A DNA stretch of 64,000 nucleotides from Solitalea canadensis DSM 3403 (lineage in GTDB: Bacteria; Bacteroidota; Bacteroidia; Sphingobacteriales; Sphingobacteriaceae). The notes beneath the pieces are model-generated. The model saw nothing but the letters and a program-made list of their open reading frames with translations. It was not told the origin of the DNA and did no database searches. The stretch lies in the NCBI RefSeq assembly GCF_000242635.2, contig NC_017770.1:3484669-3548668 (forward strand). The letters are read 5' to 3'. A program made the translations under genes and the position numbers. Every line of letters starts with the position of its first letter. The first letter of the stretch is position 1. This document shows positions 1-64,000 of this stretch, one piece after another.

Positions 1-1005
1 CTGGTTATCTTTGGAGGCGTTAATCAACTAAACCAAACGGTAGCGCTAAGCAAAGGAGTAGATATTTTGGTAGCAACTCCAGGACGTCTGCTTGATCTGA
101 TGAACCAAAAATTCATTCATTTACATAAGGTTCAATTCTTTGTACTAGATGAAGCCGACCGTATGCTCGATATGGGCTTTGTGAATGATGTGAAAAGGGT
201 GATTGCCAAATTGCCTGAAAAACGTCAGACACTATTCTTCTCAGCTACTATGCCTCCCGTTATCCAACAATTGGCCGACAGCATTTTAAGTAAGCCTGTT
301 AAGGTTGAAGTAACTCCGGTGTCATCAACTGCAGAAACCATTAATCAGTCTGTTTACATGGTTGATAAAGGCAATAAACGCGCATTATTGACCCATTTAC
401 TAGAAAACGATGGAATTGGTTCTGCATTAGTCTTTACCAAAACTAAACATGGCGCGGATCGTATTGCTCGTGACCTCAACAAGCACAAGATCAAAGCCGA
501 AGCTATTCATGGTGACAAATCGCAGAACGCACGTCAACGCGCCCTAAGCAACTTTAAATCAAAAGATATCCGGATATTGGTAGCCACAGATATTGCTGCC
601 AGAGGAATTGACATTGATGACCTGTTACATGTGATCAATTTTGATATTCCTTACGAAGCAGAAACATATGTGCATCGTATTGGCCGTACAGGAAGAGCCG
701 GAGCCAGCGGAACAGCTTTAACCTTTTGTGATCCGGAGGAAATGACCTACCTGAAAGATATTGTTAAACTGATAGGTAAGTCTATTCCTACTGTGGAAGA
801 TCATCCTTTTCCAATGACTATTCAACGTTACCTGGAGGTTCAACAACAAGCAACCGACAAGAAAAACGATAATCGAGGAAGTAAAAGAGGATTTTCTCAT
901 AATAAAAACCGCGGAGGAGGTCAGGGACATAGCAGTAAAAAACAGCAACACCGAAAAGGTCAGTCAAAATCCACCTCGGCATCTAAAGGAGGTCCAAAAA
1001 GATAA
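1..1005 (+). CDS. rhlE: DEAD-box ATP-dependent RNA helicase, RhlE-like (5' end missing)
   Basis: The reading frame is open from the first base, so the N-terminal Q-motif and Walker A part lie before the window. Visible motifs are TPGR (Ib), DEAD near visible residue 50 (motif II, ATP hydrolysis), SAT near 81 (III) and HRIGRTGR near 225 (VI), followed by a basic Gly/Lys/Ser-rich tail typical of RNA-binding extensions. Such enzymes unwind short RNA duplexes in ribosome assembly and mRNA turnover in the cytoplasm. The sequence around DEAD ([13 protein letters not shown]) is closest to the RhlE branch as I remember it; RhlE versus another DEAD subfamily cannot be settled from this half. A strong terminator follows, so it is the last gene of its transcript. 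Confidence 0.93.
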
Positions 1006-1010
1006 TATAG

Positions 1011-1040
1011 AAAGCCTTGCTTTGAGCAAGGCTTTTTTGT
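1011..1040 (+). terminator. Rho-independent terminator of the DEAD-box helicase gene
   Basis: A perfect 10-bp stem (1011-1020 with 1026-1035), a 5-nt loop and a run of T directly after it, five bases past the helicase stop codon. Confidence 0.9.
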
Positions 1041-1263
1041 TTTTACTAGTGCTCACTACTGGCAAAAATGTATACAATATAAAGTTGAGACAGAAATGTT
1101 AGGCTATCTGACCCTATTGCAGCTTAAATAAATAGTTGAAAAATAACATTTTACAGTTATCTGTAAGCATAATCAATACTTAATCAAGTTTTACCATCAA
1201 TTTAACAATGATTCTAATCAGAGTTTATCATTACATAAATCGCTCAAGACCTGACTATTATCA
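1041..1263. other. Intergenic stretch without a recognisable gene
   Basis: AT-rich spacer between the helicase terminator and the promoter of the next small gene. I see no open frame with coding character, no tRNA fold and no clear repeat. Confidence 0.5.
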
Positions 1264-1265
1264 TG

Positions 1266-1294
1266 TTTGACATAAAATTAGTAAGTTACCTTTG
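1266..1294 (+). promoter_or_regulatory. Bacteroidota-type promoter of the small Tyr/Cys-rich gene
   Basis: TTTG at 1266-1269 and TACCTTTG at 1287-1294 with a 17-nt spacer match the -33/-7 pattern TTTG...TAnnTTTG of the primary sigma factor in this phylum. The start of transcription would be near 1301. The transcript would then open almost at once with a 7-bp hairpin (1314-1320 with 1325-1331, 4-nt loop) ahead of the start codon at 1357. Confidence 0.65.
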
Positions 1295-1356
1295 TATCAT
1301 AATAAAAATGGAACACTAATTGACATTAGTGAATTGTTCATCTAAAATTCTTTGTT

Positions 1357-1551
1357 ATGAAAGCTCCTGCTTCAACTTCGATATTAAACTCGAAAGAAAT
1401 AACTGCTAATAAGGCAACTCAAAAATATACCCTTCAGAATTATGACTACCAAAAATATTTGGGTGGAAGAAAATCACGCAAATATGGCTCGTGCTCAACG
1501 TTAGTCTATGATGAGAGTTATGAACATTGCTATTATTGTAACGCCGACTAA
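1357..1551 (+). CDS. Small hypothetical protein, Tyr-rich with a C-terminal CxxC
   Basis: A 64-residue protein that I do not recognise. It has nine Tyr and three Cys (46, 58, 61), the last two forming CYYC four residues before the end; the middle is basic (GGRKSRKYG near 36-44). There is no signal peptide or membrane segment. Support for it being a real gene comes from context: a good promoter at 1266-1294, a leader hairpin and its own terminator at 1584-1614 make it a monocistronic unit. The CxxC could bind a metal or form a disulfide, and a small regulatory or precursor peptide is equally possible; none of these is shown. The function is unknown. Confidence 0.6.
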   Translation: MKAPASTSILNSKEITANKATQKYTLQNYDYQKYLGGRKSRKYGSCSTLVYDESYEHCYYCNAD

Positions 1552-1583
1552 CTATTTTTAATGCTCTATATCTTTCATACTAG

Positions 1584-1614
1584 AAAGCGTCCTGATTAAA
1601 ACAGGACGCTTTTC
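1584..1614 (+). terminator. Rho-independent terminator of the small Tyr/Cys-rich gene
   Basis: An 11-bp perfect stem (1584-1594 with 1602-1612), a 7-nt loop and a short T tail, 32 bases after the stop codon. Confidence 0.85.
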
Positions 1615-1694
1615 ACATTATGGAGTTTTGTTACAATTCTCTCCCAATAAAAATATTATATTAGTAGTAATTACGCATTATTCGTTACTACAGT

Positions 1695-2414
1695 ATGAAA
1701 TATCTTTCCCTTCTGGCATTACTTTTCATTTTAAGCAGTTGCGGTGGTTCTGATCCTAATTCGGTTTCTCCAGTGGGAACTTTAACAGCCTACGTTGATC
1801 TTTATGATGAATTTGGCAATAAACAATCCTCTTCAGATGGTGCAAAAGTAACGCTTAACAACATTAGTCCTAAAAAATCCGGTATCACTGATAAAAATGG
1901 GCGATGTGAGTTATTAAATACCAACCCAGGTAAATATGACATTGTATTTAGCAAATCAGGGTATGGCGACTTTTGGATGTTCCAGGTAAATCATAATCAA
2001 CGCCATACTTCATTAGACGCAATTGATTTAGTGCAAACATCGGGTACGGTTGCCAGTAATATAAAAGTCAGCTTTAATGCTGCAACAACTCAGTATGAAG
2101 TGGAAGGCACAATTACTCCTGTAACTGCCGACAATAGATGGATTCGTTTATTTATTGGTGAATCAAACAACGTTTCATCATCCAACTATAAATACTCTCC
2201 ACAAAGTGTTTATACCGTAAATAACGGAGCTTTTAAAATCCTAATGAATAAAGAGGAAATCACTTCACTAGGAATCGCACAAGGCACTAAATTTTATGCG
2301 ATTATATATGGATCTCCGTTTAAATATTCATCCTATTTTGATCCAGGTAAAAAGTTGAATCTCTATCCTTCTCTGTCAGCAGCTTCAAATGTTGCAGAAG
2401 GAGTTGTGAATTAG
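1695..2414 (+). CDS. Lipoprotein with a carboxypeptidase-regulatory-like domain
   Basis: A 239-residue protein. Residues 1-15 form a signal peptide ending in the lipobox LSSC, and the mature end continues GGSDPNS, so the protein is probably lipid-anchored in the envelope. Residues about 30-90 resemble a CarboxypepD_reg-like beta-sandwich (KVTLNN, then GITDKNGRCELLNTNPGKYDI), a fold that often serves as a spacer or binding module in Bacteroidota envelope proteins. The remainder is predicted beta-rich without a family that I recognise. There are no catalytic motifs. It stands alone, with word repeats directly downstream. The lipoprotein call is firm; the function is unknown. Confidence 0.75.
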   Translation: MKYLSLLALLFILSSCGGSDPNSVSPVGTLTAYVDLYDEFGNKQSSSDGAKVTLNNISPKKSGITDKNGRCELLNTNPGKYDIVFSKSGYGDFWMFQVNHNQRHTSLDAIDLVQTSGTVASNIKVSFNAATTQYEVEGTITPVTADNRWIRLFIGESNNVSSSNYKYSPQSVYTVNNGAFKILMNKEEITSLGIAQGTKFYAIIYGSPFKYSSYFDPGKKLNLYPSLSAASNVAEGVVN

Positions 2415-2614
2415 TAGTTAGCTATTAGCAAATAGCTGTTAGCTGTTAGGCTAAAGCCTTTCTTATTTTATCTCATCAACCGTTGACTGAAGTGGCTAAT
2501 AGCTAAAAAAGCTCTAGCCGCTCACACGACTAAAGCCTTTTTATTTATCCTGCGTTGACTTCAGTCAACGGCAATGAAACTAATAATATCAAATAGCTAA
2601 TGGCTAACTGCTAA
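2415..2614. repeat. Intergenic repeat block: gctattag-type words and a ccgttgact palindrome
   Basis: The spacer between the lipoprotein and leuS is almost all repeats. Variants of agctattag/gctaatagct recur at both ends in opposite orientations. A ctaaagccttt...ttatttt element occurs twice (near 2451 and 2529). A 14-nt sequence at 2480-2493 recurs exactly inverted at 2558-2571, and 2553-2570 is itself a palindrome (CGTTGACT, 2-nt loop, AGTCAACG). The block can fold into a large cruciform and may stop transcription from both sides, since the two genes converge here. Confidence 0.75.
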
Positions 2615-2617
2615 TAG

Positions 2618-5461
2618 CTAAAGAACAACATTCACAATCCGGCCTTTTACTACAATTACCTTTTTAGGAGTTTTTCCATCCAGGTATTTAGCTACATCGC
2701 TACTTTCTAAAACTGCCTTTTCTACATCTGCTGCTTCCAAGGTTAAAGGAAGATTTAATTTGGTTTTAACCTTCCCATTAATTGAAATAGGATAATCAAA
2801 TGCATCTTCAACCAGGTATTCAGCTTTAAATTCTGGGAAGGACGTATGGATAATTGAACCCGCTTCATTGCCAAGTAGAACCCATAATTCTTCCGTAATA
2901 TGAGGGGCATATGGAGACAAAGCAATTACCAATGGTTCCAGTATGGTCTTTTTATTACACTTTAATGCTGTTAACTCATTAACACAGATCATATAACTAG
3001 ATACCGAGGTATTGAATGAAAAACGCTCAACATCTTCTTGTACTTTTTGAATGATCTTATGCAGTGCTTTCAATTCAGCTTTGGTAGGTTCTTCATTAGA
3101 AACAAAGAAATTTCCCTGTTCATTGTAGAACAAGTTCCAGAATTTACGCAAGAAATTATAAACTCCTGAAATACCGTTAGTGTTCCATGGTTTTGATTGC
3201 TCTAGAGGCCCAAGGAACATCTCATACATACGCAATGTATCAGCACCATATTGATCAATAATATCATCTGGGCTTACAACGTTGTACTTAGATTTCGACA
3301 TTTTCTCCACCTCATGACCGCAGATGTATTTGCCATCCTCTAAGATGAATTCTGCATTAACATAATCAGGAGACAGATTTTTGAATTTATCCAAATCCAG
3401 CACATCGTTAGTAACAATGTTTACATCTACGTGCAACGCTTGCGTATCATAGTCTTTGCGAAGGCCATAAGAAACAAACTTGTTGGTACCGATGATTCTA
3501 TACACAAAGTTCGAACGTCCCTGGATCATCCCCTGATTGATCAGCTTTTTGAAAGGTTCTTCTTCCTTCACATAGCCAAGATCTTTCAATACCTTATTCC
3601 AGAAACGAGAATACAGCAAGTGACCAGTAGCGTGTTCAGAGCCACCAATATAAAGATCTACATCTTTCCAATAATCAATTGCTTCGGTTGATGCAAAAAC
3701 ATTTTCATTTTTTGCATCCATATAGCGATACCAATACCAACTACTTCCGGCCCATCCAGGCATGGTACTGTGTTCGTATTCAAATTCATTTTTATATTTC
3801 CAGTTTGCAGCACGAGCTAAAGGAGGCTCCCCTGTTTCGGTTGGCAAATATTTATCAACGTCAGGTAATACCAACGGTAAATCATTTTCATCGATCAGGT
3901 ATGGTAATCCATTTTTAAAGAAAACCGGAACTGGTTCACCCCAATAACGCTGGCGAGCAAAGATTGCATCGCGCATACGGTAATTAGTTTTTGCCTTTCC
4001 ACTGCCGTCTGCCTCGATCTTTTCAACTAAGGCTTTCATTGCTTCAGCGTAAGTCATTCCGTTGATCATACCTGAGTTCACATATTTACCCTCTTTAGTG
4101 GCATCAGCTGTTTCGTCCAAAATTTGGCTGTCCAAAATCTGAACGATAGGTAAATTGAAATGCTTCGCAAAACGATAATCACGCTCATCGCCCGAGGGAA
4201 CTGCCATTACAGCCCCGGTACCGTATCCGGCCAAAACGTAATCAGCGATCCAAACTTGTACTTTTTCTCCACTTAACGGATTTATAGCATAAGCACCAGT
4301 AAAAGCACCCGAAACTGTTTTTACATCAGCCATACGATCGCGTTCACTTTTCTGCTTGGTTTTAGCGATGTACGCTTCTATATCAGCCTTTTGGCCTGGT
4401 GTCGTAATTTTCTCAACAAGTTCATGCTCCGGAGCCAGTACTAAAAACGTAACACCGTAAACAGTATCTAAACGTGTTGTAAATACTTCAATCTTATCGA
4501 CCCCTGCACTTAAATAAGTCTCAGGATCAACATCATGATGAGCATCTAACTCCATCAAACCATGTTCATTCTCCGGAGCAGACATAAGCTCAAAACGTAA
4601 AAGAGCTCCAACTGATTTGCCAATCCAGTTACGTTGCATTTCACGTACAGGTTCAGGCCAGTCGATCGTATCAAGTCCGTTTAACAAACGTTCAGCATAT
4701 GCGGAAATGCGCATGCTCCACTGTTTCATTTTTTTCTGTTCAACCGGATGACCGCCGCGCTCAGAAAAACCTCCTATTACCTCATCATTAGCCAAAACAG
4801 TTCCCAATGCAGGGCACCAATTTACAACAGATTCAGACAAATAGGTTAAACGGTATTTTAACAACTCTTTTTGTTGTTGTTCCTCACCAAACAACTTCCA
4901 TTCTGCTGCCGTAAAAGAGCGTACATCTTCATCGCAAGCAGCTTTAACATTTCCTGTACCGTGTGCCTCAAACATCGAAACTAACTTACTGATAGGCTCA
5001 GCTTTGTTAGTATCGTTATTATACCAAGCATCGAATAGCTTCATGAAAATCCATTGCGTCCATTTATAATAATCGGCATCACAAGTGCGAAGCTCTCTGC
5101 TCCAATCATATGCAAAACCAATGCGATCTAACTGTCCGCGGTAACGTTTCGTATTCTGATCTGTAGTAATTGCAGGGTGCTGGCCCGTTTGAATTGCATA
5201 TTGCTCGGCAGGCAATCCAAAAGCATCGTACCCCATTGGATGAAGCACATTAAACCCTTTCAGTTTTTTGAAACGTGTAAAGATATCAGAAGCTATATAG
5301 CCCAGTGGGTGTCCAACATGTAATCCTGCTCCTGACGGATATGGGAACATATCCAACACATAATACTTTGGTTTATTTGAGTCGATGTCCACCTTAAAGG
5401 TTTTGTTATCGGCCCAGAACTTTTGCCATTTCTTCTCAATTTCTCTGAAAGAGTATTCCAT
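2618..5461 (-). CDS. leuS: Leucine--tRNA ligase
   Basis: Class Ia aminoacyl-tRNA synthetase, 947 residues, charging tRNA-Leu in the cytoplasm. It shows the HIGH-type motif HVGH at 48-51 within [13 protein letters not shown], the editing (CP1) domain with TTRLDT and AVPSGDERD, the KMSKS loop near 719-723 and an anticodon-binding C-terminal domain. Oddities, compared from memory with the E. coli enzyme: an insert of about 55 residues after residue 150, a second insert just before KMSKS, and no Cys pair where the zinc ribbon after VNWCP normally lies (GFSERGG instead). The editing site has Gly where E. coli has His (GHDxRD there, SGDERD here). These may be normal for the phylum. It is transcribed alone, convergent with the lipoprotein gene. 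Confidence 0.97.
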
Positions 5462-5542
5462 TTAACTTTTTATTTATAAATAGCGTTCTGATGCGTATGA
5501 TCTATTCACCGCAATTAACAGCTTTAATCGTTTAACTTTTTG

Positions 5543-5550
5543 CGAAAATA
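5543..5550 (-). promoter_or_regulatory. Probable -7 box of the leuS promoter
   Basis: On the minus strand this reads TATTTTCG, a near match to TAnnTTTG, about 80 bases before leuS. The surrounding 15 bases are identical to those before ftsX (around 6162-6176). No TTTG box is seen at the usual distance upstream. Confidence 0.45.
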
Positions 5551-5570
5551 GGGTTTTGTTTTGCCTTAAT

Positions 5571-5602
5571 AAAAAAAGCGACGAAATTTCGATGCTTTTT
5601 AA
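5571..5602 (-). terminator. Rho-independent terminator after the frameshifted lipoprotein gene
   Basis: A palindromic stem centred on cgaaatttcg (5582-5591), flanked by A- and T-runs. Read on the minus strand it is followed by seven T. It lies between the lipocalin-like remnant and leuS. Confidence 0.6.
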
Positions 5603-5688
5603 AAATATAAGAACTGAAGGGCCCTTACTTTTTAATCACAATTCGTAGATTCTTCTAAACAATCGGTAAGAGGTTGAATAACTTTTAT

Positions 5689-6031
5689 CTATAAATGTAG
5701 AATCCCTAACTTATATCTCGAGATAATTAGTTGCTGTAAACGTTCATTTGTACTATAGTTATTTGAAGAAGACACCCCTTTATTATCATTAATTACCAGC
5801 CATCCATCCGGCTTAAATGCCCAGAATAATTTACCATTGAACTTATTGTCGAATGATTTTATCGGTTTATTAGATGATTTATAATAAATTCTCACGGTAC
5901 TTACAAAATACCATGTACCTATTAGGCGTTTATCAAACTGTTTATCAGCAATTTCATTTTCTTTTTTGCATGCTAATAGGGTTAATGGTATTGAAGCGAG
6001 TAATAAAAACTATATATAATTTCATTTTCAT
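5689..6031 (-). pseudogene. Lipocalin-like lipoprotein interrupted by a one-base frameshift
   Basis: From the ATG at 6031-6029 the frame begins MKMKLYI and then loses sense. Removing one base from the five-A run at 6005-6009 (T5 on the coding strand) restores a perfect lipoprotein signal: MKMKLYIVLLLASIPLTLLAC. It then runs on through KKENEIADKQFDKRLIGTWYF and FKPDGWLVI, features of the small lipocalin-like lipoproteins of Bacteroidota, to the stop at 5689. The restored product is about 113 residues. That is short for the family, and the frame stays open for 18 more codons past the amber stop, so the 3' end may also be damaged. A sequencing error, phase variation at the homopolymer or a true pseudogene are all possible. 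A terminator follows it. Confidence 0.65.
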
Positions 6032-6112
6032 AAGTAGTATTTTCTTTGATTCAACTAAAAAACATAGCTGTTGTTACCTGAATCTTTAAAATATTCCATC
6101 CTGAGCTAATGA

Positions 6113-6171
6113 TATATTTGCACACTTTTCATTTTTTATTTACGTTTAATTAGAGAGGTTTCCTATTTTCG
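6113..6171 (+). promoter_or_regulatory. Candidate promoter region of ftsX
   Basis: Two -7-like boxes precede ftsX: TATATTTG at 6113-6120, a full match to TAnnTTTG, and TATTTTCG at 6164-6171, about 21 bases before the start codon. The second shares its 15-base context with the leuS promoter. Neither has a convincing TTTG box at the normal spacing. Confidence 0.45.
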
Positions 6172-6192
6172 CAAAACCTATACAAAATTCTT

Positions 6193-7071
6193 ATGCAGGA
6201 GTTTGAAGAAAGCAACGTATCGAAAAGAACAAAAAGAGTTTACATCACTACTGTAATCAGTATTGCGATGGTATTATTAATGGTAGGTCTTGCCGGACTG
6301 CTAATTTTACATGTCCGCAAAATATCAGATTATGTTAAAGAGAATATCGTTGTAAACGTATACCTGAATGAAGATGCCAAGGAAGTAGATATTTTGGCGC
6401 TGCAAAAAGAAATTGAAAAAAATCCGGCTGTAAAATCTACTGTTTATGTAAGTAAAGAGTTAGCCGCTGAAAATCTTTCAAAAGATTTGGGAGAAGATTT
6501 TATTAAATTCTTAGGTTATAATCCGCTGCTTTACTCCATTGATGTTTACATGAAAGCAGATTTTGCGGATAATGCAAGTATTGATAAAGTAACCAAAGAA
6601 ATTACCGGAAAGCCTATTGTTAAAGAGGTTAAGTACCAGCCATCATTAGTTGATAGCATGAATCGTAATATGAAAGCTATCAGTCTGGTTATCTTATGCT
6701 TCGGTGGCTTATTATTATTCATTGCACTAGCATTAATCAACAATACGATTCGTTTAGCTATCTATTCTCAACGTTTTCTGATCAAGAGTATGCAATTGGT
6801 TGGCGCAACCAAAAACTTCATACGTAAGCCTTTCTTAACCATGGCTATTTTGCATGGTATTTTAGCTGGCTTATTAGCTACGTTAATGGTAATGGGTGTT
6901 TTATACCTGGCACGCAATGAAATCCCTGAATTGATCGTTATGCAAGATTATGCTGAATTCGGTATTCTTTTCGCAGGACTGATCATTCTTGGAATTTTAA
7001 TTTCATTGTTCAGTACCTATTTTGCTGTAACCCGTTACTTACGTCTGAAAATCGACGCTTTATACGTTTAA
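6193..7071 (+). CDS. ftsX: Cell division protein FtsX, permease-like
   Basis: A 292-residue inner-membrane protein with the FtsX layout: a cytoplasmic N-terminus rich in charge, a membrane segment near 18-42, a periplasmic domain of about 115 residues (NVYLNEDAKEVDI to KYQPSLVDSM), then three membrane segments near 163-185, 213-236 and 250-280. FtsEX couples ATP hydrolysis to activation of periplasmic septal hydrolases. The MQLVGATKNFIRKPF loop is the conserved cytoplasmic segment that contacts FtsE. No ftsE lies beside it, which is usual in this phylum. It starts the cluster ftsX-DUF3098-uppP-truB-ribF, whose order is conserved in Sphingobacteriia as I recall. Confidence 0.95.
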   Translation: MQEFEESNVSKRTKRVYITTVISIAMVLLMVGLAGLLILHVRKISDYVKENIVVNVYLNEDAKEVDILALQKEIEKNPAVKSTVYVSKELAAENLSKDLGEDFIKFLGYNPLLYSIDVYMKADFADNASIDKVTKEITGKPIVKEVKYQPSLVDSMNRNMKAISLVILCFGGLLLFIALALINNTIRLAIYSQRFLIKSMQLVGATKNFIRKPFLTMAILHGILAGLLATLMVMGVLYLARNEIPELIVMQDYAEFGILFAGLIILGILISLFSTYFAVTRYLRLKIDALYV

Positions 7072-7079
7072 AACAATCA

Positions 7080-7137
7080 CAATTAGTTATCGGATGATGA
7101 GTAATTCAATTATGACGATAACAACTAACTGATAACT
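7080..7137. repeat. Intergenic gttatc-word repeat with inverted copies
   Basis: Between ftsX and the DUF3098 gene, gttatcg (7086-7092) is repeated inverted as cgataac (7116-7122). A second inverted gttatc copy and two copies of gttag on the opposite strand lie in 7116-7136. It can fold as a weak hairpin with no T tail. The style matches other spacers in this window, but the word is different. Confidence 0.55.
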
Positions 7138-7148
7138 TAAAAAAATTA

Positions 7149-7385
7149 ATGAGCACTCCTTTAAAACCAACAGAAAATAAAACCGATAAGAACGTAACGT
7201 TTCTTTTTGGTCGTCAGAATTATATATTAATGCTTGCAGGCCTAGCTGTTATTATACTTGGCTTTGTTTGCATGAGCGGCACAACCGATATTATGAGCAA
7301 CACCAAAATCGTAGTTGCTCCTATTTTGGTTCTGGCAGGATTTGTAATTGAATTTTTCGCGATCTTCAAAAAACCTGCTGAATAA
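7149..7385 (+). CDS. DUF3098 small membrane protein
   Basis: 78 residues: a polar N-terminus, then two membrane segments (about 27-46 and 54-72) joined by a short loop containing GTTDIMSNTK, and a charged end FKKPAE. This is the DUF3098 family, found almost only in Bacteroidota and regularly placed between ftsX and uppP. The position suggests a role in division or cell-wall lipid-carrier metabolism, but no function is established. It lies 77 bases after ftsX and 109 before uppP, with palindromic repeats in both spacers. Confidence 0.85.
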   Translation: MSTPLKPTENKTDKNVTFLFGRQNYILMLAGLAVIILGFVCMSGTTDIMSNTKIVVAPILVLAGFVIEFFAIFKKPAE

Positions 7386-7386
7386 T

Positions 7387-7455
7387 ATAGATCATGGTTC
7401 ATAGATTATAGTTCATAGCTCTTTTATATTCTATGAACCATGATCTATGAACTAT
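7387..7455. repeat. Intergenic gttcatag-word palindrome
   Basis: A perfect 18-bp inverted repeat (7387-7404 with 7431-7448) around a 26-nt centre that itself holds another gttcatag. The 25 bases at 7431-7455 occur again, exactly inverted, at 9170-9194, two genes downstream. It begins two bases after the DUF3098 stop codon. The RNA would form a long hairpin without a T tail, so it is not a standard terminator. Confidence 0.85.
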
Positions 7456-7494
7456 TTGCCCATCACCACATAACCTCCATCCCCTTCCTTACAA

Positions 7495-8292
7495 ATGACC
7501 CTTATTCAAGCTATTATCCTTGCTATCGTTGAAGGATTAACTGAATTCTTACCTGTTTCATCTACCGGACACATGATCATTGCTTCATGGTTGATGAAAG
7601 TTCCGAACGGTGATTTTACTAAATTCTTTACGGTTGGTATTCAATTCGGAACCATACTTTCAGTGGTGGTTTTATATTTCAAACGTTTCTTTCAAACCTT
7701 AGACTTTTATTTCAAGCTATTTGTTGGTTTTATTCCTGCTGTTGTATTTGGAGTTTTATTCTCTCACCAGATTGATGCTTTGCTAGAAAGTGTATTAACG
7801 GTAGGTATTATGCTTTTAGTCGGAGGAGTAATTTTTATTCTTCTTGACAATTGGTTTAAAGCGTCTGAAAACAATCCTGATAAAGAAATTAAATATAATA
7901 ATGCATTTGTTATTGGCTTGTTTCAATGTATTGCCATGATTCCTGGTGTTTCTCGCTCAGCATCGACAATCATTGGTGGTTTAACTCAAAAACTAAACCG
8001 TAAACAAGCTGCTGAATTTTCATTCTTCCTTGCCGTTCCTACTATGTTTGCAGCAACAGCAAAAAAGATGTACGACTTCTATAAAGACGGAGGCATTAAC
8101 CTTAGTGGTGAAGAATGGAAGCTTTTCGGTATTGGAAACCTGGTAGGGTTTATCGTTGCAATCATCGCGATCCGCGCATTTATCGGTTACCTAACAAAAC
8201 ACGGTTTCAAGGTATTCGGTTGGTATCGTATCGTGGTAGGGGCTGTTATCATTATTTTTTATTTCCTTGGGTATAATCTTCAACTGATCTAA
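7495..8292 (+). CDS. uppP: Undecaprenyl-diphosphatase
   Basis: A 265-residue polytopic membrane enzyme of the BacA/UppP family. It dephosphorylates undecaprenyl pyrophosphate so that the carrier lipid can be reused for peptidoglycan and surface-polysaccharide synthesis. The first catalytic motif is [15 protein letters not shown] at 12-26 (Glu13, Glu17 and the SSTGH stretch), and the second is PGVSRSAST near 149-158. Length and the eight or so hydrophobic segments fit the family. The start is the ATG after the palindromic repeat. It would supply the lipid carrier used by the polysaccharide genes at 41-59 kb. Overexpressed members give bacitracin resistance. Confidence 0.97.
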
Positions 8293-8352
8293 GAGAAACT
8301 ACTATTGATTTTTATACTTAAGGCTGTAAAACAGAAACTAATGAATAGTTAT

Positions 8353-8360
8353 TATCTTTG
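8353..8360 (+). promoter_or_regulatory. -7 box of a promoter for truB
   Basis: TATCTTTG is an exact match to the Bacteroidota -7 element. It lies 30 bases before the truB start, giving a transcript start near 8367. The -33 box is weak or absent. It implies that truB-ribF can be expressed independently of uppP. Confidence 0.6.
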
Positions 8361-8390
8361 CAGCCACCGGGAAACGGATAGTGAGAACAG

Positions 8391-9164
8391 ATGACAAATA
8401 TTTCGATCGAACAACAAGAAGAATTTTCAAAGGAAAAAGGACCTGTCTCTAATACCAACAAGGATATGGAAGGTTCTTTTTTACATAATTTTGCCGAAGG
8501 AGAGGTTTTGTTGGTAAACAAACCTTACAAATGGACTTCTTTTGATGTGGTAGGCAAAATCAGAAATGCTTTTAAGCCTGCTAAGATAAAAGTGGGACAT
8601 GCGGGAACTCTTGACCCTTTAGCAAAAGGTTTGTTGATCATCTGTACTGGTAAATTCACCAAAAAAATAGATGACTACCAGGCTCAGGAAAAAGAATATA
8701 CCGGTACATTCGTTTTAGGAGCTACTACACCATCATACGATATGGAAACGGAGGTTGATGTTCGATATGATATCCGACACATTACACCAGCTCATATCCT
8801 TGACACCATACCACATTTTCTGGGAGAAATCGAACAGGTTGCTCCTGCTCATTCGGCCTTAAAAATCAATGGAGAACGTGCTTATGAAAAAGCTCGTCGT
8901 GGAGAAGAAGTTCAGTTAAAATCCAGAAAAGTAACCATCAGTGAATTTGAAATAACCAGAATTGACCTTCCAGAGGTTGATTTCAGAGTGGTTTGTTCAA
9001 AAGGCACTTATATTCGTTCATTAGCCAATGACTTCGGAAAGAAATTACAGAATGGTGCCTATTTATCCGCACTACGCCGCACCCGTATTGGTCAATTCTC
9101 TGTAGACAATTCATGGGAGATCATGGAACTGGTGAATAAGATTAAAAGTCAGAAGGAAATTTAA
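8391..9164 (+). CDS. truB: tRNA pseudouridine(55) synthase
   Basis: 257 residues. It converts U55 in the T-loop of most tRNAs to pseudouridine. The catalytic motif is GHAGTLDPLAKGLL, with the nucleophilic Asp at about residue 75; KINGERAYEKARRGE and CSKGTYIRSLANDFG are the further family blocks. The core begins near residue 37 (GEVLLVNKPYKWTSFDVV), so the N-terminal 36 residues are extra. An internal ATG at 8466 is an alternative start, but the -7 box at 8353-8360 permits the longer form. It lacks the C-terminal PUA domain of longer homologues. The following spacer carries a gttcatag repeat before ribF. Confidence 0.96.
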   Translation: MTNISIEQQEEFSKEKGPVSNTNKDMEGSFLHNFAEGEVLLVNKPYKWTSFDVVGKIRNAFKPAKIKVGHAGTLDPLAKGLLIICTGKFTKKIDDYQAQEKEYTGTFVLGATTPSYDMETEVDVRYDIRHITPAHILDTIPHFLGEIEQVAPAHSALKINGERAYEKARRGEEVQLKSRKVTISEFEITRIDLPEVDFRVVCSKGTYIRSLANDFGKKLQNGAYLSALRRTRIGQFSVDNSWEIMELVNKIKSQKEI

Positions 9165-9169
9165 AGCCT

Positions 9170-9233
9170 ATAGTTCATAGATCATGGTTCATAGCCGTCA
9201 GTTTAGTCCCTATGAACTATGAACCATTAACTA
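9170..9233. repeat. Second gttcatag-word palindrome
   Basis: Bases 9170-9194 are the exact reverse complement of 7431-7455. The right half (9210-9230) holds more gttcatag words in the opposite sense; 9184-9194 pairs perfectly with 9217-9227 around a 22-nt loop. It fills most of the truB-ribF spacer. Confidence 0.85.
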
Positions 9234-9256
9234 TTATCCAAACAAGCAATTAAACA

Positions 9257-10189
9257 ATGAACATATACAGAAGTCTTGAAGAATTTAGAACACTCGATAA
9301 ACCGGTTGTAACACTTGGAACATTTGATGGTGTACATTTTGGGCATCGTAAGATTATTCAACGACTTCTGGAAGTTGCCCACACAATTGAGGGAGAAACG
9401 GTTGTATTAACATTCTTCCCTCACCCTCGCATGATTTTGCATCCGGAGGCCGATCAGCCAAAAATGATCAATACCCTGGATGAAAAAATGGATCTCTTGA
9501 AAAAAGCAGGTGTTCAGCATTTGATCGTCATTCCGTTTACACGTGATTTTTCCAACCTAACTTCGTCTGAATTTATTGAAGATATATTGGTAAAAAAGAT
9601 TGGTACTAAAAAACTGGTGATCGGTTATGACCATCGTTTTGGTAAAGATCGCGAAGGTAGTTTTGAGCATTTAAAAATGTACGGACCTCAATATGGATTT
9701 GATGTGGAAGAGATTCCGGAGCAGGATGTAAATGATGTGGCTGTAAGCTCTACAAAAATAAGAGAGGCACTAATTAAAGGCGATATCGCTACCGCCAACA
9801 AATTCTTGGGTTATAACTTTTGCCTAAGTGGAAAGGTTGTTAAAGGAGATCAAATAGGCAGAACTATCGGGTTTCCTACTGCCAATCTATATGTTGAAGA
9901 GGGCTATAAGTTAGTTCCTGCAGATGGAATTTATGCTGTTAAAGTTCATATTGAAGATGACATCTTTGGAGGAATGCTTTACATTGGTCACCGACCAACC
10001 ATAAACGGCATGACTCACAACATAGAAGTTAATATTTTTGACTTCGATACAGATATTTACGGAGAAGTGATCTCGTTAGAGTTCCTTGAATACCTACGAG
10101 ATGATGAGAAATTTAACGGATTAGATGCATTAACCACACAATTAAAACTTGATGAGATTAATGCCAGGAAGATTTTGCAACAGATTTGA
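9257..10189 (+). CDS. ribF: Bifunctional riboflavin kinase / FAD synthetase
   Basis: 310 residues, two domains. The N-terminal nucleotidyltransferase domain (FMN to FAD) shows GTFDGVHFGHRK at 22-33 (HxGH type), IGYDHRFG near 122 and the conserved SSTKIREAL near 171. The C-terminal riboflavin-kinase domain (riboflavin to FMN) begins near 190 and carries GDQIGRTIGFPTANL, the metal/ATP motif. Length matches the family. It is last in the ftsX-to-ribF cluster and faces a minus-strand lipoprotein gene only 11 bases away. I see no FMN riboswitch upstream; the spacer is taken up by the word repeat. Confidence 0.97.
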   Translation: MNIYRSLEEFRTLDKPVVTLGTFDGVHFGHRKIIQRLLEVAHTIEGETVVLTFFPHPRMILHPEADQPKMINTLDEKMDLLKKAGVQHLIVIPFTRDFSNLTSSEFIEDILVKKIGTKKLVIGYDHRFGKDREGSFEHLKMYGPQYGFDVEEIPEQDVNDVAVSSTKIREALIKGDIATANKFLGYNFCLSGKVVKGDQIGRTIGFPTANLYVEEGYKLVPADGIYAVKVHIEDDIFGGMLYIGHRPTINGMTHNIEVNIFDFDTDIYGEVISLEFLEYLRDDEKFNGLDALTTQLKLDEINARKILQQI

Positions 10190-10200
10190 TCAACACTTAA

Positions 10201-10656
10201 TTATTTAGCCATTTTTGAGTGACTCATATAATAAGTATGAGTTTGCTTGATTGTTAGTCCTTTTGCTCCGGAAGAAATTTCTTTATATCCCATAAAGTTA
10301 CCTTGCTGATCTAAGAAGCCAAGAAGACACGACATTTCTTTCTTCCCTTTTTTAAGAACGGGTTTTATTTCAACACCCAAATTTGGGAAAACCACTGTAT
10401 CATTTACAGCAAGTCCACGGTCTTCGATAGCCATTCGGTACCAAAGTGTTTTTGGAGTTTCGTAAATCCTAACTGAAAAACGGAAATCATTCAGATCATC
10501 TTTGTATTTTTTCTCAAAAACGGCTATTGGCTCTTTAGATACCTCTTTTCTTTCAAGTGAAAGTTTTTCAGAATCTTCCACTTGCTTTTGAACCACTGGC
10601 TTGCAGGAGAATGTTAAAACAGATAATGTTAAATACAGGAGTAGATTGATTTTCAT
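10201..10656 (-). CDS. Hypothetical lipoprotein
   Basis: About 151 residues counted from the Met at 10656, which directly precedes a typical signal (KINLLLYLTLSVLTFSC); a Met three codons upstream would only lengthen the leader. The lipobox Cys is followed by KPVVQKQ. The mature part starts with a charged, probably helical stretch (SEKLSLERKEVSKEPIAVFEKKYKDDL) and then a beta-rich domain (FRFSVRIYETPKTLWYRM, VFPNLGVEIKPVLKKG). I recognise no family or catalytic motif. It is convergent with ribF, and GH92 mannosidase lies upstream with about 100 bases between. Confidence 0.7.
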   Translation of the reverse strand: MKINLLLYLTLSVLTFSCKPVVQKQVEDSEKLSLERKEVSKEPIAVFEKKYKDDLNDFRFSVRIYETPKTLWYRMAIEDRGLAVNDTVVFPNLGVEIKPVLKKGKKEMSCLLGFLDQQGNFMGYKEISSGAKGLTIKQTHTYYMSHSKMAK

Positions 10657-10753
10657 AAGCAGCAATTAATTCTTGCCACAAAAATAGTATCATTTCAGAA
10701 ATTTAGGTGTACAATCCACATCGATTAGACTATACACCTAAAGATCTTTTTAT

Positions 10754-12964
10754 TTATTGATTAGAAGGAGGAACATCAGTGGCAGCCACACCAAACTTTT
10801 TATTTGGAGTTTTGCCCATATTAAATACTAAAACTCCACCCTTGAGCAATTGATTATGCGTAATATAGGTTTTAGTATAAGGTTTGCCATTTAACGTTAC
10901 CGACTGTATATAAACGTTCTCTTTCGAGTTATTTACTGCTTTAATCGTAAATGATTTACCACCCGCAACACTAATTTTAGCCTCATTTAACACAGGACTT
11001 CCGAATACATAAACTCCGCTCGCCGGATTAACAGGATAAATACCCATAGCACTCATAATATACCAAGCACTCATTTGTCCACAATCTTCATTACCCGACA
11101 ATCCATCAGGTTTATTGCTGTACATGCTCGACATAATTTCACGAACGCGTTGTTGCGATTTCCACGACTGTCCGGCATAATTATACAAATACGCAATATG
11201 GTGACTTGGTTCGTTTCCGTGTGCATACTGACCAATGAAACCCGATACATCAGGAGATTTATTCTCACCGGTCATCTCTGAACTTACTTTGAATAATGAG
11301 TCAAGCTTAGCGGTAAATGCAGCTTTGCTTCCAAATAATTTGATTAATCCCTGTGGATCTTGTGGTACAAACCAACTGTGTTGCCATGCATTTCCCTCAA
11401 TATATTGTCCGCGTTCATCATGTTCAGAATAATAAGGATCGAAATTAGAAATCCAGTTGCCATCGGATGTTCTGGCACGCATAAAACCGGTTGATTTATC
11501 GAATAGGTTTGCATAATAACCGGCACGCTCCATGTAGACTTTATAATCCTCGGTTTTGCCTAATTTCTTTGCAACCTGTGCAATACACCAATCATCATAA
11601 GCATATTCAAGCGTAATAGTCACACTCCAACCGTGCTTATCTTGTGGTAAATATTTATACTGACGATAAGCATCTGTTCCTCTAATGTTTTGCATTGAAC
11701 TTTTCTTCATTGCTTCAAAAGCTTTTTCTTTATCAAAGCCTCCAAAACCTTTTAAAATAGCATCAGCAATTACCGGAACAGCATGGTATCCTGTCATACA
11801 ATTGGTTTCACTGCCTACTAATGGCCATACCGGCAACAAACCAGACTGATCATAAAATGCAAGGAAAGAGTTAATAAAATCAGGAACTCTTTCTGATTGT
11901 GTAATCGTATAAAGTGGATTAGCCGCTCTAAATGTATCCCATAAAGAAAACGTAGTGTAATTGGTAAAACCTTTCGCTTGGTTTATTTGTCCGTTCGGAC
12001 CTTTGTAATTACCATTTAAATCGCTGAATGTAGTTGGTGCACAGTAGGCGTGATAAAGAGCGGTATAAAATATAGTTTTGTCTTTATCAGTTCCCTGAAC
12101 CGCAATTTTCGAAAGCTCTTTTTCCCAGGCTTGTTCAGCATTTTTTCGAGCTTGATCAAAATTCCATCCTTTTTCTGCATCCAAAGCCTTTACAGCTCCT
12201 TCAATATTAGCAGAAGAAATGGCCACTTTCATTAGCACTTGCTCATTATCTTGGGTTTTAAAAATAAGAGATGCTTTAATATCTTTTCCTCTTTCAGTTT
12301 TATATCCACTTGCTACACCATTTTTTGCCATTGAAAAACCAATAACTTTTTTCGATAAGCGAGCCGCGAAATAAACCCATTGATCACTCGACCAGCCCTT
12401 TGACTTGCGATAACCGACAACCGTTGAATCATTTTCTATTTTGATATAGGTTTCTACAGGAGCATCCCAGTTAATGGCAAAACCAAGATCAAAACGAATG
12501 GTTGCTATTTCTGCTGCCGGAAAAGTATAACGATGCCAACCTACATTTTTGCTGGCTGTTAATTCAACTTTAATTTTTGACTTGTCTAATAAAACTGAAT
12601 AATAGCCCGGACTCGCTTTTTCATTTGCATGTGAAAACTTTTCGCGAATCTTTGCTGTATCTAAAAGACTAACAGTTGGCATAACAGAAATATCTGCAAG
12701 ATCACCAATACCTGTTCCACTCAAATGTGTGTGGCTAAAGCCTGCTATTACAGAATCAGAATAATGATAGCCCGAGCACCAGTCCCAGCCTTGCGTACCA
12801 TTATCAGGACTTAATTGAACCATACCAAAAGGCACAGTAGCCCCTGGATAAGTATGCCCATGCCCTCCTGTTCCAATAAAAGGGTTAACGTACTTTGTGT
12901 ATTGTTGAGCAAATGAGAACTTACCAACAATCAAGAGCGCTACTAACAATGAAATTCTTCTCAT
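10754..12964 (-). CDS. GH92 family alpha-mannosidase, secreted
   Basis: 736 residues. A signal peptide (MRRISLLVALLIVGKFSFAQ) precedes the typical opening YVNPFIGTGGHGHTYPGATVPFGMVQLSPD of glycoside hydrolase family 92. These are calcium-dependent exo-acting alpha-mannosidases (mostly alpha-1,2) that trim N-glycan or yeast mannan chains in the periplasm. EGNAWQHSWFVPQD contains the probable acid Glu and GNEDCGQMSAWY the region of the catalytic base, as in characterised members. No SusC/SusD pair or sulfatase is next to it, so it is not part of an obvious utilisation locus here; it may process self- or host-derived glycans. Linkage specificity cannot be read from the sequence. Confidence 0.93.
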   Translation of the reverse strand: MRRISLLVALLIVGKFSFAQQYTKYVNPFIGTGGHGHTYPGATVPFGMVQLSPDNGTQGWDWCSGYHYSDSVIAGFSHTHLSGTGIGDLADISVMPTVSLLDTAKIREKFSHANEKASPGYYSVLLDKSKIKVELTASKNVGWHRYTFPAAEIATIRFDLGFAINWDAPVETYIKIENDSTVVGYRKSKGWSSDQWVYFAARLSKKVIGFSMAKNGVASGYKTERGKDIKASLIFKTQDNEQVLMKVAISSANIEGAVKALDAEKGWNFDQARKNAEQAWEKELSKIAVQGTDKDKTIFYTALYHAYCAPTTFSDLNGNYKGPNGQINQAKGFTNYTTFSLWDTFRAANPLYTITQSERVPDFINSFLAFYDQSGLLPVWPLVGSETNCMTGYHAVPVIADAILKGFGGFDKEKAFEAMKKSSMQNIRGTDAYRQYKYLPQDKHGWSVTITLEYAYDDWCIAQVAKKLGKTEDYKVYMERAGYYANLFDKSTGFMRARTSDGNWISNFDPYYSEHDERGQYIEGNAWQHSWFVPQDPQGLIKLFGSKAAFTAKLDSLFKVSSEMTGENKSPDVSGFIGQYAHGNEPSHHIAYLYNYAGQSWKSQQRVREIMSSMYSNKPDGLSGNEDCGQMSAWYIMSAMGIYPVNPASGVYVFGSPVLNEAKISVAGGKSFTIKAVNNSKENVYIQSVTLNGKPYTKTYITHNQLLKGGVLVFNMGKTPNKKFGVAATDVPPSNQ

Positions 12965-13230
12965 ACTATTGGATAAAAGATTGAATTGCTAAATGTAAGT
13001 ATTTATTATATTGCATTTAAATAATATTAAAACGATTTAGCAATTAATTTTAACAACATCGTGAACTAAAAAATACGATTCTGTCAATATTGTTGATTAA
13101 CATCCGATTTTCACTAGTAACGGACAGACTATCGCAATTTACATTGCAAATTTCCCTCTTAAGAGAGTAAAACGCTTAGCTATTGACAGTAGGGTCAAAA
13201 ATGTCTAATTATAGCATTCAACCGTGCTTT
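12965..13230. other. Intergenic stretch upstream of the GH92 gene, no gene seen
   Basis: AT-rich sequence holding whatever promoter serves the mannosidase. Small palindromes (gcaat...attgc near 13134, ctcttaagag near 13157) are visible. No open frame looks coding. Confidence 0.5.
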
Positions 13231-13408
13231 ATTTCACTTAGTCGCTTTCCGCGAGACTTACTTTTTTCATGCAGTGTTTCATTTTAAAAGTATTCAAGAA
13301 TGCTTCGCATGTTTTTCTACGCTCTCGACTTAGCCGAGACTACGTACAGTTCTCCCGCAGTTTCTGCAAAAACTTAATTTATCCCTACCGAACTGAACAA
13401 GGCGGAAT
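13231..13408 (+). repeat. Dispersed palindromic element, copy A (degenerate)
   Basis: Shares blocks in the same order with the reverse complement of 33842-33986: cgctttc.gcg.gact.acttttt, then gctctcg.ct.agccgagact.cgtacagttct near 13321-13353, then ccgaactg.ac.aggcgg near 13388-13405. The central part is a near-palindrome (ctcg...agccgag). Differences between the copies show long divergence. No transposase, direct target duplication or coding frame is visible. It lies in a 586-base spacer between two minus-strand genes. Confidence 0.7.
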
Positions 13409-13468
13409 TGAACATATGGCAGAGTTAACGGTCATTTATTAATGCAGAGAGTGATTTTTTTAAGCGAT

Positions 13469-13508
13469 ATGGATTCCCCTTTAGGTGTTAGGGGTGTATC
13501 CATTTTTT
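13469..13508 (+). repeat. Terminator-like hairpin ggattcccct...aggggtgtatcc
   Basis: Arms at 13469-13480 and 13490-13503 pair (ATGGAT with ATCCAT and CCCCT with AGGGG), followed by six T. No plus-strand gene precedes it, so it is probably a remnant or repeat rather than a working terminator. Its loop region shares 14 bases (13477-13490) with the hairpin between rpsK and rpsD (62408-62421). Confidence 0.5.
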
Positions 13509-13510
13509 AC

Positions 13511-13546
13511 AAAAAAGGCGACTTGGGATAAATCCAAATCGCCTTG
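13511..13546 (-). terminator. Rho-independent terminator of uvrA
   Basis: A stem of about 12 bp (near 13515-13526 with 13534-13545, one mismatch). On the minus strand it is followed by six T. It lies five bases past the uvrA stop codon. Confidence 0.8.
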
Positions 13547-13550
13547 TTAA

Positions 13551-16370
13551 TTATTTAAACCGTTCCTTCAGGAATTTCCCGGTATACGAATTTTCACATT
13601 TTACGAGATCTTCCGGCAAACCTTCGAACACGAGGGCCCCTCCCTTGTCGCCTCCCTCCGGACCAATATCAATAATCCAATCGGCACATTTAATCACATC
13701 CATATTATGTTCAATAACAATAATGGTATTTCCTTGTGCAATAAGTGCATCAAATGACTTCATTAATTTATTGATGTCATCAAAATGTAACCCGGTTGTT
13801 GGCTCATCAAATATAAATAGTGTATGATGCGGATTATGTCCTTTTACTAAGAATGAAGCTAACTTAATACGTTGAGCTTCACCGCCAGACAAGGTATTTG
13901 ACGATTGCCCAAGCTTAACATAACCCAAACCAACATCTTGCAATGGCTGAATTTTAGTTAGGATTTTCTTATCATCAGCAAAGAATTCCAGTGCTTCATC
14001 AATACTTAAATCCAATACCTCAGCAATATCCTTCTCTTTGTACTTAACGTCTAACACATGTTGTTTAAAGCGTTTACCACCACAAGTTTCACAAGGCAGA
14101 TAAATATCAGCCATGAATTGCATTTCAATTTTCACTTCCCCTTCTCCCTGGCAAGTATCGCAACGACCACCTTCTACATTAAATGAAAAAGCTGATGGTT
14201 TTAAGCCCGAAGCTTTAGCTGCAGATTGTGCTGCAAATAGATTACGGATTTCATCATAAGCTTTTACGTAGGTAACCGGATTTGAGCGGGAAGAACGGCC
14301 AATCGGATTTTGGTCGATCATCTCAATTTGCGCTACTTTCGAAATATCTCCCGAAATATTATTAAACGCTCCGCTTTGTTCTCCGGTGAAATTCCCAATT
14401 GCTTTTTGCAGCGCCGGATATAAAATACGTTTTACTAAACTGGTTTTACCGGAACCACTTACACCGGTAACGCAAGTCATGGTATGAAGAGGGAACTTTA
14501 CATCTATATTTTTGAGGTTATTCTCCCGGGCTCCTTCAACTTTAATAAAATCAGACCATTTACGACGCTGTTTAGGTGTGGCAATTTCTTTCTTTCCCGA
14601 AAGATATTGTCCGGTTAAACTTGCTTTATCCTTAATGATTTCTTCGAAATTACCTTCAAAGATCAACTCTCCACCATTCACACCTGCACGCGGGCCAATA
14701 TCAATCAGGTGATCGGCAGCGTGCATAATCTCCTCCTCGTGTTCAACTACTAGGACTGAATTTCCGGCATTTCGCAATGACTTTAACACTCCCACCAATC
14801 GATTAGTATCACGAGGATGCAAGCCGATACTTGGTTCATCTAAAACATATACAGAACCCACCAGGCTACTGCCTAAAGAAGTTGCCAGATTGATTCGCTG
14901 AGATTCACCGCCGGATAGCGTATTTGATAAACGGTTTAGGGTTAGATAACCCAATCCTACATCATTTAGGAAACGTAAACGATTTTGAATTTCGATCAGT
15001 AACCGTTTTGCGATCTGAGTATCGTGTTCATTTAATTGAATTTCATTAAAGAATTTAGACGCTTTTTCCAGCGGCATAAGAACAATATCCGTAATTGATT
15101 TATGAGCAATTTTTACATAGCTGGCATCTTTTCGCAAACGACTACCTTTACAATCAGGACATACCGTTTTACCACGATAACGCGATAAAATAACCCGATA
15201 CTGAATTTTATAAGTCTGTGTTTCCAGATCTTTGAAAAAATCGTCTAGTCCACCAAAATACTTATTACCAGTCCAGAGTAACTCCTTTTGCTCTTCGGTT
15301 AGTTCAATATAAGGTCTATGAATAGGAAAGTCAAATTTAGCAGCATGCTTAATCAGCGTTTCATTCCACTCCTTCATTTTTTCTCCACGCCAAGGTGCAA
15401 TCGCCGTTTCATAAATTGACTTTGATTTATCCGGAATAACCAAATCAGGATCAATACCAATTACATTCCCGTAGCCTTCACAGGTTTTACAAGCACCAAA
15501 AGGATTATTAAAACTGAAGAACTGTGGGGTCGGCTCCTCAAAACGCAGCTCGTCTAACTCGAAACGGTCACAGAAATGCGTTTCAACAGATTCACCCTCT
15601 TCATTAGCGTATTGCACGTAAGCATCTCCTTTACCCTCAAAAAATGCTGTTTGAACTGAATCCGAGATACGATTCAACGTATCATCTTCCCTATCGATAA
15701 TAATGCGGTCCACTAAAATCCGAAGCTCTCCTTCGCGCAACGGATGATTAGCATCAATAGACTTATCATCCAAAATATCTTCAATTTTAGATACATTACT
15801 ATGATAAGCTACACGCTTAAACCCTTTTTGCAATAAAACAGCTAATTCCTCTTTTAATGATCGGTTATTGTGCGGTTGCAAAGGGCAATAAATATTCACA
15901 GCCGTATCATCAGGTATTGATAATACGAAATCAGTAACGCTGGTAACTGTATCTTTTCTTACTTCACGACCCGAAACCGGAGAAATAGTTCTTCCTATGC
16001 GGGCAAAAAGAAGTTTCAGGTAATCATAAATCTCAGTTGATGTTCCAACTGTTGAGCGAGGGTTTGTTGCGTTTACCTTTTGTTCAATGGCAATTGCAGG
16101 AGCAATACCTTTAATATAGTCGACATCAGGTTTATTCATTCGCCCCATAAATTGGCGTGCATACGCAGATAAACTTTCCACGTATCTGCGCTGACCTTCG
16201 GCATATAACGTGTCAAAAGCCAGGCTCGATTTACCCGAACCCGACAAACCTGTTATCACTACCAGCTTATTTTTAGGAATTGCTACATCAATATTTTTAA
16301 GATTATGTACACGAGCTCCTTTTATGACGATATGCGATTTCGCACTTACCTCATCTATGTTCTTATTCAA
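13551..16370 (-). CDS. uvrA: Excinuclease ABC subunit A
   Basis: 939 residues, the damage-recognition ATPase of nucleotide excision repair, acting as a dimer that loads UvrB. It has two ABC cassettes: Walker [10 protein letters not shown] near 40 and GVSGSGKTS in the second half, signatures [12 protein letters not shown] and [12 protein letters not shown], and [12 protein letters not shown] and [12 protein letters not shown] in the second cassette. Zinc-finger Cys pairs are CKTCEGYG and CPDCKGS in the first half and CDTCQGEG with CETCGG in the second. Length is normal. It is transcribed alone, with a terminator directly after it. Confidence 0.98.
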
Positions 16371-16659
16371 AATAGAGTTTGATTATAGATAATTTTAAAC
16401 CATTAGTAATCAATAGCTTTAGCTAAATAATCACTATTACCACCCGACCGTTTGATTTACTACAAAACTGCACAATTTCAAAGGGCAATAAAAATATTTT
16501 GAAGTTAAAATGGCAGATGTAACAAAAATATATTTTTGATTTTTTGAAAATAGTTGTTTATTTGTGAAAATAACCCACTAAAAAAAAAGGAGAACTATAG
16601 GCTAAAAATCTACACGACTTAAACATTTCATTAATTAAGAGTTAATTAGATAGAGGCCC

Positions 16660-17244
16660 ATGAACTGCCATCAAGAAAGCGATCAATCCCTGATTCACTC
16701 GTACCTTATAGGTAACGAAGAAGCACTTGAGATTCTTATAACCCGTCATAAAGCTAAGATTTACACCACTATCTATTTGTTGGTAAAAGACAGTTATCTG
16801 GCTGAGGATATTTTCCAGGATACTTTTATTAAAGTTATTAATACACTTCGTGCAGGCAAATACAATGAAGAAGGTAAGTTTTTACCTTGGGTATTACGTA
16901 TTGCCCATAACCTGGTAATAGACCACTTCCGTAAAGACAAGCGTACTCCAATTGTTACGACGATAGACGGTTACGATATTTTCAATGTACTTCATTTTGT
17001 AGACGAAAATGCTGAAGACCGTATTATTCGTGAACAATCGACTTCAGATCTTCGTAAATTGATATTAATGCTTCCGGAAGAACAACGTGAAGTTTTAATC
17101 ATGAGACATTACGCCGATCTTAGTTTTAAGGAAATCGCCGATATTACAGAAGTAAGCATTAATACTGCTTTAGGTCGGATGCGTTATGCATTGAATAATC
17201 TTCGGAAGATGATGAGTGTAAAAGAAGAAAGCCTTAAACAATAA
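16660..17244 (+). CDS. RNA polymerase sigma factor, ECF type
   Basis: 194 residues. Region 2 (DSYLAEDIFQDTFIKV near 45-65, then GKFLPWVLRIAHNLVIDHFRK) and region 4 (LPEEQREVLIMRHYADLSFKEIADITEVSINTALGRMRYAL) are both present, with no membrane segment. No anti-sigma gene follows, as a terminator comes at once, so it differs from the FecI/FecR pairs. Close relatives are kept as single genes across Sphingobacteriia as far as I recall, and they act as stress or general regulators. A possible -7 box (TATTTTTG, 16531-16538) lies in the 289-base upstream spacer. The regulon cannot be inferred here. Confidence 0.92.
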   Translation: MNCHQESDQSLIHSYLIGNEEALEILITRHKAKIYTTIYLLVKDSYLAEDIFQDTFIKVINTLRAGKYNEEGKFLPWVLRIAHNLVIDHFRKDKRTPIVTTIDGYDIFNVLHFVDENAEDRIIREQSTSDLRKLILMLPEEQREVLIMRHYADLSFKEIADITEVSINTALGRMRYALNNLRKMMSVKEESLKQ

Positions 17245-17269
17245 GCTTTTTGTCTTTTCAGTGATATAT

Positions 17270-17304
17270 AAAGGCGTCCGGGTTTAACCGGGACGCCTTT
17301 GTTT
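17270..17304 (+). terminator. Rho-independent terminator between the sigma factor and the facing methyltransferase
   Basis: A stem of about 12 bp (from 17270-17282 with 17288-17300, one mismatch) over a tttaa loop, followed by gtttt. It sits between convergent genes and may also end the minus-strand transcript. Confidence 0.85.
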
Positions 17305-17306
17305 TA

Positions 17307-18083
17307 TTAATCATTCTCCTTTACTGCCACTATCCGAAGTCGTTTATAATCGCCGTACCACTTCCCGTTCCGGTGATTTGTTTTCCACAGCAGTTCAACA
17401 GCCGCAGCGATTACCTGCTCTGTTTCACTATCAGATAATCCTACAAAATAGTTACCGCCGAACATCTTTATCCAGTCATACATACCCGTTTCCGGATCAG
17501 CAAGTTCTGTTTCGCGATCAAAATGAGCTGCAAGCAACACTCGAAAACCAGTTTTTTCCAGTAAATAAGTGTACTCACTGAGTGATGGAAAATACCAGAA
17601 ATTAATTTCAGCATTTTTTAAATATCCCTTTTCAGTCAGAACCGTTTTAATTGCATCGCATATCTGCTGAACATTACCTTTTCCACCCATTTCCAGTACG
17701 AGCTTCCCACCTCTTGTCAAATTTCTGAACATGCATATGGCAGCTTCTTCTTTATTTAAAATCCAATGAAGTGTTGCATTAGAAAAAACAGCATCGAACG
17801 GCTGGATGAATTGAAAGTTCGCGGCATCCTGCACCTCAAACAAAAGGTGAGGGAACAGTTTTTTTGCCTGTTCAACCATTGTTGATGATTTATCAATACC
17901 CACTATATCAGCACCGGATTCAGCAATTTTGGCCGTAAGATGTCCGGTTCCACAACCAATATCTAAAATCCGCATACCTGGCTCTGCTTCAAGAAGACCG
18001 AGAAGATCTTCTCCATACTTATAAACAAATGAGTGAGACTGATCATACAAGTCGGCATTCCAGATTTTTGTGGGTTGTTGCAT
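17307..18083 (-). CDS. Class I SAM-dependent methyltransferase
   Basis: 258 residues, Methyltransf_11-like Rossmann fold. Motif I is ILDIGCGTGHLTAKI near 38-52, motif II acidic VGIDKSS near 60, and the post-II blocks are FDAVFSNATLHWI and LTRGGKLVLEMGGKG. The order and the SNATLHWI motif resemble trans-aconitate 2-methyltransferase and its relatives, but substrate cannot be assigned. It is cytoplasmic, convergent with the sigma factor gene and divergent from the lipoprotein gene at 18295. The aconitase gene lies about 1.2 kb further on, a suggestive neighbour if the substrate were aconitate; that is inference only. Confidence 0.85.
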   Translation of the reverse strand: MQQPTKIWNADLYDQSHSFVYKYGEDLLGLLEAEPGMRILDIGCGTGHLTAKIAESGADIVGIDKSSTMVEQAKKLFPHLLFEVQDAANFQFIQPFDAVFSNATLHWILNKEEAAICMFRNLTRGGKLVLEMGGKGNVQQICDAIKTVLTEKGYLKNAEINFWYFPSLSEYTYLLEKTGFRVLLAAHFDRETELADPETGMYDWIKMFGGNYFVGLSDSETEQVIAAAVELLWKTNHRNGKWYGDYKRLRIVAVKEND

Positions 18084-18233
18084 AGTTTTAATTTTTAAAG
18101 TTGTACGTTAATTTTAATTGAGAATTAGCCCTTTATTATTGGCTTACTTCCTCATTCAACATAAAAATCAATTGTAAGATTGATTTAATGATTGGTAGAT
18201 CAATGTGTTTCCGATCGGTTCATTAAAAATACG

Positions 18234-18265
18234 TTTGTTTCGCTACAACCTAATAGATATTTTTG
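18234..18265 (+). promoter_or_regulatory. Bacteroidota-type promoter of the COG3650-like lipoprotein gene
   Basis: TTTG at 18234-18237, a 20-nt spacer and TATTTTTG at 18258-18265. Transcription would start near 18272. This excludes the in-frame GTG at 18205 as the translation start and supports the ATG at 18295. Confidence 0.7.
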
Positions 18266-18294
18266 ATATCATTACGACAGCAAAAACACCAACC

Positions 18295-19011
18295 ATGATT
18301 ATAAAACCGAATTTAAAAAACTTAAAACCTATTGCTGCATTTGTTTTAGCAGCGTTTATTGCAATTGCATGTAAAAACGGAAAAAACACCAACCAAACAG
18401 GAGATGCTTTTGATACAATTGTGGTAAAAGGCTTGTATATTCATTCTGACAAACTTGACAGCTTAAGAGATTGTGTTGATACCTCTAAAGTATTTTATAT
18501 AAAAGATGAAACCGGGACTCTTTCTCAACGATATGATAGTTTGCCGGGATTACAACATACTGATGAGGCTGTTTTGGTAGAATTAAGGGGCACTGTAGAA
18601 AAAACTAAAAATGACTCTATCGCCAAGACACTTCCACATACGCTAAAAGTGCACGGGATTCAACGCATGGAACGTAAAAACTTTCAGAACACTTGTATCC
18701 CTTATGAATTCTGGGCATTAGGTAATGAACCAAATTGGAACGTACAGATTTCTCAAGCGGAAAACCTGATTTCATTTGAAGACTTTAATTCTGAGAAAAC
18801 CTATCGCTTCAATTATAAAGAGCCTAAAATAAGTAAAGATACCACCTCATGGACCTATGAAACCCGCAACACTAATGAAAGGGCAAACATTAGGGTGATT
18901 ATCCGTAAGCAGGAGTGCGACGACACGATGACCGACATGAAATATAAATACAGCGCTGAAGTATTGATCAATGGTCGAAACTATAGAGGCTGTGCCATTT
19001 CATGGAAATAA
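18295..19011 (+). CDS. COG3650-like lipoprotein
   Basis: 238 residues from the ATG at 18295, chosen because the promoter boxes at 18234-18265 lie inside any longer form and because a lipoprotein signal follows directly (IAAFVLAAFIAIAC then KNGKN). The C-terminal half carries FWALGNEPNWNVQIS and C-D-D-TMTDMKYKYSAEVLINGRNYRGCA, the pattern of the COG3650 type of domain (small beta-barrels often found in heavy-metal or envelope stress proteins). The N-terminal half is not recognised. The paired Cys in the C-terminal domain may form a disulfide. It is monocistronic as far as can be seen. Confidence 0.75.
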   Translation: MIIKPNLKNLKPIAAFVLAAFIAIACKNGKNTNQTGDAFDTIVVKGLYIHSDKLDSLRDCVDTSKVFYIKDETGTLSQRYDSLPGLQHTDEAVLVELRGTVEKTKNDSIAKTLPHTLKVHGIQRMERKNFQNTCIPYEFWALGNEPNWNVQISQAENLISFEDFNSEKTYRFNYKEPKISKDTTSWTYETRNTNERANIRVIIRKQECDDTMTDMKYKYSAEVLINGRNYRGCAISWK

Positions 19012-19319
19012 TTTCTTTATAAAATAGAAAGTTTAGGATGGAAAAAATTAAAACAATACGAGTAACAAATTGTCGTATTAATAGAGTCCAATCATTTCAC
19101 TCTAAACTATTTAGAATATTTATAAATAAGCAAAATATGGTTTACGGATCAATTTAGAATTGATTTTTCGTAAATTCGCATTGCTTAAATTATGAAATTC
19201 GTAAAAGTCTTTAATAAAGATTTCTGAATTTCCTAAGCTATCTAAACTCTTTAATTGATGAACTTCTGCCAAACAGAAGTGCTGTTTTGTCCATTATTAA
19301 TAAATAAATACTCATAAAA
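19012..19319 (+). promoter_or_regulatory. Leader and probable promoter region of aconitase
   Basis: A 308-base spacer without a gene. TAAATTCG (19171-19178) is a possible -7 box. If it is used, the leader is about 135 bases long and holds a 7-bp perfect hairpin (19262-19268 with 19274-19280, loop ccaaa) about 40 bases before the start codon. I recognise no riboswitch class. Confidence 0.4.
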
Positions 19320-21590
19320 ATGGCGTTTGACATAGAAATGATTAAAAAGGTTTATGAGCGCATGCCTGCCCGTGTTGAGGCGGCACGTAAGCTTGTAGGC
19401 CGACCGTTAACCTTAACAGAAAAAATCCTTTATTCACACTTATGGGATGGAACTCCTGCTACTGTATTTGAACGTGGAAAATCATACGTTGATTTTGCAC
19501 CAGACCGTGTAGCTATGCAGGATGCAACTGCTCAGATGGCATTATTGCAGTTTATGCAAGCTGGTCGTCCTAAAGTTGCGGTTCCTTCAACTGTACACTG
19601 TGATCACCTTATTACTGCAAAAGTTGGTTCTGCTGAGGATTTACATACTGCAGAAGTTACTAACAAAGAGGTTTACGACTTTTTATCATCTGTATCAAAC
19701 AAATATGGCATCGGTTTCTGGAAACCAGGAGCTGGTATCATCCACCAGGTTGTATTAGAAAACTATGCATTCCCGGGTGGTATGATGATAGGTACCGACT
19801 CACACACTGTTAATGCAGGTGGTTTAGGTATGATCGCTATCGGTGTTGGCGGTGCTGACGCTTGTGACGTTATGGCTGGCTTACCATGGGAGTTAAAATT
19901 CCCTAAATTAATCGGTGTGAAATTAACCGGTAAATTAAGTGGTTGGACCGCTCCTAAAGACGTTATTTTGAAAGTAGCCGGTATTTTAACTGTAAAAGGT
20001 GGTACTGGTTGTATCGTTGAGTATTTCGGAGAAGGTGTAACGTCAATGTCGTGTACTGGTAAAGGTACGATCGCTAATATGGGTGCTGAAATTGGTGCTA
20101 CCACTTCAACATTCGGTTACGACGAATCAATGGAACGTTATTTACGTTCAACAGGGCGTGCTGACGTTGCTGAACTGGCTAATGGCGTTAAATCACATTT
20201 GACTGCAGATGCTGAGGTTTATGCAAACCCTGAAAAATATTTCGATCAGTTAATTGAGATCAATCTCGATGAATTGGAGCCACACTTAAATGGTCCTTTC
20301 ACTCCAGACTTAGCTACTCCTATTTCTAAAATCAAAGAAGTTGCTGAAGCAAACGGTTGGCCAACCAAAATTGAAGTGGGATTGATCGGTTCTTGTACCA
20401 ACTCTTCATACGAAGATATTTCTCGCGCTGCTTCATTAGCTAAGCAGGTAGCTGCTAAAAATCTTAAAACTAAAGCTGAGTTTACTATCACTCCAGGTTC
20501 TGAGCAAGTTCGCTATACTATCGAGCGTGATGGTTTCTTAGATACTTTTGATCAAATCGGTGCTAAAGTGTTTGCTAACGCTTGTGGTCCATGTATTGGT
20601 ATGTGGGCTCGTGTGGGTGCTGAGAAACAAGAGAAAAACACAATCGTTCACTCATTCAACCGTAACTTTGCTAAACGTGCTGATGGTAACCCTAATACGT
20701 TTGCATTTGTTGCTTCTCCTGAGTTAGTAACTGCCTTAGCAATTGCCGGCGATCTTACTTTTAACCCTGCAACTGATTACCTAACAAACGAAAAAGGTGA
20801 GAAAGTTAAATTAGATGCTCCTTCTGGTGATGAATTACCTACAAAAGGCTTTGCAGTAGAAGACGCAGGATACTTAGCTCCCGCTGAAGATGGTAGCGGT
20901 GTTCAGGTAGTTGTATCTCCAACTTCTGATCGTTTACAGTTATTGGATCCATTTGCAGCTTGGGAAGGCACCGACCTAAAAGGACTTAAGCTTTTAATTA
21001 AAGCTAAAGGTAAATGTACTACTGACCATATTTCAATGGCTGGTCCTTGGTTAAAATACCGTGGTCACCTTGATAATATTTCAAACAACATGTTGATTGG
21101 TGCGGTTAACTTCTTCAATGAAAAAACCGATAATGTTAAAAACCAATTAACAGGTGAATACGGACCAGTTCCTGCTACACAACGTGCTTATAAAGCGGCC
21201 AATATTGGTTCAATCGTTGTTGGTGACGAAAACTACGGAGAAGGTTCTTCAAGAGAGCACGCAGCAATGGAGCCTCGTCACTTAGGTGTTCGTGTAGTTT
21301 TAACTAAATCATTTGCTCGTATCCACGAAACAAACCTTAAGAAACAAGGTATGTTAGGAGTAACCTTTGCAAATCCGGCAGATTATGACAAAATCCAGGA
21401 AAATGACGTTATCGATATCCTAGGTTTAACTGATTTTGCTCCTGGTAAACAATTAACAGTTGTTTTACACCATGCTGATGGTACTACTGAACAATTCCTT
21501 GTAAACCATACTTATAATGAACAACAAATTGAGTGGTTCAAAGCAGGTGGTGCATTAAATATCATTCGTAAACAAGCAGCGGCAAACTAA
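19320..21590 (+). CDS. acn: Aconitate hydratase, mitochondrial type
   Basis: 756 residues. It interconverts citrate and isocitrate in the TCA cycle through a [4Fe-4S] cluster held by Cys359 (GSCTNSS), Cys422 and Cys425 (ACGPCIGMW). The substrate region [21 protein letters not shown] and the swivelling C-terminal domain ([15 protein letters not shown], carrying the Arg/Ser active-site residues) are intact. The length and the opening [23 protein letters not shown] fit the mitochondrial aconitase branch rather than the longer AcnA/IRP1 form. It has its own terminator. Codon use looks more biased than in neighbouring genes (many GGT, GCT, ACT), consistent with high expression. Confidence 0.97.
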
Positions 21591-21611
21591 ATAGTCGTTT
21601 CTTAAACTATT

Positions 21612-21646
21612 AAAAGCTGTTCTGATTACCCAGAACAGCTTTTTTA
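21612..21646 (+). terminator. Rho-independent terminator of aconitase
   Basis: A 13-bp perfect stem (21612-21624 with 21631-21643), a 6-nt loop and a T run. Confidence 0.92.
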
Positions 21647-21831
21647 TTTCCAAACTGAGGAAAATGCTCCACTTAATTATTGACTATTTATTAACTGATA
21701 AGATCAAATGTCAACCATGAGTAAATTATGGAATAAATACTGCAAGTATCAATTTTATGTATTAAATTGGTATAGTTTTATAGGGATTATAAGTATATAA
21801 TCGCTCTCCATAAATTAAACTTTATAAAATT

Positions 21832-22152
21832 ATGAAGAAATTCATTCAGTTATTCCAATACCTTACCGACCTCACAAAAAAGGGATACAATTATACATTT
21901 GAACTAAAAGAAAACGGACTCCGTTTAATTGAAAAAAATCTCTTTTTTACTCCAGAAAGCTTTACCATTAAAGAATATTATAAATTAGACGGAATTAAAG
22001 ATCCTAAGGATGCTTCATTAGTTTTTGCTATCGAATCAAACGATGGCTTATTTAAAGGAGCACTAATTACAGCTTATTCTGCTTTTAACGAATTGATCTC
22101 AGCCGATCTTATTAAAAAGCTGGCCATGCATCCGCATCCAGTAAACAATTAA
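21832..22152 (+). CDS. Small conserved Bacteroidota protein (often mislabelled PRPP synthetase)
   Basis: 106 residues, soluble, no signal peptide. The pattern LTKKGYNYTFEL...ESFTIKEYYKLDG...DPKDASLVFAIESNDGLFKGALITAYS...LIKKL matches a family of roughly 100-residue proteins common in Bacteroidota. These are often labelled phosphoribosylpyrophosphate synthetase in databases, although they are far too short and lack the PRPP-binding loop of that enzyme. No catalytic motif is apparent, and a small regulatory or binding role is possible. It is monocistronic, with a terminator directly after it. Confidence 0.75.
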   Translation: MKKFIQLFQYLTDLTKKGYNYTFELKENGLRLIEKNLFFTPESFTIKEYYKLDGIKDPKDASLVFAIESNDGLFKGALITAYSAFNELISADLIKKLAMHPHPVNN

Positions 22153-22157
22153 AATAT

Positions 22158-22188
22158 AAATGCTCCTTTTAAAGGGGCATTTTTTTTA
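22158..22188 (+). terminator. Rho-independent terminator after the 106-residue protein gene
   Basis: A stem aaatgctcc/ggggcattt (22158-22166 with 22174-22182, one wobble pair) followed by a run of eight T. Confidence 0.85.
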
Positions 22189-22269
22189 TCCCCTCTCTTA
22201 ATCCAAAATAACTTCCTAATAATCAGTAACTCATACCTGTTTTTTAAGATAAGTTTCTTAAATTAAAGT

Positions 22270-24324
22270 ATGGCTCTCAAGTTTTACGTTACTCTATTCT
22301 TAGTGCTATTTTTACATTCTTTCTTGGTTTGTAATGCACAATCCATACCTAATGACGAGTGTGCAAATGCTACTCCTCTACTCAATATCATTAATTATTG
22401 TTCAGCAGATGGAGCATTCAACAATGCAAATGCCACACCTAGTAATGTACCACAGCCTCAGCAATGGCCCTCTATCGGAAAGGATGTATGGTTTAAATTC
22501 ACTGCGGTTGCATTAGATATCAATATTACAGTTTCAGGAGATGTAAATGGGATGGGCGGAAGCCTGATAGACCCATTAATTCAGCTGTACAGCGGCAATT
22601 GTACCACTTTCAATGAGTTGTTTTCTTCTAACTTAAAAAATGGAAATGTTAGCACACTTTATAAAGGCGGATTGTCTATTGGTCAGGTTTATTATATCCG
22701 GATAAGCGCAGAAAACAACAATGATGGCACATTCAAACTATGCGCAAACAATTACAATCCTATTTTAAAAGCTGGCCAGGATTGTGGTTCTGCTTCAGTT
22801 TTATGTAATAAAGATGCTTTCACTCAAACCAATGTGGTTGGTGCAGGTTTAAACAATAGAGAGGCAGCAGGAACATGCCTTGATCCACGGCCAAATGAAC
22901 CATCTGAATCAAACGCAGCCTGGTACAAATGGACAGCTGCCAATTCTGGTACTTTAACATTCACCATCACCCCTACAGTTGCTAATGATGATATAGATTG
23001 GGTATTATATGATTTTGGATTTACCGATGATTGCTCTTTGGTTAGTCCGGCAAATGCTATTAGATGCGCCGCGGGCAGCGGTGTTACTTGTGACCCATTC
23101 TACAATAAAACCGGCATGAACCTAAATTCAACAGATTTAAGGGAAGAACCTGGTTGTCCCCCCGGACAGGATGGATTTGTAAAGTATATTGACATGGAAG
23201 AAGGACATATTTATGCACTGCTCGTCAACAACTTTTCCAGTGGCAACAATGGTTTTACTATTGAATTTGGAGGAACCGGAGAATTTCAGGGGCCAGAAGC
23301 GTCCATTAAGGTAACGGCTTTAGATCCTCCTTGTGGCAAATCTCAGCGTTTTAAGTTGGAAGCTGATGTAAAAAATGGCATTTCATACAAATGGACCTTT
23401 GGTGAGGGTGCTTCAATCGACTCCAGCAACACAATTGGTCCGCATACAATAACTTATAATACTGCAGGTATAAAAACGGCTGTATTGCAAGTTTTAGGAG
23501 AGAAGGGTTGCAATGTTATTGCCTATCAAACATTTACAGTTGGACTTAAACTTCCAATACCAAAGGTTAGAACACCCAATAAAGGATTATGCGTTTTAGA
23601 TACCCTTCGACTAAATGCTGATCCAATTCCAGATGCTACATACTTTTGGACTGGTCCAAATGGCTTCACTTCCAAATTACGCAGCCCTCGCTTAATCGTC
23701 AGGGGGCCACAAACATTAGGTGAATATGTATTAAGGGTTACAAGATACGGATGTGTGAGCGATCCCGTTTCCTTAGTTTTTGATGAGCTAATTACCACAC
23801 CGCAAGCTGCATTTACTACAGATCCAATAATGCCTGTAAAACTGTTTCCTCCGTATACGGTAAAATTCACCAATTTATCACAAAATGCCGATTCCTATAT
23901 TTGGGATTTTGGAGATGGCAGTACTTCAACAGAAATAAATCCTCAACATGTTTATGAAAAAGATGGGGTGTATAACATCACATTAACCGCATTCAACCAG
24001 AAAAGCTGCAAGAACACAATTATTCAGGGAACCATTACAATTTCATCAGAAAGCGAGATATTTGCGCCCAATGTTATTACCCCCAATGGAGATGGACTGA
24101 ACGATTCGTTTCAGGTTATCATTTCTTACTTAAAGACTTATAAAATAAGTGTTTTTGACCGATGGGGGGCAAAAATTTTTGAGTCGATAAACATAGATGA
24201 CCGTTGGAATGGCACTTGCAATAACAAGCCAGTACCTCCTGCCACTTATTATTATGTTATCGACGGATTTAACTTAAGTGATAAGCCTGTACAAAAGGCC
24301 GGAGCTATTACTGTGATTTATTAG
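22270..24324 (+). CDS. Secreted PKD-domain protein with T9SS type-B sorting domain
   Basis: 684 residues. A signal peptide (FYVTLFLVLFLHSFLVCNAQ) is followed by two beta-rich segments of pre-peptidase-like type (DVWFKFTA...LIQLYSGNC; AAWYKWTAANSGTLTFTITP). After these come Ig/PKD-like domains, including a clear PKD at about 525-580 (YIWDFGDGSTSTEINPQHVYEKDGVYNITL). The end is the gliding-motility C-terminal domain used by type IX secretion, type B (FAPNVITPNGDGLNDSF, VFDRWGAKIFES, PATYYYVIDG). It is therefore predicted to be exported to the cell surface. There is no enzymatic domain; adhesion or surface-structure roles are typical. rlmH starts eight bases later. Confidence 0.92.
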   Translation: MALKFYVTLFLVLFLHSFLVCNAQSIPNDECANATPLLNIINYCSADGAFNNANATPSNVPQPQQWPSIGKDVWFKFTAVALDINITVSGDVNGMGGSLIDPLIQLYSGNCTTFNELFSSNLKNGNVSTLYKGGLSIGQVYYIRISAENNNDGTFKLCANNYNPILKAGQDCGSASVLCNKDAFTQTNVVGAGLNNREAAGTCLDPRPNEPSESNAAWYKWTAANSGTLTFTITPTVANDDIDWVLYDFGFTDDCSLVSPANAIRCAAGSGVTCDPFYNKTGMNLNSTDLREEPGCPPGQDGFVKYIDMEEGHIYALLVNNFSSGNNGFTIEFGGTGEFQGPEASIKVTALDPPCGKSQRFKLEADVKNGISYKWTFGEGASIDSSNTIGPHTITYNTAGIKTAVLQVLGEKGCNVIAYQTFTVGLKLPIPKVRTPNKGLCVLDTLRLNADPIPDATYFWTGPNGFTSKLRSPRLIVRGPQTLGEYVLRVTRYGCVSDPVSLVFDELITTPQAAFTTDPIMPVKLFPPYTVKFTNLSQNADSYIWDFGDGSTSTEINPQHVYEKDGVYNITLTAFNQKSCKNTIIQGTITISSESEIFAPNVITPNGDGLNDSFQVIISYLKTYKISVFDRWGAKIFESINIDDRWNGTCNNKPVPPATYYYVIDGFNLSDKPVQKAGAITVIY

Positions 24325-24332
24325 TTGATTTA

Positions 24333-24806
24333 ATGAAAATAACCCTTATCCAGATAGGTAAAACCGAAGACAAGTATTTATTGGAAGGTATTGATAAATA
24401 TGAAAAACGCCTGAAACATTATATTAACTTTTCCACAGTTACTATCCCTGCTCTAAAGAACACCAAGAATCTGAATTTTGAAGAACAGAAAAAGAAAGAA
24501 GCTGAATTGATTCTAAAGAGTATTAACAATACGGATTATGTAATCTTATTGGATGAAAAAGGTAAAGTATTTACTTCTGTCCAATTCGCCGACCAATTAA
24601 ATAAGCACATGAACAGAGCTGTTCAAAATCTCGTATTTATAATTGGGGGACCATACGGGTTTGATGAAAAAATATATGCCCGTGCAAATGAAAAATTAAG
24701 TTTATCCACAATGACTTTTTCGCATCAAATGGTTCGTTTGTTCTTTATAGAACAAATATATAGGGCAAACACCATTTTAAAAGGAGAACCTTATCATCAC
24801 GAATAA
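24333..24806 (+). CDS. rlmH: 23S rRNA (pseudouridine(1915)-N(3))-methyltransferase
   Basis: 157 residues, a SPOUT-class methyltransferase that methylates pseudouridine 1915 in helix 69 of 23S rRNA. It shows the family opening MKITLIQIGKT, LLDEKGKVFTS, the knot motif FIIGGPYGFDE and the C-terminal LSLSTMTFSHQMVRLFFIEQIYRA, with GEPYHHE at the end. Length is normal. It lies eight bases after the T9SS protein gene and is probably cotranscribed with it, although the two are not functionally related. Confidence 0.97.
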   Translation: MKITLIQIGKTEDKYLLEGIDKYEKRLKHYINFSTVTIPALKNTKNLNFEEQKKKEAELILKSINNTDYVILLDEKGKVFTSVQFADQLNKHMNRAVQNLVFIIGGPYGFDEKIYARANEKLSLSTMTFSHQMVRLFFIEQIYRANTILKGEPYHHE

Positions 24807-24912
24807 TTTTTTTAAAAATTATCCAAATATCATTGTTAATAATATTTTTTTTGATTTAATTGTAATCATGTTACTTTAAACGTTACGATGTCATTCTAAA
24901 CATGATTAAACC

Positions 24913-25083
24913 ATGAATCTAGATCTAGAAACCAAAAAAGAAGTAAGTCTGATTTTACTTTTTTTATTGTTGATTCTGACGATCACGATTAACTTTATTG
25001 ATCATTGGAAAAATGATCGATTATCGTTGCCGGTGTCGACAGAACAGCAAACCACAAAAACCATTGGCACATTAAAAAATTAA
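24913..25083 (+). CDS. 56-residue single-pass membrane protein
   Basis: A short frame from ATG 24913 to TAA 25083. It has a charged start (MNLDLETKKEVS), one membrane helix at about 13-30 (LILLFLLLILTITINFI), then a positively charged flank (DHWKNDR) and a Thr/Gln-rich tail. It lies just before a terminator with nothing else to serve on this strand, and 106 bases after rlmH. The hydrophobic pattern and the clean fit between start and terminator argue for a real gene. I recognise no family. The topology would be N-terminus out by the positive-inside rule. Confidence 0.55.
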   Translation: MNLDLETKKEVSLILLFLLLILTITINFIDHWKNDRLSLPVSTEQQTTKTIGTLKN

Positions 25084-25113
25084 AAAAAAAGCGGAAATTA
25101 TTCCGCTTTTTTT
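25084..25113. terminator. Bidirectional Rho-independent terminator
   Basis: A stem gcggaa/ttccgc (25091-25096 with 25101-25106) extended by A- and T-runs on both sides. It serves the 56-residue gene on one strand and DUF5606 on the other. Confidence 0.85.
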
Positions 25114-25586
25114 GTTTTTCTGGTCTTTTTAGGAGCTGGCTCTTCAGCTACTACAGGTGCTTCTTCTACCACAGGAGCTTCAACAGGAGATTCTGCATCC
25201 GGATCTGCTTCATTCCATAAAGGAAGCACTGATAATAATTTTACCCAGCTCACAATTTTCTTAATATCTGAAACATACACACGCTCATCATCATGATCAG
25301 GTGCTACAGATTTAAAATAATCTTTTAATATTTTATTGTCAGCTTTAGGATCAGGAACAGTAGACAGGTTTTCACCCATTTTAGCCAATATACCTTTCAA
25401 CTGTAAATCGTCACTCTGACCGTATACTGTAATTTCCTGTAATGCTGCTACCTTAGCATTTCCATTAATAACGGTTTTATTTTTTGCCTCGTCTAACGAT
25501 TCAAGAACAAAACCAGCTTTATTCTGGCCAATTACTTTATATAATCCTGGTTTTCCCGAAACCGCAACAATTCCTCTTAAATTCAT
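25098..25586 (-). CDS. DUF5606 family protein
   Basis: 162 residues. Residues 1-120 match DUF5606, a Bacteroidota family of unknown function (MNLRGIVAVSGKPGLYKVIGQNKAGFVLESLD, then DERVYVSDIKKIVSWVKLL). The N-terminal part looks like a small SH3-like barrel and the middle is helical. The last 40 residues are a low-complexity Ala/Pro/Glu/Val tail ending in a basic KKTRKTKKAE, which may bind nucleic acid or ribosomes. The stop codon lies inside the shared terminator. The next gene upstream on this strand is a cyclophilin, 76 bases away; the two may be cotranscribed. Confidence 0.88.
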   Translation of the reverse strand: MNLRGIVAVSGKPGLYKVIGQNKAGFVLESLDEAKNKTVINGNAKVAALQEITVYGQSDDLQLKGILAKMGENLSTVPDPKADNKILKDYFKSVAPDHDDERVYVSDIKKIVSWVKLLSVLPLWNEADPDAESPVEAPVVEEAPVVAEEPAPKKTRKTKKAE

Positions 25587-25662
25587 TCTTTTAGATTTTT
25601 AATACCGATAATTACCGGGGATAAATTTGAGTACTGATCAGTGGTCAATACCTGAATCCGAT

Positions 25663-26124
25663 TTATGCTTCTATTACTTCTACTGATAAAATTTTGTCAC
25701 CCTGACGGATATCATCAACAACGTCTACATTCTCAACTACTTTACCAAAACAAGTATGATTACGGTCTAAGTGAGCTGTGTTTGCACGACTGTGACAAAT
25801 GAAGAACTGAGAACCTCCGGTATTACGACCAGCATGAGCCATCGATAATACACCACGATCATGATATTGGTTATCACCATCAAGCTCACAGTTAATTTGA
25901 TAACCTGGACCACCAGATCCGGCTCTGAATGCAGTTGCTTCATCCTTTGAGAACGGACAGCCAGCCTGAACAACGAAATTTGGAATTACGCGGTGAAAGG
26001 TTACACCATCATAAAAGCCTTCTTTAGCTAGCTTTACAAAGTTAGCAACAGTGTTTGGAGCATCTTTTTCAAAAAATTCCACTGTCATATCACCTTTTTC
26101 GGTCTTAATTATTGCTTTAACCAT
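25663..26124 (-). CDS. ppiB: Peptidyl-prolyl cis-trans isomerase, cyclophilin type
   Basis: 153 residues, a minimal cytoplasmic cyclophilin that speeds proline isomerisation during folding. Active-site residues of the family are present: [13 protein letters not shown] (Arg and Phe), the MAHAG block with NTGGSQFFI, and [22 protein letters not shown]. There is no signal peptide, so it is cytoplasmic. A -7 box (TACTTTTG on the minus strand, 26154-26161) lies 30 bases upstream. It is divergent from the secreted GATase-like gene. Confidence 0.96.
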
Positions 26125-26153
26125 TTCTAAGCGTTTGTTGAATAAATGAGGGT

Positions 26154-26161
26154 CAAAAGTA
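26154..26161 (-). promoter_or_regulatory. -7 box of the ppiB promoter
   Basis: TACTTTTG on the minus strand, an exact TAnnTTTG match 30 bases before the ppiB start. No clear -33 box. Confidence 0.5.
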
Positions 26162-26262
26162 CGAAAAAGATATTAGTAAGCATTAGCATTTAGTAGTTTC
26201 CATTGAACATCTCAAACTCTATTGTTACTTTCATTAATCACCTGCATTAGTTAAATTTGAAC

Positions 26263-27519
26263 ATGAAGAAGGCCTTTCTCACAACTCTGCTTATTTGCAT
26301 CAACTTTATTTCTTTTGCTTCATCCGTGCTTATTCCTATGGACGAAGGACAGAAAAATCATTTAAAAGCGTACGGTATAGCTTATTGGGTATTAAGCAAG
26401 CAATTAACTGTTGACTGGCTGCTGAATTATAGAGGAGGAAGCTTCCTGATTCAGAATAATGAACAAATCCAAAATGAATGCCGGATAAGGGGTGTTTCCT
26501 TTGAGGTGATTCCTGATGTACAGGTTACAGCTATTCTAAAAGAAATAAGTGATCCTGAATCAAATACTGACGTGGTTAAGCTGGAGAAAATGCCCAAAAT
26601 TGCCGTTTATTCTCCAAAGAATAAATTACCGTGGGACGATGCTGTAACACTGGTTCTTACTTATGCGGAGATTCCATATACAACTTTATACGACGAAGAA
26701 ATTCTTAAAGGAGAATTACCTAAATATGATTGGCTGCATATGCACCATGAGGATTTTACAGGCCAATATGGTCGTTTTTATGCACAATTTAAAATGACAG
26801 CCTGGTATCAGCAGGATGTTGCATTACAGGAACGTACAGCTCAGTCATTGGGCTATAAAAAAGTTTCTGAGATGAAATTAGCTGTTGCTAAAACCATTCG
26901 CGACTTTACTGCCGGTGGAGGTTTCTTATTCTCTATGTGTTCAGGAACTGACAGCTTTGATATCGCATTAGCTGCAGAAGGTATTGATATTTGTGAATCA
27001 ATGTTTGACGGGGATTCAGCCGACCCCAATGCTAATTCTAAACTTGATTATAACAAAACATTTGCCTTTCGGAATTTCAGACTTGATATGAATCCGTATA
27101 ATTATGAATTTGCCGATATAGATGTACCTCCATTAAGGGCAGTTGACGAAGCGAATGATTTGTTTACACTTTTTGAATTTTCAGCAAAATGGGATGTGGT
27201 TCCAACTATGCTTACTCAAAATCATACCCGTATTATTAAGGGTTTTATGGGCCAAACAACTGCGTTTCGCAAGTCGGTTATAAAACCTGAAATTCTGATT
27301 ATGGGTGAAAATAAGGGTATGAACGAAGCTCGTTATATTCATGGTGAATATGGACAAGGCACGTGGACATTTTACGGTGGGCACGATCCTGAAGATTATC
27401 GTCACCAGGTTGGTGACCCTCCTACTGACCTTAATCTTTACCCCAATTCACCAGGTTATCGGTTAATACTAAACAATGTGCTATTTCCAGCTGCTAAGAA
27501 AAAGAAGCAGAAAACGTGA
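26263..27519 (+). CDS. Secreted GATase-like protein (family often labelled asparagine synthetase B)
   Basis: 418 residues from ATG 26263, which opens a signal peptide (KKAFLTTLLICINFISFASS). Bacteroidota homologues are often labelled asparagine synthetase B, but none of the AsnB motifs (N-terminal Cys2 amidotransferase, PP-loop SGGxDS) is present. Instead the fold looks like a class I glutamine-amidotransferase or DJ-1 type: a short strand and PKIAVYSPKNKLPWDDAVTLVL, then a nucleophile-elbow-like GGGFLFSMCSGTDSFDIAL near 224-242 and late conserved His (YGGHDPEDYRHQ). It ends in a very basic KKKKQKT. A TAAATTTG box ends only three bases before the ATG, so a leaderless transcript is possible. 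Function is unknown. Confidence 0.75.
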   Translation: MKKAFLTTLLICINFISFASSVLIPMDEGQKNHLKAYGIAYWVLSKQLTVDWLLNYRGGSFLIQNNEQIQNECRIRGVSFEVIPDVQVTAILKEISDPESNTDVVKLEKMPKIAVYSPKNKLPWDDAVTLVLTYAEIPYTTLYDEEILKGELPKYDWLHMHHEDFTGQYGRFYAQFKMTAWYQQDVALQERTAQSLGYKKVSEMKLAVAKTIRDFTAGGGFLFSMCSGTDSFDIALAAEGIDICESMFDGDSADPNANSKLDYNKTFAFRNFRLDMNPYNYEFADIDVPPLRAVDEANDLFTLFEFSAKWDVVPTMLTQNHTRIIKGFMGQTTAFRKSVIKPEILIMGENKGMNEARYIHGEYGQGTWTFYGGHDPEDYRHQVGDPPTDLNLYPNSPGYRLILNNVLFPAAKKKKQKT

Positions 27520-27660
27520 TGTGAGATTTGATGTGAGATGTGATATTGTCTTATTACTCATATACAGGAAAGGGTGTTCAGAAGATTATTCTGAACACCC
27601 TTTGTTTAATTGATTCGTTAAAGTTTCTTACATCTCACATCCCATATCTCATATCTATCT
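27520..27660. repeat. Intergenic gatgtgagat-word repeat flanking a terminator
   Basis: gatgtgagat occurs at 27518-27527 and again at 27530-27539. The 11 bases 27530-27540 recur exactly inverted at 27631-27641, followed by catatctcatatc variants up to 27660. Between the arms lies a strong hairpin terminator. The whole spacer is therefore one large nested palindrome between convergent genes. Confidence 0.8.
27569..27607 (+). terminator. Rho-independent terminator between convergent genes
   Basis: A 13-bp perfect stem (27569-27581 with 27591-27603), a 9-nt loop and then gttt. It serves the GATase-like gene and may also end the porin transcript from the other side. Confidence 0.88.
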
Positions 27661-27664
27661 AACC

Positions 27665-29680
27665 TTAATCATAAAATCTCCAACCTACACCAAACTTAAA
27701 CGTAGCATCAGGCATTGCATATTTATCAACGATGTAATAACCTTTCTTATTAAGTCCTTGATTTAAATAATCATACTTGATCAAAAAACGAGTTCGTCGG
27801 AGTCCTGCAGTAATAAATAGATCTGCAATTGGATAATTACCAACTTCCATCATACCGTTTCCAACATAAAACTGACCTAGCTCAGGTGCATATCCCATCG
27901 ACTTGAATTTGGTAAAATACCGAACATCTAATCCAATCTGAAAATCTAAGGCTTTAAACAATTTATTTTGATAATAAACGCTTTGATAGGTGTAAAAATC
28001 AGGTGCAGGCAATATATCCTTTGCATTATTTGCCTGATAGGTGAAGCTTCCCGACCAACCGAAGTGACCAAAGTTAATAGTTTGATCGGCTTTAATTCTT
28101 AAAATACTTATCAAATCGCCAGTTTGCTGGGCAATTGTTTCCGATTGAGGTGTTGCTCTATAGAAATAGGTATAATTATTAATCAGGTTATACTCTGCCG
28201 ATAACCGGGTTCTTGTTAACTTATTTTCATAAGTGAATGATAGCAAATTGCTATTAATCTTTGAGAAACTATTATCGTACCTGTGAAAATTTGAACGATT
28301 CTTAGTAAAGATTATCCCAGGTTCAACATTTTGAAGAAGGGCCCTCAAATAAATATTCCCCACCTTACCCATCGATACGGTTGCTACTCCATCCAAAGAC
28401 ACATCGCCAATATTATAACCGGCAAAAATATAATGCCCACGTACATCTAAATCAACATTTGAAGCAATAGAGAGGCCAATACGTCCTTTTAACAAAACGT
28501 TATTTGTATTCCTCGCAAAAACCTGCATTGAATCTTGCACAAACTGCGTATAGTTAATACTTTCATAGGCAATACCTCCACCCAATGTAAACCGTTCAGC
28601 ACGCCCTCTACCATATAAACTTAAATCTAAATCTGTTCTGAAATGCTTTTGTTTAATTCGATCAGCTGCATGAAGTGAGTCTAAATAATAAACTTTTCCA
28701 AAATAAGCAGTAGGTGATACTTCGTCATTCTCTCCGGAATAATCGAACTTATAATCACGCTGATCATACTGTATAGTATTTGTAACCTTAGAGTAAGGGG
28801 ATTTAAATGCCTTTGCCTGGTAAACTGCATTTGTATCTCTTGCCCCCACCACATAAGACTGCTTTAAGTATAGCGACATATTACTCCAGGTAGTTAGTGA
28901 ATTATTGAGATAAACACTCTCAAATTCATGCTGTTTATTAGTTGGTTCTGTAAAAAGCGTTGCATTTGTTTCGCCACCATTTTCAGGAGATTTCAAGCTG
29001 TTAAACAAGACATTTCCAAGTATGTTATATTTAAGGTTTCGCGATTGATACCAGCTCCAGGCCGAAAATAAATTATGCTTTGGTCGTTGACGAGGGTAAT
29101 AGCCCTGAGATCCAATCGATTCATATTCAACACCGATATTTAGATTAGGCTTAATATTTTGTGTATGAATGAAATTAATAGAACTCTCCTTTCCCAAACC
29201 GCTAATCCAGGTAACATCTGTATATGGAGAATAAACGCGATAATAATTAACACGTTCAGGTCTGAATTCATATAATGACAAAGCTGTTTGGCCGTCATTA
29301 AAACCAATCCGGTTTCCAAATCCAGGATACATTGCACGACTGGCTAAGCCAAGATTACCAATGCTTAGATAGTAATTGTTTTTAGCGTACAGCGGACTAT
29401 AATTCTGGAAATTATGAATAGAAGTATCTAGTCTCGAAAAAGCAATTGTATCCAGATCAAATTGACGAGGTTCTGCAAAACGAATCGACTTAGCGTAGAA
29501 TTTCTTCACCGAATCTTTTCGGGTAAAAAAGTCTTGTAGCTTTTCCTCTTTAGCCGGTTTCTTAGTAATGGTATCTCTTCCAAAAGGGTCGCGTGCCGGG
29601 TCGTTAGGATTTACGATTTGCCCTTTAGCAACAACCGAAAACAACAAACAACAAAAGAGTAATAGAGTAAAATTTTTCAA
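27665..29680 (-). CDS. Putative outer-membrane porin (Porin_10-like)
   Basis: 671 residues. A signal peptide (MKNFTLLLFCCLLFSVVAKGQ) is followed by a Pro/Lys/Asp-rich linker and then a long series of amphipathic beta strands, ending in an aromatic residue-rich last strand (FKFGVGWRFYD), typical of outer-membrane barrels inserted by Bam. Size and the start QIVNPNDPARDPFGRDTI fit the Bacteroidota putative porin family. It starts two bases after the purine nucleoside phosphorylase stop, so it is the last gene of the lpxK-pnp-porin operon. The substrate is not known; a role in nucleoside uptake would fit the neighbour but is inference. Confidence 0.88.
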   Translation of the reverse strand: MKNFTLLLFCCLLFSVVAKGQIVNPNDPARDPFGRDTITKKPAKEEKLQDFFTRKDSVKKFYAKSIRFAEPRQFDLDTIAFSRLDTSIHNFQNYSPLYAKNNYYLSIGNLGLASRAMYPGFGNRIGFNDGQTALSLYEFRPERVNYYRVYSPYTDVTWISGLGKESSINFIHTQNIKPNLNIGVEYESIGSQGYYPRQRPKHNLFSAWSWYQSRNLKYNILGNVLFNSLKSPENGGETNATLFTEPTNKQHEFESVYLNNSLTTWSNMSLYLKQSYVVGARDTNAVYQAKAFKSPYSKVTNTIQYDQRDYKFDYSGENDEVSPTAYFGKVYYLDSLHAADRIKQKHFRTDLDLSLYGRGRAERFTLGGGIAYESINYTQFVQDSMQVFARNTNNVLLKGRIGLSIASNVDLDVRGHYIFAGYNIGDVSLDGVATVSMGKVGNIYLRALLQNVEPGIIFTKNRSNFHRYDNSFSKINSNLLSFTYENKLTRTRLSAEYNLINNYTYFYRATPQSETIAQQTGDLISILRIKADQTINFGHFGWSGSFTYQANNAKDILPAPDFYTYQSVYYQNKLFKALDFQIGLDVRYFTKFKSMGYAPELGQFYVGNGMMEVGNYPIADLFITAGLRRTRFLIKYDYLNQGLNKKGYYIVDKYAMPDATFKFGVGWRFYD

Positions 29681-29682
29681 TG

Positions 29683-30498
29683 TTAAAATGATGAAATCAG
29701 TTCTTTCAAAATTAATGTCATCTTTGGCTCTGCCTCTTCTGCAACCTTAACAATTTCTTCGAAGGAAACTTTATTCAAAACATCTTGAAATCCTTCGTCA
29801 GTAATTACTGAAATAGCAAAAACAGGCAGACTCATGTGATTAGCCACAATTACTTCAGGCACAGTTGACATACCAACCACATCACCGCCAATAATACGTA
29901 AATAACGATATTCGGCCCGAGTTTCCAAATTAGGACCTTGTACGCTCACATAAACTCCGGTATGTGCTGTAATATTATGTGTTGCCGCAATCTCTTTGGC
30001 TTTTTTTATGAACTCAACATCATAAGGTGCTGACATATCAGGGAACCGCGGACCAAAAAAATCAAGATTGTGACCACGGAGCGGATTATCAGGCAACAAA
30101 TTGATATGATCTTCGATGATCATCAGATCACCTTTTTTATAATCAGGATTCAAACTCCCACATGCATTTGATACCACTAAATGTTCAATACCAAGCAATT
30201 TCATTACTCGTACAGGAAACGTAATTTGTTGCATTGAGTAGCCTTCATAATAATGGAGACGACCCTGCATGGCTACTACATTTTTCCCGTTTAACGTACC
30301 AAATATTAGCTTACCGGCATGAAATTCAACCGTTGAAATTGGAAAATTGGGAATGTTTGAATACATCAACTCGTATTTAACATCAATGTCATCTACAAGT
30401 TTGGCTAAACCTGTTCCCAGAATAATACCTATTTCAGGTTTAAATCCTTCAATTCGTTTTTCAATATGATCTACGGTAGCACGTAACTTATCCAACAT
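29683..30498 (-). CDS. punA: Purine-nucleoside phosphorylase
   Basis: 271 residues, the trimeric PNP-II type. It cleaves guanosine and inosine (and deoxy forms) with phosphate in purine salvage. It shows IGIILGTGLAKLV near 24-36 (phosphate loop), GRLHYYEGYS, VSNACGSLNPDYKKGDLMIIEDHINLL and GPNLETRAEYRYLRIIGGDVVGMSTVPE, with Glu and Met of the purine site. Its start overlaps the end of lpxK by 11 bases, which suggests translational coupling. Confidence 0.95.
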   Translation of the reverse strand: MLDKLRATVDHIEKRIEGFKPEIGIILGTGLAKLVDDIDVKYELMYSNIPNFPISTVEFHAGKLIFGTLNGKNVVAMQGRLHYYEGYSMQQITFPVRVMKLLGIEHLVVSNACGSLNPDYKKGDLMIIEDHINLLPDNPLRGHNLDFFGPRFPDMSAPYDVEFIKKAKEIAATHNITAHTGVYVSVQGPNLETRAEYRYLRIIGGDVVGMSTVPEVIVANHMSLPVFAISVITDEGFQDVLNKVSFEEIVKVAEEAEPKMTLILKELISSF

Positions 30499-31549
30499 AA
30501 TTTAATATCTTATTATCAAAATCTTCTTTAAAGCGATCGCAAATTTCGGCTTTAATAGGAATATAATGAATAGGTAATTGTAATACTTCGGTTTCTAACT
30601 CAGGCGCCATCAAGCGCATTGCATCCTTTTCGGTAGTAATGATTACTTTTTGCCCGCCATGAGCAGCCGATACAGAATTGTAAACATCAGCCAGTTTCTG
30701 CACATCCTTTGCCGTGAACTTGTGATGATCAAGATATTTCAGATGAGTAATATTTTTGGTCTTAACTTCCAGAAAATCAGTCAAAGGCTTCGTTTTGGCA
30801 ATTCCTGTCAATAAAATTATTTCTGTTTTCCTGGTTATATCGCTTAAAGTGAATTGCTGAACGTCTGAGTTTTTATTAAGCAGTTGTAATTCACCATAAT
30901 GAATATAGGAATAGAAAATTTCTTTATCGAAATAAGGACGAATTTTAGCTTCAACGACACGTTGATCTAAAGGGGAAAATATTTTAGGTGCTTTAGTAAC
31001 AACGATAACATCCGCTCTTTTCATTCCTGCTTTAGATTCACGCATATTACCGGCTGGTAATAAAAATGAGCGTTCTCCAACTCTGTTATAATCTAATAAC
31101 AAAATGGTGAAACCTGCTTTCACTTTCCGGTGCTGAAACGCATCATCCAACAAAATAACCTGCTGATCATCCTTAACAGTATTTATCGCCTTTACCCTGT
31201 TTTCGCTTGCAACTACAGTTACCTCAGGAAATTTCGTATTAAATTGCATCGGCTCATCACCAATTTCCTGTGCAGATGAATTTTCATCAGCAATGATCAT
31301 CCCTTTAGTTTTTCTTCCATACCCACGGCTTATGGTAGCTATTTTTTTTTCAGGAGATAATAATCTAATCAGGTATTCAATCATTGGTGTTTTTCCGGCC
31401 CCCCCTACTTCGAGATTTCCAACAGCAATCACTGGGATATCGAACTCGTGAGAATGAAAAATACCTTTGTTGTAAAAGTTGTTTCTCAACTTTACAACCA
31501 AACCATAAATAAGAGAAAAGGGAAGAAGTAATAATCGAAATGCTGACAT
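30488..31549 (-). CDS. lpxK: Tetraacyldisaccharide 4'-kinase
   Basis: 353 residues from the Met at 31549. It phosphorylates the 4' position of the lipid A disaccharide at the inner membrane. A short N-terminal membrane-associated helix (FRLLLLPFSLIYGLVVKL) precedes the Walker A VGNLEVGGAGKTPM; TISRGYGRK and QVILLDDAFQHRKVKAGFTILLLDYNR are further family blocks. A Met 16 codons upstream lies inside the terminator of the preceding gene, so the downstream start is preferred. It is the first gene of an operon with pnp and the porin. Confidence 0.95.
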   Translation of the reverse strand: MSAFRLLLLPFSLIYGLVVKLRNNFYNKGIFHSHEFDIPVIAVGNLEVGGAGKTPMIEYLIRLLSPEKKIATISRGYGRKTKGMIIADENSSAQEIGDEPMQFNTKFPEVTVVASENRVKAINTVKDDQQVILLDDAFQHRKVKAGFTILLLDYNRVGERSFLLPAGNMRESKAGMKRADVIVVTKAPKIFSPLDQRVVEAKIRPYFDKEIFYSYIHYGELQLLNKNSDVQQFTLSDITRKTEIILLTGIAKTKPLTDFLEVKTKNITHLKYLDHHKFTAKDVQKLADVYNSVSAAHGGQKVIITTEKDAMRLMAPELETEVLQLPIHYIPIKAEICDRFKEDFDNKILNYVG

Positions 31550-31571
31550 AAAATAACGCTGATTCCCGGCG

Positions 31572-31618
31572 GCACAAAAAAAGAGAACAGTCGACAATAC
31601 CCTATATCATCGACTGTT
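31572..31618 (-). terminator. Rho-independent terminator of the SlyD-like gene
   Basis: An 8-bp perfect stem (31587-31594 with 31610-31617) around a 15-nt loop. On the minus strand it is followed by ttctcttttttt. The lpxK start lies just beyond it. Confidence 0.65.
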
Positions 31619-31635
31619 GTAGCTAAATAATTCTA

Positions 31636-32124
31636 TTAATGATGGTGGCTGTGACCAGGACCGTGTACATGTCCGTGATCGATCTCAACCTGGGTTGCGT
31701 CACGCATTCCTTCTACTTTAACATCAAAATGTAAAGTTTCGCCAGCTAAAGGATGATTGCCATCAACTGTAACTTTATCACCATCAATATTTACAATACG
31801 GATAACCATTGGACCAGCTTCGCCTTGAGCCTGAAACTGCATACCTACTTCTAAAGGAGCATCAGGAGGGAAATTTTGGCGTTGAGCATCAAAAACAAGC
31901 TCATTGTTAAGTTCACCGTATCCATCAGCAGGAGCAACAGTTACCTTTTTAGCATCTCCAATAGTTAAACCTTCCAATTCTTTTTCTAAACCAGGGATAA
32001 TATTGTAGCTACCATGAAGATACTCAAGAGGTTGGTTTGGCTGTGATTGGTCCAGCACTTCATTCTTATCATTGGTAAGAGTGTAAGAGATACTTACAAC
32101 TTTGCCGTTTTTAATTGTTTCCAT
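31636..32124 (-). CDS. slyD: FKBP-type peptidyl-prolyl isomerase, SlyD-like
   Basis: 162 residues. The SlyD layout is clear: an FKBP half (VSISYTLTNDKNEVLDQS, then the flap-flanking LHGSYNIIPGLEKELEGLTIGDAKKVTVAPADGYGE), the inserted IF chaperone domain (about 70-125) and a return strand (FDVKVEGMRDAT). A His-rich tail (HGHVHGPGHSHHH) can bind nickel or other metals. It acts in the cytoplasm as a folding helper and, in enterobacteria, in nickel delivery to hydrogenase; no hydrogenase is seen here. It is transcribed alone and ends at a hairpin. Confidence 0.94.
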   Translation of the reverse strand: METIKNGKVVSISYTLTNDKNEVLDQSQPNQPLEYLHGSYNIIPGLEKELEGLTIGDAKKVTVAPADGYGELNNELVFDAQRQNFPPDAPLEVGMQFQAQGEAGPMVIRIVNIDGDKVTVDGNHPLAGETLHFDVKVEGMRDATQVEIDHGHVHGPGHSHHH

Positions 32125-32170
32125 CTACTTTAAATTAGTAGTGCGAAGGTAACAAATACTGTTGAAAATA

Positions 32171-32758
32171 TCAGAAACCTTGTATCATAGACTTATGCTT
32201 CCTATTCTCCAAGTATTTTCTTGCGGCCTGCGACATGGTAACAATACTAGCCCCGAGCATAATGACATCCTTTAGTACTAACCGACCAGCTGCACTTAAA
32301 TAAGGAAAACCATGCTGAGAATCACCCAGCGCAGGAACCCAAGTTTCGGGTGTTGTGATTAGAAAAGAAAGTGTAACTAATGACATGCCGAAACTTAAAA
32401 AACTTCCAAATGCTGAAACACCCGGAAAAACCGGATAAAGCCCAATAAGAATACCCATTAATACAATAACACCTCCTAAACCATAAGAAAACTCATAAGT
32501 ATTATTTGCTTCATGCCATGCAATATTTTCAGGTTTGTATTCTCCCTCTTTATTCATGTGCTTTTTATACTCAGGGGCATCATACTGATAGAAAAAATTC
32601 ATTACAGGACTATTTGCAACAAACGGAACAATGCCGACGGCTTCATACCTGAAAGCTTTTAAACCTCCTATCCATAGTAAAACAATGATTAATCCGATTC
32701 GGCTAAGGTGACTTCCTAAATTTTGCAAGGATGCAGCATACGCGAATATTTTGTCCAT
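32171..32758 (-). CDS. DUF417/YkgB-family membrane protein, RclC-like
   Basis: About 195 residues from the Met at 32758, chosen because the sequence then aligns from its first residue with E. coli RclC/YkgB as I remember it; Met at 32761 or 32800 are alternatives. Four membrane segments are visible. The blocks VANSPVMNFFY, NKEGEYKPENIAWHEANNTYEFSYGLG and LSFLITTPETWVPALGDSQHGFPYLSAAGRLVLKD are nearly identical to RclC. In E. coli rclC belongs to the reactive-chlorine operon under the AraC-type regulator RclR. Here too an AraC-type gene lies directly upstream on the same strand. The match to the family is strong; the stress role is inference. Confidence 0.88.
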   Translation of the reverse strand: MDKIFAYAASLQNLGSHLSRIGLIIVLLWIGGLKAFRYEAVGIVPFVANSPVMNFFYQYDAPEYKKHMNKEGEYKPENIAWHEANNTYEFSYGLGGVIVLMGILIGLYPVFPGVSAFGSFLSFGMSLVTLSFLITTPETWVPALGDSQHGFPYLSAAGRLVLKDVIMLGASIVTMSQAARKYLENRKHKSMIQGF

Positions 32759-32819
32759 CATATCTATATTTTTCACAAAAATACCCGCATGCTTATTCAT
32801 AACTAATGGACAAATGCCA

Positions 32820-33701
32820 CTATGGAATGGACAAATACCCCTTTCGTATCTCCCATTCTTTTTCACGGAACAATTTTGGAGATAATCCTATGTGTTTTTT
32901 AAAAAATCGACTGAAATAATACTCATCCTTAAAACCCAAACTATCAGCTACCTGTTTAACTGGTTTATCAGTATGTAACAATTCCCATTTTGCCTTTAGT
33001 AATAACTTTTCACTGATTAATGCTGATATCCCTTTACGAAAATGTTTTCGACATGTATTACTTAACGACTTTATAGAAACATTTAACTGATTTGCATAAA
33101 ATGCAGCCTTATGCTCTATAGTGCAATTCTCATTGATCAATCCAATCAATTTTTCTAAACTACCAGGAGTAGCCTTTGAGGTGCCTGTTAATGGGGATTG
33201 TGTGGTTTTAAGCCGGGTTAATTTGACCAGGAAAATTTTGAGGTAGGAGAAAACCAGTTCATTGGTTGCGATTCCTGTTATCTCTTTTTCTTGTTCAATA
33301 CTTCGTAATACTGTTAACAGTTCGTGGCTTTCCGATTCTTGAATTGATATCGGACCAATATCAAACACTGAATTAAATAAAAGCCCATTGCAGCCTACTT
33401 CATGTTGATAGGTTTCAATACAGAAAAAATTAGGATGAAACTGAAGTAATAAACCTTCGGTTTTTACTTGTGGATGTAATACAAAGGGTTGGTAGTTATT
33501 AAAGCAATAAACTGTATCTGCACTATAATCAGTTTTTATGAAATCAGTCTCAATCATACCATCTCCTTTCCGTATCCATAATACACTAAAGTAGTTGGTA
33601 TGATTTTGCCAGATTCCGTCTTTAAGAAGCGTCTCCAATAATACCGGAGATATATCCTTACGAGCCTTATGAAATTGCAAGCCTGTTTTTTCTGTCAACA
33701 T
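32820..33701 (-). CDS. AraC-family transcriptional regulator
   Basis: 293 residues. The N-terminal part is a cupin-like sensor (YFSVLWIRKGDGMIE, CFNNYQPFVLHP, GLLLQFHPNFFCIE, VGCNGLLFNS), a common Bacteroidota form. The C-terminal 100 residues are the double helix-turn-helix: FYANQLNVSIKSLSNTCRKHFRKGISALI and VKQVADSLGFKDEYYFSRFFKKHIGLSPKLFRE. It ends about 60 bases before the RclC-like gene, so it probably controls that gene and may be cotranscribed with it. Cys residues in the sensor could respond to oxidants, but similarity to RclR itself is not evident beyond the fold. Ligand unknown. Confidence 0.92.
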   Translation of the reverse strand: MLTEKTGLQFHKARKDISPVLLETLLKDGIWQNHTNYFSVLWIRKGDGMIETDFIKTDYSADTVYCFNNYQPFVLHPQVKTEGLLLQFHPNFFCIETYQHEVGCNGLLFNSVFDIGPISIQESESHELLTVLRSIEQEKEITGIATNELVFSYLKIFLVKLTRLKTTQSPLTGTSKATPGSLEKLIGLINENCTIEHKAAFYANQLNVSIKSLSNTCRKHFRKGISALISEKLLLKAKWELLHTDKPVKQVADSLGFKDEYYFSRFFKKHIGLSPKLFREKEWEIRKGYLSIP

Positions 33702-33841
33702 GAATTAACTTTAACCGTTTCCTCTTGAATTTTGAGTTTATAAATTTAACGCGACTTATCGATATTTAATATCAGTTTAACCCATTATGCGATTTGATTT
33801 CACCTATGTGAATTTAAAGCATAAATTATCATATAAGCCAA
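33702..33841. other. Upstream region of the AraC-type gene, no gene seen
   Basis: AT-rich. It must hold the promoter of the minus-strand regulator, but I see no exact -7 match. No open frame looks coding. Confidence 0.4.
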
Positions 33842-33986
33842 AACCGCCTCGTACAGTTCGGAAAAGATGATTTAATACCCCTCACTAATTGTCAAAGAAC
33901 TGTACGCAGTCTCGGCTCAGCCGAGAGCATTTTTGCTTACTTTTTTTGCTGAAGAAAAAAAGTGAGTCCCGCTGAAAGCGGCGGGA
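33842..33986 (-). repeat. Dispersed palindromic element, copy B
   Basis: A better-preserved relative of 13231-13408, in the opposite orientation. It has nested inverted repeats: cgtacagttc with gaactgtacg (10 bp, about 40 nt apart), ctcggctcagccgag (33911-33925), ttacttttttt facing aaaaaaagtgag, and tcccgct...gcggga (33967-33986). No transposase or coding frame lies within, and I saw no flanking target duplication. It looks like a non-autonomous or structural repeat in a 505-base spacer. Confidence 0.75.
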
Positions 33987-34065
33987 GAAAATAATTCATC
34001 CAAACTGTATTTATTGCACTATTAGGCTTATTCTAAATCACACAACGCATATCAGTTTATAAAAC

Positions 34066-34104
34066 ATAAGGGGTGGATATTCATCATATCCACCCCTTAT
34101 AAGT
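34066..34104. terminator. 14-bp perfect hairpin, probable terminator
   Basis: 34066-34079 and 34087-34100 pair perfectly with a 7-nt loop. On the minus strand the tail is gttttat, making it a likely terminator for the barrel gene at 34207-34812. A shorter hairpin (gtgga...tccac, 34179-34195) stands closer to that gene. Confidence 0.6.
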
Positions 34105-34206
34105 ATCCCTGCTCAAGCAATTTATAACTTGATCATAATTATAATAGTAAAATTTAAAGCATAAACGAAGATTAAGTAAGTGGATATTCATCCACAATTA
34201 ATTTGT

Positions 34207-34812
34207 CTATTTTTTGAAGGTATAATAAATACCAATGTTAAATACCGGACCTAATGAATTTACATTAAGACCTAAATCAGAAACTTCATTTTCGAAATCA
34301 CCAATTGAAGTTTTAGTTGACTTATAGCCAAAGAAACCATATTGACCTACAGCTGTAAAACGGCTACTCAATGCATATGCAGCTCCTAACGATAAGTTAG
34401 CGCCATAACCACTTAAGTCGTATTTTACATCATTAGCCTTAGTTGAACCTGTAGTGAAATTACCTACAACTCCTACAAAAGTTGAGAAGTTTTCGCTCAC
34501 TTTGAAGAAACGACGTAAGTAAACAACAGGTGAGAATTTAGTTACAGTTGAATCAAAGCTGCCGAATTCCATTTTATTACCGCTAAGATTAACTGCAACA
34601 CCTAATTGCAAATTATCTTTTAAGAATGTACCTACTTCAGGAGCAAAAGTCCATTCGTTATTTTTGAACTCAGTACGACCAGTTACTTTTTCGGTTTTTG
34701 AGTTATAACCTCCTTGTCCTCCAATATACCAGCTACCTTTTTGCGCAAAAGCAGAACCTGAAAGAAGAAGCATAAAAACAAGAGCGAAAAAGCTAAATTT
34801 TGATTTTGTCAT
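34207..34812 (-). CDS. Outer-membrane beta-barrel protein
   Basis: 201 residues from the Met at 34812, the start of a signal peptide (KFSFFALVFMLLLSGSAFAQ). In-frame codons up to 34923 lie in the promoter and cannot be coding. The mature protein is eight or so amphipathic strands (GSWYIGGQGGYNSKTEK, EWTFAPEVGTFLKDNLQLGVAVNLSG, FKVSENFSTFVGVVGNF), ending in FNIGIYYTFKK with an aromatic near the C-terminus. It fits the small OmpA-like or OmpW-like outer-membrane barrels without an extra domain. Function is unknown. It is expressed alone from the promoter at 34914-34944. Confidence 0.85.
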   Translation of the reverse strand: MTKSKFSFFALVFMLLLSGSAFAQKGSWYIGGQGGYNSKTEKVTGRTEFKNNEWTFAPEVGTFLKDNLQLGVAVNLSGNKMEFGSFDSTVTKFSPVVYLRRFFKVSENFSTFVGVVGNFTTGSTKANDVKYDLSGYGANLSLGAAYALSSRFTAVGQYGFFGYKSTKTSIGDFENEVSDLGLNVNSLGPVFNIGIYYTFKK

Positions 34813-34913
34813 GTGTTGATTTGTTTGGTTTGTTTGATCAAAACAGTTATAAAGCCAGGGAATACTTTGCTGAAAACATCGATTTAATAATATTGTTATT
34901 TTCAACAGGGGCG

Positions 34914-34944
34914 CAAAGATCATTTTTAAACTTCTTTAAACAAA
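34914..34944 (-). promoter_or_regulatory. Promoter of the outer-membrane barrel gene
   Basis: On the minus strand: TTTG (34941-34944), a 19-nt spacer, GATCTTTG (34914-34921). That is the canonical spacing with one deviation in the -7 box. The leader would be about 95 bases and the start codon at 34812. Confidence 0.7.
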
Positions 34945-35060
34945 CTATTGACAACTTTTAATTAAAAAAATTACTCAACAGTTACATTTATAACATTTTT
35001 GTCTTATTAGGTTAGAATGATGAACCACCCGATCAACTTCATACTCTTGGCAGTTTTTCC

Positions 35061-35068
35061 TATCTTTG
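35061..35068 (+). promoter_or_regulatory. -7 box of the pruA promoter
   Basis: TATCTTTG, an exact match, 48 bases before the pruA start codon. No TTTG at the normal distance; TTG at 35047-35049 is too close. Confidence 0.6.
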
Positions 35069-35116
35069 CGGCTCGAAATAAACCTTAGTTTTCAATTACT
35101 TAAATCATAATAAGTT

Positions 35117-36748
35117 ATGCTTAAAGGATTTTTCACAATTCCTAAACCTTACAATGAACCAGTTTTAAGTTATGCCCCCGGTACTCCGGAACGTAAAGCA
35201 TTAAAAGCCGCTCTGGCAGAAGCTCGTTCAAAACAATTAGACATACCAATGTATATTGGTGGCGAAAAGGTATTCACAGAAAAGAAGTCATCGCTTCGCC
35301 CACCTCATGATCATCAACATATATTAGGTCATTTCTCTCAGGGAACCAAAGACCATGTTAAACAAGCAATTGATGCTGCTTTAAAAGCGAAAGCTCAATG
35401 GGAAAACCTGGCTTGGGAACACCGTGCTTCTATCTTCTTAAAAGCGGCAGATTTATTGGCAGGTCCATACCGTGCCAAAATCAATGCAGCCACCATGCTT
35501 GGACAGTCGAAAAGTGCTTATCAGGCAGAAATTGATTCAGCATGTGAGTTAATTGACTTTTTACGTTTCAATGTGAGCTACATGACTGAAATTTACAGTC
35601 AGCAGGTTGATTCAGCAAAAGGTATTTGGAACCGTATCGAACAACGTCCTTTAGAAGGTTTCGTTTTTGCATTAACTCCATTTAACTTCACAGCTATTGC
35701 AGGTAACTTACCTACCTCTGTTGCTATGATGGGTAACGTGGTAGTTTGGAAACCAGCCAATACTCAAATTTATGCAGCTAACGTAATTATGGAAGTGCTT
35801 CGTGAAGCAGGCTTACCTGATGGCGTTATCAACCTGGTATATGTAAGCGGACCTGACGCTGGAGATGTTATCTTCAAACATCCTGATTTCGCTGGTATTC
35901 ACTTTACCGGTTCAACTGAGGTTTTCCAAAACATTTGGAAAGAAATTGGTAACAATATCCACTTATTCAAAACCTATCCACGTATTGTGGGTGAAACAGG
36001 TGGTAAAGACTTTGTAGTTGTTCACCCTTCGGCCGATGTTAAAGCATCTGCAGTTGCTTTAGTTCGTGGTGCCTTTGAATACCAGGGACAAAAATGTTCA
36101 GCAGCCTCACGTGCCTATGTTGCAAAATCAATATGGCCGGACATTAAAAAATTAATGCAAGAAGACATTGCTTCATTCAAAATCGGTGGTACTGAAGATT
36201 TCGAAAACTTCTTTAACGCGGTTATTGATGAAAAATCGTTTGATAAATTGGCAAAATATATTGACAACGCTAAAAACGACTCTTCTGTAGAAATCATTGC
36301 CGGAGGTGCTTATGATAAGTCAAAAGGTTACTTCATTAATCCTACTGTTATTGAAACAAAAGACCCTAAGTATGTAACTATGTGCGAGGAGCTTTTCGGC
36401 CCTGTATTAACAGTTTATGTTTATGAAGATGCCAAATTTGAAGAAACATTAGATATCGTTGACCAAACTTCAATTTATGCATTAACAGGTGCAGTACTTT
36501 CTCAAGATCGCTATGCAATTGAGTTAGCATCAAGAAAACTGCGCAATGCTGCTGGTAACTTCTATATCAATGACAAACCAACAGGAGCTGTTGTTGGACA
36601 ACAACCATTTGGTGGTGCAAGAGGTTCTGGAACTAATGATAAAGCAGGTTCAATGATCAACTTATTACGTTGGGTTTCTCCACGTACTATTAAGGAAACG
36701 TTTAACCCTCCGCACGATTATCGTTATCCATTCATGGACAAAGAATAA
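35117..36748 (+). CDS. pruA: L-glutamate gamma-semialdehyde dehydrogenase
   Basis: 543 residues, aldehyde dehydrogenase superfamily. It oxidises glutamate semialdehyde (P5C) to glutamate with NAD+, the second step of proline breakdown. It carries the cofactor block FALTPFNFTAIAGNLPTSVAMMGNVVVWKPAN, GSTEVFQNIWKEIG, the general-base segment GETGGKDFVVVHP and the catalytic Cys in FEYQGQKCSAASRAYV; GAVVGQQPFGGARGSGTNDKAG is the C-terminal family block. Single-domain, so not fused to proline dehydrogenase. Length matches the 1-pyrroline-5-carboxylate dehydrogenase group found in Bacteroidota and mitochondria. Monocistronic, ended by a very strong hairpin. Confidence 0.96.
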   Translation: MLKGFFTIPKPYNEPVLSYAPGTPERKALKAALAEARSKQLDIPMYIGGEKVFTEKKSSLRPPHDHQHILGHFSQGTKDHVKQAIDAALKAKAQWENLAWEHRASIFLKAADLLAGPYRAKINAATMLGQSKSAYQAEIDSACELIDFLRFNVSYMTEIYSQQVDSAKGIWNRIEQRPLEGFVFALTPFNFTAIAGNLPTSVAMMGNVVVWKPANTQIYAANVIMEVLREAGLPDGVINLVYVSGPDAGDVIFKHPDFAGIHFTGSTEVFQNIWKEIGNNIHLFKTYPRIVGETGGKDFVVVHPSADVKASAVALVRGAFEYQGQKCSAASRAYVAKSIWPDIKKLMQEDIASFKIGGTEDFENFFNAVIDEKSFDKLAKYIDNAKNDSSVEIIAGGAYDKSKGYFINPTVIETKDPKYVTMCEELFGPVLTVYVYEDAKFEETLDIVDQTSIYALTGAVLSQDRYAIELASRKLRNAAGNFYINDKPTGAVVGQQPFGGARGSGTNDKAGSMINLLRWVSPRTIKETFNPPHDYRYPFMDKE

Positions 36749-36760
36749 TCTTATTCGGCA

Positions 36761-36807
36761 TAATGAGAAAAGCCGTCCCGGTTGAACCGGGACGGCTTTT
36801 CTCATTA
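36761..36807 (+). terminator. Terminator of pruA with a 21-bp perfect stem
   Basis: 36761-36781 pairs without mismatch to 36787-36807 around a ttgaa loop. The stem is GC-rich in the middle and A/T at the base, where the T stretch is built into the stem itself. Confidence 0.9.
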
Positions 36808-36940
36808 AAAGTAGCTGATTTAACTTGTTAAGTTATTGTAAACCTCCAATTTTCATTATACCCTATATATCTCTCTTGTAGCCATTTAATTGCCCCAAAA
36901 TTTCATATCTCATTCACAATATCTTAACATTGATTTAACC
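36808..36940. other. Intergenic stretch between pruA terminator and porin promoter
   Basis: No coding frame, repeat or RNA fold that I can support. Confidence 0.4.
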
Positions 36941-36968
36941 TTGAGCTCTCATTTAAGTAATATGTTTG
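36941..36968 (+). promoter_or_regulatory. Promoter of the OprO/P-like porin gene
   Basis: TTG at 36941-36943, a 17-nt spacer and TATGTTTG at 36961-36968, an exact -7 match. The leader would be about 100 bases. Confidence 0.6.
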
Positions 36969-37077
36969 CAGCGTTAATTTAACTGTAATTAAACACACGG
37001 TTAACAAAGAAAAAACATAACAGTTAAAGGATTATTAATAATCATTTAATAAATTATCAGAACCGAACGATATTATA

Positions 37078-38355
37078 ATGAGACGCAAAGTAGTGCTTAA
37101 GACAACCTTATTAATTCTTTCACTGTGCCTTACATCTGTAATTGCCAATGCCCAGGTAACTATTTATAAAGATTCGGTCAGAACTTTATTTTTAACAGGC
37201 TATATACAAGCACAGTACGAGAAAGCTGATTCTGCAGGCATTCCATCATTTGATGGAGGAGACTTCCCTCCTAATGTAGACTCACGATTTATGATTCGTA
37301 GAAGTCGTTTAGCTATAGGGTATGCTGAGAAATTCATTTCCGGAAACTTAGAGATTGATTATATCCAGAATAACATAAGAATGACTAATGCTTATGTGCA
37401 ATTCACAGAGCAAAAATTTAAGACTTTTTCTGCTGGCTTAGGACTTGCAACTGTTCCATTTGGATTGGAGACACCATATTCAACTTTTAACCTTGAATCT
37501 TCGGAACGAAGCCGCTTAATTCAAACACTATTTCCGGATGAAAAAGATTGTGGAGCACAGTTAACTATTGCTCCACCAAAAGATTCGAAATGGAACTTTA
37601 TATCCGCAGGATTCGCTATTTTAAATGGAGCTGGACGAAACTTTAATGACTATGACAGTAAGAAAAACTTCTCAGGAATGATTCAGTTTAATGCGGCCAG
37701 AAAATTAAATCTTAAACGCATTCCTATATTAGGTGCGGGTATTTCTTACTACAATGGAAAATCTCGCTCAAATACAACCACCATGCTATACAATGGATAT
37801 AATAATGGCATAAAAGGCTTTGTATTAAATACGGATGCAAAGAATGAAGGCGGATATGCCAACCGTATCTATAAAGGTGTAAATGCACAGGTTGGAGTAT
37901 CCTCTAAAATTGGACTTTCAAGATTAAACTTTGAATACATTATGGGTGAACAGCCTGGAGTAGCATCTTCGGCCACCATCAACGGACCGCAATCTTCAAG
38001 GAGCTTTGGAGCTCAACCTTTAACAAATATCTACAATCGTGAATTTAATGGCTATTATTTTACTTTTAATCAGACGATCGGAACTACTCCATTAAATTTA
38101 ATGGTTAAATATGACTGGTATGATCCTAACACATTTGTTAACGGTAAAGAAATTGGAGCTCAAAATAGTAATACCACAGAAGGAGATATTGCTTATTCAA
38201 CCTGGGGATTGGGAGCCTATTTAAATCTCATGAAAGGGAACGCCCGTTTAGCCCTTTATTATGATATTGTCAAAAATGAAAGTACTTCAATAGCCAGCTA
38301 TGCTAAAGATATCAAAGATGATGTATTAAACCTGCGCTTGCAGTTCAGATTTTAA
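37078..38355 (+). CDS. Phosphate-selective porin O/P-like outer-membrane protein
   Basis: 425 residues. A signal peptide (LKTTLLILSLCLTSVIANAQ) precedes a barrel of about 16 amphipathic strands. LTGYIQAQYEKAD near the start, FMIRRSRLAIGYAEKFISGNLEIDY and the final LNLRLQFRF are typical of the OprO/OprP (Porin_O_P) family. In Pseudomonas these take up phosphate or polyphosphate; in Bacteroidota the same family is widely found and substrate is usually not proven. No pst or pho genes adjoin. It converges with the truncated ACT-domain gene 32 bases downstream. Confidence 0.85.
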   Translation: MRRKVVLKTTLLILSLCLTSVIANAQVTIYKDSVRTLFLTGYIQAQYEKADSAGIPSFDGGDFPPNVDSRFMIRRSRLAIGYAEKFISGNLEIDYIQNNIRMTNAYVQFTEQKFKTFSAGLGLATVPFGLETPYSTFNLESSERSRLIQTLFPDEKDCGAQLTIAPPKDSKWNFISAGFAILNGAGRNFNDYDSKKNFSGMIQFNAARKLNLKRIPILGAGISYYNGKSRSNTTTMLYNGYNNGIKGFVLNTDAKNEGGYANRIYKGVNAQVGVSSKIGLSRLNFEYIMGEQPGVASSATINGPQSSRSFGAQPLTNIYNREFNGYYFTFNQTIGTTPLNLMVKYDWYDPNTFVNGKEIGAQNSNTTEGDIAYSTWGLGAYLNLMKGNARLALYYDIVKNESTSIASYAKDIKDDVLNLRLQFRF

Positions 38356-38387
38356 CTAACCCTGGAGTAAAGATTACTGTACAATAG

Positions 38388-38609
38388 CTATCCTCCTGAT
38401 CTCCAAAAATCTTGCAGGATAGTTACTGGTTTTATAGGTCGTAATTTTTGTACACGCATAAAAAAATGATGATCTGAGAAATCACCATGCTGGCTGGCAT
38501 CAGTAATCCACCCTCCCAAATTAGCAATGAAACTAGTTACAGCGGCTACAATTCCCGTTCTATCGGGACAAGAAAGTGTTAGTGTATAAAGACGTTTTTC
38601 AGAAACCAT
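38388..38609 (-). pseudogene. Truncated purU remnant: ACT domain only
   Basis: 73 residues. LYTLTLSCPDRTGIVAAVTSFIANLGGWITDASQHGDFSDHHFFMRVQ is the N-terminal ACT domain of formyltetrahydrofolate deformylase (PurU), including the FFMRV end of the domain. The hydrolase domain of about 200 residues that should follow is gone: after FFMRVQ come 20 unrelated residues (ending FWRSGG), and the porin gene begins 32 bases beyond the stop. It is most simply a 3'-deleted purU. A free-standing ACT regulator of GcvR type is the alternative, since the frame is intact and a -7-like box (ctatttg on the minus strand, near 38625) stands before it. Confidence 0.6.
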
Positions 38610-38778
38610 AAATATTATTGCAAATAGAATAACAAGATTGCATTTTTTATTTCAAAATATCAACAAAAACATTGTTTTATTAAAAATAATATCAAATATA
38701 TAAACTCTCCAATTCTAACTATTTTTAAAGGCTATATTTCCTTTATTTTCTGTATATTTTTAAGAAAACAGATTGGCT

Positions 38779-39267
38779 ATGGTTATGCTAAGAAATCTGA
38801 CAAACTTCGTTTTTCTTGTGGCCTTCTTTTACTCATGTGGTAACGTATCTGAACACAATGCTACTGATGATAAAGGCAAATCTTTTTATGGAAAAGACGA
38901 ATCCTTTTATGAAGGGATTGGAGTAGGTCCGATCAAGTCGGTCCAACTTTCAGATACATTAAATGAAGAATGGGTTAAGAAAGGGCAGACTATTTATCAG
39001 CAAAAGTGTATTGCTTGTCATAATCTCACTACCGAAAGGCTAATTGGACCGGGCTGGAAAGGCGTTACTTTGAGAAGAAGACCTGAATGGATAATGAACA
39101 TGGTAATAAATCCGGATGAGATGGTAAGCAGTGATTTGATGGCGCAGCAAATGATGGAGGAATACAAAACTAAAATGCTTAACCAACACCTAAATGAAAT
39201 AGATGCTAGGATGATATTGGAGTTTATGAGGAAAAATGATGAAGGGCTTTCCTCTTCAACAAAATAA
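38779..39267 (+). CDS. Monohaem cytochrome c lipoprotein
   Basis: 162 residues from ATG 38779 (ATG 38785 also possible; a TTG two codons upstream is unlikely). A short lipoprotein signal (LTNFVFLVAFFYSC) is followed by an acidic linker. The cytochrome c domain starts near residue 70 with the haem site CIACH, and a Met-rich second half (MVINPDEMVSSDLMAQQMMEEY) supplies the likely axial Met. IGPGWKGVTLRRRPEWI matches the small class I cytochromes seen in Bacteroidota electron chains. It would be attached to the periplasmic side of a membrane. Its redox partner is not in the window. Confidence 0.88.
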   Translation: MVMLRNLTNFVFLVAFFYSCGNVSEHNATDDKGKSFYGKDESFYEGIGVGPIKSVQLSDTLNEEWVKKGQTIYQQKCIACHNLTTERLIGPGWKGVTLRRRPEWIMNMVINPDEMVSSDLMAQQMMEEYKTKMLNQHLNEIDARMILEFMRKNDEGLSSSTK

Positions 39268-39295
39268 GAAGGGCTCCAAAAACGGAGCCCTTTCT
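39268..39295. terminator. Terminator between cytochrome c and dnaK
   Basis: A 9-bp perfect stem (39269-39277 with 39284-39292), 6-nt loop, tctattttt tail on the plus strand. It stands between convergent genes and may work in both directions. Confidence 0.85.
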
Positions 39296-39317
39296 ATTTT
39301 TAATCTCATTAAGAGGA

Positions 39318-41219
39318 TTATTTCACTTCTTCGAAATCAACGTCTTTAACATCGCCGCTGTTGTTATCACCTGAAGATGACTGACCAGCATCCGGACCTG
39401 GTTGTGCACCTGCATCCTGAGTGGCTTTGTACATTTCTTCAGAAGCTGCATTCCAAGCATTTGTTAAAGCAGTTGAAGCGGCTTCGATTCCTGCAAAATC
39501 TTTAGCAGCATGAGCATCTTTCAATTGTTTCAATGCATCTTCAATTGCTGTTTTATTTCCTGCAGAAAGCTTATCTCCATACTCTTTCAACTGTTTTTCA
39601 GTTGAGAAGATCAATGAATCAGCTGCATTCAGCTTTTCGATTTCTTCTTTGGCTTTTTTATCTGCCTCAGCATTTGCTTCGGCTTCTTTTTTCATCTTTT
39701 CGATTTCAGCATCAGATAAACCTGAACTTGCTTCAATACGAATCTTTTGCTCTTTACCGGTAGCTTTATCTTTAGCTAATACATGCAAGATACCGTTAGC
39801 ATCAATATCAAAAGCTACTTCAATCTGAGGAATACCACGTGGAGCAGGTGGAATACCATCTAAGTGGAAACGACCAATTGTGCGGTTTTGGTTAGCCATT
39901 GGGCGCTCACCTTGCAATACGTGAATTTCTACTGATGGCTGATTATCAGAAGCTGTTGAGAATACTTCACTACGTTTAGTAGGAATGGTTGTATTCGACT
40001 CAATTAAGCGAGTCATAACGCCACCCATTGTTTCAATACCTAATGAAAGTGGGGTTACATCCAATAATAATACATCTTTAACTTCACCAGTTAATACACC
40101 ACCTTGAATTGCTGCACCGATCGCAACAACTTCATCAGGGTTAACACCTTTTGATGGAGCTTTACCGAAGAATGACTGAACAGCTTCTTGAATAGCAGGG
40201 ATACGAGTAGAACCACCTACTAAAATCACTTCATCAATATCACCTACCGATAAACCGGCATTTTTCAATGCAGTTCTGCAAGGCTCAATCGTGCGTTTGA
40301 TCAGAGAATCTGCCAATTGCTCAAATTTAGCACGACTTAAAGTACGCACTAAGTGTTTTGGCACGCCATCAACAGGCATAATGTATGGTAAGTTGATTTC
40401 GGTTGATGCTGCGCTTGACAACTCAATTTTAGCTTTTTCAGCAGCTTCTTTCAAACGCTGTAAAGCCATTGGGTCTTTGCGAAGATCTAAACCTTCATCA
40501 TTTTTAAATTCTTCCGCCAACCAGTCGATAATAACTTGATCAAAGTCGTCACCACCTAAGTGAGTATCACCATCAGTAGATTTAACTTCGAATACGCCAT
40601 CTCCTAATTCAAGAATTGAAACGTCATGTGTACCACCACCACAGTCGAACACTACGATTTTCATATCCTTGTGAGCTTTATCCATACCGTAAGCTAATGC
40701 AGCAGCAGTAGGCTCATTGATAATACGTTTAACTGTTAAGCCCGCAATCTCTCCTGCTTCTTTAGTAGCCTGACGTTGTGCATCATTAAAGTAAGCCGGT
40801 ACAGTAATAACCGCTTCTGTAACTTCAGTACCTAAATAATCTTCAGCAGTTTTTTTCATTTTCTGAAGAATCATAGCTGAAATTTCCTGAGGAGTGTAAG
40901 TGCGGTCGTCGATTTGTACGCGTGGAGTGTTATTATCTCCTTTTACAACCGTATAAGGTACACGGGCAATCTCTTTATCAACCTCACCAAAGCTATTTCC
41001 CATGAAACGCTTAATAGAGTAAATCGTTTTCTTAGGGTTTGTGATAGCCTGACGCTTAGCAGGATCACCTACTTTACGCTCACCGTTCTCAACAAATGCA
41101 ACAATTGAAGGAGTTGTTCTACGTCCCTCACTGTTTGGAATTACTACCGGTTCGTTACCTTCCATAACGGCAACGCATGAGTTGGTAGTTCCTAAGTCTA
41201 TTCCTATAATTTTTGACAT
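39318..41219 (-). CDS. dnaK: Chaperone protein DnaK (Hsp70)
   Basis: 633 residues. N-terminal ATPase domain with [18 protein letters not shown], the phosphate-2 loop [16 protein letters not shown] and [11 protein letters not shown]; linker [16 protein letters not shown]; substrate-binding beta-domain ([28 protein letters not shown]) and helical lid; acidic end [11 protein letters not shown]. It refolds and protects proteins together with DnaJ and GrpE, neither of which is in the window, so dnaK stands alone as in many Bacteroidota. The upstream 280 bases show no CIRCE repeat; heat-shock control, if any, is by another route. Confidence 0.98.
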
Positions 41220-41432
41220 AATATATAATTCGTTTTATTGACAAACTACATTATCAAGGCTTATGCCAATAGCGACCTGACATTATTTATTGAAACTATG
41301 ACAGTGATTATGGGTAATAAATTTCATGTCATGTAACCATCGTATGACAAAAAGACATAACCCTTCTTTCCTGAAATAAACACTTAACAATCAATTTTTA
41401 TCAAATAATAATTAGGATTAGATTAATTTTAT

Positions 41433-41440
41433 TAGTTTCG
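41433..41440 (+). promoter_or_regulatory. Probable -7 box of the exopolysaccharide operon
   Basis: TAGTTTCG, one mismatch to TAnnTTTG, 64 bases before wza. The same eight bases stand 53 bases before wcaJ (57726-57733). This is the only promoter-like site I see for the run of genes up to 56584. Confidence 0.5.
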
Positions 41441-41503
41441 TCGCTGCCAAACCGCTCTCTTTAACCGGTTCAACTTTTTTAATTCTATAATTCATTACGC
41501 TAA

Positions 41504-42304
41504 ATGAAGTTTAACTTCTATAAATCTTTTATTGCTCTTACATTGGGTTTATCAATCTTTTGCAGCACCTCCTGCGTAAACAAAAAAGAGATAGTTTACT
41601 TTCAACCCAAAGTCGGTGAAACAGAAATTGAACATCAACTTATAAAGCAAAAATTTAACGCTAAAATTCAATCTGGTGATATATTAGGCATAATGGTTAA
41701 CAGTATTAGTGCTGAAGCTAATGCTATGTTTAACCCTTATGCTTCTGTACCCACAATGCAACAGGTTGCACAAACAACGGCACCATTGCCAGCAGTTGGC
41801 TACTTAACCGATAATAATGGCGAAATCACTATTCCTTTAGTTGGAAAAGTTAAAGTGACTGACTTAACTACACAAGAAGCAGCTGATGTTTTAACAGAGA
41901 AGTTGAATAAATATTTGGTTGAACCAACTGTAAACGTAAGAATACTAAATTTTAAAGTTTCAGTTCTGGGAGAAGTAAACCGGCCTGCTGTTTATACTGT
42001 GTCTAATGAAAGAATTACATTACCTGAAGCTATTGCATTAGCTGGTGATCTATCAATTTATGGACAACGTAAAAACATTATGGTTATTCGTGAAACGAAT
42101 GGCGAACGAATATTTGCTCATGTAGATCTCACCAAACGTGATGTATTTAATTCTCCTTACTATTATCTACATCCAAATGATGTGATTTATATTGAACCAG
42201 GAACTGGCAAAATTACCTCCACAGACCGAACGTATCAATTAGCACCAATGATTATTAGTGCACTCTCATTATTGACCGTTATAATCACAACAATAGCCAA
42301 ATAA
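41504..42304 (+). CDS. wza: Polysaccharide export lipoprotein, Wza-like
   Basis: 266 residues. Lipoprotein signal ending FCSTSC (Cys24). The polysaccharide-export (PES) domain spans about 50-150 (NAKIQSGDILGIMVNSIS, GYLTDNNGEITIPLVGKVKV), followed by one SLBB domain (FKVSVLGEVNRPAVYTVSNERITLPEAIALAGDL). A C-terminal hydrophobic helix (MIISALSLLTVIITTIA) ends the protein instead of the amphipathic helix that forms the E. coli Wza pore. That is common in Bacteroidota. It would form the outer-membrane or periplasmic exit for the polymer, in contact with Wzc. First gene of the operon, 40 bases before wzc. Confidence 0.93.
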   Translation: MKFNFYKSFIALTLGLSIFCSTSCVNKKEIVYFQPKVGETEIEHQLIKQKFNAKIQSGDILGIMVNSISAEANAMFNPYASVPTMQQVAQTTAPLPAVGYLTDNNGEITIPLVGKVKVTDLTTQEAADVLTEKLNKYLVEPTVNVRILNFKVSVLGEVNRPAVYTVSNERITLPEAIALAGDLSIYGQRKNIMVIRETNGERIFAHVDLTKRDVFNSPYYYLHPNDVIYIEPGTGKITSTDRTYQLAPMIISALSLLTVIITTIAK

Positions 42305-42344
42305 ACCATAACCAACCATTAAAGTAATTACTGCCTAACCCACA

Positions 42345-44681
42345 ATGAGCACACCAAGTATAGATCCTTTCTTTTCTGAGCCGGATAAACTTACTGACTT
42401 TAACCTTAAAGCTACAGTATTAAAGTACGTTGCCTATTGGCAGTGGTTTACAATATCAATGATCGCCGCTCTGGGAGTAGCCTACTTCTTTATGAATACC
42501 CAAAATCCTGAGTATGCTATTCGGACAAGTATCATGATCAAGGATGAAAAAAAGGGACTGGGACAGGATGAGCTCATGAAACAGTTGGATATTTTTGGAT
42601 CTAACAAGGTGGTTGAGAATGAAATTGAGGTGTTGAAATCATATACCTTAATGGAAAAGGTAATAAAGGATCTGAATCTTAATATTGTCTATAGTCACGT
42701 GGACGGATTAAGACAAGTTGATCTTTATAAACAAAGTCCAATTATCATTGATCTGATTCAACCCAACGACGCAATATACGCTGAACCCTTAGAAGTAAAG
42801 ATTCTTAATAAAACAAGTGTCGAAGTAAATGAAAAGGAGTTTCCTTTAAATAAAATTATAAAAACTCAATATGGAATAATCAGGTTTACAACAACGGGAT
42901 CAAATCCTGCTATTACCCATCTTACAGTTGCTGTTAAGCCATTAAACGCTCAGGTCGAAAAATACTTGTCAATAATAAATATAGAAGCTGCGAGTAAAAT
43001 GTCTTCTGTATTAAACATTAGCTTAAGTACTCCCGTTCCTCAAAAAGGAAAAGATCTACTTAATAAACTTGTCGAGGAATACAACATAGCATCAATTGCT
43101 GATAAAAACGAGGTAGCCCGCATAACCCTTGATTTCATCGAAGAAAGATTAAAGCTAATTTCAGGAGATCTTAGTACCGTTGAAAAAAACGTTGAAGATT
43201 TTAAAACACGTGAAGGTATAACCGATATAAGTGCGGAGTCTAAGCTATTCTTAGAAAGCGTAAAAGAAAATGATGCACAACTAAATCAGGTCAAGATTCA
43301 ACAAAGTGTTTTAAATAATATTGCTGATTATGTTCGAGGAAAGGCCAATGGTAGTAATACAGTTCCTGCAACATTGGGAATTTCAGACCCTAATCTGCTT
43401 AAAACTATTGAACAATTAAATGAACTGGAACTCAAACGTAAAAGTGCGGTAAAATTAGTTAGGTCTGACAATCCCATTATTATAGGCTATGATGAGCAAA
43501 TTCAAAGTTTAAAACTTAGCCTGAAGGATATTCTGATTACATTAAACAATAGTTTAAATATTACTCGGGCAAAACTTGAGAATGAGAATGCTCGAATGGA
43601 AGCTGTTATTCGTACTGTTCCACGAAAAGAACGACAATTAGTTGATATTAGCCGACAACAAGCTATTAAAAATAATCTATACCTGTTTTTATTGCAAAAA
43701 AGGGAGGAGACTGCTCTTTCTTATGCATCAACGGTTCCGGACAGCCGTACTATTGATACAGCTAGAAGTAGCACAAAACCGGTAAAAATTATTAGCCGGA
43801 ATATTTATTTACTATTTGCCTTATTAGGATTATTATTCCCAGTTGTTGTAATCTATATTATTGAGTTACTTAATGACAAAATAACAACACGTAAGGAGAT
43901 CGAAAGGCAGACACAGGCTCCGATTATGGGAGAAATATCGTTAAGTGAGCAAAACTCACTCATAACCTCAAAAAATAATCGCTCAGTACTTGCAGAACAA
44001 ACCAGAAGTCTGCGAACCAGCCTTTCATTTTTAGCACCTAAAACAAAGCTCAAGTCATTACTTTTTACCTCTAGTATAAGTGGTGAAGGAAAAAGCTTTG
44101 TATCATTAAATCTAGGAGCAAGTTTGAGTTTAGCAAATAAAAAGACTATCATTTTGGAATTAGACCTACGCAAACCTAAACTTCATAAATATCTTAACTT
44201 AAATAATAGTACCGGATTAAGTAATTATTTAGCTGGCTATACATCTCTTAATGAAATTATCCAGAAAGTACCTGGACATGATAACTATTTCATCATAACA
44301 GCCGGGCCATTGCCGCCTAATCCTGCTGAATTATTAATGTTTGGTAGTTTAACCGAGCTATTTATTCAATTACGAAAAGACTTTGATTACATCATCATTG
44401 ATGCTCCTCCGATTGGATTAGTTACCGATGCTCAGATATTAGCAGAACAAGCGGACGCCACGCTTTTTGTGATTCGCCATAATTACACACCTAAACTTCA
44501 GTTAAAACGGTTAAATGAATTATTTAAGGAGAGACGTTTTAAGAATTTTGGGTTGGTATTCAACGCAATTAACGAAAGTGCCCGTTATGGATCTGAGTAC
44601 GGATATGGGTATGGTTATGGAAATGGCTATTATATTGGCAACAATACAGTGGAGAGTAGGACAGAAAAGGTTAGAGCATAA
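42345..44681 (+). CDS. wzc: Polysaccharide co-polymerase / BY-type tyrosine kinase, Wzc-like
   Basis: 778 residues. An N-terminal membrane segment (about 33-52) and a Wzz-type periplasmic domain with long coiled coils (EERLKLISGDLSTVEKNVEDFKT; INNLYLFLLQKREETALS is the GNVR-like part) lead to a second membrane helix near 485-505. The cytoplasmic kinase then has Walker A SGEGKSFVSLNL near 577-588, Walker A' IILELDLRKPKLHK and Walker B YIIIDAPP. The tail has seven Tyr within about 20 residues (YGSEYGYGYGYGNGYY), the autophosphorylation cluster. It sets chain length and gates export. The counteracting phosphatase is probably the PHP protein at 59226. Confidence 0.95.
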   Translation: MSTPSIDPFFSEPDKLTDFNLKATVLKYVAYWQWFTISMIAALGVAYFFMNTQNPEYAIRTSIMIKDEKKGLGQDELMKQLDIFGSNKVVENEIEVLKSYTLMEKVIKDLNLNIVYSHVDGLRQVDLYKQSPIIIDLIQPNDAIYAEPLEVKILNKTSVEVNEKEFPLNKIIKTQYGIIRFTTTGSNPAITHLTVAVKPLNAQVEKYLSIINIEAASKMSSVLNISLSTPVPQKGKDLLNKLVEEYNIASIADKNEVARITLDFIEERLKLISGDLSTVEKNVEDFKTREGITDISAESKLFLESVKENDAQLNQVKIQQSVLNNIADYVRGKANGSNTVPATLGISDPNLLKTIEQLNELELKRKSAVKLVRSDNPIIIGYDEQIQSLKLSLKDILITLNNSLNITRAKLENENARMEAVIRTVPRKERQLVDISRQQAIKNNLYLFLLQKREETALSYASTVPDSRTIDTARSSTKPVKIISRNIYLLFALLGLLFPVVVIYIIELLNDKITTRKEIERQTQAPIMGEISLSEQNSLITSKNNRSVLAEQTRSLRTSLSFLAPKTKLKSLLFTSSISGEGKSFVSLNLGASLSLANKKTIILELDLRKPKLHKYLNLNNSTGLSNYLAGYTSLNEIIQKVPGHDNYFIITAGPLPPNPAELLMFGSLTELFIQLRKDFDYIIIDAPPIGLVTDAQILAEQADATLFVIRHNYTPKLQLKRLNELFKERRFKNFGLVFNAINESARYGSEYGYGYGYGNGYYIGNNTVESRTEKVRA

Positions 44682-44708
44682 CGCTGTTAATCGTAGAATA
44701 AAATTGAA

Positions 44709-46034
44709 ATGACTTCGACTTTATTATTAAAGGTTAATAAAAACCTGCTTAAAAGCTCGTTTGCCATAAACTCATTATGGGCAATAATGAGTCTGTTTGT
44801 TTCGAAAGGATTAAATTTTATTACGATTGCTTATGTAGCCAAAACGCTAGGTCCTAAGCAATTTGGTGAATTTAATGTCATTCAAACAACTGTCGGTCTG
44901 TTTGGAACAGTATCAGGCTTGGGGCTTGGCCTGGCTGCAACTAAATTAATAGCAGAATTTAAAGATGTTGATCAAAAAAAAGTAGGTGAAATAATTGGCT
45001 CACTATTCTTATTATCAAATCTCATTAGCGTATTTGTCTTTATTGTCTTTTTTATATCATCCACTTGGATTGCAGGTGGTTTATTAAACAATGAAAATCT
45101 TTCTATTTTACTTAAAATCACATCCTTTATTGTCGTGCTCGATGCGATGATTGGTGTCCAAAATGGCATTCTATCGGGTTTCGAATCATTTCGAGACATT
45201 ACTTTTGTCAATACTATTGTAGGTTTGGTTGGTTCTCCATTGATGATAATTGGAACCCTCTACTTTGGATTAACAGGGTTAACTGTAATGCTATTAACCT
45301 CAAGAGTAATTAATGTTTGGATAAATAGCACCTATCTTAGAAAGAATTACAAAAACTTCAATATTACGGTTAAAACCCACCTAACAAAGGATAAATTAAA
45401 ACCCATTTTTGGCATTAGCATACCCTCATTTTTAAGTAGTATGACTACAAGTCCTGTTAATTGGGTTAGCACTACAATTTTTGTTAATCAGCCTATGGGA
45501 TTTAGTGCTTTAGGAATTTATAATGCGGCGAATCAGTTACGGCAGTTCGTTTTATTTCTACCTGATAGTGCAGGGAAAGTCTCAATTCCTGCTATGGCAA
45601 ATGCATTCGGCAATGGCAACTTTTCAAAATTTAAATCCACAGTCTTAACTACCTTTTTATGGAATTTGGTTCTCTCATTAGGTCCAGCAGTAGTTATCTT
45701 CCTCTTTTCTGGAATATTTAAGAATTTCATAGGCAAAGAATATACAATTAGCACTAATCTTATAGTCATAATATTAGCAACAGGCGTATTGGTTGCCTTA
45801 AATAACGCTATTGGTTATATATTCATTTGCTCAAACCTTATCTGGTATGACTTTGTTCTTAGAATCTTTTGGGGGGTAACATTAATAGTTTTATTGCTTA
45901 TATATGGTAGATACAATGGGGTTACTGGTTATGCAATCTCCATTCTTGGGGCTACTATAGTACATATGATTATACAAATTTTCTTATTAATAATAGGGGT
46001 TGGAAAGAAACTTCTTAAGAGTACAATCAGGTAA
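44709..46034 (+). CDS. wzx: Oligosaccharide flippase, Wzx-like
   Basis: 441 residues, about 12-14 membrane helices, of the polysaccharide-transport (MVF) superfamily. The opening SLFVSKGLNFITIAYVAKTLGPKQFGEFNVIQTT is the usual N-terminal signature. It moves the lipid-linked repeat unit from the cytoplasmic to the periplasmic face. It starts 27 bases after wzc and ends nine before the polymerase. A few basic residues lie in otherwise hydrophobic helices, as in known Wzx proteins with a charged channel. Confidence 0.92.
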   Translation: MTSTLLLKVNKNLLKSSFAINSLWAIMSLFVSKGLNFITIAYVAKTLGPKQFGEFNVIQTTVGLFGTVSGLGLGLAATKLIAEFKDVDQKKVGEIIGSLFLLSNLISVFVFIVFFISSTWIAGGLLNNENLSILLKITSFIVVLDAMIGVQNGILSGFESFRDITFVNTIVGLVGSPLMIIGTLYFGLTGLTVMLLTSRVINVWINSTYLRKNYKNFNITVKTHLTKDKLKPIFGISIPSFLSSMTTSPVNWVSTTIFVNQPMGFSALGIYNAANQLRQFVLFLPDSAGKVSIPAMANAFGNGNFSKFKSTVLTTFLWNLVLSLGPAVVIFLFSGIFKNFIGKEYTISTNLIVIILATGVLVALNNAIGYIFICSNLIWYDFVLRIFWGVTLIVLLLIYGRYNGVTGYAISILGATIVHMIIQIFLLIIGVGKKLLKSTIR

Positions 46035-46043
46035 TAAAAATTA

Positions 46044-47156
46044 ATGAATACTATTGTAGGGCGGGTATTTCCCTTAATTATTACAGTTATAGCTGTTTTT
46101 TTGCTTAGGCCAATGGCGTTAGGATATGCATATACTCCTATCGGCTTAGCTCTACTTGTAATTGGAGCCATTTTACATACGGTCAATAATAAAACATTGC
46201 ATATTACTCCCGAAAATAAATACGTATTGAAATGTATCTTATTTTCATTTCTTCCAGTATTAATAGTCGGGGTAATTTCAGGAAAAGTAAACCCGCTTCA
46301 AGATGTAGCCATCATTCTAATTAGTACCTTTTCATTTGCAATACAATTTTCCATAAAAGGTAACAGAAGGATTTTTATAACCATATTATCGCTGATATTC
46401 TCAGTTCTTATTGTTTCCGCATTAATTACCCTCATTGTAGGATACCCGGATAAATATCAACACCTTTTAAAATATGAAATCCCAATAAGAAGTAGATCAG
46501 ATTTTACTTCAATTGAAATTTATTACCCTTTCTCCACAATTTATTCATTTTTCTGGACTGAGTTATTTGTCTTTCCTCGTTTTAATCTCTATTTTATTGA
46601 AGCGGGCATTACGTCAGGGTTCTTAGCTGCGTTGTTTGCAATTCATATATTGAGAAACAACAGCATTTATAAGTATATCATATTAGCTGTATTGATTTTA
46701 GGTGGATTTCTGACCTTTTCAACATCATTCGTTCCCGCGTTCGGAATCGCAATGCTGGTAAACTACATTTCCAAATCCACTCTTACTGTTCCGAAGGTTA
46801 TTGTAATTACCGCTTTGGGAATAATCGTTTTTTGGTTATTCTCTCACATACCTTATATCGGATTAAATGACAAAAGTCAGACTCATGGTAGTTCATTTGA
46901 TGACAGGGTTGACTATTATGCATTCAGTACAAAGAATATAAACCAATATGTTACACTTGTATCGTCCATTTTAATGATCTATTTCATTCAAAAAAGAAAG
47001 AAGCATAATCTTATATTCTTAAGCTTTTTTGCCCCCATTTTTTTTACAGGCTTAATAAATGTTGTATTCTTTAGCCCATTATACATCGCGTTCAGCTTTC
47101 TTGATATGGGAGTTATTCAAGTAAATAAAAGTAAACCTGTTTTTGAACTGTATTAA
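46044..47156 (+). CDS. Membrane protein, probable O-antigen/EPS polymerase (Wzy-like)
   Basis: 370 residues with about 10 membrane helices and a large periplasmic loop near 145-190 (YPDKYQHLLKYEIPIRSRSDFTSIEIYYPF), followed by RFNLYFIEAGITSGFLAAL, which resembles the ...EpGxxgxxL... block of Wzy/WaaL-type proteins. Wzy proteins are very divergent, so the call leans on position: directly after wzx in a Wzx/Wzy-type cluster with no other polymerase candidate. It would join flipped repeat units into chains. Very AT-rich compared with housekeeping neighbours. Confidence 0.75.
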   Translation: MNTIVGRVFPLIITVIAVFLLRPMALGYAYTPIGLALLVIGAILHTVNNKTLHITPENKYVLKCILFSFLPVLIVGVISGKVNPLQDVAIILISTFSFAIQFSIKGNRRIFITILSLIFSVLIVSALITLIVGYPDKYQHLLKYEIPIRSRSDFTSIEIYYPFSTIYSFFWTELFVFPRFNLYFIEAGITSGFLAALFAIHILRNNSIYKYIILAVLILGGFLTFSTSFVPAFGIAMLVNYISKSTLTVPKVIVITALGIIVFWLFSHIPYIGLNDKSQTHGSSFDDRVDYYAFSTKNINQYVTLVSSILMIYFIQKRKKHNLIFLSFFAPIFFTGLINVVFFSPLYIAFSFLDMGVIQVNKSKPVFELY

Positions 47157-47157
47157 T

Positions 47158-48150
47158 ATGCCAAAAGTAAACATAATCACGCCCTTCCTTTCTAACGAGT
47201 TTAGTCGGCAGTTATCAACAAAATGGGATCAGGATTTTATGTTTTTTGAAAATGGACCTTCTGAAGAAAAATATGATTTAATTATCGTCTATGAAGGTCT
47301 GAATTCGGAAACTAGAATAAACTGTAATAAGGGAAATATAGTATTTATTTCAGGAGAACCACCAATGAGCAGAAGGTACACTAAAGGTTTCCTATCTCAA
47401 TTCGACATGGTGATTTCATCACATCCTAACATTCAGCACCACAACAATATACATTCACAACAAAGTTTGCCGTGGCACTTTGGGTTAAATTTTAAAACAC
47501 GTGAATATATTTATTCATTTGACGATCTGCAATCATTAGTACCACCACAGAAGACGAAAAAAATGTCCATTATCGCTTCAAGCAAGACAATGATGCCTGG
47601 ACATAACAAAAGAGTAAAATTCATAGATAAACTAAAGGACGCATTTAGCGACTCGATTGATTTTTATGGAAAGGATACCAACCCTGTAAATGATAAAGCA
47701 GATGCCATTTTACCATATCAAATGAGTATATCTATCGAAAATTCAGCAATTAAAAACTATTGGACTGAAAAAATAGCTGATGTACTGCTTGGTTACTCTT
47801 TACCTATTTATCATGGATGCCAAAACATTAGAGATTACTTCAACGACAAATCATTAATATCATTAGATATAAATGACGCAAAAAAAGGAATAAAACAAAT
47901 AGAAAACTTGTTAAATAATAGTGATTCGATATATAATGAAAGACTTCCTTTTATTATAGAAGCAAGAAATCTATTACTTAACAAGTATAATATTTATCCA
48001 AGCATTATTGATTTCTATACAAAGAATGATCTTAACCAAAATACCCATGAGGCTTCAATAGATCTGCAGCCTAATCACTCTTTTAAGTATTATAAGCTTT
48101 CCATGAATCTTTTGAAATTGGAGAGATTTTCTAATAAATGGTTTGTCTAA
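47158..48150 (+). CDS. Glycosyltransferase family 10 (fucosyltransferase-like)
   Basis: 330 residues from the ATG at 47158, one base after the polymerase stop; an upstream in-frame start would overlap that gene. The C-terminal half carries the GT10 motif SIENSAIKNYWTEKIADVLLGYSLPIYHGC (190-220), the GDP-fucose-binding segment of alpha-1,3/4-fucosyltransferases. The N-terminal half is the variable acceptor domain. It has no membrane helix, and the end is basic and aromatic, as often in peripheral GT10 enzymes. No gmd or fcl genes for GDP-fucose are in the window, so the donor is inferred from the family only. Confidence 0.85.
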   Translation: MPKVNIITPFLSNEFSRQLSTKWDQDFMFFENGPSEEKYDLIIVYEGLNSETRINCNKGNIVFISGEPPMSRRYTKGFLSQFDMVISSHPNIQHHNNIHSQQSLPWHFGLNFKTREYIYSFDDLQSLVPPQKTKKMSIIASSKTMMPGHNKRVKFIDKLKDAFSDSIDFYGKDTNPVNDKADAILPYQMSISIENSAIKNYWTEKIADVLLGYSLPIYHGCQNIRDYFNDKSLISLDINDAKKGIKQIENLLNNSDSIYNERLPFIIEARNLLLNKYNIYPSIIDFYTKNDLNQNTHEASIDLQPNHSFKYYKLSMNLLKLERFSNKWFV

Positions 48151-48166
48151 CCCATTGAAACAACAC

Positions 48167-49054
48167 ATGAATAATAGCCCTTTAATATCAGTTCTTATCT
48201 TAAATTGGAACAGACTTGAAGATACCAAACGAGCAATAGATAGTGTATTAACTCAAACTTATTCTAACATTGAGATTATCCTAATTGATAATGCTTCAAC
48301 CGAAGTTGGCACCAATACATTAAAAACACTTTACCCTCAAATCGAATATCATCAATTAGATAAAAACTACGGTTGTCCAGGAGGAAGAAACATTGGAATT
48401 AAGCTTTGCAAAGGGGAGTTTATCTTTTTTGTTGATAATGATGGCATCTTGGAAAAAAATGCTATTAAAAACGCATACAATATTTTTACAGCAAGAAAAA
48501 ATGTAGGAATTGTGGCTGGTAAAGTAGTTTATCAGCAATCACTGGATGGGGAGCTAAAAACTCCAGAAATAAAAGGAATATCTTATTATAAAGCTGCTTT
48601 TTCGGGAGGCGTAACAATGCATCGAAAGTCCATTTACGATAAGATAGGAATGTTTAATGATGATTTCATGTATGGTCATGAAGAAACTAATCTCAGTATG
48701 CGTATTATAACTATCAACCAATATGTTTATTATTCAGATAACATTATTTTATGGCATAAAGAAGCTGATTCCGCAAGAAATAAATCTGCTAATTTTGTCA
48801 GTACTTATTCCAATAAGTTGGTCACTTACTGGGAATTGCTACCTCCTAAGCAATATCTTATTTTCACTTTGTATTATTTACTAAAATACCCTGTTGATTG
48901 TTTCAAAAATGACTGTTTGTTACTTTTTATAAAAAAGCTGCCTGATACTTTTATGCGCGTAATCAGAGCAAGAAAAAACAGTAAAATAAAGCTTACATCC
49001 AAAGACCACAAAACGTTTAGGCATTTACAATTAAATACACCTTCTGAAATATAA
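48167..49054 (+). CDS. Glycosyltransferase family 2
   Basis: 295 residues from ATG 48167. GT-A fold: PLISVLILNWNRLEDTKRAIDSVLTQTYSNIEIILIDNAS at the start, GRNIGIKLCKGEFIFFVDNDG with the metal-binding DxD-type VDND near 100, and later GGVTMHRKSIYDKIGMFNDDFMYGHEETNLSMRI. The pattern resembles the rhamnosyltransferase-like GT2 group, but donor and linkage cannot be read. Cytoplasmic, acting on the growing lipid-linked unit. It lies 16 bases after the GT10 gene. Confidence 0.9.
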   Translation: MNNSPLISVLILNWNRLEDTKRAIDSVLTQTYSNIEIILIDNASTEVGTNTLKTLYPQIEYHQLDKNYGCPGGRNIGIKLCKGEFIFFVDNDGILEKNAIKNAYNIFTARKNVGIVAGKVVYQQSLDGELKTPEIKGISYYKAAFSGGVTMHRKSIYDKIGMFNDDFMYGHEETNLSMRIITINQYVYYSDNIILWHKEADSARNKSANFVSTYSNKLVTYWELLPPKQYLIFTLYYLLKYPVDCFKNDCLLLFIKKLPDTFMRVIRARKNSKIKLTSKDHKTFRHLQLNTPSEI

Positions 49055-49106
49055 CTATTTAGTAAATCAGTTTAACAAAGGTTTAATCAAAAAATGTTAA
49101 TCAAAA

Positions 49107-50441
49107 ATGCAGAAGGAAATACTTTCTACTAATGAAGCCGGAAACTTTTTTTTCGGATTTCATGATACTTTGGCCTGGAATGATAATGGAACCCGTTTGG
49201 CTGCTTTAAAAATAAAGCATATTAATATCCCCCCTTCTTTGGATAACCCTTGTTCATTTGGTTTTATAGATGATGAACAACGATTCCATGAAATTGGGAT
49301 TACTTATGCTTACAATTATCCGCAAGGTGCCCGTCAGCAATGGTTACATGCTTCAAATAATTTAATTATCAATGATAAAGTAGCTGTTACATGGGGATCA
49401 AAAGTCTATGATACAGATGAAGGAAAACTTATATCAGAACTTCCCTACCCTTGTCATGTAATAACCAAAGAAGGTTGGGCTTTTGGATTGGATTATGCTA
49501 GATTGCATAGAGTTGGAGGGTATGGCTATACTGGTATTAAGGATAAAACTGAAGGCCAAAATGCTCCGGATACTATAGGAATTACAAAACACAACATTTA
49601 CACAAATGAAAATTCACTACTAGTATCAATAAAAGAGGTGGCTAATTTTGAGATGTCAGAAAACATAGGTGTTCACCATTATATTACTCACTTGGTTTTA
49701 AATCCTTTACAGGATAGAATAGCATTTCTACATAGATTTAAACTTAAAGATGGAGGAGAAACTACAAGATTGATGACAATTGGTAGTGATGGGAATAACC
49801 TTCGCTGCCTTGCTACAGGATTTCTAAGTCACTTCGACTGGAAAGACAACTCTACAATATTGATATGGGGCCGTATTGGCAGCAATGTCGAAAAACTTCG
49901 TAACTCGAAACTATATAGTCTATTACCTAAAGAGTTAATCTTTTATGCAAAGAAAGCATTAAAGCTAATCTATTATTCTTCAAATAACAGCTTTGTTAAG
50001 AGTGATTTCAACTGGATGTTATTTTCAGATGATGACACGAGTAAGCAGGATTTCTTTGCTAAAGATATAATGGTTGTGGATGGTCACCCAATGTTTTGTC
50101 CAACTAACAGAGACTGGCTGATTTGTGATACCTATCCTAACGAAGCCGGAATCAGAGAATTATTTCTTTTCCAAGAAAGCACTCAAAAAAGAATTTTGTT
50201 GGGCCAATACAAAATGATTGACTCCAAACCAAATATAGAAGATGCCAAGCCTACACTGACAGATGTTGAACCATCCGTTTTAAAATCGTTCTCAATTGAA
50301 ATGATGGCCTTTTATAGAAGCGGACTTCATTGTGACTTACATCCGAGATGGAAACCGGACGGTTCAACGGTGGCATTTGATTCCATTCACTCTGGCGAAA
50401 GGAAAATTTACAGCTTTGATGTCAGAAATTATCTACAATAA
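49107..50441 (+). CDS. Beta-propeller (TolB/WD40-like) protein of unknown role in the EPS cluster
   Basis: 444 residues, no signal peptide and no membrane helix. Repeated blade-like stretches are visible: FHDTLAWNDNGTRLAALKI, HYITHLVLNPLQDRIAFLHRF, FLSHFDWKDNSTILIWG, HPMFCPTNRDWLICDTYPN and LHPRWKPDGSTVAFDSIHSGERKIYSF. These look like a six- or seven-bladed PD40-type propeller, related in style to oligogalacturonate-lyase-like proteins. It has no glycosyltransferase motif. It sits between two transferases in the same operon, so a role in modifying or binding the sugar unit is possible. I cannot name a function. Confidence 0.7.
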   Translation: MQKEILSTNEAGNFFFGFHDTLAWNDNGTRLAALKIKHINIPPSLDNPCSFGFIDDEQRFHEIGITYAYNYPQGARQQWLHASNNLIINDKVAVTWGSKVYDTDEGKLISELPYPCHVITKEGWAFGLDYARLHRVGGYGYTGIKDKTEGQNAPDTIGITKHNIYTNENSLLVSIKEVANFEMSENIGVHHYITHLVLNPLQDRIAFLHRFKLKDGGETTRLMTIGSDGNNLRCLATGFLSHFDWKDNSTILIWGRIGSNVEKLRNSKLYSLLPKELIFYAKKALKLIYYSSNNSFVKSDFNWMLFSDDDTSKQDFFAKDIMVVDGHPMFCPTNRDWLICDTYPNEAGIRELFLFQESTQKRILLGQYKMIDSKPNIEDAKPTLTDVEPSVLKSFSIEMMAFYRSGLHCDLHPRWKPDGSTVAFDSIHSGERKIYSFDVRNYLQ

Positions 50442-50459
50442 GCTCTTCAACTGTACATT

Positions 50460-51536
50460 ATGATTTCTTTTTTACAACCTTTAATACCACATTATAGACA
50501 GGACTTCTTTCACAATTTGAATAAACGCTGCCCTATCCAAGTTTATTGCTACGAAGATCAGAATGAGATTGCTAGTAATAACTTCCATGGTTCATCTGTT
50601 TCTCATACAAAGATTAAATCGCTTTCGTGGAAGGGCTTCTTGGTGTTTAATCCATTTACCTTATTAAAGGAAAAATCTTCCATAATGGTCTTAATGTTAC
50701 ATTTTGGACATTTGACTACTTGGTTTTTGCTCTTTACAAAATTATTACACAGAAAAAAAATCATTCTGTGGGGGCACGGTATTTCTGTTAAAAGATATAT
50801 CAAAGAAGAGAAAAAGCCTGATTTTCTGTTAAAACTGATGATCAGTTTAGCTGATGGCGTTTGGTTCTATACAGAAGCCGAATTAAAGATATGGAAACAA
50901 ACTTTTCCTGAGTTAAATGCAATTGCCTTAGGTAACACGATATCAGGAATTGAAGATATTCTTTCTCTTAATGATCAAAACAAGATTGTATTAAAAGAAA
51001 AATATAAAATAAAACAGAATATCATTTTTATCTTCTGTGCCCGATTTAATACCCCTCATCGAAGATTGGACTTATTATTAGAAATAATTGAACGGTCCGA
51101 CAAGGCAAAGTATGGTTTTATTATTATCGGAGATGGAAAATTAAAACCCGACTTTGGAGCATATTCTAATGTATATGATTTTGGGAGCATTTATGATACT
51201 CAAGTAAAAAATGAACTTTTCATTATTTCTGACATTTATCTTCAGCCTGGTTGGGTTGGACTTTCGATTGTAGAAGGAATGGCTTATGGAAAACCAGTTT
51301 TTACATTCAGAAGAACCCAAGATATCCTTCAATGTGTTGAATACAGCTACATAATTGAGAATTTTAATGGAAGAATGTTCAGTTCTGTGGATGAATTTAA
51401 TGAAGGGGTAGAGTCATTAGACAGCCAGGAAATAAAACGCATGGGGGCAAATGCTAAACAATTTGTATCAACACAATTACGAATGGATCTTATGGTCGGG
51501 AATGCTGCTAGCAGTTTAATCCATTTTCACAACTAA
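50460..51536 (+). CDS. Glycosyltransferase family 4
   Basis: 358 residues, GT-B fold. The C-terminal nucleotide-sugar domain shows IIFIFCARFNTPHRRLDLLLEIIERSD, IIGDGKLKPDFG and IYLQPGWVGLSIVEGMAYGKPVFTF. In this last stretch the first Glu of the usual EX7E motif is replaced: a Trp/Val-Gly stretch precedes the conserved Glu of VEGMAYG. The N-terminal acceptor domain contains HGHLTTWFLLFTKLL-like hydrophobic patches suggesting membrane contact. Donor and linkage are unknown. It lies 18 bases after the propeller gene and eight before the next GT4. Confidence 0.85.
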   Translation: MISFLQPLIPHYRQDFFHNLNKRCPIQVYCYEDQNEIASNNFHGSSVSHTKIKSLSWKGFLVFNPFTLLKEKSSIMVLMLHFGHLTTWFLLFTKLLHRKKIILWGHGISVKRYIKEEKKPDFLLKLMISLADGVWFYTEAELKIWKQTFPELNAIALGNTISGIEDILSLNDQNKIVLKEKYKIKQNIIFIFCARFNTPHRRLDLLLEIIERSDKAKYGFIIIGDGKLKPDFGAYSNVYDFGSIYDTQVKNELFIISDIYLQPGWVGLSIVEGMAYGKPVFTFRRTQDILQCVEYSYIIENFNGRMFSSVDEFNEGVESLDSQEIKRMGANAKQFVSTQLRMDLMVGNAASSLIHFHN

Positions 51537-51544
51537 TCACTCCT

Positions 51545-52732
51545 ATGATGAAAATTTTGCATGTTATTACCGGAATGGATCCTCAGCTTGGAGGTGTTTG
51601 TCAGGCTGTTCGTACAACAATAAAAGGGTTAGGTAAGTTAGGAGTTCATAATGAAGTGGTATGTTTGGATGCATTCGACTCACAATTCATCAAAGAAGAT
51701 TCCTTTATCATTCATGCTTTAGGTCCTTCCAAAAGTTCATGGGCATACGGTCCGACTTTTCTTAATTGGATGATGGCTCATGCTTCTAATTTTGACAAAA
51801 TAATTATTCATGGGTTATGGCAATATCCGACATACGCTACGATTAAAGCAATAAAAAAGCTTCGCAAAGTAAAGTCATTACCCAAAGTCTTTATTATGCC
51901 ACATGGCATGTTAGACCCCTATTTTCAGAAAGCTAGCAGTCGGAAACTGAAAGCAATTCGGAACTGGATATATTGGAGATTAATCGAAAAGAACACTATT
52001 AATAATGCCCAAGGACTCCTATTTACTTGTCAGGAGGAAATGGAGTTAGCAAGAATACCATTCCATCCATATCAACCAAAAAGAGAGGTTATAGTAGGAC
52101 TTGGCGTTGAAGCACCTCCAATATACACTGAGGAGATGAAAAATGCTTTTTTAGCCCTTTGCCCTTCATTGCAACAACACTCTTATCTACTTTTTTTGAG
52201 TAGAATACATGAAAAAAAAGGCATTGATTTACTATTAAGTGCTTATAATAAAATACTTATTGAATACCAACAAATTGGAAAACGATTACCCAAATTGGTT
52301 ATTGCAGGTCCTGGCTTAGAGACCAAGTTTGGTCAGCAAATGCAAGAGTTTGTAATTCAACATCGTCTTCAGGAGGATATCCTATTCACTGGAATGCTAA
52401 CTGGATACGCTAAATGGGGAGCATTTTATAATTGTGAAGCATTTGTTCTTCCAAGTCACCAAGAGAATTTTGGAATTGCAGTGGTAGAATCACTAGCCTG
52501 TAGTAAACCCGTATTAATATCTAATCGGGTTAACATTTGGAAAGAAATTGAAGCTAACACCGCTGGGTTCATTGGGGATGACACATTAAATGGTACAATT
52601 CAACTCTTAAAACAATGGTTTTTACTTTCCACTGAGGATAAAGAAAACATGAATCTAAACGCCCTCAGCGTTTTTAAGAAACACTATGCTGTTGAATCTG
52701 CTGCAAGAAAATTTCTTGGAGCAATTAAGTAA
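51545..52732 (+). CDS. Glycosyltransferase family 4
   Basis: 395 residues. The N-terminus MMKILHVITGMDPQLGGVCQAV has the Gly-rich loop of GT-B enzymes. The C-terminal domain holds LFLSRIHEKKGIDLLLSAY, VIAGPGLETKFG and SHQENFGIAVVESLACSKPVLIS, with the full EX7E motif (E in ENFG and E in VVES). No signal or membrane helix; peripheral to the inner membrane. The product's sugar is not inferable. The next gene starts 40 bases on; in-frame codons of that gene reach back into this one but are not needed for its domain. Confidence 0.9.
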   Translation: MMKILHVITGMDPQLGGVCQAVRTTIKGLGKLGVHNEVVCLDAFDSQFIKEDSFIIHALGPSKSSWAYGPTFLNWMMAHASNFDKIIIHGLWQYPTYATIKAIKKLRKVKSLPKVFIMPHGMLDPYFQKASSRKLKAIRNWIYWRLIEKNTINNAQGLLFTCQEEMELARIPFHPYQPKREVIVGLGVEAPPIYTEEMKNAFLALCPSLQQHSYLLFLSRIHEKKGIDLLLSAYNKILIEYQQIGKRLPKLVIAGPGLETKFGQQMQEFVIQHRLQEDILFTGMLTGYAKWGAFYNCEAFVLPSHQENFGIAVVESLACSKPVLISNRVNIWKEIEANTAGFIGDDTLNGTIQLLKQWFLLSTEDKENMNLNALSVFKKHYAVESAARKFLGAIK

Positions 52733-52772
52733 TAATAGATTAAGCTTAATACCAAAGAAAATTCTACACCCA

Positions 52773-53846
52773 ATGATTACTAATTATCTAAGCAATAAAT
52801 TGAAGTTTTTTTCTTTCCTATTAATCGTAATGGTTGTTGTTTTACACAGCCAAAACGTATATAATAGAATTGGAGGATTTAATGAAACAGAGGGACTTAA
52901 TTATATTCTTCAAAATATAATATCTGGAGGAATTTGTGCTGTAGCTGTTCCTATGTTCTTCTGTATTTCTGGTTTTCTTTTTTTTTATTCAGGAATAGCC
53001 TCCCCTATTGACTACATTGATAAAATTAAAAAAAGATTCAAGACCCTTGTAATTCCTTATGTTTTAACATCAGCTTTTGCAATCATCTTTTATTTCCTTT
53101 TGCAAATACCCGAAAGCACGAGAAAATTCTTTTATAACAAATTAATAATTAATTATAGCATTTCTGAGTTATTAGAAACGCTTCTTTTCAACCCACTTGC
53201 TTATCAATTATGGTTTCTTAGAAACCTAATCATAATTATTTTATTAACTCCTTTAATCTACTTTTTAATAAAAAAGCTTAAGCTTATTTATATCATACCA
53301 TTGACGTTATGCTGGATTATATTATCAAATAAAACTCCTTATAATATTTTACCAACGCTTTATTTTTTTTCAATTGGGGCATACTTTGCCATTAATAACT
53401 TAAAAGCCATTCCTTTCATTGACAATTTAACTTTAAAAAGAACACTATTAATTATTTCTATTACTGGCTGGATTGCACTAATACTAATCCGCGTAATATT
53501 TCTTTCTGAAACTCATGCAGAGCTAATACTAAATAACTTGTCTATTTTGTTTGGCATAATAGCTCTTTGGTTGCTTTACGATCTAAGCATTAATAGTTCT
53601 CTTCAAAAAATTAAACCAATTATAAAACCATTGATCGCCTACTCTTTTTTCATTTATTTATTTCATGAACCAATTCTTACCATGACTATTAAGCTAGCAT
53701 TCGCCATATTGGGCAAGAATACCAGAACAAGTATAATTTGTTATTACTCGTTACCTCCATTGGTTATCTATCTTACCTATTATATAGGAATGCTAACAAA
53801 ATATAAACTTCCTTTTCTTTATAATTTACTCACAGGGAATAGATAA
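52773..53846 (+). CDS. Acyltransferase family 3 (OafA/WecH-type) membrane protein
   Basis: 357 residues from ATG 52773, which begins right at the first membrane helix (YLSNKLKFFSFLLIVMVVVLHSQ). The conserved early His/Asn-type block (VVLHSQNVYN), AVPMFFCISGFLFF and about ten membrane helices fit acyltransferase 3, which moves acetyl or other acyl groups from the cytoplasm onto periplasmic sugars. YQLWFLRNLIIIILLTPLIYFL is the second family block. It would decorate the polymer. An upstream in-frame Met would overlap the preceding GT4 and adds no domain. The gene is very AT-rich. Confidence 0.88.
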   Translation: MITNYLSNKLKFFSFLLIVMVVVLHSQNVYNRIGGFNETEGLNYILQNIISGGICAVAVPMFFCISGFLFFYSGIASPIDYIDKIKKRFKTLVIPYVLTSAFAIIFYFLLQIPESTRKFFYNKLIINYSISELLETLLFNPLAYQLWFLRNLIIIILLTPLIYFLIKKLKLIYIIPLTLCWIILSNKTPYNILPTLYFFSIGAYFAINNLKAIPFIDNLTLKRTLLIISITGWIALILIRVIFLSETHAELILNNLSILFGIIALWLLYDLSINSSLQKIKPIIKPLIAYSFFIYLFHEPILTMTIKLAFAILGKNTRTSIICYYSLPPLVIYLTYYIGMLTKYKLPFLYNLLTGNR

Positions 53847-53866
53847 CTATTCGTTGTACCTATTAA

Positions 53867-54448
53867 ATGACCAACGTTATAATTTTTGAAATGGAACCTA
53901 ATATTGACTTATCTAAATATAAAAATCATTTTTCCTTAAAGAATAAGGTTGCAAGATGTATATGGAATATTTCTTATCTCTTATTATTTAAACCCTTTTT
54001 TTTGAACTTTTTCAATAAATGGAGAATCTTATTACTTAAGATATTTGGAGCCAAAATAATGTGGAGTACGAATGTATATTCATCAGCAAAAATATGGGCT
54101 CCATGGAATTTAGAAATGGGGGAATATGCGTGCCTAGGGCCCTATGTCGACTGTTATAATCAAGGAAAAATTAAGATAGGGGCCAATACAACAATATCTC
54201 AAAAAGCCTATTTGTGTGCTTCTAGCCATGATATTTCAGACCCTAGCAATCCCCTGATCTTGAAACCAATAACAATTGAAGATCAGGCATGGATCGCGGC
54301 CGATTCATTCATTGGCCCGGGAGTCTTTATCAGACAAGGAGCTGTTGTTGGAGCCAGATCTGCTGTTTTTAAAAATGTCGACGCATGGACCGTTGTTGGA
54401 GGTAATCCTGCAGTGTTTATTAAAAAAAGAGAACTAAAGAGTTTTTAA
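53867..54448 (+). CDS. wcaF: Putative colanic-acid-type acetyltransferase, WcaF-like
   Basis: 193 residues. The C-terminal two thirds form a left-handed beta-helix of hexapeptide repeats (VYSSAKIWAPWNLEMGEYACLGPYVDCYNQGKIKIGANTTISQKAYLCASSHD, then PITIEDQAWIAADSFIGPGVFI), with the catalytic His in CASSHDIS. The N-terminal helix (KWRILLLKIFGAKIM) is the typical WcaF lead-in. It transfers acetyl groups from acetyl-CoA to a sugar of the repeat unit. A Met at 53891 is an alternative start. The stop is followed one base later by the remnant of a glycosyltransferase gene. Confidence 0.88.
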   Translation: MTNVIIFEMEPNIDLSKYKNHFSLKNKVARCIWNISYLLLFKPFFLNFFNKWRILLLKIFGAKIMWSTNVYSSAKIWAPWNLEMGEYACLGPYVDCYNQGKIKIGANTTISQKAYLCASSHDISDPSNPLILKPITIEDQAWIAADSFIGPGVFIRQGAVVGARSAVFKNVDAWTVVGGNPAVFIKKRELKSF

Positions 54449-54449
54449 A

Positions 54450-54521
54450 ATGAATGGACAGGCGTACCTAACAACATTACAAGCCATTTATAAATATTTT
54501 ATTGTTAAAAACGAAGAATAA
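54450..54521 (+). pseudogene. Remnant of a glycosyltransferase gene (C-terminal 23 codons)
   Basis: The 84 bases between wcaF and the next GT2 gene contain an open stretch encoding MNGQAYLTTLQAIYKYFIVK and then NEE before its stop. It matches the C-terminal end of the intact GT2 that follows: TTLQAIYKYFIV here against ATLQSIYEYFIV there, nine of eleven identical from the Thr of TLQ. The rest of that gene is missing. The simplest reading is that an older paralogous transferase was replaced or deleted by recombination between related C-terminal ends, leaving this scar. Confidence 0.7.
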
Positions 54522-54532
54522 GAATTAAAATA

Positions 54533-55357
54533 ATGATTTCTGTACTAATTCTAACTAAAAACGAAGAGCAAGACTTACCAGGTTGTTTAGCCTCTGTTTC
54601 ATGGAGTAATGATATTCACGTTTTTGATTCATACAGTAGCGATAAAACTGTAGAGATTGCTAATTCTGCAGGTGCTAAAATCACTCAAAGAAAATTTGAT
54701 AATTGGGCAGCCCATCAAAATTGGGGGCTCAATAATATAGCATTCAAAAATCCTTGGGTTTTATATATTGATGCAGATGAAAGGGTTTCTGAAAGCTTAA
54801 AACATTCATTATTACATTTTAACCCTGACCTTAATAATACCGTGGCTTATGAAATTCAGCGTCGTGATTTTGCATGGGATGGGTCATGGTTGAAGCATGC
54901 GCAAATATCACCCTATTATTTACGATTGTTCCAACCGGGAAAAATGCGTTATGAAAGATTGGTTAATCCAATTTCAATACCAGATGGCCCGGTAGCCCGT
55001 CTAGATGGATTTCTTGATCATTATCCTTTTAGCAAAGGTTTTAGAGCCTGGTGGCAACGACATTTGGGTTATGCTGATATGGAAGCTGCAATGAGGTTAA
55101 CAGATCTTGAAAGCAAAACCGATTTCTCAATAAAAAAAGCTCTGTTCAGCAAAGACTTCACAGAAAGAAGGTATCATCAAAAAGGGTTATTCTATAAAAC
55201 ACCTGGCAGACCGTTCATTAAATGGGCATATATGATATTTGCTCGAAGGGCCTTTTTAGATGGGAAAGCAGGAATTACTTATGCAACGCTTCAATCTATA
55301 TATGAGTACTTTATCGTACTCAAAACAAAAGAATTATTGAGTAACAAGTCTAAATAA
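54533..55357 (+). CDS. Glycosyltransferase family 2, WaaE/KdtX-like
   Basis: 274 residues. MISVLILTKNEEQDLPGCLASVSWSNDIHVFDSYSSDKTVEIA and QNWGLNNIAFKNPWVLYIDADERVSESL (DxD as DAD) match the GT2 group that includes LPS-core beta-1,4-glucosyltransferase WaaE. RFRAWWQRHLGYADMEAAMR-like and RPFIKWAYMIFARRAFLDGKAGITYATLQSIYEYFIV are family-typical late blocks; the last recurs as a remnant just upstream. Cytoplasmic, acting on the lipid-linked unit. wcaI starts three bases after it. Confidence 0.9.
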   Translation: MISVLILTKNEEQDLPGCLASVSWSNDIHVFDSYSSDKTVEIANSAGAKITQRKFDNWAAHQNWGLNNIAFKNPWVLYIDADERVSESLKHSLLHFNPDLNNTVAYEIQRRDFAWDGSWLKHAQISPYYLRLFQPGKMRYERLVNPISIPDGPVARLDGFLDHYPFSKGFRAWWQRHLGYADMEAAMRLTDLESKTDFSIKKALFSKDFTERRYHQKGLFYKTPGRPFIKWAYMIFARRAFLDGKAGITYATLQSIYEYFIVLKTKELLSNKSK

Positions 55358-55360
55358 TTA

Positions 55361-56584
55361 ATGAACATTCTAATTTACGGTATTAACTACGCTCCTGAAC
55401 TTACTGGTATAGGAAAATATACCGGAGAAATGGCTGAATGGATGGCTTTACAAGGACATAAGGTCTCTGTAATCACCTCAATGCCCTATTATCCGGAATG
55501 GGAAACTCATAAAAACTATAAAGGAAAATGGTGGCATACAGAGGTGATAAATAACGTAACTGTTTATCGTTGCCCAATGTATGTACCGTCAAAAGTTACC
55601 GCTAGCAAAAGAATAATACATGAATTTTCATTTGTATTAAGCTCACTTGTTTATTGGTTTAAATTTTTCATCACACAAAAGACGGATATAGTAATAACTA
55701 TTGCCCCTCCTTTTCACCTAGGCTTTATTTCTGCTTTTTTTGCAAAACTAAAGAAAGCAAAACTTATTACTCATATACAGGACTTGCAAGTTGATGCAGC
55801 AAGGGACTTGGGAATGATAAAAAATAAGTCATTTTTATCACTCATGTTCAAGGCAGAAAAATACTTATTAGATAAAAGTTCAGCTGTTTCGACTATTAGT
55901 GAGGGAATGATAAAAAAAGTTTATGCCAAAAAAATAAGTAAAGAAAAAACTATTTTGTTCCCCAACTGGGTTGATGCAACAATAATTTACCCTTTAAAGA
56001 AAGATTTGTCATTAAAGAAATCTTTTGGTTTTGCTGATCAGGATCGAATCATTCTATACTCCGGAAATTTAGGAGAAAAGCAGGGCTTAGAAATATTAAT
56101 AGAAGCTGCTCAACACTTTTCAACTCAAAAACATGTTAAGTTTCTTATTGTGGGTTCGGGAGGAGGAAAAGCAAAACTTGAGTCAGCCGTTGAGAAAAGA
56201 CAACTGCAGAATGTTTATTTCAAACCTTTGCAACCTTATTTGCAGCTATCATCCTTGTTAGCTACAGCTGATATCCATCTTGTGCTTCAAAAGAAGTCTG
56301 CAGCAGATCTTGTAATGCCTTCAAAATTGACTAGTATCCTGGCAGCAGGTGGATATGCCCTAGTAACAGCTTTACCAGGAACCTCTTTATATGACATAGT
56401 TGCGCAGCATCAAATGGGGCAACTTGTAAAACCAGAATCATCTGAAGATTTAGTAAAAGCAATTGACTTTGCGTTATCAAATGATCTTGAGCCAGTAAAA
56501 AAGAATGCTCGTAATTATGCAGAAAAACATTTATCAAAGGAGTACATTTTAAAAAGCTTTGAAAATGAGCTCATAAATCGTTAG
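55361..56584 (+). CDS. wcaI: Colanic acid biosynthesis glycosyltransferase, WcaI-like
   Basis: 407 residues, GT4. The opening MNILIYGINYAPELTGIGKY and TSMPYYPEWETHKNYKGKWW are hallmarks of WcaI. Also present are HIQDLQVDAARDLGMIKNK, GNLGEKQGLEILIEAAQ and the donor-site ILAAGGYALVTALPGTSLYDIV. In E. coli WcaI is a proposed fucosyltransferase or glucosyltransferase of colanic acid; the exact activity here is open. It is the last gene of the plus-strand run that began at wza. No strong plus-strand terminator follows; the hairpin at 56713-56742 has a T tail only on the other strand. Confidence 0.92.
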   Translation: MNILIYGINYAPELTGIGKYTGEMAEWMALQGHKVSVITSMPYYPEWETHKNYKGKWWHTEVINNVTVYRCPMYVPSKVTASKRIIHEFSFVLSSLVYWFKFFITQKTDIVITIAPPFHLGFISAFFAKLKKAKLITHIQDLQVDAARDLGMIKNKSFLSLMFKAEKYLLDKSSAVSTISEGMIKKVYAKKISKEKTILFPNWVDATIIYPLKKDLSLKKSFGFADQDRIILYSGNLGEKQGLEILIEAAQHFSTQKHVKFLIVGSGGGKAKLESAVEKRQLQNVYFKPLQPYLQLSSLLATADIHLVLQKKSAADLVMPSKLTSILAAGGYALVTALPGTSLYDIVAQHQMGQLVKPESSEDLVKAIDFALSNDLEPVKKNARNYAEKHLSKEYILKSFENELINR

Positions 56585-56706
56585 ACTAAGGAATATTTTT
56601 ATTGGCGTAGGAATGCATACTGCATATGATAACCATTTTTCATCAGACTGCTTTCTGCACGAATTAAAGATTAAGCCACTATAATGTTTTGAACCAATAT
56701 CCAGTA

Positions 56707-56745
56707 TGAAAAAAGGAGAAGTAAACCAATGCTTACTTCTCCCTT
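56707..56745 (-). terminator. Terminator of the minus-strand barrel gene
   Basis: A 10-bp perfect stem (56715-56724 with 56733-56742), 8-nt loop. On the minus strand it is followed by six T. The plus-strand tail (cttatata) is poor. Confidence 0.75.
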
Positions 56746-56786
56746 ATATACCTTGATTATATCAGGTTCTAAGACCTCGACGTATA

Positions 56787-57482
56787 TTATCTATAACTTG
56801 AGTAGTTCTGAGATGAACCAAAACTGTATCTAACACCAAATGTTAATATACCGAAAGCATCTGAGAACTTATTATCAAATGAAGGATTGTACCCATCTAT
56901 ATTCTCCGTAAAAGTGAAATCATATTGGTAATTTATGTTCAATGACAATGGTTTAAGTTCTTTAAAAGAATCAAAGAATTTGATATTTGCACCAATATTA
57001 ACTGGGATAAAAATATTAGTTCCAGCGTATTTAACACCTCCTACCCGGCCAAATTTTCCATCGGGTGCTACTAAATTAAAATTGCTCATACTGCTTCTCA
57101 CAACTCCAACTCCAACGCCTACATAAGTATTATCAAACAAACCACGGGTATATTTCCAGTTAGGTTGAGTTATCTCACCTAAACTAATATTGATGATACC
57201 AGAAAAAGAAGTTAGATTACTTTCAAAGCCTCTACCATATTGATCAGGACTTTTTCTTGAAAATTTTCCATTATTTACTCCAACACTTAAATAGGTAAAA
57301 GGTGAAAAATGAAAATCTCCAGATAGCCCAATATTAACATTCACATCAGGCTGATTAGCATCCATAAACGCAAATCCTGCCCCTGTGTTTAGTGTTACCG
57401 AAAATGGTCTATAATTAAACTGAGCCTGAGCAGAAAGACAAGTAATAATAAATAAACAAAATGAGAATATATATTTCTTCAT
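56787..57482 (-). CDS. Outer-membrane beta-barrel protein beside the EPS genes
   Basis: 231 residues. Signal peptide MKKYIFSFCLFIITCLSAQAQ, then alternating amphipathic strands (FSVTLNTGAGFAFMDANQPDVNVNIGLSGDFHFSP, YVGVGVGVVRSSMSNFNL) and a last strand FGILTFGVRYSFGSSQNYSSYR. The barrel type is like the small OmpA/OmpW group. It lies on the opposite strand between wcaI and wcaJ with its own terminator. Placement inside the polysaccharide locus might mean a role in surface attachment, but proteins of this type are common throughout such genomes. Function unknown. Confidence 0.8.
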   Translation of the reverse strand: MKKYIFSFCLFIITCLSAQAQFNYRPFSVTLNTGAGFAFMDANQPDVNVNIGLSGDFHFSPFTYLSVGVNNGKFSRKSPDQYGRGFESNLTSFSGIINISLGEITQPNWKYTRGLFDNTYVGVGVGVVRSSMSNFNLVAPDGKFGRVGGVKYAGTNIFIPVNIGANIKFFDSFKELKPLSLNINYQYDFTFTENIDGYNPSFDNKFSDAFGILTFGVRYSFGSSQNYSSYR

Positions 57483-57785
57483 TGTTTGAACTAGGATAAG
57501 TGGTTTGATTGTAATTTAGTTACCAAGAAGCAAAAACACTTCCAGCCTTTATACTGCTATTTGCTAATATAAGTTTGGTTTTTTTTCAATAATATTTAAT
57601 TAAAAATTATCCTTTTAAACTATGAATAGTTATTGGTTTATATTGTAGAAGCTGTTGCACATATTGTGGAAATAATAAAATTTTTAAATTAACATTAAAC
57701 CCCAACTTTCTTTAATAATTTTTCATAGTTTCGGGAATCTAAAAATCAAACCAAACTTCGCGCTCTCTCAAACCAAACTTATCAA
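57483..57785 (+). promoter_or_regulatory. Divergent promoter region with a -7 box for wcaJ
   Basis: This 303-base spacer separates the minus-strand barrel gene from wcaJ. TAGTTTCG at 57726-57733 is identical to the box before wza (41433-41440) and lies 53 bases before the wcaJ start. The rest is AT-rich without a gene. No clear box for the barrel gene was found. Confidence 0.5.
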
Positions 57786-59183
57786 ATGACTTACAAATAT
57801 TCCTCTTATTTAAAGGGGTTAAATATTATGATAGATTTCATTCTCGTTAATCTATCATTTTATCTTGGTTATGCTACATGTCTTAGTACATGGGAATGGA
57901 AAAGTACGTCTGACCATAATTGGCTCCATATTATAACGATCAATCTTGTTTGGTATTTATCATCCCATATCTGCAGATTATATAATAACATTTTTATCAG
58001 AGAAGCAATTCCAACTATAAAGGTTACTATTAAATCCCTTTTTGTTTTTGGTACAATAATGCTGTTGTTAGTAAATAATATCAAGGAGTTCACATTATCT
58101 CCTTATCTCTTTATTATTAGCTATATTATCTTTAATGTACTTCTTATAAATTGGAAACTCTTCTTTTTGATAAAGCGTAGGCCTCGTCGAAATTCACTTA
58201 TTGATCACAAACCTGTTGTTATTGTTGGTGCAGGAAAGAATGGAATCGAACTTTTTTCCTATTTAACAAAGAATCCTAATCTTGGGTATAATGTTGTTGG
58301 TTTTTTTGAAGATGACCCATTACTTCTAGGAAATTTTGACATCCCAATCATTGGTAGTGTAGATGATTGCATTTCCTATGTAAAACGTCGCAATATTGGA
58401 GAAATATTTTGTGCTTTACCTGATGAGGCTGATCAAAAAATCTCTAAGTTAATGAGAGATGCTGACAAACATATGATTCGCTTCAAACTCGTACCAGATG
58501 TAAAAGATCATTTCCGGAAAAACGTGATGGTAGAATTGTATGGTCACCTTCCTGTGTTAAGTCCACGATCTGAACCATTGGAAAGTAAAGCTAATCAATC
58601 TCTTAAAAGAGCTTTTGACATATTATTTTCACTAATTGTAATAGTAGGAGTTCTTAGTTGGTTATTCCCTATATTGGCACTATTAATCAAAATTGAATCT
58701 AAAGGTCCTGTACTTTTCCGTCAGATTAGATCAGGAAGAAATAATAAACCTTTTTATTGTCTAAAATTTAGAAGTATGAAGGTAAATAATGAAGCTAACA
58801 CAAAGCAAGCAACAAAGAATGACAGTCGAATCACCAAAATAGGCTTATTCTTACGCAAAACTAGCCTGGACGAGTTGCCTCAATTTTTCAATGTTTTACG
58901 TGGCCATATGTCAGTTATAGGCCCACGTCCACATATGCTTAAACATACTAAAGAATACTCTGCCATAATTGATAAATTCATGGTTCGCCATTTTTTAACA
59001 CCTGGTATTACTGGATGGGCTCAGGTAAATGGATTGAGGGGTGAAACAAAAACTAATGCTGATATGAAAAACCGTGTAGAAGCTGATATATGGTATTTGG
59101 AAAACTGGTCCCTTATGCTAGACCTTAAAATCATATTCATGACAGTGTATAAGTCTATTTTTGGAGATAAAAATGCCTATTAG
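57786..59183 (+). CDS. wcaJ: Undecaprenyl-phosphate glucose phosphotransferase, WcaJ-like
   Basis: 465 residues. Four N-terminal membrane helices, a CoA-binding-like Rossmann domain (KPVVIVGAGKNGIELFSYL near 143-162), a further helix, then the bacterial sugar-transferase domain (SLKRAFDILFSLIVIVGVLSWL, KGPVLFRQIRSGRNNKPFYCLKFRSM, SLDELPQFFNVLRGHMSVIGPRPHM) with the catalytic Asp-Glu pair in LDELPQ. It moves a hexose-1-phosphate onto undecaprenyl phosphate and so starts the repeat unit. It stands outside the main operon, with its own promoter but the same kind of -7 box as wza. The facing gene is the phosphatase. Confidence 0.94.
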   Translation: MTYKYSSYLKGLNIMIDFILVNLSFYLGYATCLSTWEWKSTSDHNWLHIITINLVWYLSSHICRLYNNIFIREAIPTIKVTIKSLFVFGTIMLLLVNNIKEFTLSPYLFIISYIIFNVLLINWKLFFLIKRRPRRNSLIDHKPVVIVGAGKNGIELFSYLTKNPNLGYNVVGFFEDDPLLLGNFDIPIIGSVDDCISYVKRRNIGEIFCALPDEADQKISKLMRDADKHMIRFKLVPDVKDHFRKNVMVELYGHLPVLSPRSEPLESKANQSLKRAFDILFSLIVIVGVLSWLFPILALLIKIESKGPVLFRQIRSGRNNKPFYCLKFRSMKVNNEANTKQATKNDSRITKIGLFLRKTSLDELPQFFNVLRGHMSVIGPRPHMLKHTKEYSAIIDKFMVRHFLTPGITGWAQVNGLRGETKTNADMKNRVEADIWYLENWSLMLDLKIIFMTVYKSIFGDKNAY

Positions 59184-59225
59184 TTCTAAACTGGCAGGAA
59201 GAAATAAATAGATATACAAAAATAG

Positions 59226-59963
59226 CTATAGTAGTTCATTATTCTGTTTAATAACAGAATTGAGTAATTCAGAGTAAGCAGTTATTTTAAGGGAGCGCAA
59301 TGTATTTAAATGCCTCTCATGATGCAAATCTGTACCCAATAAGTCAACTAATCCTTCTTTTAAGAGAATTACTCCTAATTCTTTTTGTTTGCTTCCGTAA
59401 TACCCTGTCAAAGAGTTAATATTCAACTGAAACTTACAACCAAGCTCTTTAAACTTAAACAAACGATCATAATTTCTCAAATAATAATTATACCGTTCAG
59501 GATGTGCCAACAACGGTGTATATCCCTTTGAAAGAAGTTCAAAAATTACTCTTTCGATAGCTAGAGATTCTTGCATAAAAGACATCTCAAAAAGCACATA
59601 CTTGTCTTTGCCAAAATGAAGTAATTCATTTTGCTTAATAAGATAAATAAATTGCTCATCCAGAAAATATTCAGCAGCAGCATCAAAATCTATCTTAAGG
59701 TCTTTACTGGTTATGGCTTCTCTGACTGCATCTCTTCCATATAGAATTATTTCCTTATTATTTTGATACTGATCAATCATTACGTGAGGTGTAGTAATAA
59801 CCTTCTCATAGCCAAGCTCCTTAAGTGCCCTTAGATAACTAATCGTTGTATCCATATCAGGAGAACCATCATCAATGCCTGGTATCAAATGAGAATGAAT
59901 ATCAACTTTTGGGAATACAAATGGGGTCTCAGATTTAACCTTCTTTTTAAATAAACCGAACAT
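59226..59963 (-). CDS. Tyrosine-protein phosphatase of the PHP type (CpsB/YwqE-like)
   Basis: 245 residues from the Met at 59963; upstream in-frame codons run into the rplQ terminator region. The PHP metal-binding motifs are all present: KVDIHSHLIPGIDDGSPDM near 18-36, TTPHVM, LFEMSF (Glu), AHPERY and GTDLHHERHL. These manganese-dependent enzymes remove phosphate from the Tyr cluster of BY-kinases. It would therefore counter Wzc and control polymer length or export. It converges with wcaJ. It ends 43 bases from wcaJ's stop. Confidence 0.9.
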   Translation of the reverse strand: MFGLFKKKVKSETPFVFPKVDIHSHLIPGIDDGSPDMDTTISYLRALKELGYEKVITTPHVMIDQYQNNKEIILYGRDAVREAITSKDLKIDFDAAAEYFLDEQFIYLIKQNELLHFGKDKYVLFEMSFMQESLAIERVIFELLSKGYTPLLAHPERYNYYLRNYDRLFKFKELGCKFQLNINSLTGYYGSKQKELGVILLKEGLVDLLGTDLHHERHLNTLRSLKITAYSELLNSVIKQNNELL

Positions 59964-59990
59964 ATTTACAACAAACCTGTGAATATAAGA

Positions 59991-60018
59991 AAAGGGAATG
60001 CCAAATGACATCCCCTTT
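59991..60018 (-). terminator. Probable terminator of the alpha ribosomal operon
   Basis: Stem aaagggaatg with catccccttt (59991-60000 with 60009-60018, one mismatch), 8-nt loop. The minus-strand tail is ttcttatatt, so it is moderate. It lies 29 bases past rplQ. Confidence 0.6.
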
Positions 60019-60046
60019 AATATTTAAAGATTGAATCTTTGCTAAA

Positions 60047-60544
60047 TTATTCAGCTGATTCAGCAGCAGGAGCTTCTGTAGCAGGAGCCTCAGTAGCGCC
60101 TTCAGCTTTCTTAGCTTTAGAACCTGCACCACGACGACGGGTAGCTTTAGCTTTAACAACTTCAGCTTTACCAGCAGTGTAAACAGTATTGTAGTCAACT
60201 AACTCAATGAAACACATTTCTGCGTTATCACCCATACGATTACCAGTTTTGATAATGCGAGTATAACCACCATTGCGTGTAGCAATTTTAACTGCAATTT
60301 CGCGGAACAATTCAGTAACTGAATCTTTATTTTGAAGATAGCTAAATACAGTACGACGATTGTGCGTAGTATCAGTTTTTGCCTTAGTCATTAAAGGCTC
60401 TACATATGTACGCAAAGCTTTAGCTTTGGCCAGAGTAGTAGTGATTCGTTTATTTAGAATCAGAGAAGAAGCCATATTTGACAACATCGCTTTGCGGTGT
60501 GCATCGGTTCTTCCTAAGTGATTAACTTTTTTACCGTGTCTCAT
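60047..60544 (-). CDS. rplQ: 50S ribosomal protein L17
   Basis: 165 residues. The conserved L17 core is at 1-120: [75 protein letters not shown]. The C-terminal 45 residues form an extension of basic and then Ala/Glu/Pro-rich sequence ([18 protein letters not shown]), typical of Bacteroidota L17. It sits near the exit tunnel of the large subunit. Last gene of the operon; its spacer to rpoA carries word repeats. Confidence 0.97.
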
Positions 60545-60670
60545 TGTTTTATTCTTTGAAGTCTGATGGCTGGCCGAATCTTATCTTCGGAGAAGTCTGA
60601 AGCTGATTGATCCTTAAAGTGATAACTCAAACTTCGGACCCCCGACCCCGGACCTCTAGCATCGGTTCTA
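60545..60670. repeat. Word repeat in the rpoA-rplQ spacer
   Basis: gaagtctga occurs at 60558-60566 and 60592-60600, cttcgga at 60585-60591 and 60632-60638, and cggacc at 60635-60640 and 60649-60654, with inverted near-matches between the groups (gaagtctga against tcaaacttc). The stretch 60632-60655 is unusually GC-rich for this AT-rich genome. It is the only GC-rich spacer of the operon. Confidence 0.55.
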
Positions 60671-61666
60671 TTATAAATCCTCGTCTAATTTAAATTTAGA
60701 AAGGTTCATGCCGAAGGTTAAACCTTTCGACTTAACTAATTCCTGAATCTCAGTGAGTGATTTCTTACCAAAGTTTCTGAACTTTAACATATCAGCAACA
60801 TCGTAAGTAACTAACTCAGCAAGTGTTCTGATATCGGCTGCTTTTAAGCAGTTCAATGCGCGAACTGAAAGATCTAAATCCTGAAGTTCTGTTTTAAGGA
60901 TCTTACGCATGTGTAAGATTTCCTCATCAACTTCTTTAGATTCCTCTTTTGCCTGTGTTTCAAGCATAATACGCTCGTCAGAGAACAACATGAAGTGCTG
61001 AATCAGAATTTTAGCTGCTTCTTTAAGCGCTTCTTCAGGGTGAATTGAGCCGTCGGTAGCAATATCCAAAACTAATTTTTCATAGTCAGTTTTTTGCTCT
61101 ACACGATAGTTTTCAATAGTATACTTCACATTTTTAATAGGAGTATAAATTGAATCAATCGCGATTACACCTACAGCAGCATCTGCTGATTTATTTTCTT
61201 CAGCCGGAATGTAACCTCTACCCTTGTTAACTGTAAGTTCAAGTTCAAGAGTTACATCACTATTCATGTTGCAAACTACTAGGTCAGGATTTAATACCGT
61301 GAAGTTACTAGAGAACTTGGTAATATCACCTGCAGTAAAAGCATCTTGTCCGCTGATTACTACAAAAATCTTTTCAGAGTCACCAATTTCCCCGGTTTTT
61401 TTGAAACGTACCTGTTTCAAATTGAGGATAATTTCGGTTACATCTTCTACAACGCCTTTAATGGTTGAGAATTCGTGCGAAACGCCTGCAATTTTAACAC
61501 TGGTAATTGCGTAACCTTCTAAAGATGATAATAAAATCCTGCGCAAAGCATTTCCGATTGTTACGCCAAAGCCAGGCTCTAACGGACGGAATTCAAAGAG
61601 ACCTTGAAAATCGGTCGCTTTTTGCATGATTACTTTGTCAGGTCTTTGAAACGCTAAAATTGCCAT
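60671..61666 (-). CDS. rpoA: DNA-directed RNA polymerase subunit alpha
   Basis: 331 residues. N-terminal dimerisation and beta/beta'-binding domain ([55 protein letters not shown]). C-terminal domain begins near 250 and carries the UP-element/activator-binding helices ([44 protein letters not shown]). The Arg and Asn-Cys-Leu-Lys residues of the 265 determinant region are recognisable. Length is typical. Order rpsD-rpoA-rplQ is the conserved alpha operon. Confidence 0.98.
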
Positions 61667-61693
61667 TTGAGATTTTTAAACGTTATATATAAT

Positions 61694-61774
61694 TAGTTAA
61701 GCGTTAATTTACAAAATTGATGGTTATTTGCAATATATTATATTTCTAAACAAATAACCATCAATTATTAACTA
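61694..61774 (-). promoter_or_regulatory. Large hairpin in the rpsD-rpoA spacer
   Basis: A perfect 16-bp inverted repeat (61715-61730 with 61751-61766, 20-nt loop), enclosed by a further 7-bp pair (61694-61700 with 61768-61774). It starts at the rpsD stop. No T run follows, so it is not an ordinary terminator. It might be an RNA-processing or attenuation site that sets the rpoA level, or it may be another word palindrome. Confidence 0.55.
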
Positions 61775-62383
61775 CTATTTAGAGTACAACTCTACGATCA
61801 GTTGTTCTTTGATATTTTCAGGAATCTGATCACGCTCAGGTAATGTAAGGAAAGTACCTTGCATCTCTGATTTGTTCCACTCTAACCAGTTGTATTTAGA
61901 TACTCTGTTAGCAGATAATGAAGTAGTGATAGCTTCAAGAGATTTAGATTTCTCACGAACACCTACTACATCACCAGCTTTCAATGAGTAAGAAGGAATA
62001 TTTACAATTTTACCATTTACAGTGATGTGTTTGTGACCGATCAACTGACGTGCAGCAGCACGTGATGAAGCGATACCAAAACGGTAAACAGCATTATCTA
62101 AACGAGACTCTAAGAATTTCAATAATAATTCACCTGTAACACCTTGTTTACGTGAAGCTTTATCAAAAATCAAAGCAAACTGTTTTTCTAATACGCCGTA
62201 AGTATATTTAGCTTTTTGTTTTTCAGCTAACTGAATTGCGTATTCAGATTTTTTAGCACGTCTTTTTGAAGCGCCATGTTGACCCGGAGGATAGTTTTTC
62301 TTTTCTAAAACTTTATCAGGTCCAAAGATAGGTTCGTTAAATTTACGAGCAATCTTTGATTTTGGTCCTATGTATCTAGCCAT
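61775..62383 (-). CDS. rpsD: 30S ribosomal protein S4
   Basis: 202 residues. [22 protein letters not shown] opening, then [70 protein letters not shown], the S4 RNA-binding domain. Primary 16S rRNA binder that starts 30S body assembly; in E. coli also represses the alpha operon. The zinc-finger Cys of some S4 proteins are absent (Cys-minus form). Confidence 0.98.
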
Positions 62384-62402
62384 TTTGTTGTCTTTAAAGT
62401 AT

Positions 62403-62421
62403 TAACACCCTTTAGGTGTTA
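62403..62421 (-). repeat. Perfect hairpin in the rpsK-rpsD spacer
   Basis: TAACACC (62403-62409), a 5-nt loop and GGTGTTA (62415-62421). It begins 20 bases before the rpsD start. Fourteen bases (62408-62421) are shared with the hairpin at 13477-13490. Confidence 0.6.
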
Positions 62422-62454
62422 AATCTTAGCTTTAAAACCTATAAATAAAATTAA

Positions 62455-62847
62455 TTAAACTCTTCTGCGTTTTGGAGGACGACAACCATTGTGAGGAAGC
62501 GGAGTGATATCCTTAATAGATGAGATCTCCAAACCTACAATCTGTAAAGTACGCATTGCTGATTCACGACCAGCACCTGGGCCTTTAACAAATACTTCGA
62601 TTTTACGTAAACCAAGGTCGTGCGCAACTTTACCGCAATCAGTAGCAGCTTGTGCAGCAGCGTATGGGGTATTTTTCTTAGAACCTTTGAAACCCATTTT
62701 ACCAGCTGAAGACCAAGAAATAGTTTGGCCCGAATTGTTGGTAAGGGTGATAATAATGTTATTAAAAGTAGCGTTAATGTGAGCTTGGCCTTGCGCCTCA
62801 ATCACTACAATACGCTTTTTAGTAACCTTTTTTGATGATTTAGCCAT
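62455..62847 (-). CDS. rpsK: 30S ribosomal protein S11
   Basis: 130 residues. [46 protein letters not shown]-like core and the C-terminal [20 protein letters not shown] are diagnostic. S11 lies on the 30S platform near the mRNA exit and the anti-Shine-Dalgarno end of 16S rRNA. It follows rpsM with about 100 bases between them. Confidence 0.98.
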
Positions 62848-62872
62848 TCTTATAGTTAAACTTAAAAGTATA

Positions 62873-62895
62873 CCCTTAGTAATTCTCTCTAAGGG
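62873..62895 (-). repeat. Hairpin in the rpsM-rpsK spacer
   Basis: CCCTTAG (62873-62879), 9-nt loop, CTAAGGG (62889-62895). No T run follows on the minus strand. A weaker gtgat...atcac pair lies beside it. Confidence 0.5.
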
Positions 62896-62947
62896 AGGTG
62901 ATCAGTTATCAAAATCACTTCAATAACCCTAACTTGCTAACCTACTA

Positions 62948-63325
62948 TTATCTAGTAGCTTTTTTCTTACCTGCAACAGTCTTACGTTTACCTTTACGGG
63001 TACGTGAGTTGTTTTTGGTACGTTGACCACGAAGAGGCAAACCTTTACGGTGACGAACACCACGGTAACAACCAATATCCATCAAGCGTTTGATGTTTAA
63101 CTGCACTTCTGAACGTAATGCACCTTCAACTTTAAAACGTTGATCGATAATTGTACGAATTGCTCCCAATTGATCGTCGTTCCAATCTTGTACTTTAGTA
63201 TTCCAGTCAATACCAGCTTCAGTTAATATATCCTGAGCTGATTTACGACCAATACCAAAAATATAAGTTAGGCCGATTTCTCCGCGTTTGTTTCTTGGTA
63301 AATCAATACCTGCTATCCTTGCCAT
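62948..63325 (-). CDS. rpsM: 30S ribosomal protein S13
   Basis: 125 residues. [34 protein letters not shown] start, the helix-turn part, and the rRNA/tRNA-contacting end [38 protein letters not shown]. It sits in the 30S head, contacting the large subunit and P-site tRNA. 27 bases after rpmJ. Confidence 0.98.
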
Positions 63326-63352
63326 ATTTAATTCAATCTATTAAGTTCTAAA

Positions 63353-63469
63353 TTAACCTTGACGCTGTTTGTACTTAGGATTCTTTTTGTTGATAACATA
63401 AAGTTTCCCGTTTCTGCGAATGATTTTGCAATCAACGCTGCGCTTCTTAATTGATGCTTTAACTTTCAT
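63353..63469 (-). CDS. rpmJ: 50S ribosomal protein L36
   Basis: 38 residues: [20 protein letters not shown] followed by [18 protein letters not shown]. This is the short L36 of the large subunit. Of the usual four zinc ligands (CxxC...CxxxxH) only Cys14 remains, so this is the zinc-free (C-minus) type. It lies one base after infA and 27 before rpsM, exactly where L36 is expected in this operon. Confidence 0.96.
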
Positions 63470-63470
63470 T

Positions 63471-63689
63471 TTATTTATACCTATAAGTTATACGCCCCTT
63501 GGTTAAATCATAAGGCGACATTTCTAATTTAACTTTATCACCAGGCAAAATTTTGATGTAATTCATTCGCATTTTACCTGAAATATGAGCAATAATTTCA
63601 TGTCCGTTTTCAAGTTCTACACGAAACATTGCATTTGATAATGCTTCTCTGATAATTCCGTCCTGCTCAATTGAGGATTGTTTTGCCAT
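63471..63689 (-). CDS. infA: Translation initiation factor IF-1
   Basis: 72 residues, a single OB fold: [51 protein letters not shown] (read in two parts) and the end [18 protein letters not shown]. It binds the ribosomal A site during initiation with IF-2 and IF-3. Length is normal. It starts eight bases after map and ends one base before rpmJ. Confidence 0.98.
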
Positions 63690-63697
63690 TTAGTATA

Positions 63698-64000
63698 TTA
63701 ATTATTTAATACTTCTTCAATAAATGAGAAAGTTGATAATATATCCGCCTTTCCTTTAGATACAGCTATTGTATGCTCAAAATGCGCAGATGGCTGACGA
63801 TCTTGTGTAAAGATTGTCCATCCATCATTTGCTTGTTTTACGCGATGAGTTCCCATATTGATCATCGGTTCAATTGCAATAACCAGTCCTTCTTGTAATT
63901 TAAGTCCTGAACCACGTTTACCATAATTTGGCACTTGCGGATCTTCGTGCAAATGTTTACCAACTCCATGACCAACAAGCTCTCTCACTACACCATATCC
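63698..64000 (-). CDS. map: Methionine aminopeptidase, type I (5' part beyond the window)
   Basis: The visible C-terminal 100 residues run on past base 64000. They contain the metal-site residues of type I enzymes: HGVGKHLHEDP (two His), VIAIEPMI (Glu) and FEHTIAV (Glu). It removes the initiator Met from new proteins. It is the gene usually found between secY and infA in this phylum. Only the N-terminal part is missing from the window. Confidence 0.96.
   Translation of the reverse strand, partial: GYGVVRELVGHGVGKHLHEDPQVPNYGKRGSGLKLQEGLVIAIEPMINMGTHRVKQANDGWTIFTQDRQPSAHFEHTIAVSKGKADILSTFSFIEEVLNN

Follow-up and report, generated by a model that had tools for sequence, protein, structure and literature searches.

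Why should two spacers of one gene row carry the same 25-nt block in opposite orientation? The window analysed here is a stretch of 64,000 nucleotides from the 5.2-Mb chromosome of Solitalea canadensis (G000). In its DUF3098-uppP-truB-ribF cluster, positions 7431-7455 and 9170-9194 were exact reverse complements (25/25 complementary) with 1714 nt between them, as an earlier note on this DNA had reported. Each spacer also formed its own palindrome, in agreement with that note. In the first spacer, arms of 24 nt (7387-7410 and 7425-7448) were 96% complementary and the longest perfect run was 19 bp, rather than the 18 bp given earlier; in the second, arms of 18 nt (9177-9194 and 9217-9234) were 89% complementary, with the longest perfect run at the 11 bp already described. 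The word GTTCATAG occurred eight times in the 64-kb window, every time inside these two spacers; shuffles contained 2.0 copies on average, and 1 of 100 shuffles reached eight. The gene names of the cluster held by Pfam (DUF3098, BacA for UppP, TruB and RibF), and the right arms of both spacers had no T run after them, so the earlier remark on a lacking terminator tail was correct. Both blocks were period-7 arrays (Table 1). The arms had a predicted folding energy of about -32 kcal/mol in element 1 and -19.4 kcal/mol in element 2.

Table 1. Features of the DUF3098-uppP-truB-ribF cluster, in positions of the window.
Feature	Positions	Strand	Description
DUF3098 gene	7149..7385	+	Stop codon at 7383-7385; assigned by Pfam; upstream neighbour of element 1
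Element 1, left arm	7387..7418	-	YATNRWC array on the minus strand; begins 1 nt past the TAA of the DUF3098 gene; found by period 7 and array score
Element 1, right arm	7425..7455	+	Plus-strand heptad array; contains the block 7431-7455; pairs with the left arm
uppP (Pfam BacA)	7495..8292	+	Sits between elements 1 and 2
truB	8391..9164	+	Assigned by Pfam; upstream neighbour of element 2
Element 2, left arm	9170..9194	-	Second block of the earlier note; 5 nt past the truB TAA; period 7
Element 2, right arm	9210..9240	+	Plus-strand heptad array; stops 16 nt short of the ribF start codon
ribF	9257..10189	+	Assigned by Pfam; downstream neighbour of element 2

Judged by sequence comparison, the two blocks are arms from a family of heptad-built hairpins, dispersed through the genome at gene ends and present also in related soil bacteria. 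The elements follow the plan (GWYNATR)n - loop - (YATNRWC)n, and only with this order of strands. The exact 25-mer had four copies in the S. canadensis genome, two of them outside the cluster, and with up to 3 mismatches it was found at 52 places, compared with 0 for the reversed control. The earlier note had considered that the block might be an IS end or a mobile repeat in many unrelated contexts. Many unrelated places were indeed found; an IS end was not seen in this search, and no whole unit was copied together with its loop. Copies of an IS or MITE were tentatively rejected as an identity, no shared unit having been seen among the elements. A three-heptad pattern with at most 1 mismatch matched 299 places in S. 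canadensis (G000) compared with 2 reversed-control places, and 117 (G001), 68 and 9 places in three other Solitalea genomes compared with 0.

The word is degenerate: 836 YATNRWC heptads were counted in arrays of three Solitalea species, the commonest endings being GAAC, GATC, GGAC and GGTC in S. canadensis and GGAC in S. agri and S. longa. Most arrays mixed several words under one grammar, and GGTC words, readable on both strands, were assigned to the strand with the better score. The median arm of 51 simple elements was 32 nt and the median loop 16 nt. An array scan at a threshold of 14 gave 38 arrays and 25 in the reversed control; higher thresholds were hence used later, and these gave 118 arrays compared with 12 among the sites examined. 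Of the lags 5-14 counted in intergenic DNA, lag 7 alone stood out (7 runs compared with 0 or 1) in a sample of evenly spaced 400 kb of the S. canadensis genome plus the window, whose own arrays were below threshold. Two of these seven runs belonged to a second dialect with the same plan, WAACYCG, which was found at 79 places in the S. canadensis genome and at 0 in the control. The dispersed copies shared no stem consensus or unit and had the heptad grammar alone in common. Non-orthologous elements that were compared had no unit or loop in common beyond 20 nt, the best loop matches having 90% identity over 20 nt (between two elements lying in the same stretch) and 94% over 17 nt. The dialects of the two arms were correlated (rho 0.77, n = 47), three species being pooled, so that species differences may contribute.

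The exact inverted match had suggested earlier that the two spacers could pair with each other across 1.7 kb, enclosing uppP and truB. The sister species did not bear this out. The closest named relatives by UppP were S. agri and S. longa (90% amino-acid identity), whose aligned DNA blocks were about 73-80% like those of S. canadensis. Both spacers contained heptad arrays in these species also, in different words. The longest inverted match between the spacers was just 13 nt in S. agri and 9 nt in S. longa, and the distance between them was longer (about 3.07 and 3.05 kb, respectively); in S. agri, an extra gene between uppP and truB was an MFS transporter by Pfam. Within S. canadensis (G000), 23 of 1176 pairs of elements had a word of at least 25 nt in common and so matched equally long or longer, and each window spacer already self-pairs at short range. 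Long-range pairing, which is not conserved in S. agri or S. longa, was therefore rejected, and we give it next to no credence. The 25-mer is a by-product of shared heptad vocabulary, the two spacers being identical over 25 nt because both are arrays of one vocabulary used throughout the genome.

Polarity and siting were examined in at least 114 clusters chosen by pattern hits, namely 49 from S. canadensis (G000), 39 from S. agri and 26 from S. longa, those of S. canadensis and S. agri being the ones among the matches listed. One repeated region (L238 = L032) was dropped; earlier totals with the duplicate were 116 clusters, 69 of them two-strand. All 68 two-strand clusters of the three Solitalea species started with a minus array and ended with a plus array, and composite clusters had strand alternations inside this outer order. 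The same order was observed in 9/9 cases for the WAACYCG dialect and in 14/14 at the nrdA site of Mucilaginibacter; nine other two-strand clusters of Mucilaginibacter were kept out of the polarity count, seven of them having been picked for their listed minus-plus pair. With ORFs called simply as the longest, 111 clusters were intergenic (75 between co-directional, 28 between convergent and 8 between divergent genes) and three more were within a called ORF. Elements were rare between divergent genes, and element-free pairs in the S. canadensis data were similar in number for the two classes (56 convergent, 70 divergent). The median distance from element to stop codon was 2 nt, and it was at most 10 nt in 98 of 131 cases. 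When the duplicate locus (L238/L032) was included, TAG was the stop codon in 59 of 113 element-abutting genes compared with 97 of 489 other genes of the loci (p = 2.5e-11). Thirty-nine of the 113 abutting genes overlapped their element, and in several convergent gaps the element filled the space from stop to stop. The next gene started within 40 nt of the element at 40 of the 75 co-directional sites. This siting by transcription direction suggests a role at the RNA level.

The three-heptad pattern without mismatch was found in 86 of 201 genomes of the order Sphingobacteriales and in 9 of 15 sampled genera, at up to 232 places per genome; the reversed control matched in 37 of the 201, at up to 39 places (G031). 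Fourteen of 33 named genomes matched, including all five of Mucilaginibacter, the one Pelobium and 8 of 19 Pedobacter, the last with few places and often a single uniform run. Among these named genomes, the pattern was absent from Flavobacterium (0/3), Runella (0/3) and Taibaiella (0/2).

Among the loci examined, 10 of 49 S. canadensis clusters had a counterpart in S. agri and 5 of 49 in S. longa. From alignments read by eye, 14 of 26 distinct S. longa clusters were common to S. agri. When the orthologous spacers of four S. canadensis sites were mapped by their flanks, none of the eight readable ones (site 3 in every congener and site 2 in G002 being unreadable) carried a YATNRWC array, showing that turnover is high. 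One of the eight (S. longa, site 1) had a pair of the other dialect (CG), and the S. longa spacer at site 2 had, by eye, a T-tailed hairpin where S. canadensis has a heptad hairpin. No clean empty site was found when orthologous spacers were looked up. Some elements persist at orthologous spacers, and others have been gained or lost between species.

Orthologous elements changed words, with A, T and C of the heptad varying less than Y, N, R and W. Exact pattern hits in the target being left out, per-position change in Solitalea was.233 at Y,.128 at A,.115 at T,.301 at N,.246 at R,.197 at W and.130 at C; a first heptad-phase count was biased, most sites on both sides having been found by the pattern. 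In the window spacers (four comparisons, with spacers found by UppP similarity) the values were.237,.085,.096,.389,.431,.278 and.027, respectively. Orthologue pairs were hand-picked from alignments, 22 for the count of pair changes and 19 for the phase counts. The 3' end of nrdA (ribonucleotide reductase by Pfam) was followed in Mucilaginibacter in the best 30 of 120 genomes, 29 of which had a readable tail; arrays were present in 15 of these 29 loci, and both arms in 14. Change in the orthologous arms was 0.33-0.45 at Y, N, R and W and 0.02-0.04 at A, T and C, counted over all pairs in both directions (non-independent) with arms delimited by the grammar. The controlled counts in Solitalea had the same trend with a smaller contrast. 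Such a pattern would arise from heptad selection and from slippage between units alike. In paired columns, 106 of 136 single-sided changes broke the pair, and 19 of 31 double changes kept it; covariation by pair was weak, and we do not claim it as proof of structure, because single changes break pairs freely. An element's own arms paired better than swapped arms only in S. canadensis (p = 0.005); the corresponding values were 0.14 in S. agri, 0.25 in S. longa and 0.07 at the nrdA site.

Other repeated words were observed at several gene ends. At positions 5610-5800, locus L182 (S. canadensis) has a hairpin of another word, GATTACACYGATT, and the orthologous spacer in L222 (S. agri, 3050-3190) carries YATNRWC heptads. 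At the nrdA 3' ends of Mucilaginibacter, loci L304, L309, L318, L324 and L326 carry hairpins of a further repeated word, GAGACGCAA...TTGCGTCTC, and words similar to AAGTCCGGAAAGTC are present in L306, L314 and L320. Several repeat vocabularies seem to replace one another at gene ends.

All 49 simple elements that were folded had z < -2 against dinucleotide shuffles, with a median z of -5.3. Among spacers of 40-250 nt, intrinsic terminators were found in 7 of 21 convergent spacers with an element compared with 43 of 60 without, and in 4 of 54 co-directional spacers with an element compared with 79 of 256 without (11 of the 75 element-bearing spacers of both kinds in three Solitalea species), a deficit that reached significance in S. 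canadensis but in neither S. agri nor S. longa taken singly, and that has to be read with the small room which an element leaves for a second hairpin. Of the 15 nrdA loci with arrays, 13 had a T-tailed stem, spelled in heptad words, along with the arms.

We tentatively favour, at a little under an even chance, the reading that these are resident, REP-like repeats at gene ends and that their stems, once transcribed, protect the mRNA of the upstream gene or set its limit. An element would be transcribed together with the upstream gene and would fold into a long stem on the 3' side of its message. Stable stems stall exonucleases; the stem would block 3' exonucleases and so set or protect the mRNA 3' end, and transcription could still continue into the next gene, as in the DUF3098-uppP-truB-ribF row. 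From the fixed polarity and the grammar without a shared unit, we infer that a factor or copying process with sequence specificity acts on the heptads. Several results weigh against such 3' stems: pairing is not strictly kept, turnover is high and the terminator deficit is significant in S. canadensis only. Slippage between units, instead of selection, could keep the grammar, and 3' ends would likewise be the preferred place of any insertion that is tolerated. It is also quite possible, if less probable, that the repeat is selfish or purely mutational, with a copying process that lays down or lengthens heptads, harmless at gene ends, by slippage by 7, by an enzyme, or by a fold-back in which one arm serves as the template for the other. 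The high turnover between species, the freely broken pairs and the elements found between divergent genes (8) or within called ORFs (3) would fit this, as would nested arms built of two word types, an almost uniform run of about 13 CATGAAC units forming one arm (L184, 2972-3080, S. canadensis) and a heptad element of S. agri present in about 6 copies at a tandem spacing of about 100 nt (L210, 2985-3700). However, simple slippage would give uniform arrays and no fixed polarity, whereas most arrays are of mixed words within one grammar, and 14 of the 26 distinct S. longa clusters are common to S. agri. The two readings put forward in the earlier note, a structure for RNA stability or processing and the copying of short words by a mutation process, still lead. 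An unlikely alternative is a self-renewing heptad language at the gene ends of these Sphingobacteriaceae in which words change, while the YATNRWC grammar and the outward polarity would be kept by a dedicated heptad-reading factor or by telomerase-like writing onto both 3' ends of the hairpin; a switch from the AT to the CG dialect was seen at one orthologous spacer.

That the stems are transcription terminators, ending transcription on both strands, is improbable. The deficit of intrinsic terminators at element-bearing ends, the orthologous spacer with a heptad hairpin in S. canadensis and a T-tailed one in S. longa, and the T-tailed heptad stems at nrdA would all agree with termination. However, T-tailed stems occur at Mucilaginibacter nrdA and not at the window elements; under a permissive scan every one of the 29 nrdA loci scored as having a T-tailed stem, with arrays or not, and in 2 of the 15 array-bearing loci the arms were beyond a separate terminator. 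Further, the short distance to the next start (at most 40 nt at 40 of 75 co-directional sites) makes complete termination unlikely there, and full termination is likewise unlikely at element 2, with the ribF start 16 nt past it. It is very improbable that the heptads are sites read in double-stranded or cruciform DNA by a chromosomal or repair protein. Base choice is restricted at Y, R and W (a pyrimidine, a purine and A/T, respectively), A, T and C are fixed and so is polarity, which would fit such sites; yet the reading has no candidate protein, and siting by transcription direction points to RNA. We would put still less weight on REP elements moved by a Y1 (RAYT-type) transposase. Siting and TAG supply are as in REPs, so far as these are described in the accessible part of PMC3733652; the part of PMC6006769 available mentions atypical structures flanking Y1 genes of Bacteroidetes subclass 2.6; and GTAG was found at 16 of 185 outer element edges (8.6%) compared with a background of 3.8%. 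CGTC, the other tetranucleotide of REP feet, was found at 0 of the 185, however, and the elements lack a GTAG or CGTC foot. Heptad arrays were present at 0 of 32 Y1 loci (up to 1.5 kb on each side, Y1 subclasses pooled) and at 3 reversed-control loci, the Solitalea genome G001 has 117 places with the pattern yet no Y1_Tnp match, and non-orthologous elements share no unit or loop beyond 20 nt. A RAYT/REP identity is disfavoured, Y1 genes and elements being unlinked.

Several known repeat classes resemble the heptad elements in part. Cyanobacterial STRRs are short heptanucleotide tandem repeats between genes, in direct copies; intergenic tandem heptamers are common to both, and the heptad elements differ in their inverted, polarised pairs, which to our knowledge are not known for STRRs. 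Rickettsia palindromic elements have one consensus per family and are notable for in-frame insertion, some being tolerated inside genes; they are palindromic repeats of similar size, and just 3 of 114 heptad clusters were in a called ORF. Intrinsic terminators are likewise stem-loops past a stop codon, whereas the window elements have no T-tail and have period-7 arms of about 32 nt. The TAACTGA heptamer repeats of Beggiatoaceae, Cyanobacteria and five Bacteroidetes are, in the part of PMC4679880 that is accessible, a single exact word repeated directly, for the most part immediately upstream of start codons. Intergenic period-7 arrays, Bacteroidetes hosts and an AACT core are shared with them, whereas the heptad elements use a degenerate word in inverted pairs that follow stop codons closely. 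Their 7-nt tandem unit is that of a heptamer direct repeat; direct copies of one exact word are not the rule among the arrays, and some uniform runs exist. REP/BIME palindromes sit in co-directional and convergent spacers, beside or over gene ends, often give a TAG stop and have been proposed to have mRNA roles, according to the available part of PMC3733652. The heptad elements are alike in 3'-end siting and TAG supply, going by that same part of PMC3733652, and differ in that their arms are arrays of a grammar instead of a stem consensus, with no GTAG/CGTC foot, unrelated loops and no Y1 gene nearby. The accessible part of PMC6006769, which mentions the structures at subclass 2.6 Y1 genes, does not describe heptads. 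Neither a GTAG foot, a linked Y1 transposase nor a common loop defined the family, nor, in the Solitalea elements that were read, did a T-tail. We provisionally file the heptad elements, by their sequence features, as a variant of intergenic palindromic repeats outside the REP, TAACTGA and Y1-flanking families.

A repeat that keeps a grammar and not a sequence is easily missed by ordinary repeat finders. Rfam gave no family match, its four miRNA matches being all far under gathering scores, and no description of such elements was found in the literature searched, which covered few subscription journals. Within one genome, heptad elements nevertheless lie at dozens of gene ends, and models of REP, MITE or plain slippage type do not explain how polarity can be fixed when no unit is shared. 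For genes that lack a visible intrinsic terminator, the elements would offer a way to study how these bacteria form the 3' ends of their mRNAs; they would do the same for the origin of short-word repeats.

Other repeats were observed in the window and in related loci. The two Y1 transposase genes of S. canadensis (L131, about 860-1340; L132, about 1970-2210) have different short palindromes on their flanks, ACCGTTGGTT...AACCAACGG and CTCCGGAGC-like, which may be true REPs. One hairpin, whose stem is GCCGTCCCGGT or a near variant, recurred in unrelated spacers at 17270-17300 and 36761-36807 of the window, and at 8179-8213 of L115 and 846-876 of L127. Two convergent spacers of the window also carried short-period arrays around a hairpin. 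At 2418-2449 and 2584-2621, period-7 arrays (TTAGCTA, TAATAGC) flank a 14-bp perfect stem and are possibly another heptad dialect; at 27516-27544 and 27632-27656, period-7/12 arrays (GATGTGA, ATCTCAT) flank a 15-bp hairpin. Heptads of yet another word occurred inside a gene. The ribF genes of Pedobacter (L110, L094 and L049; about 7250-7500 of each locus) have an extra in-frame stretch, which in L110 consists of 7-nt words (AAAGTGG/GAAAGTT type) that give a 7-residue protein repeat, with inverse CAACYTT words further on.
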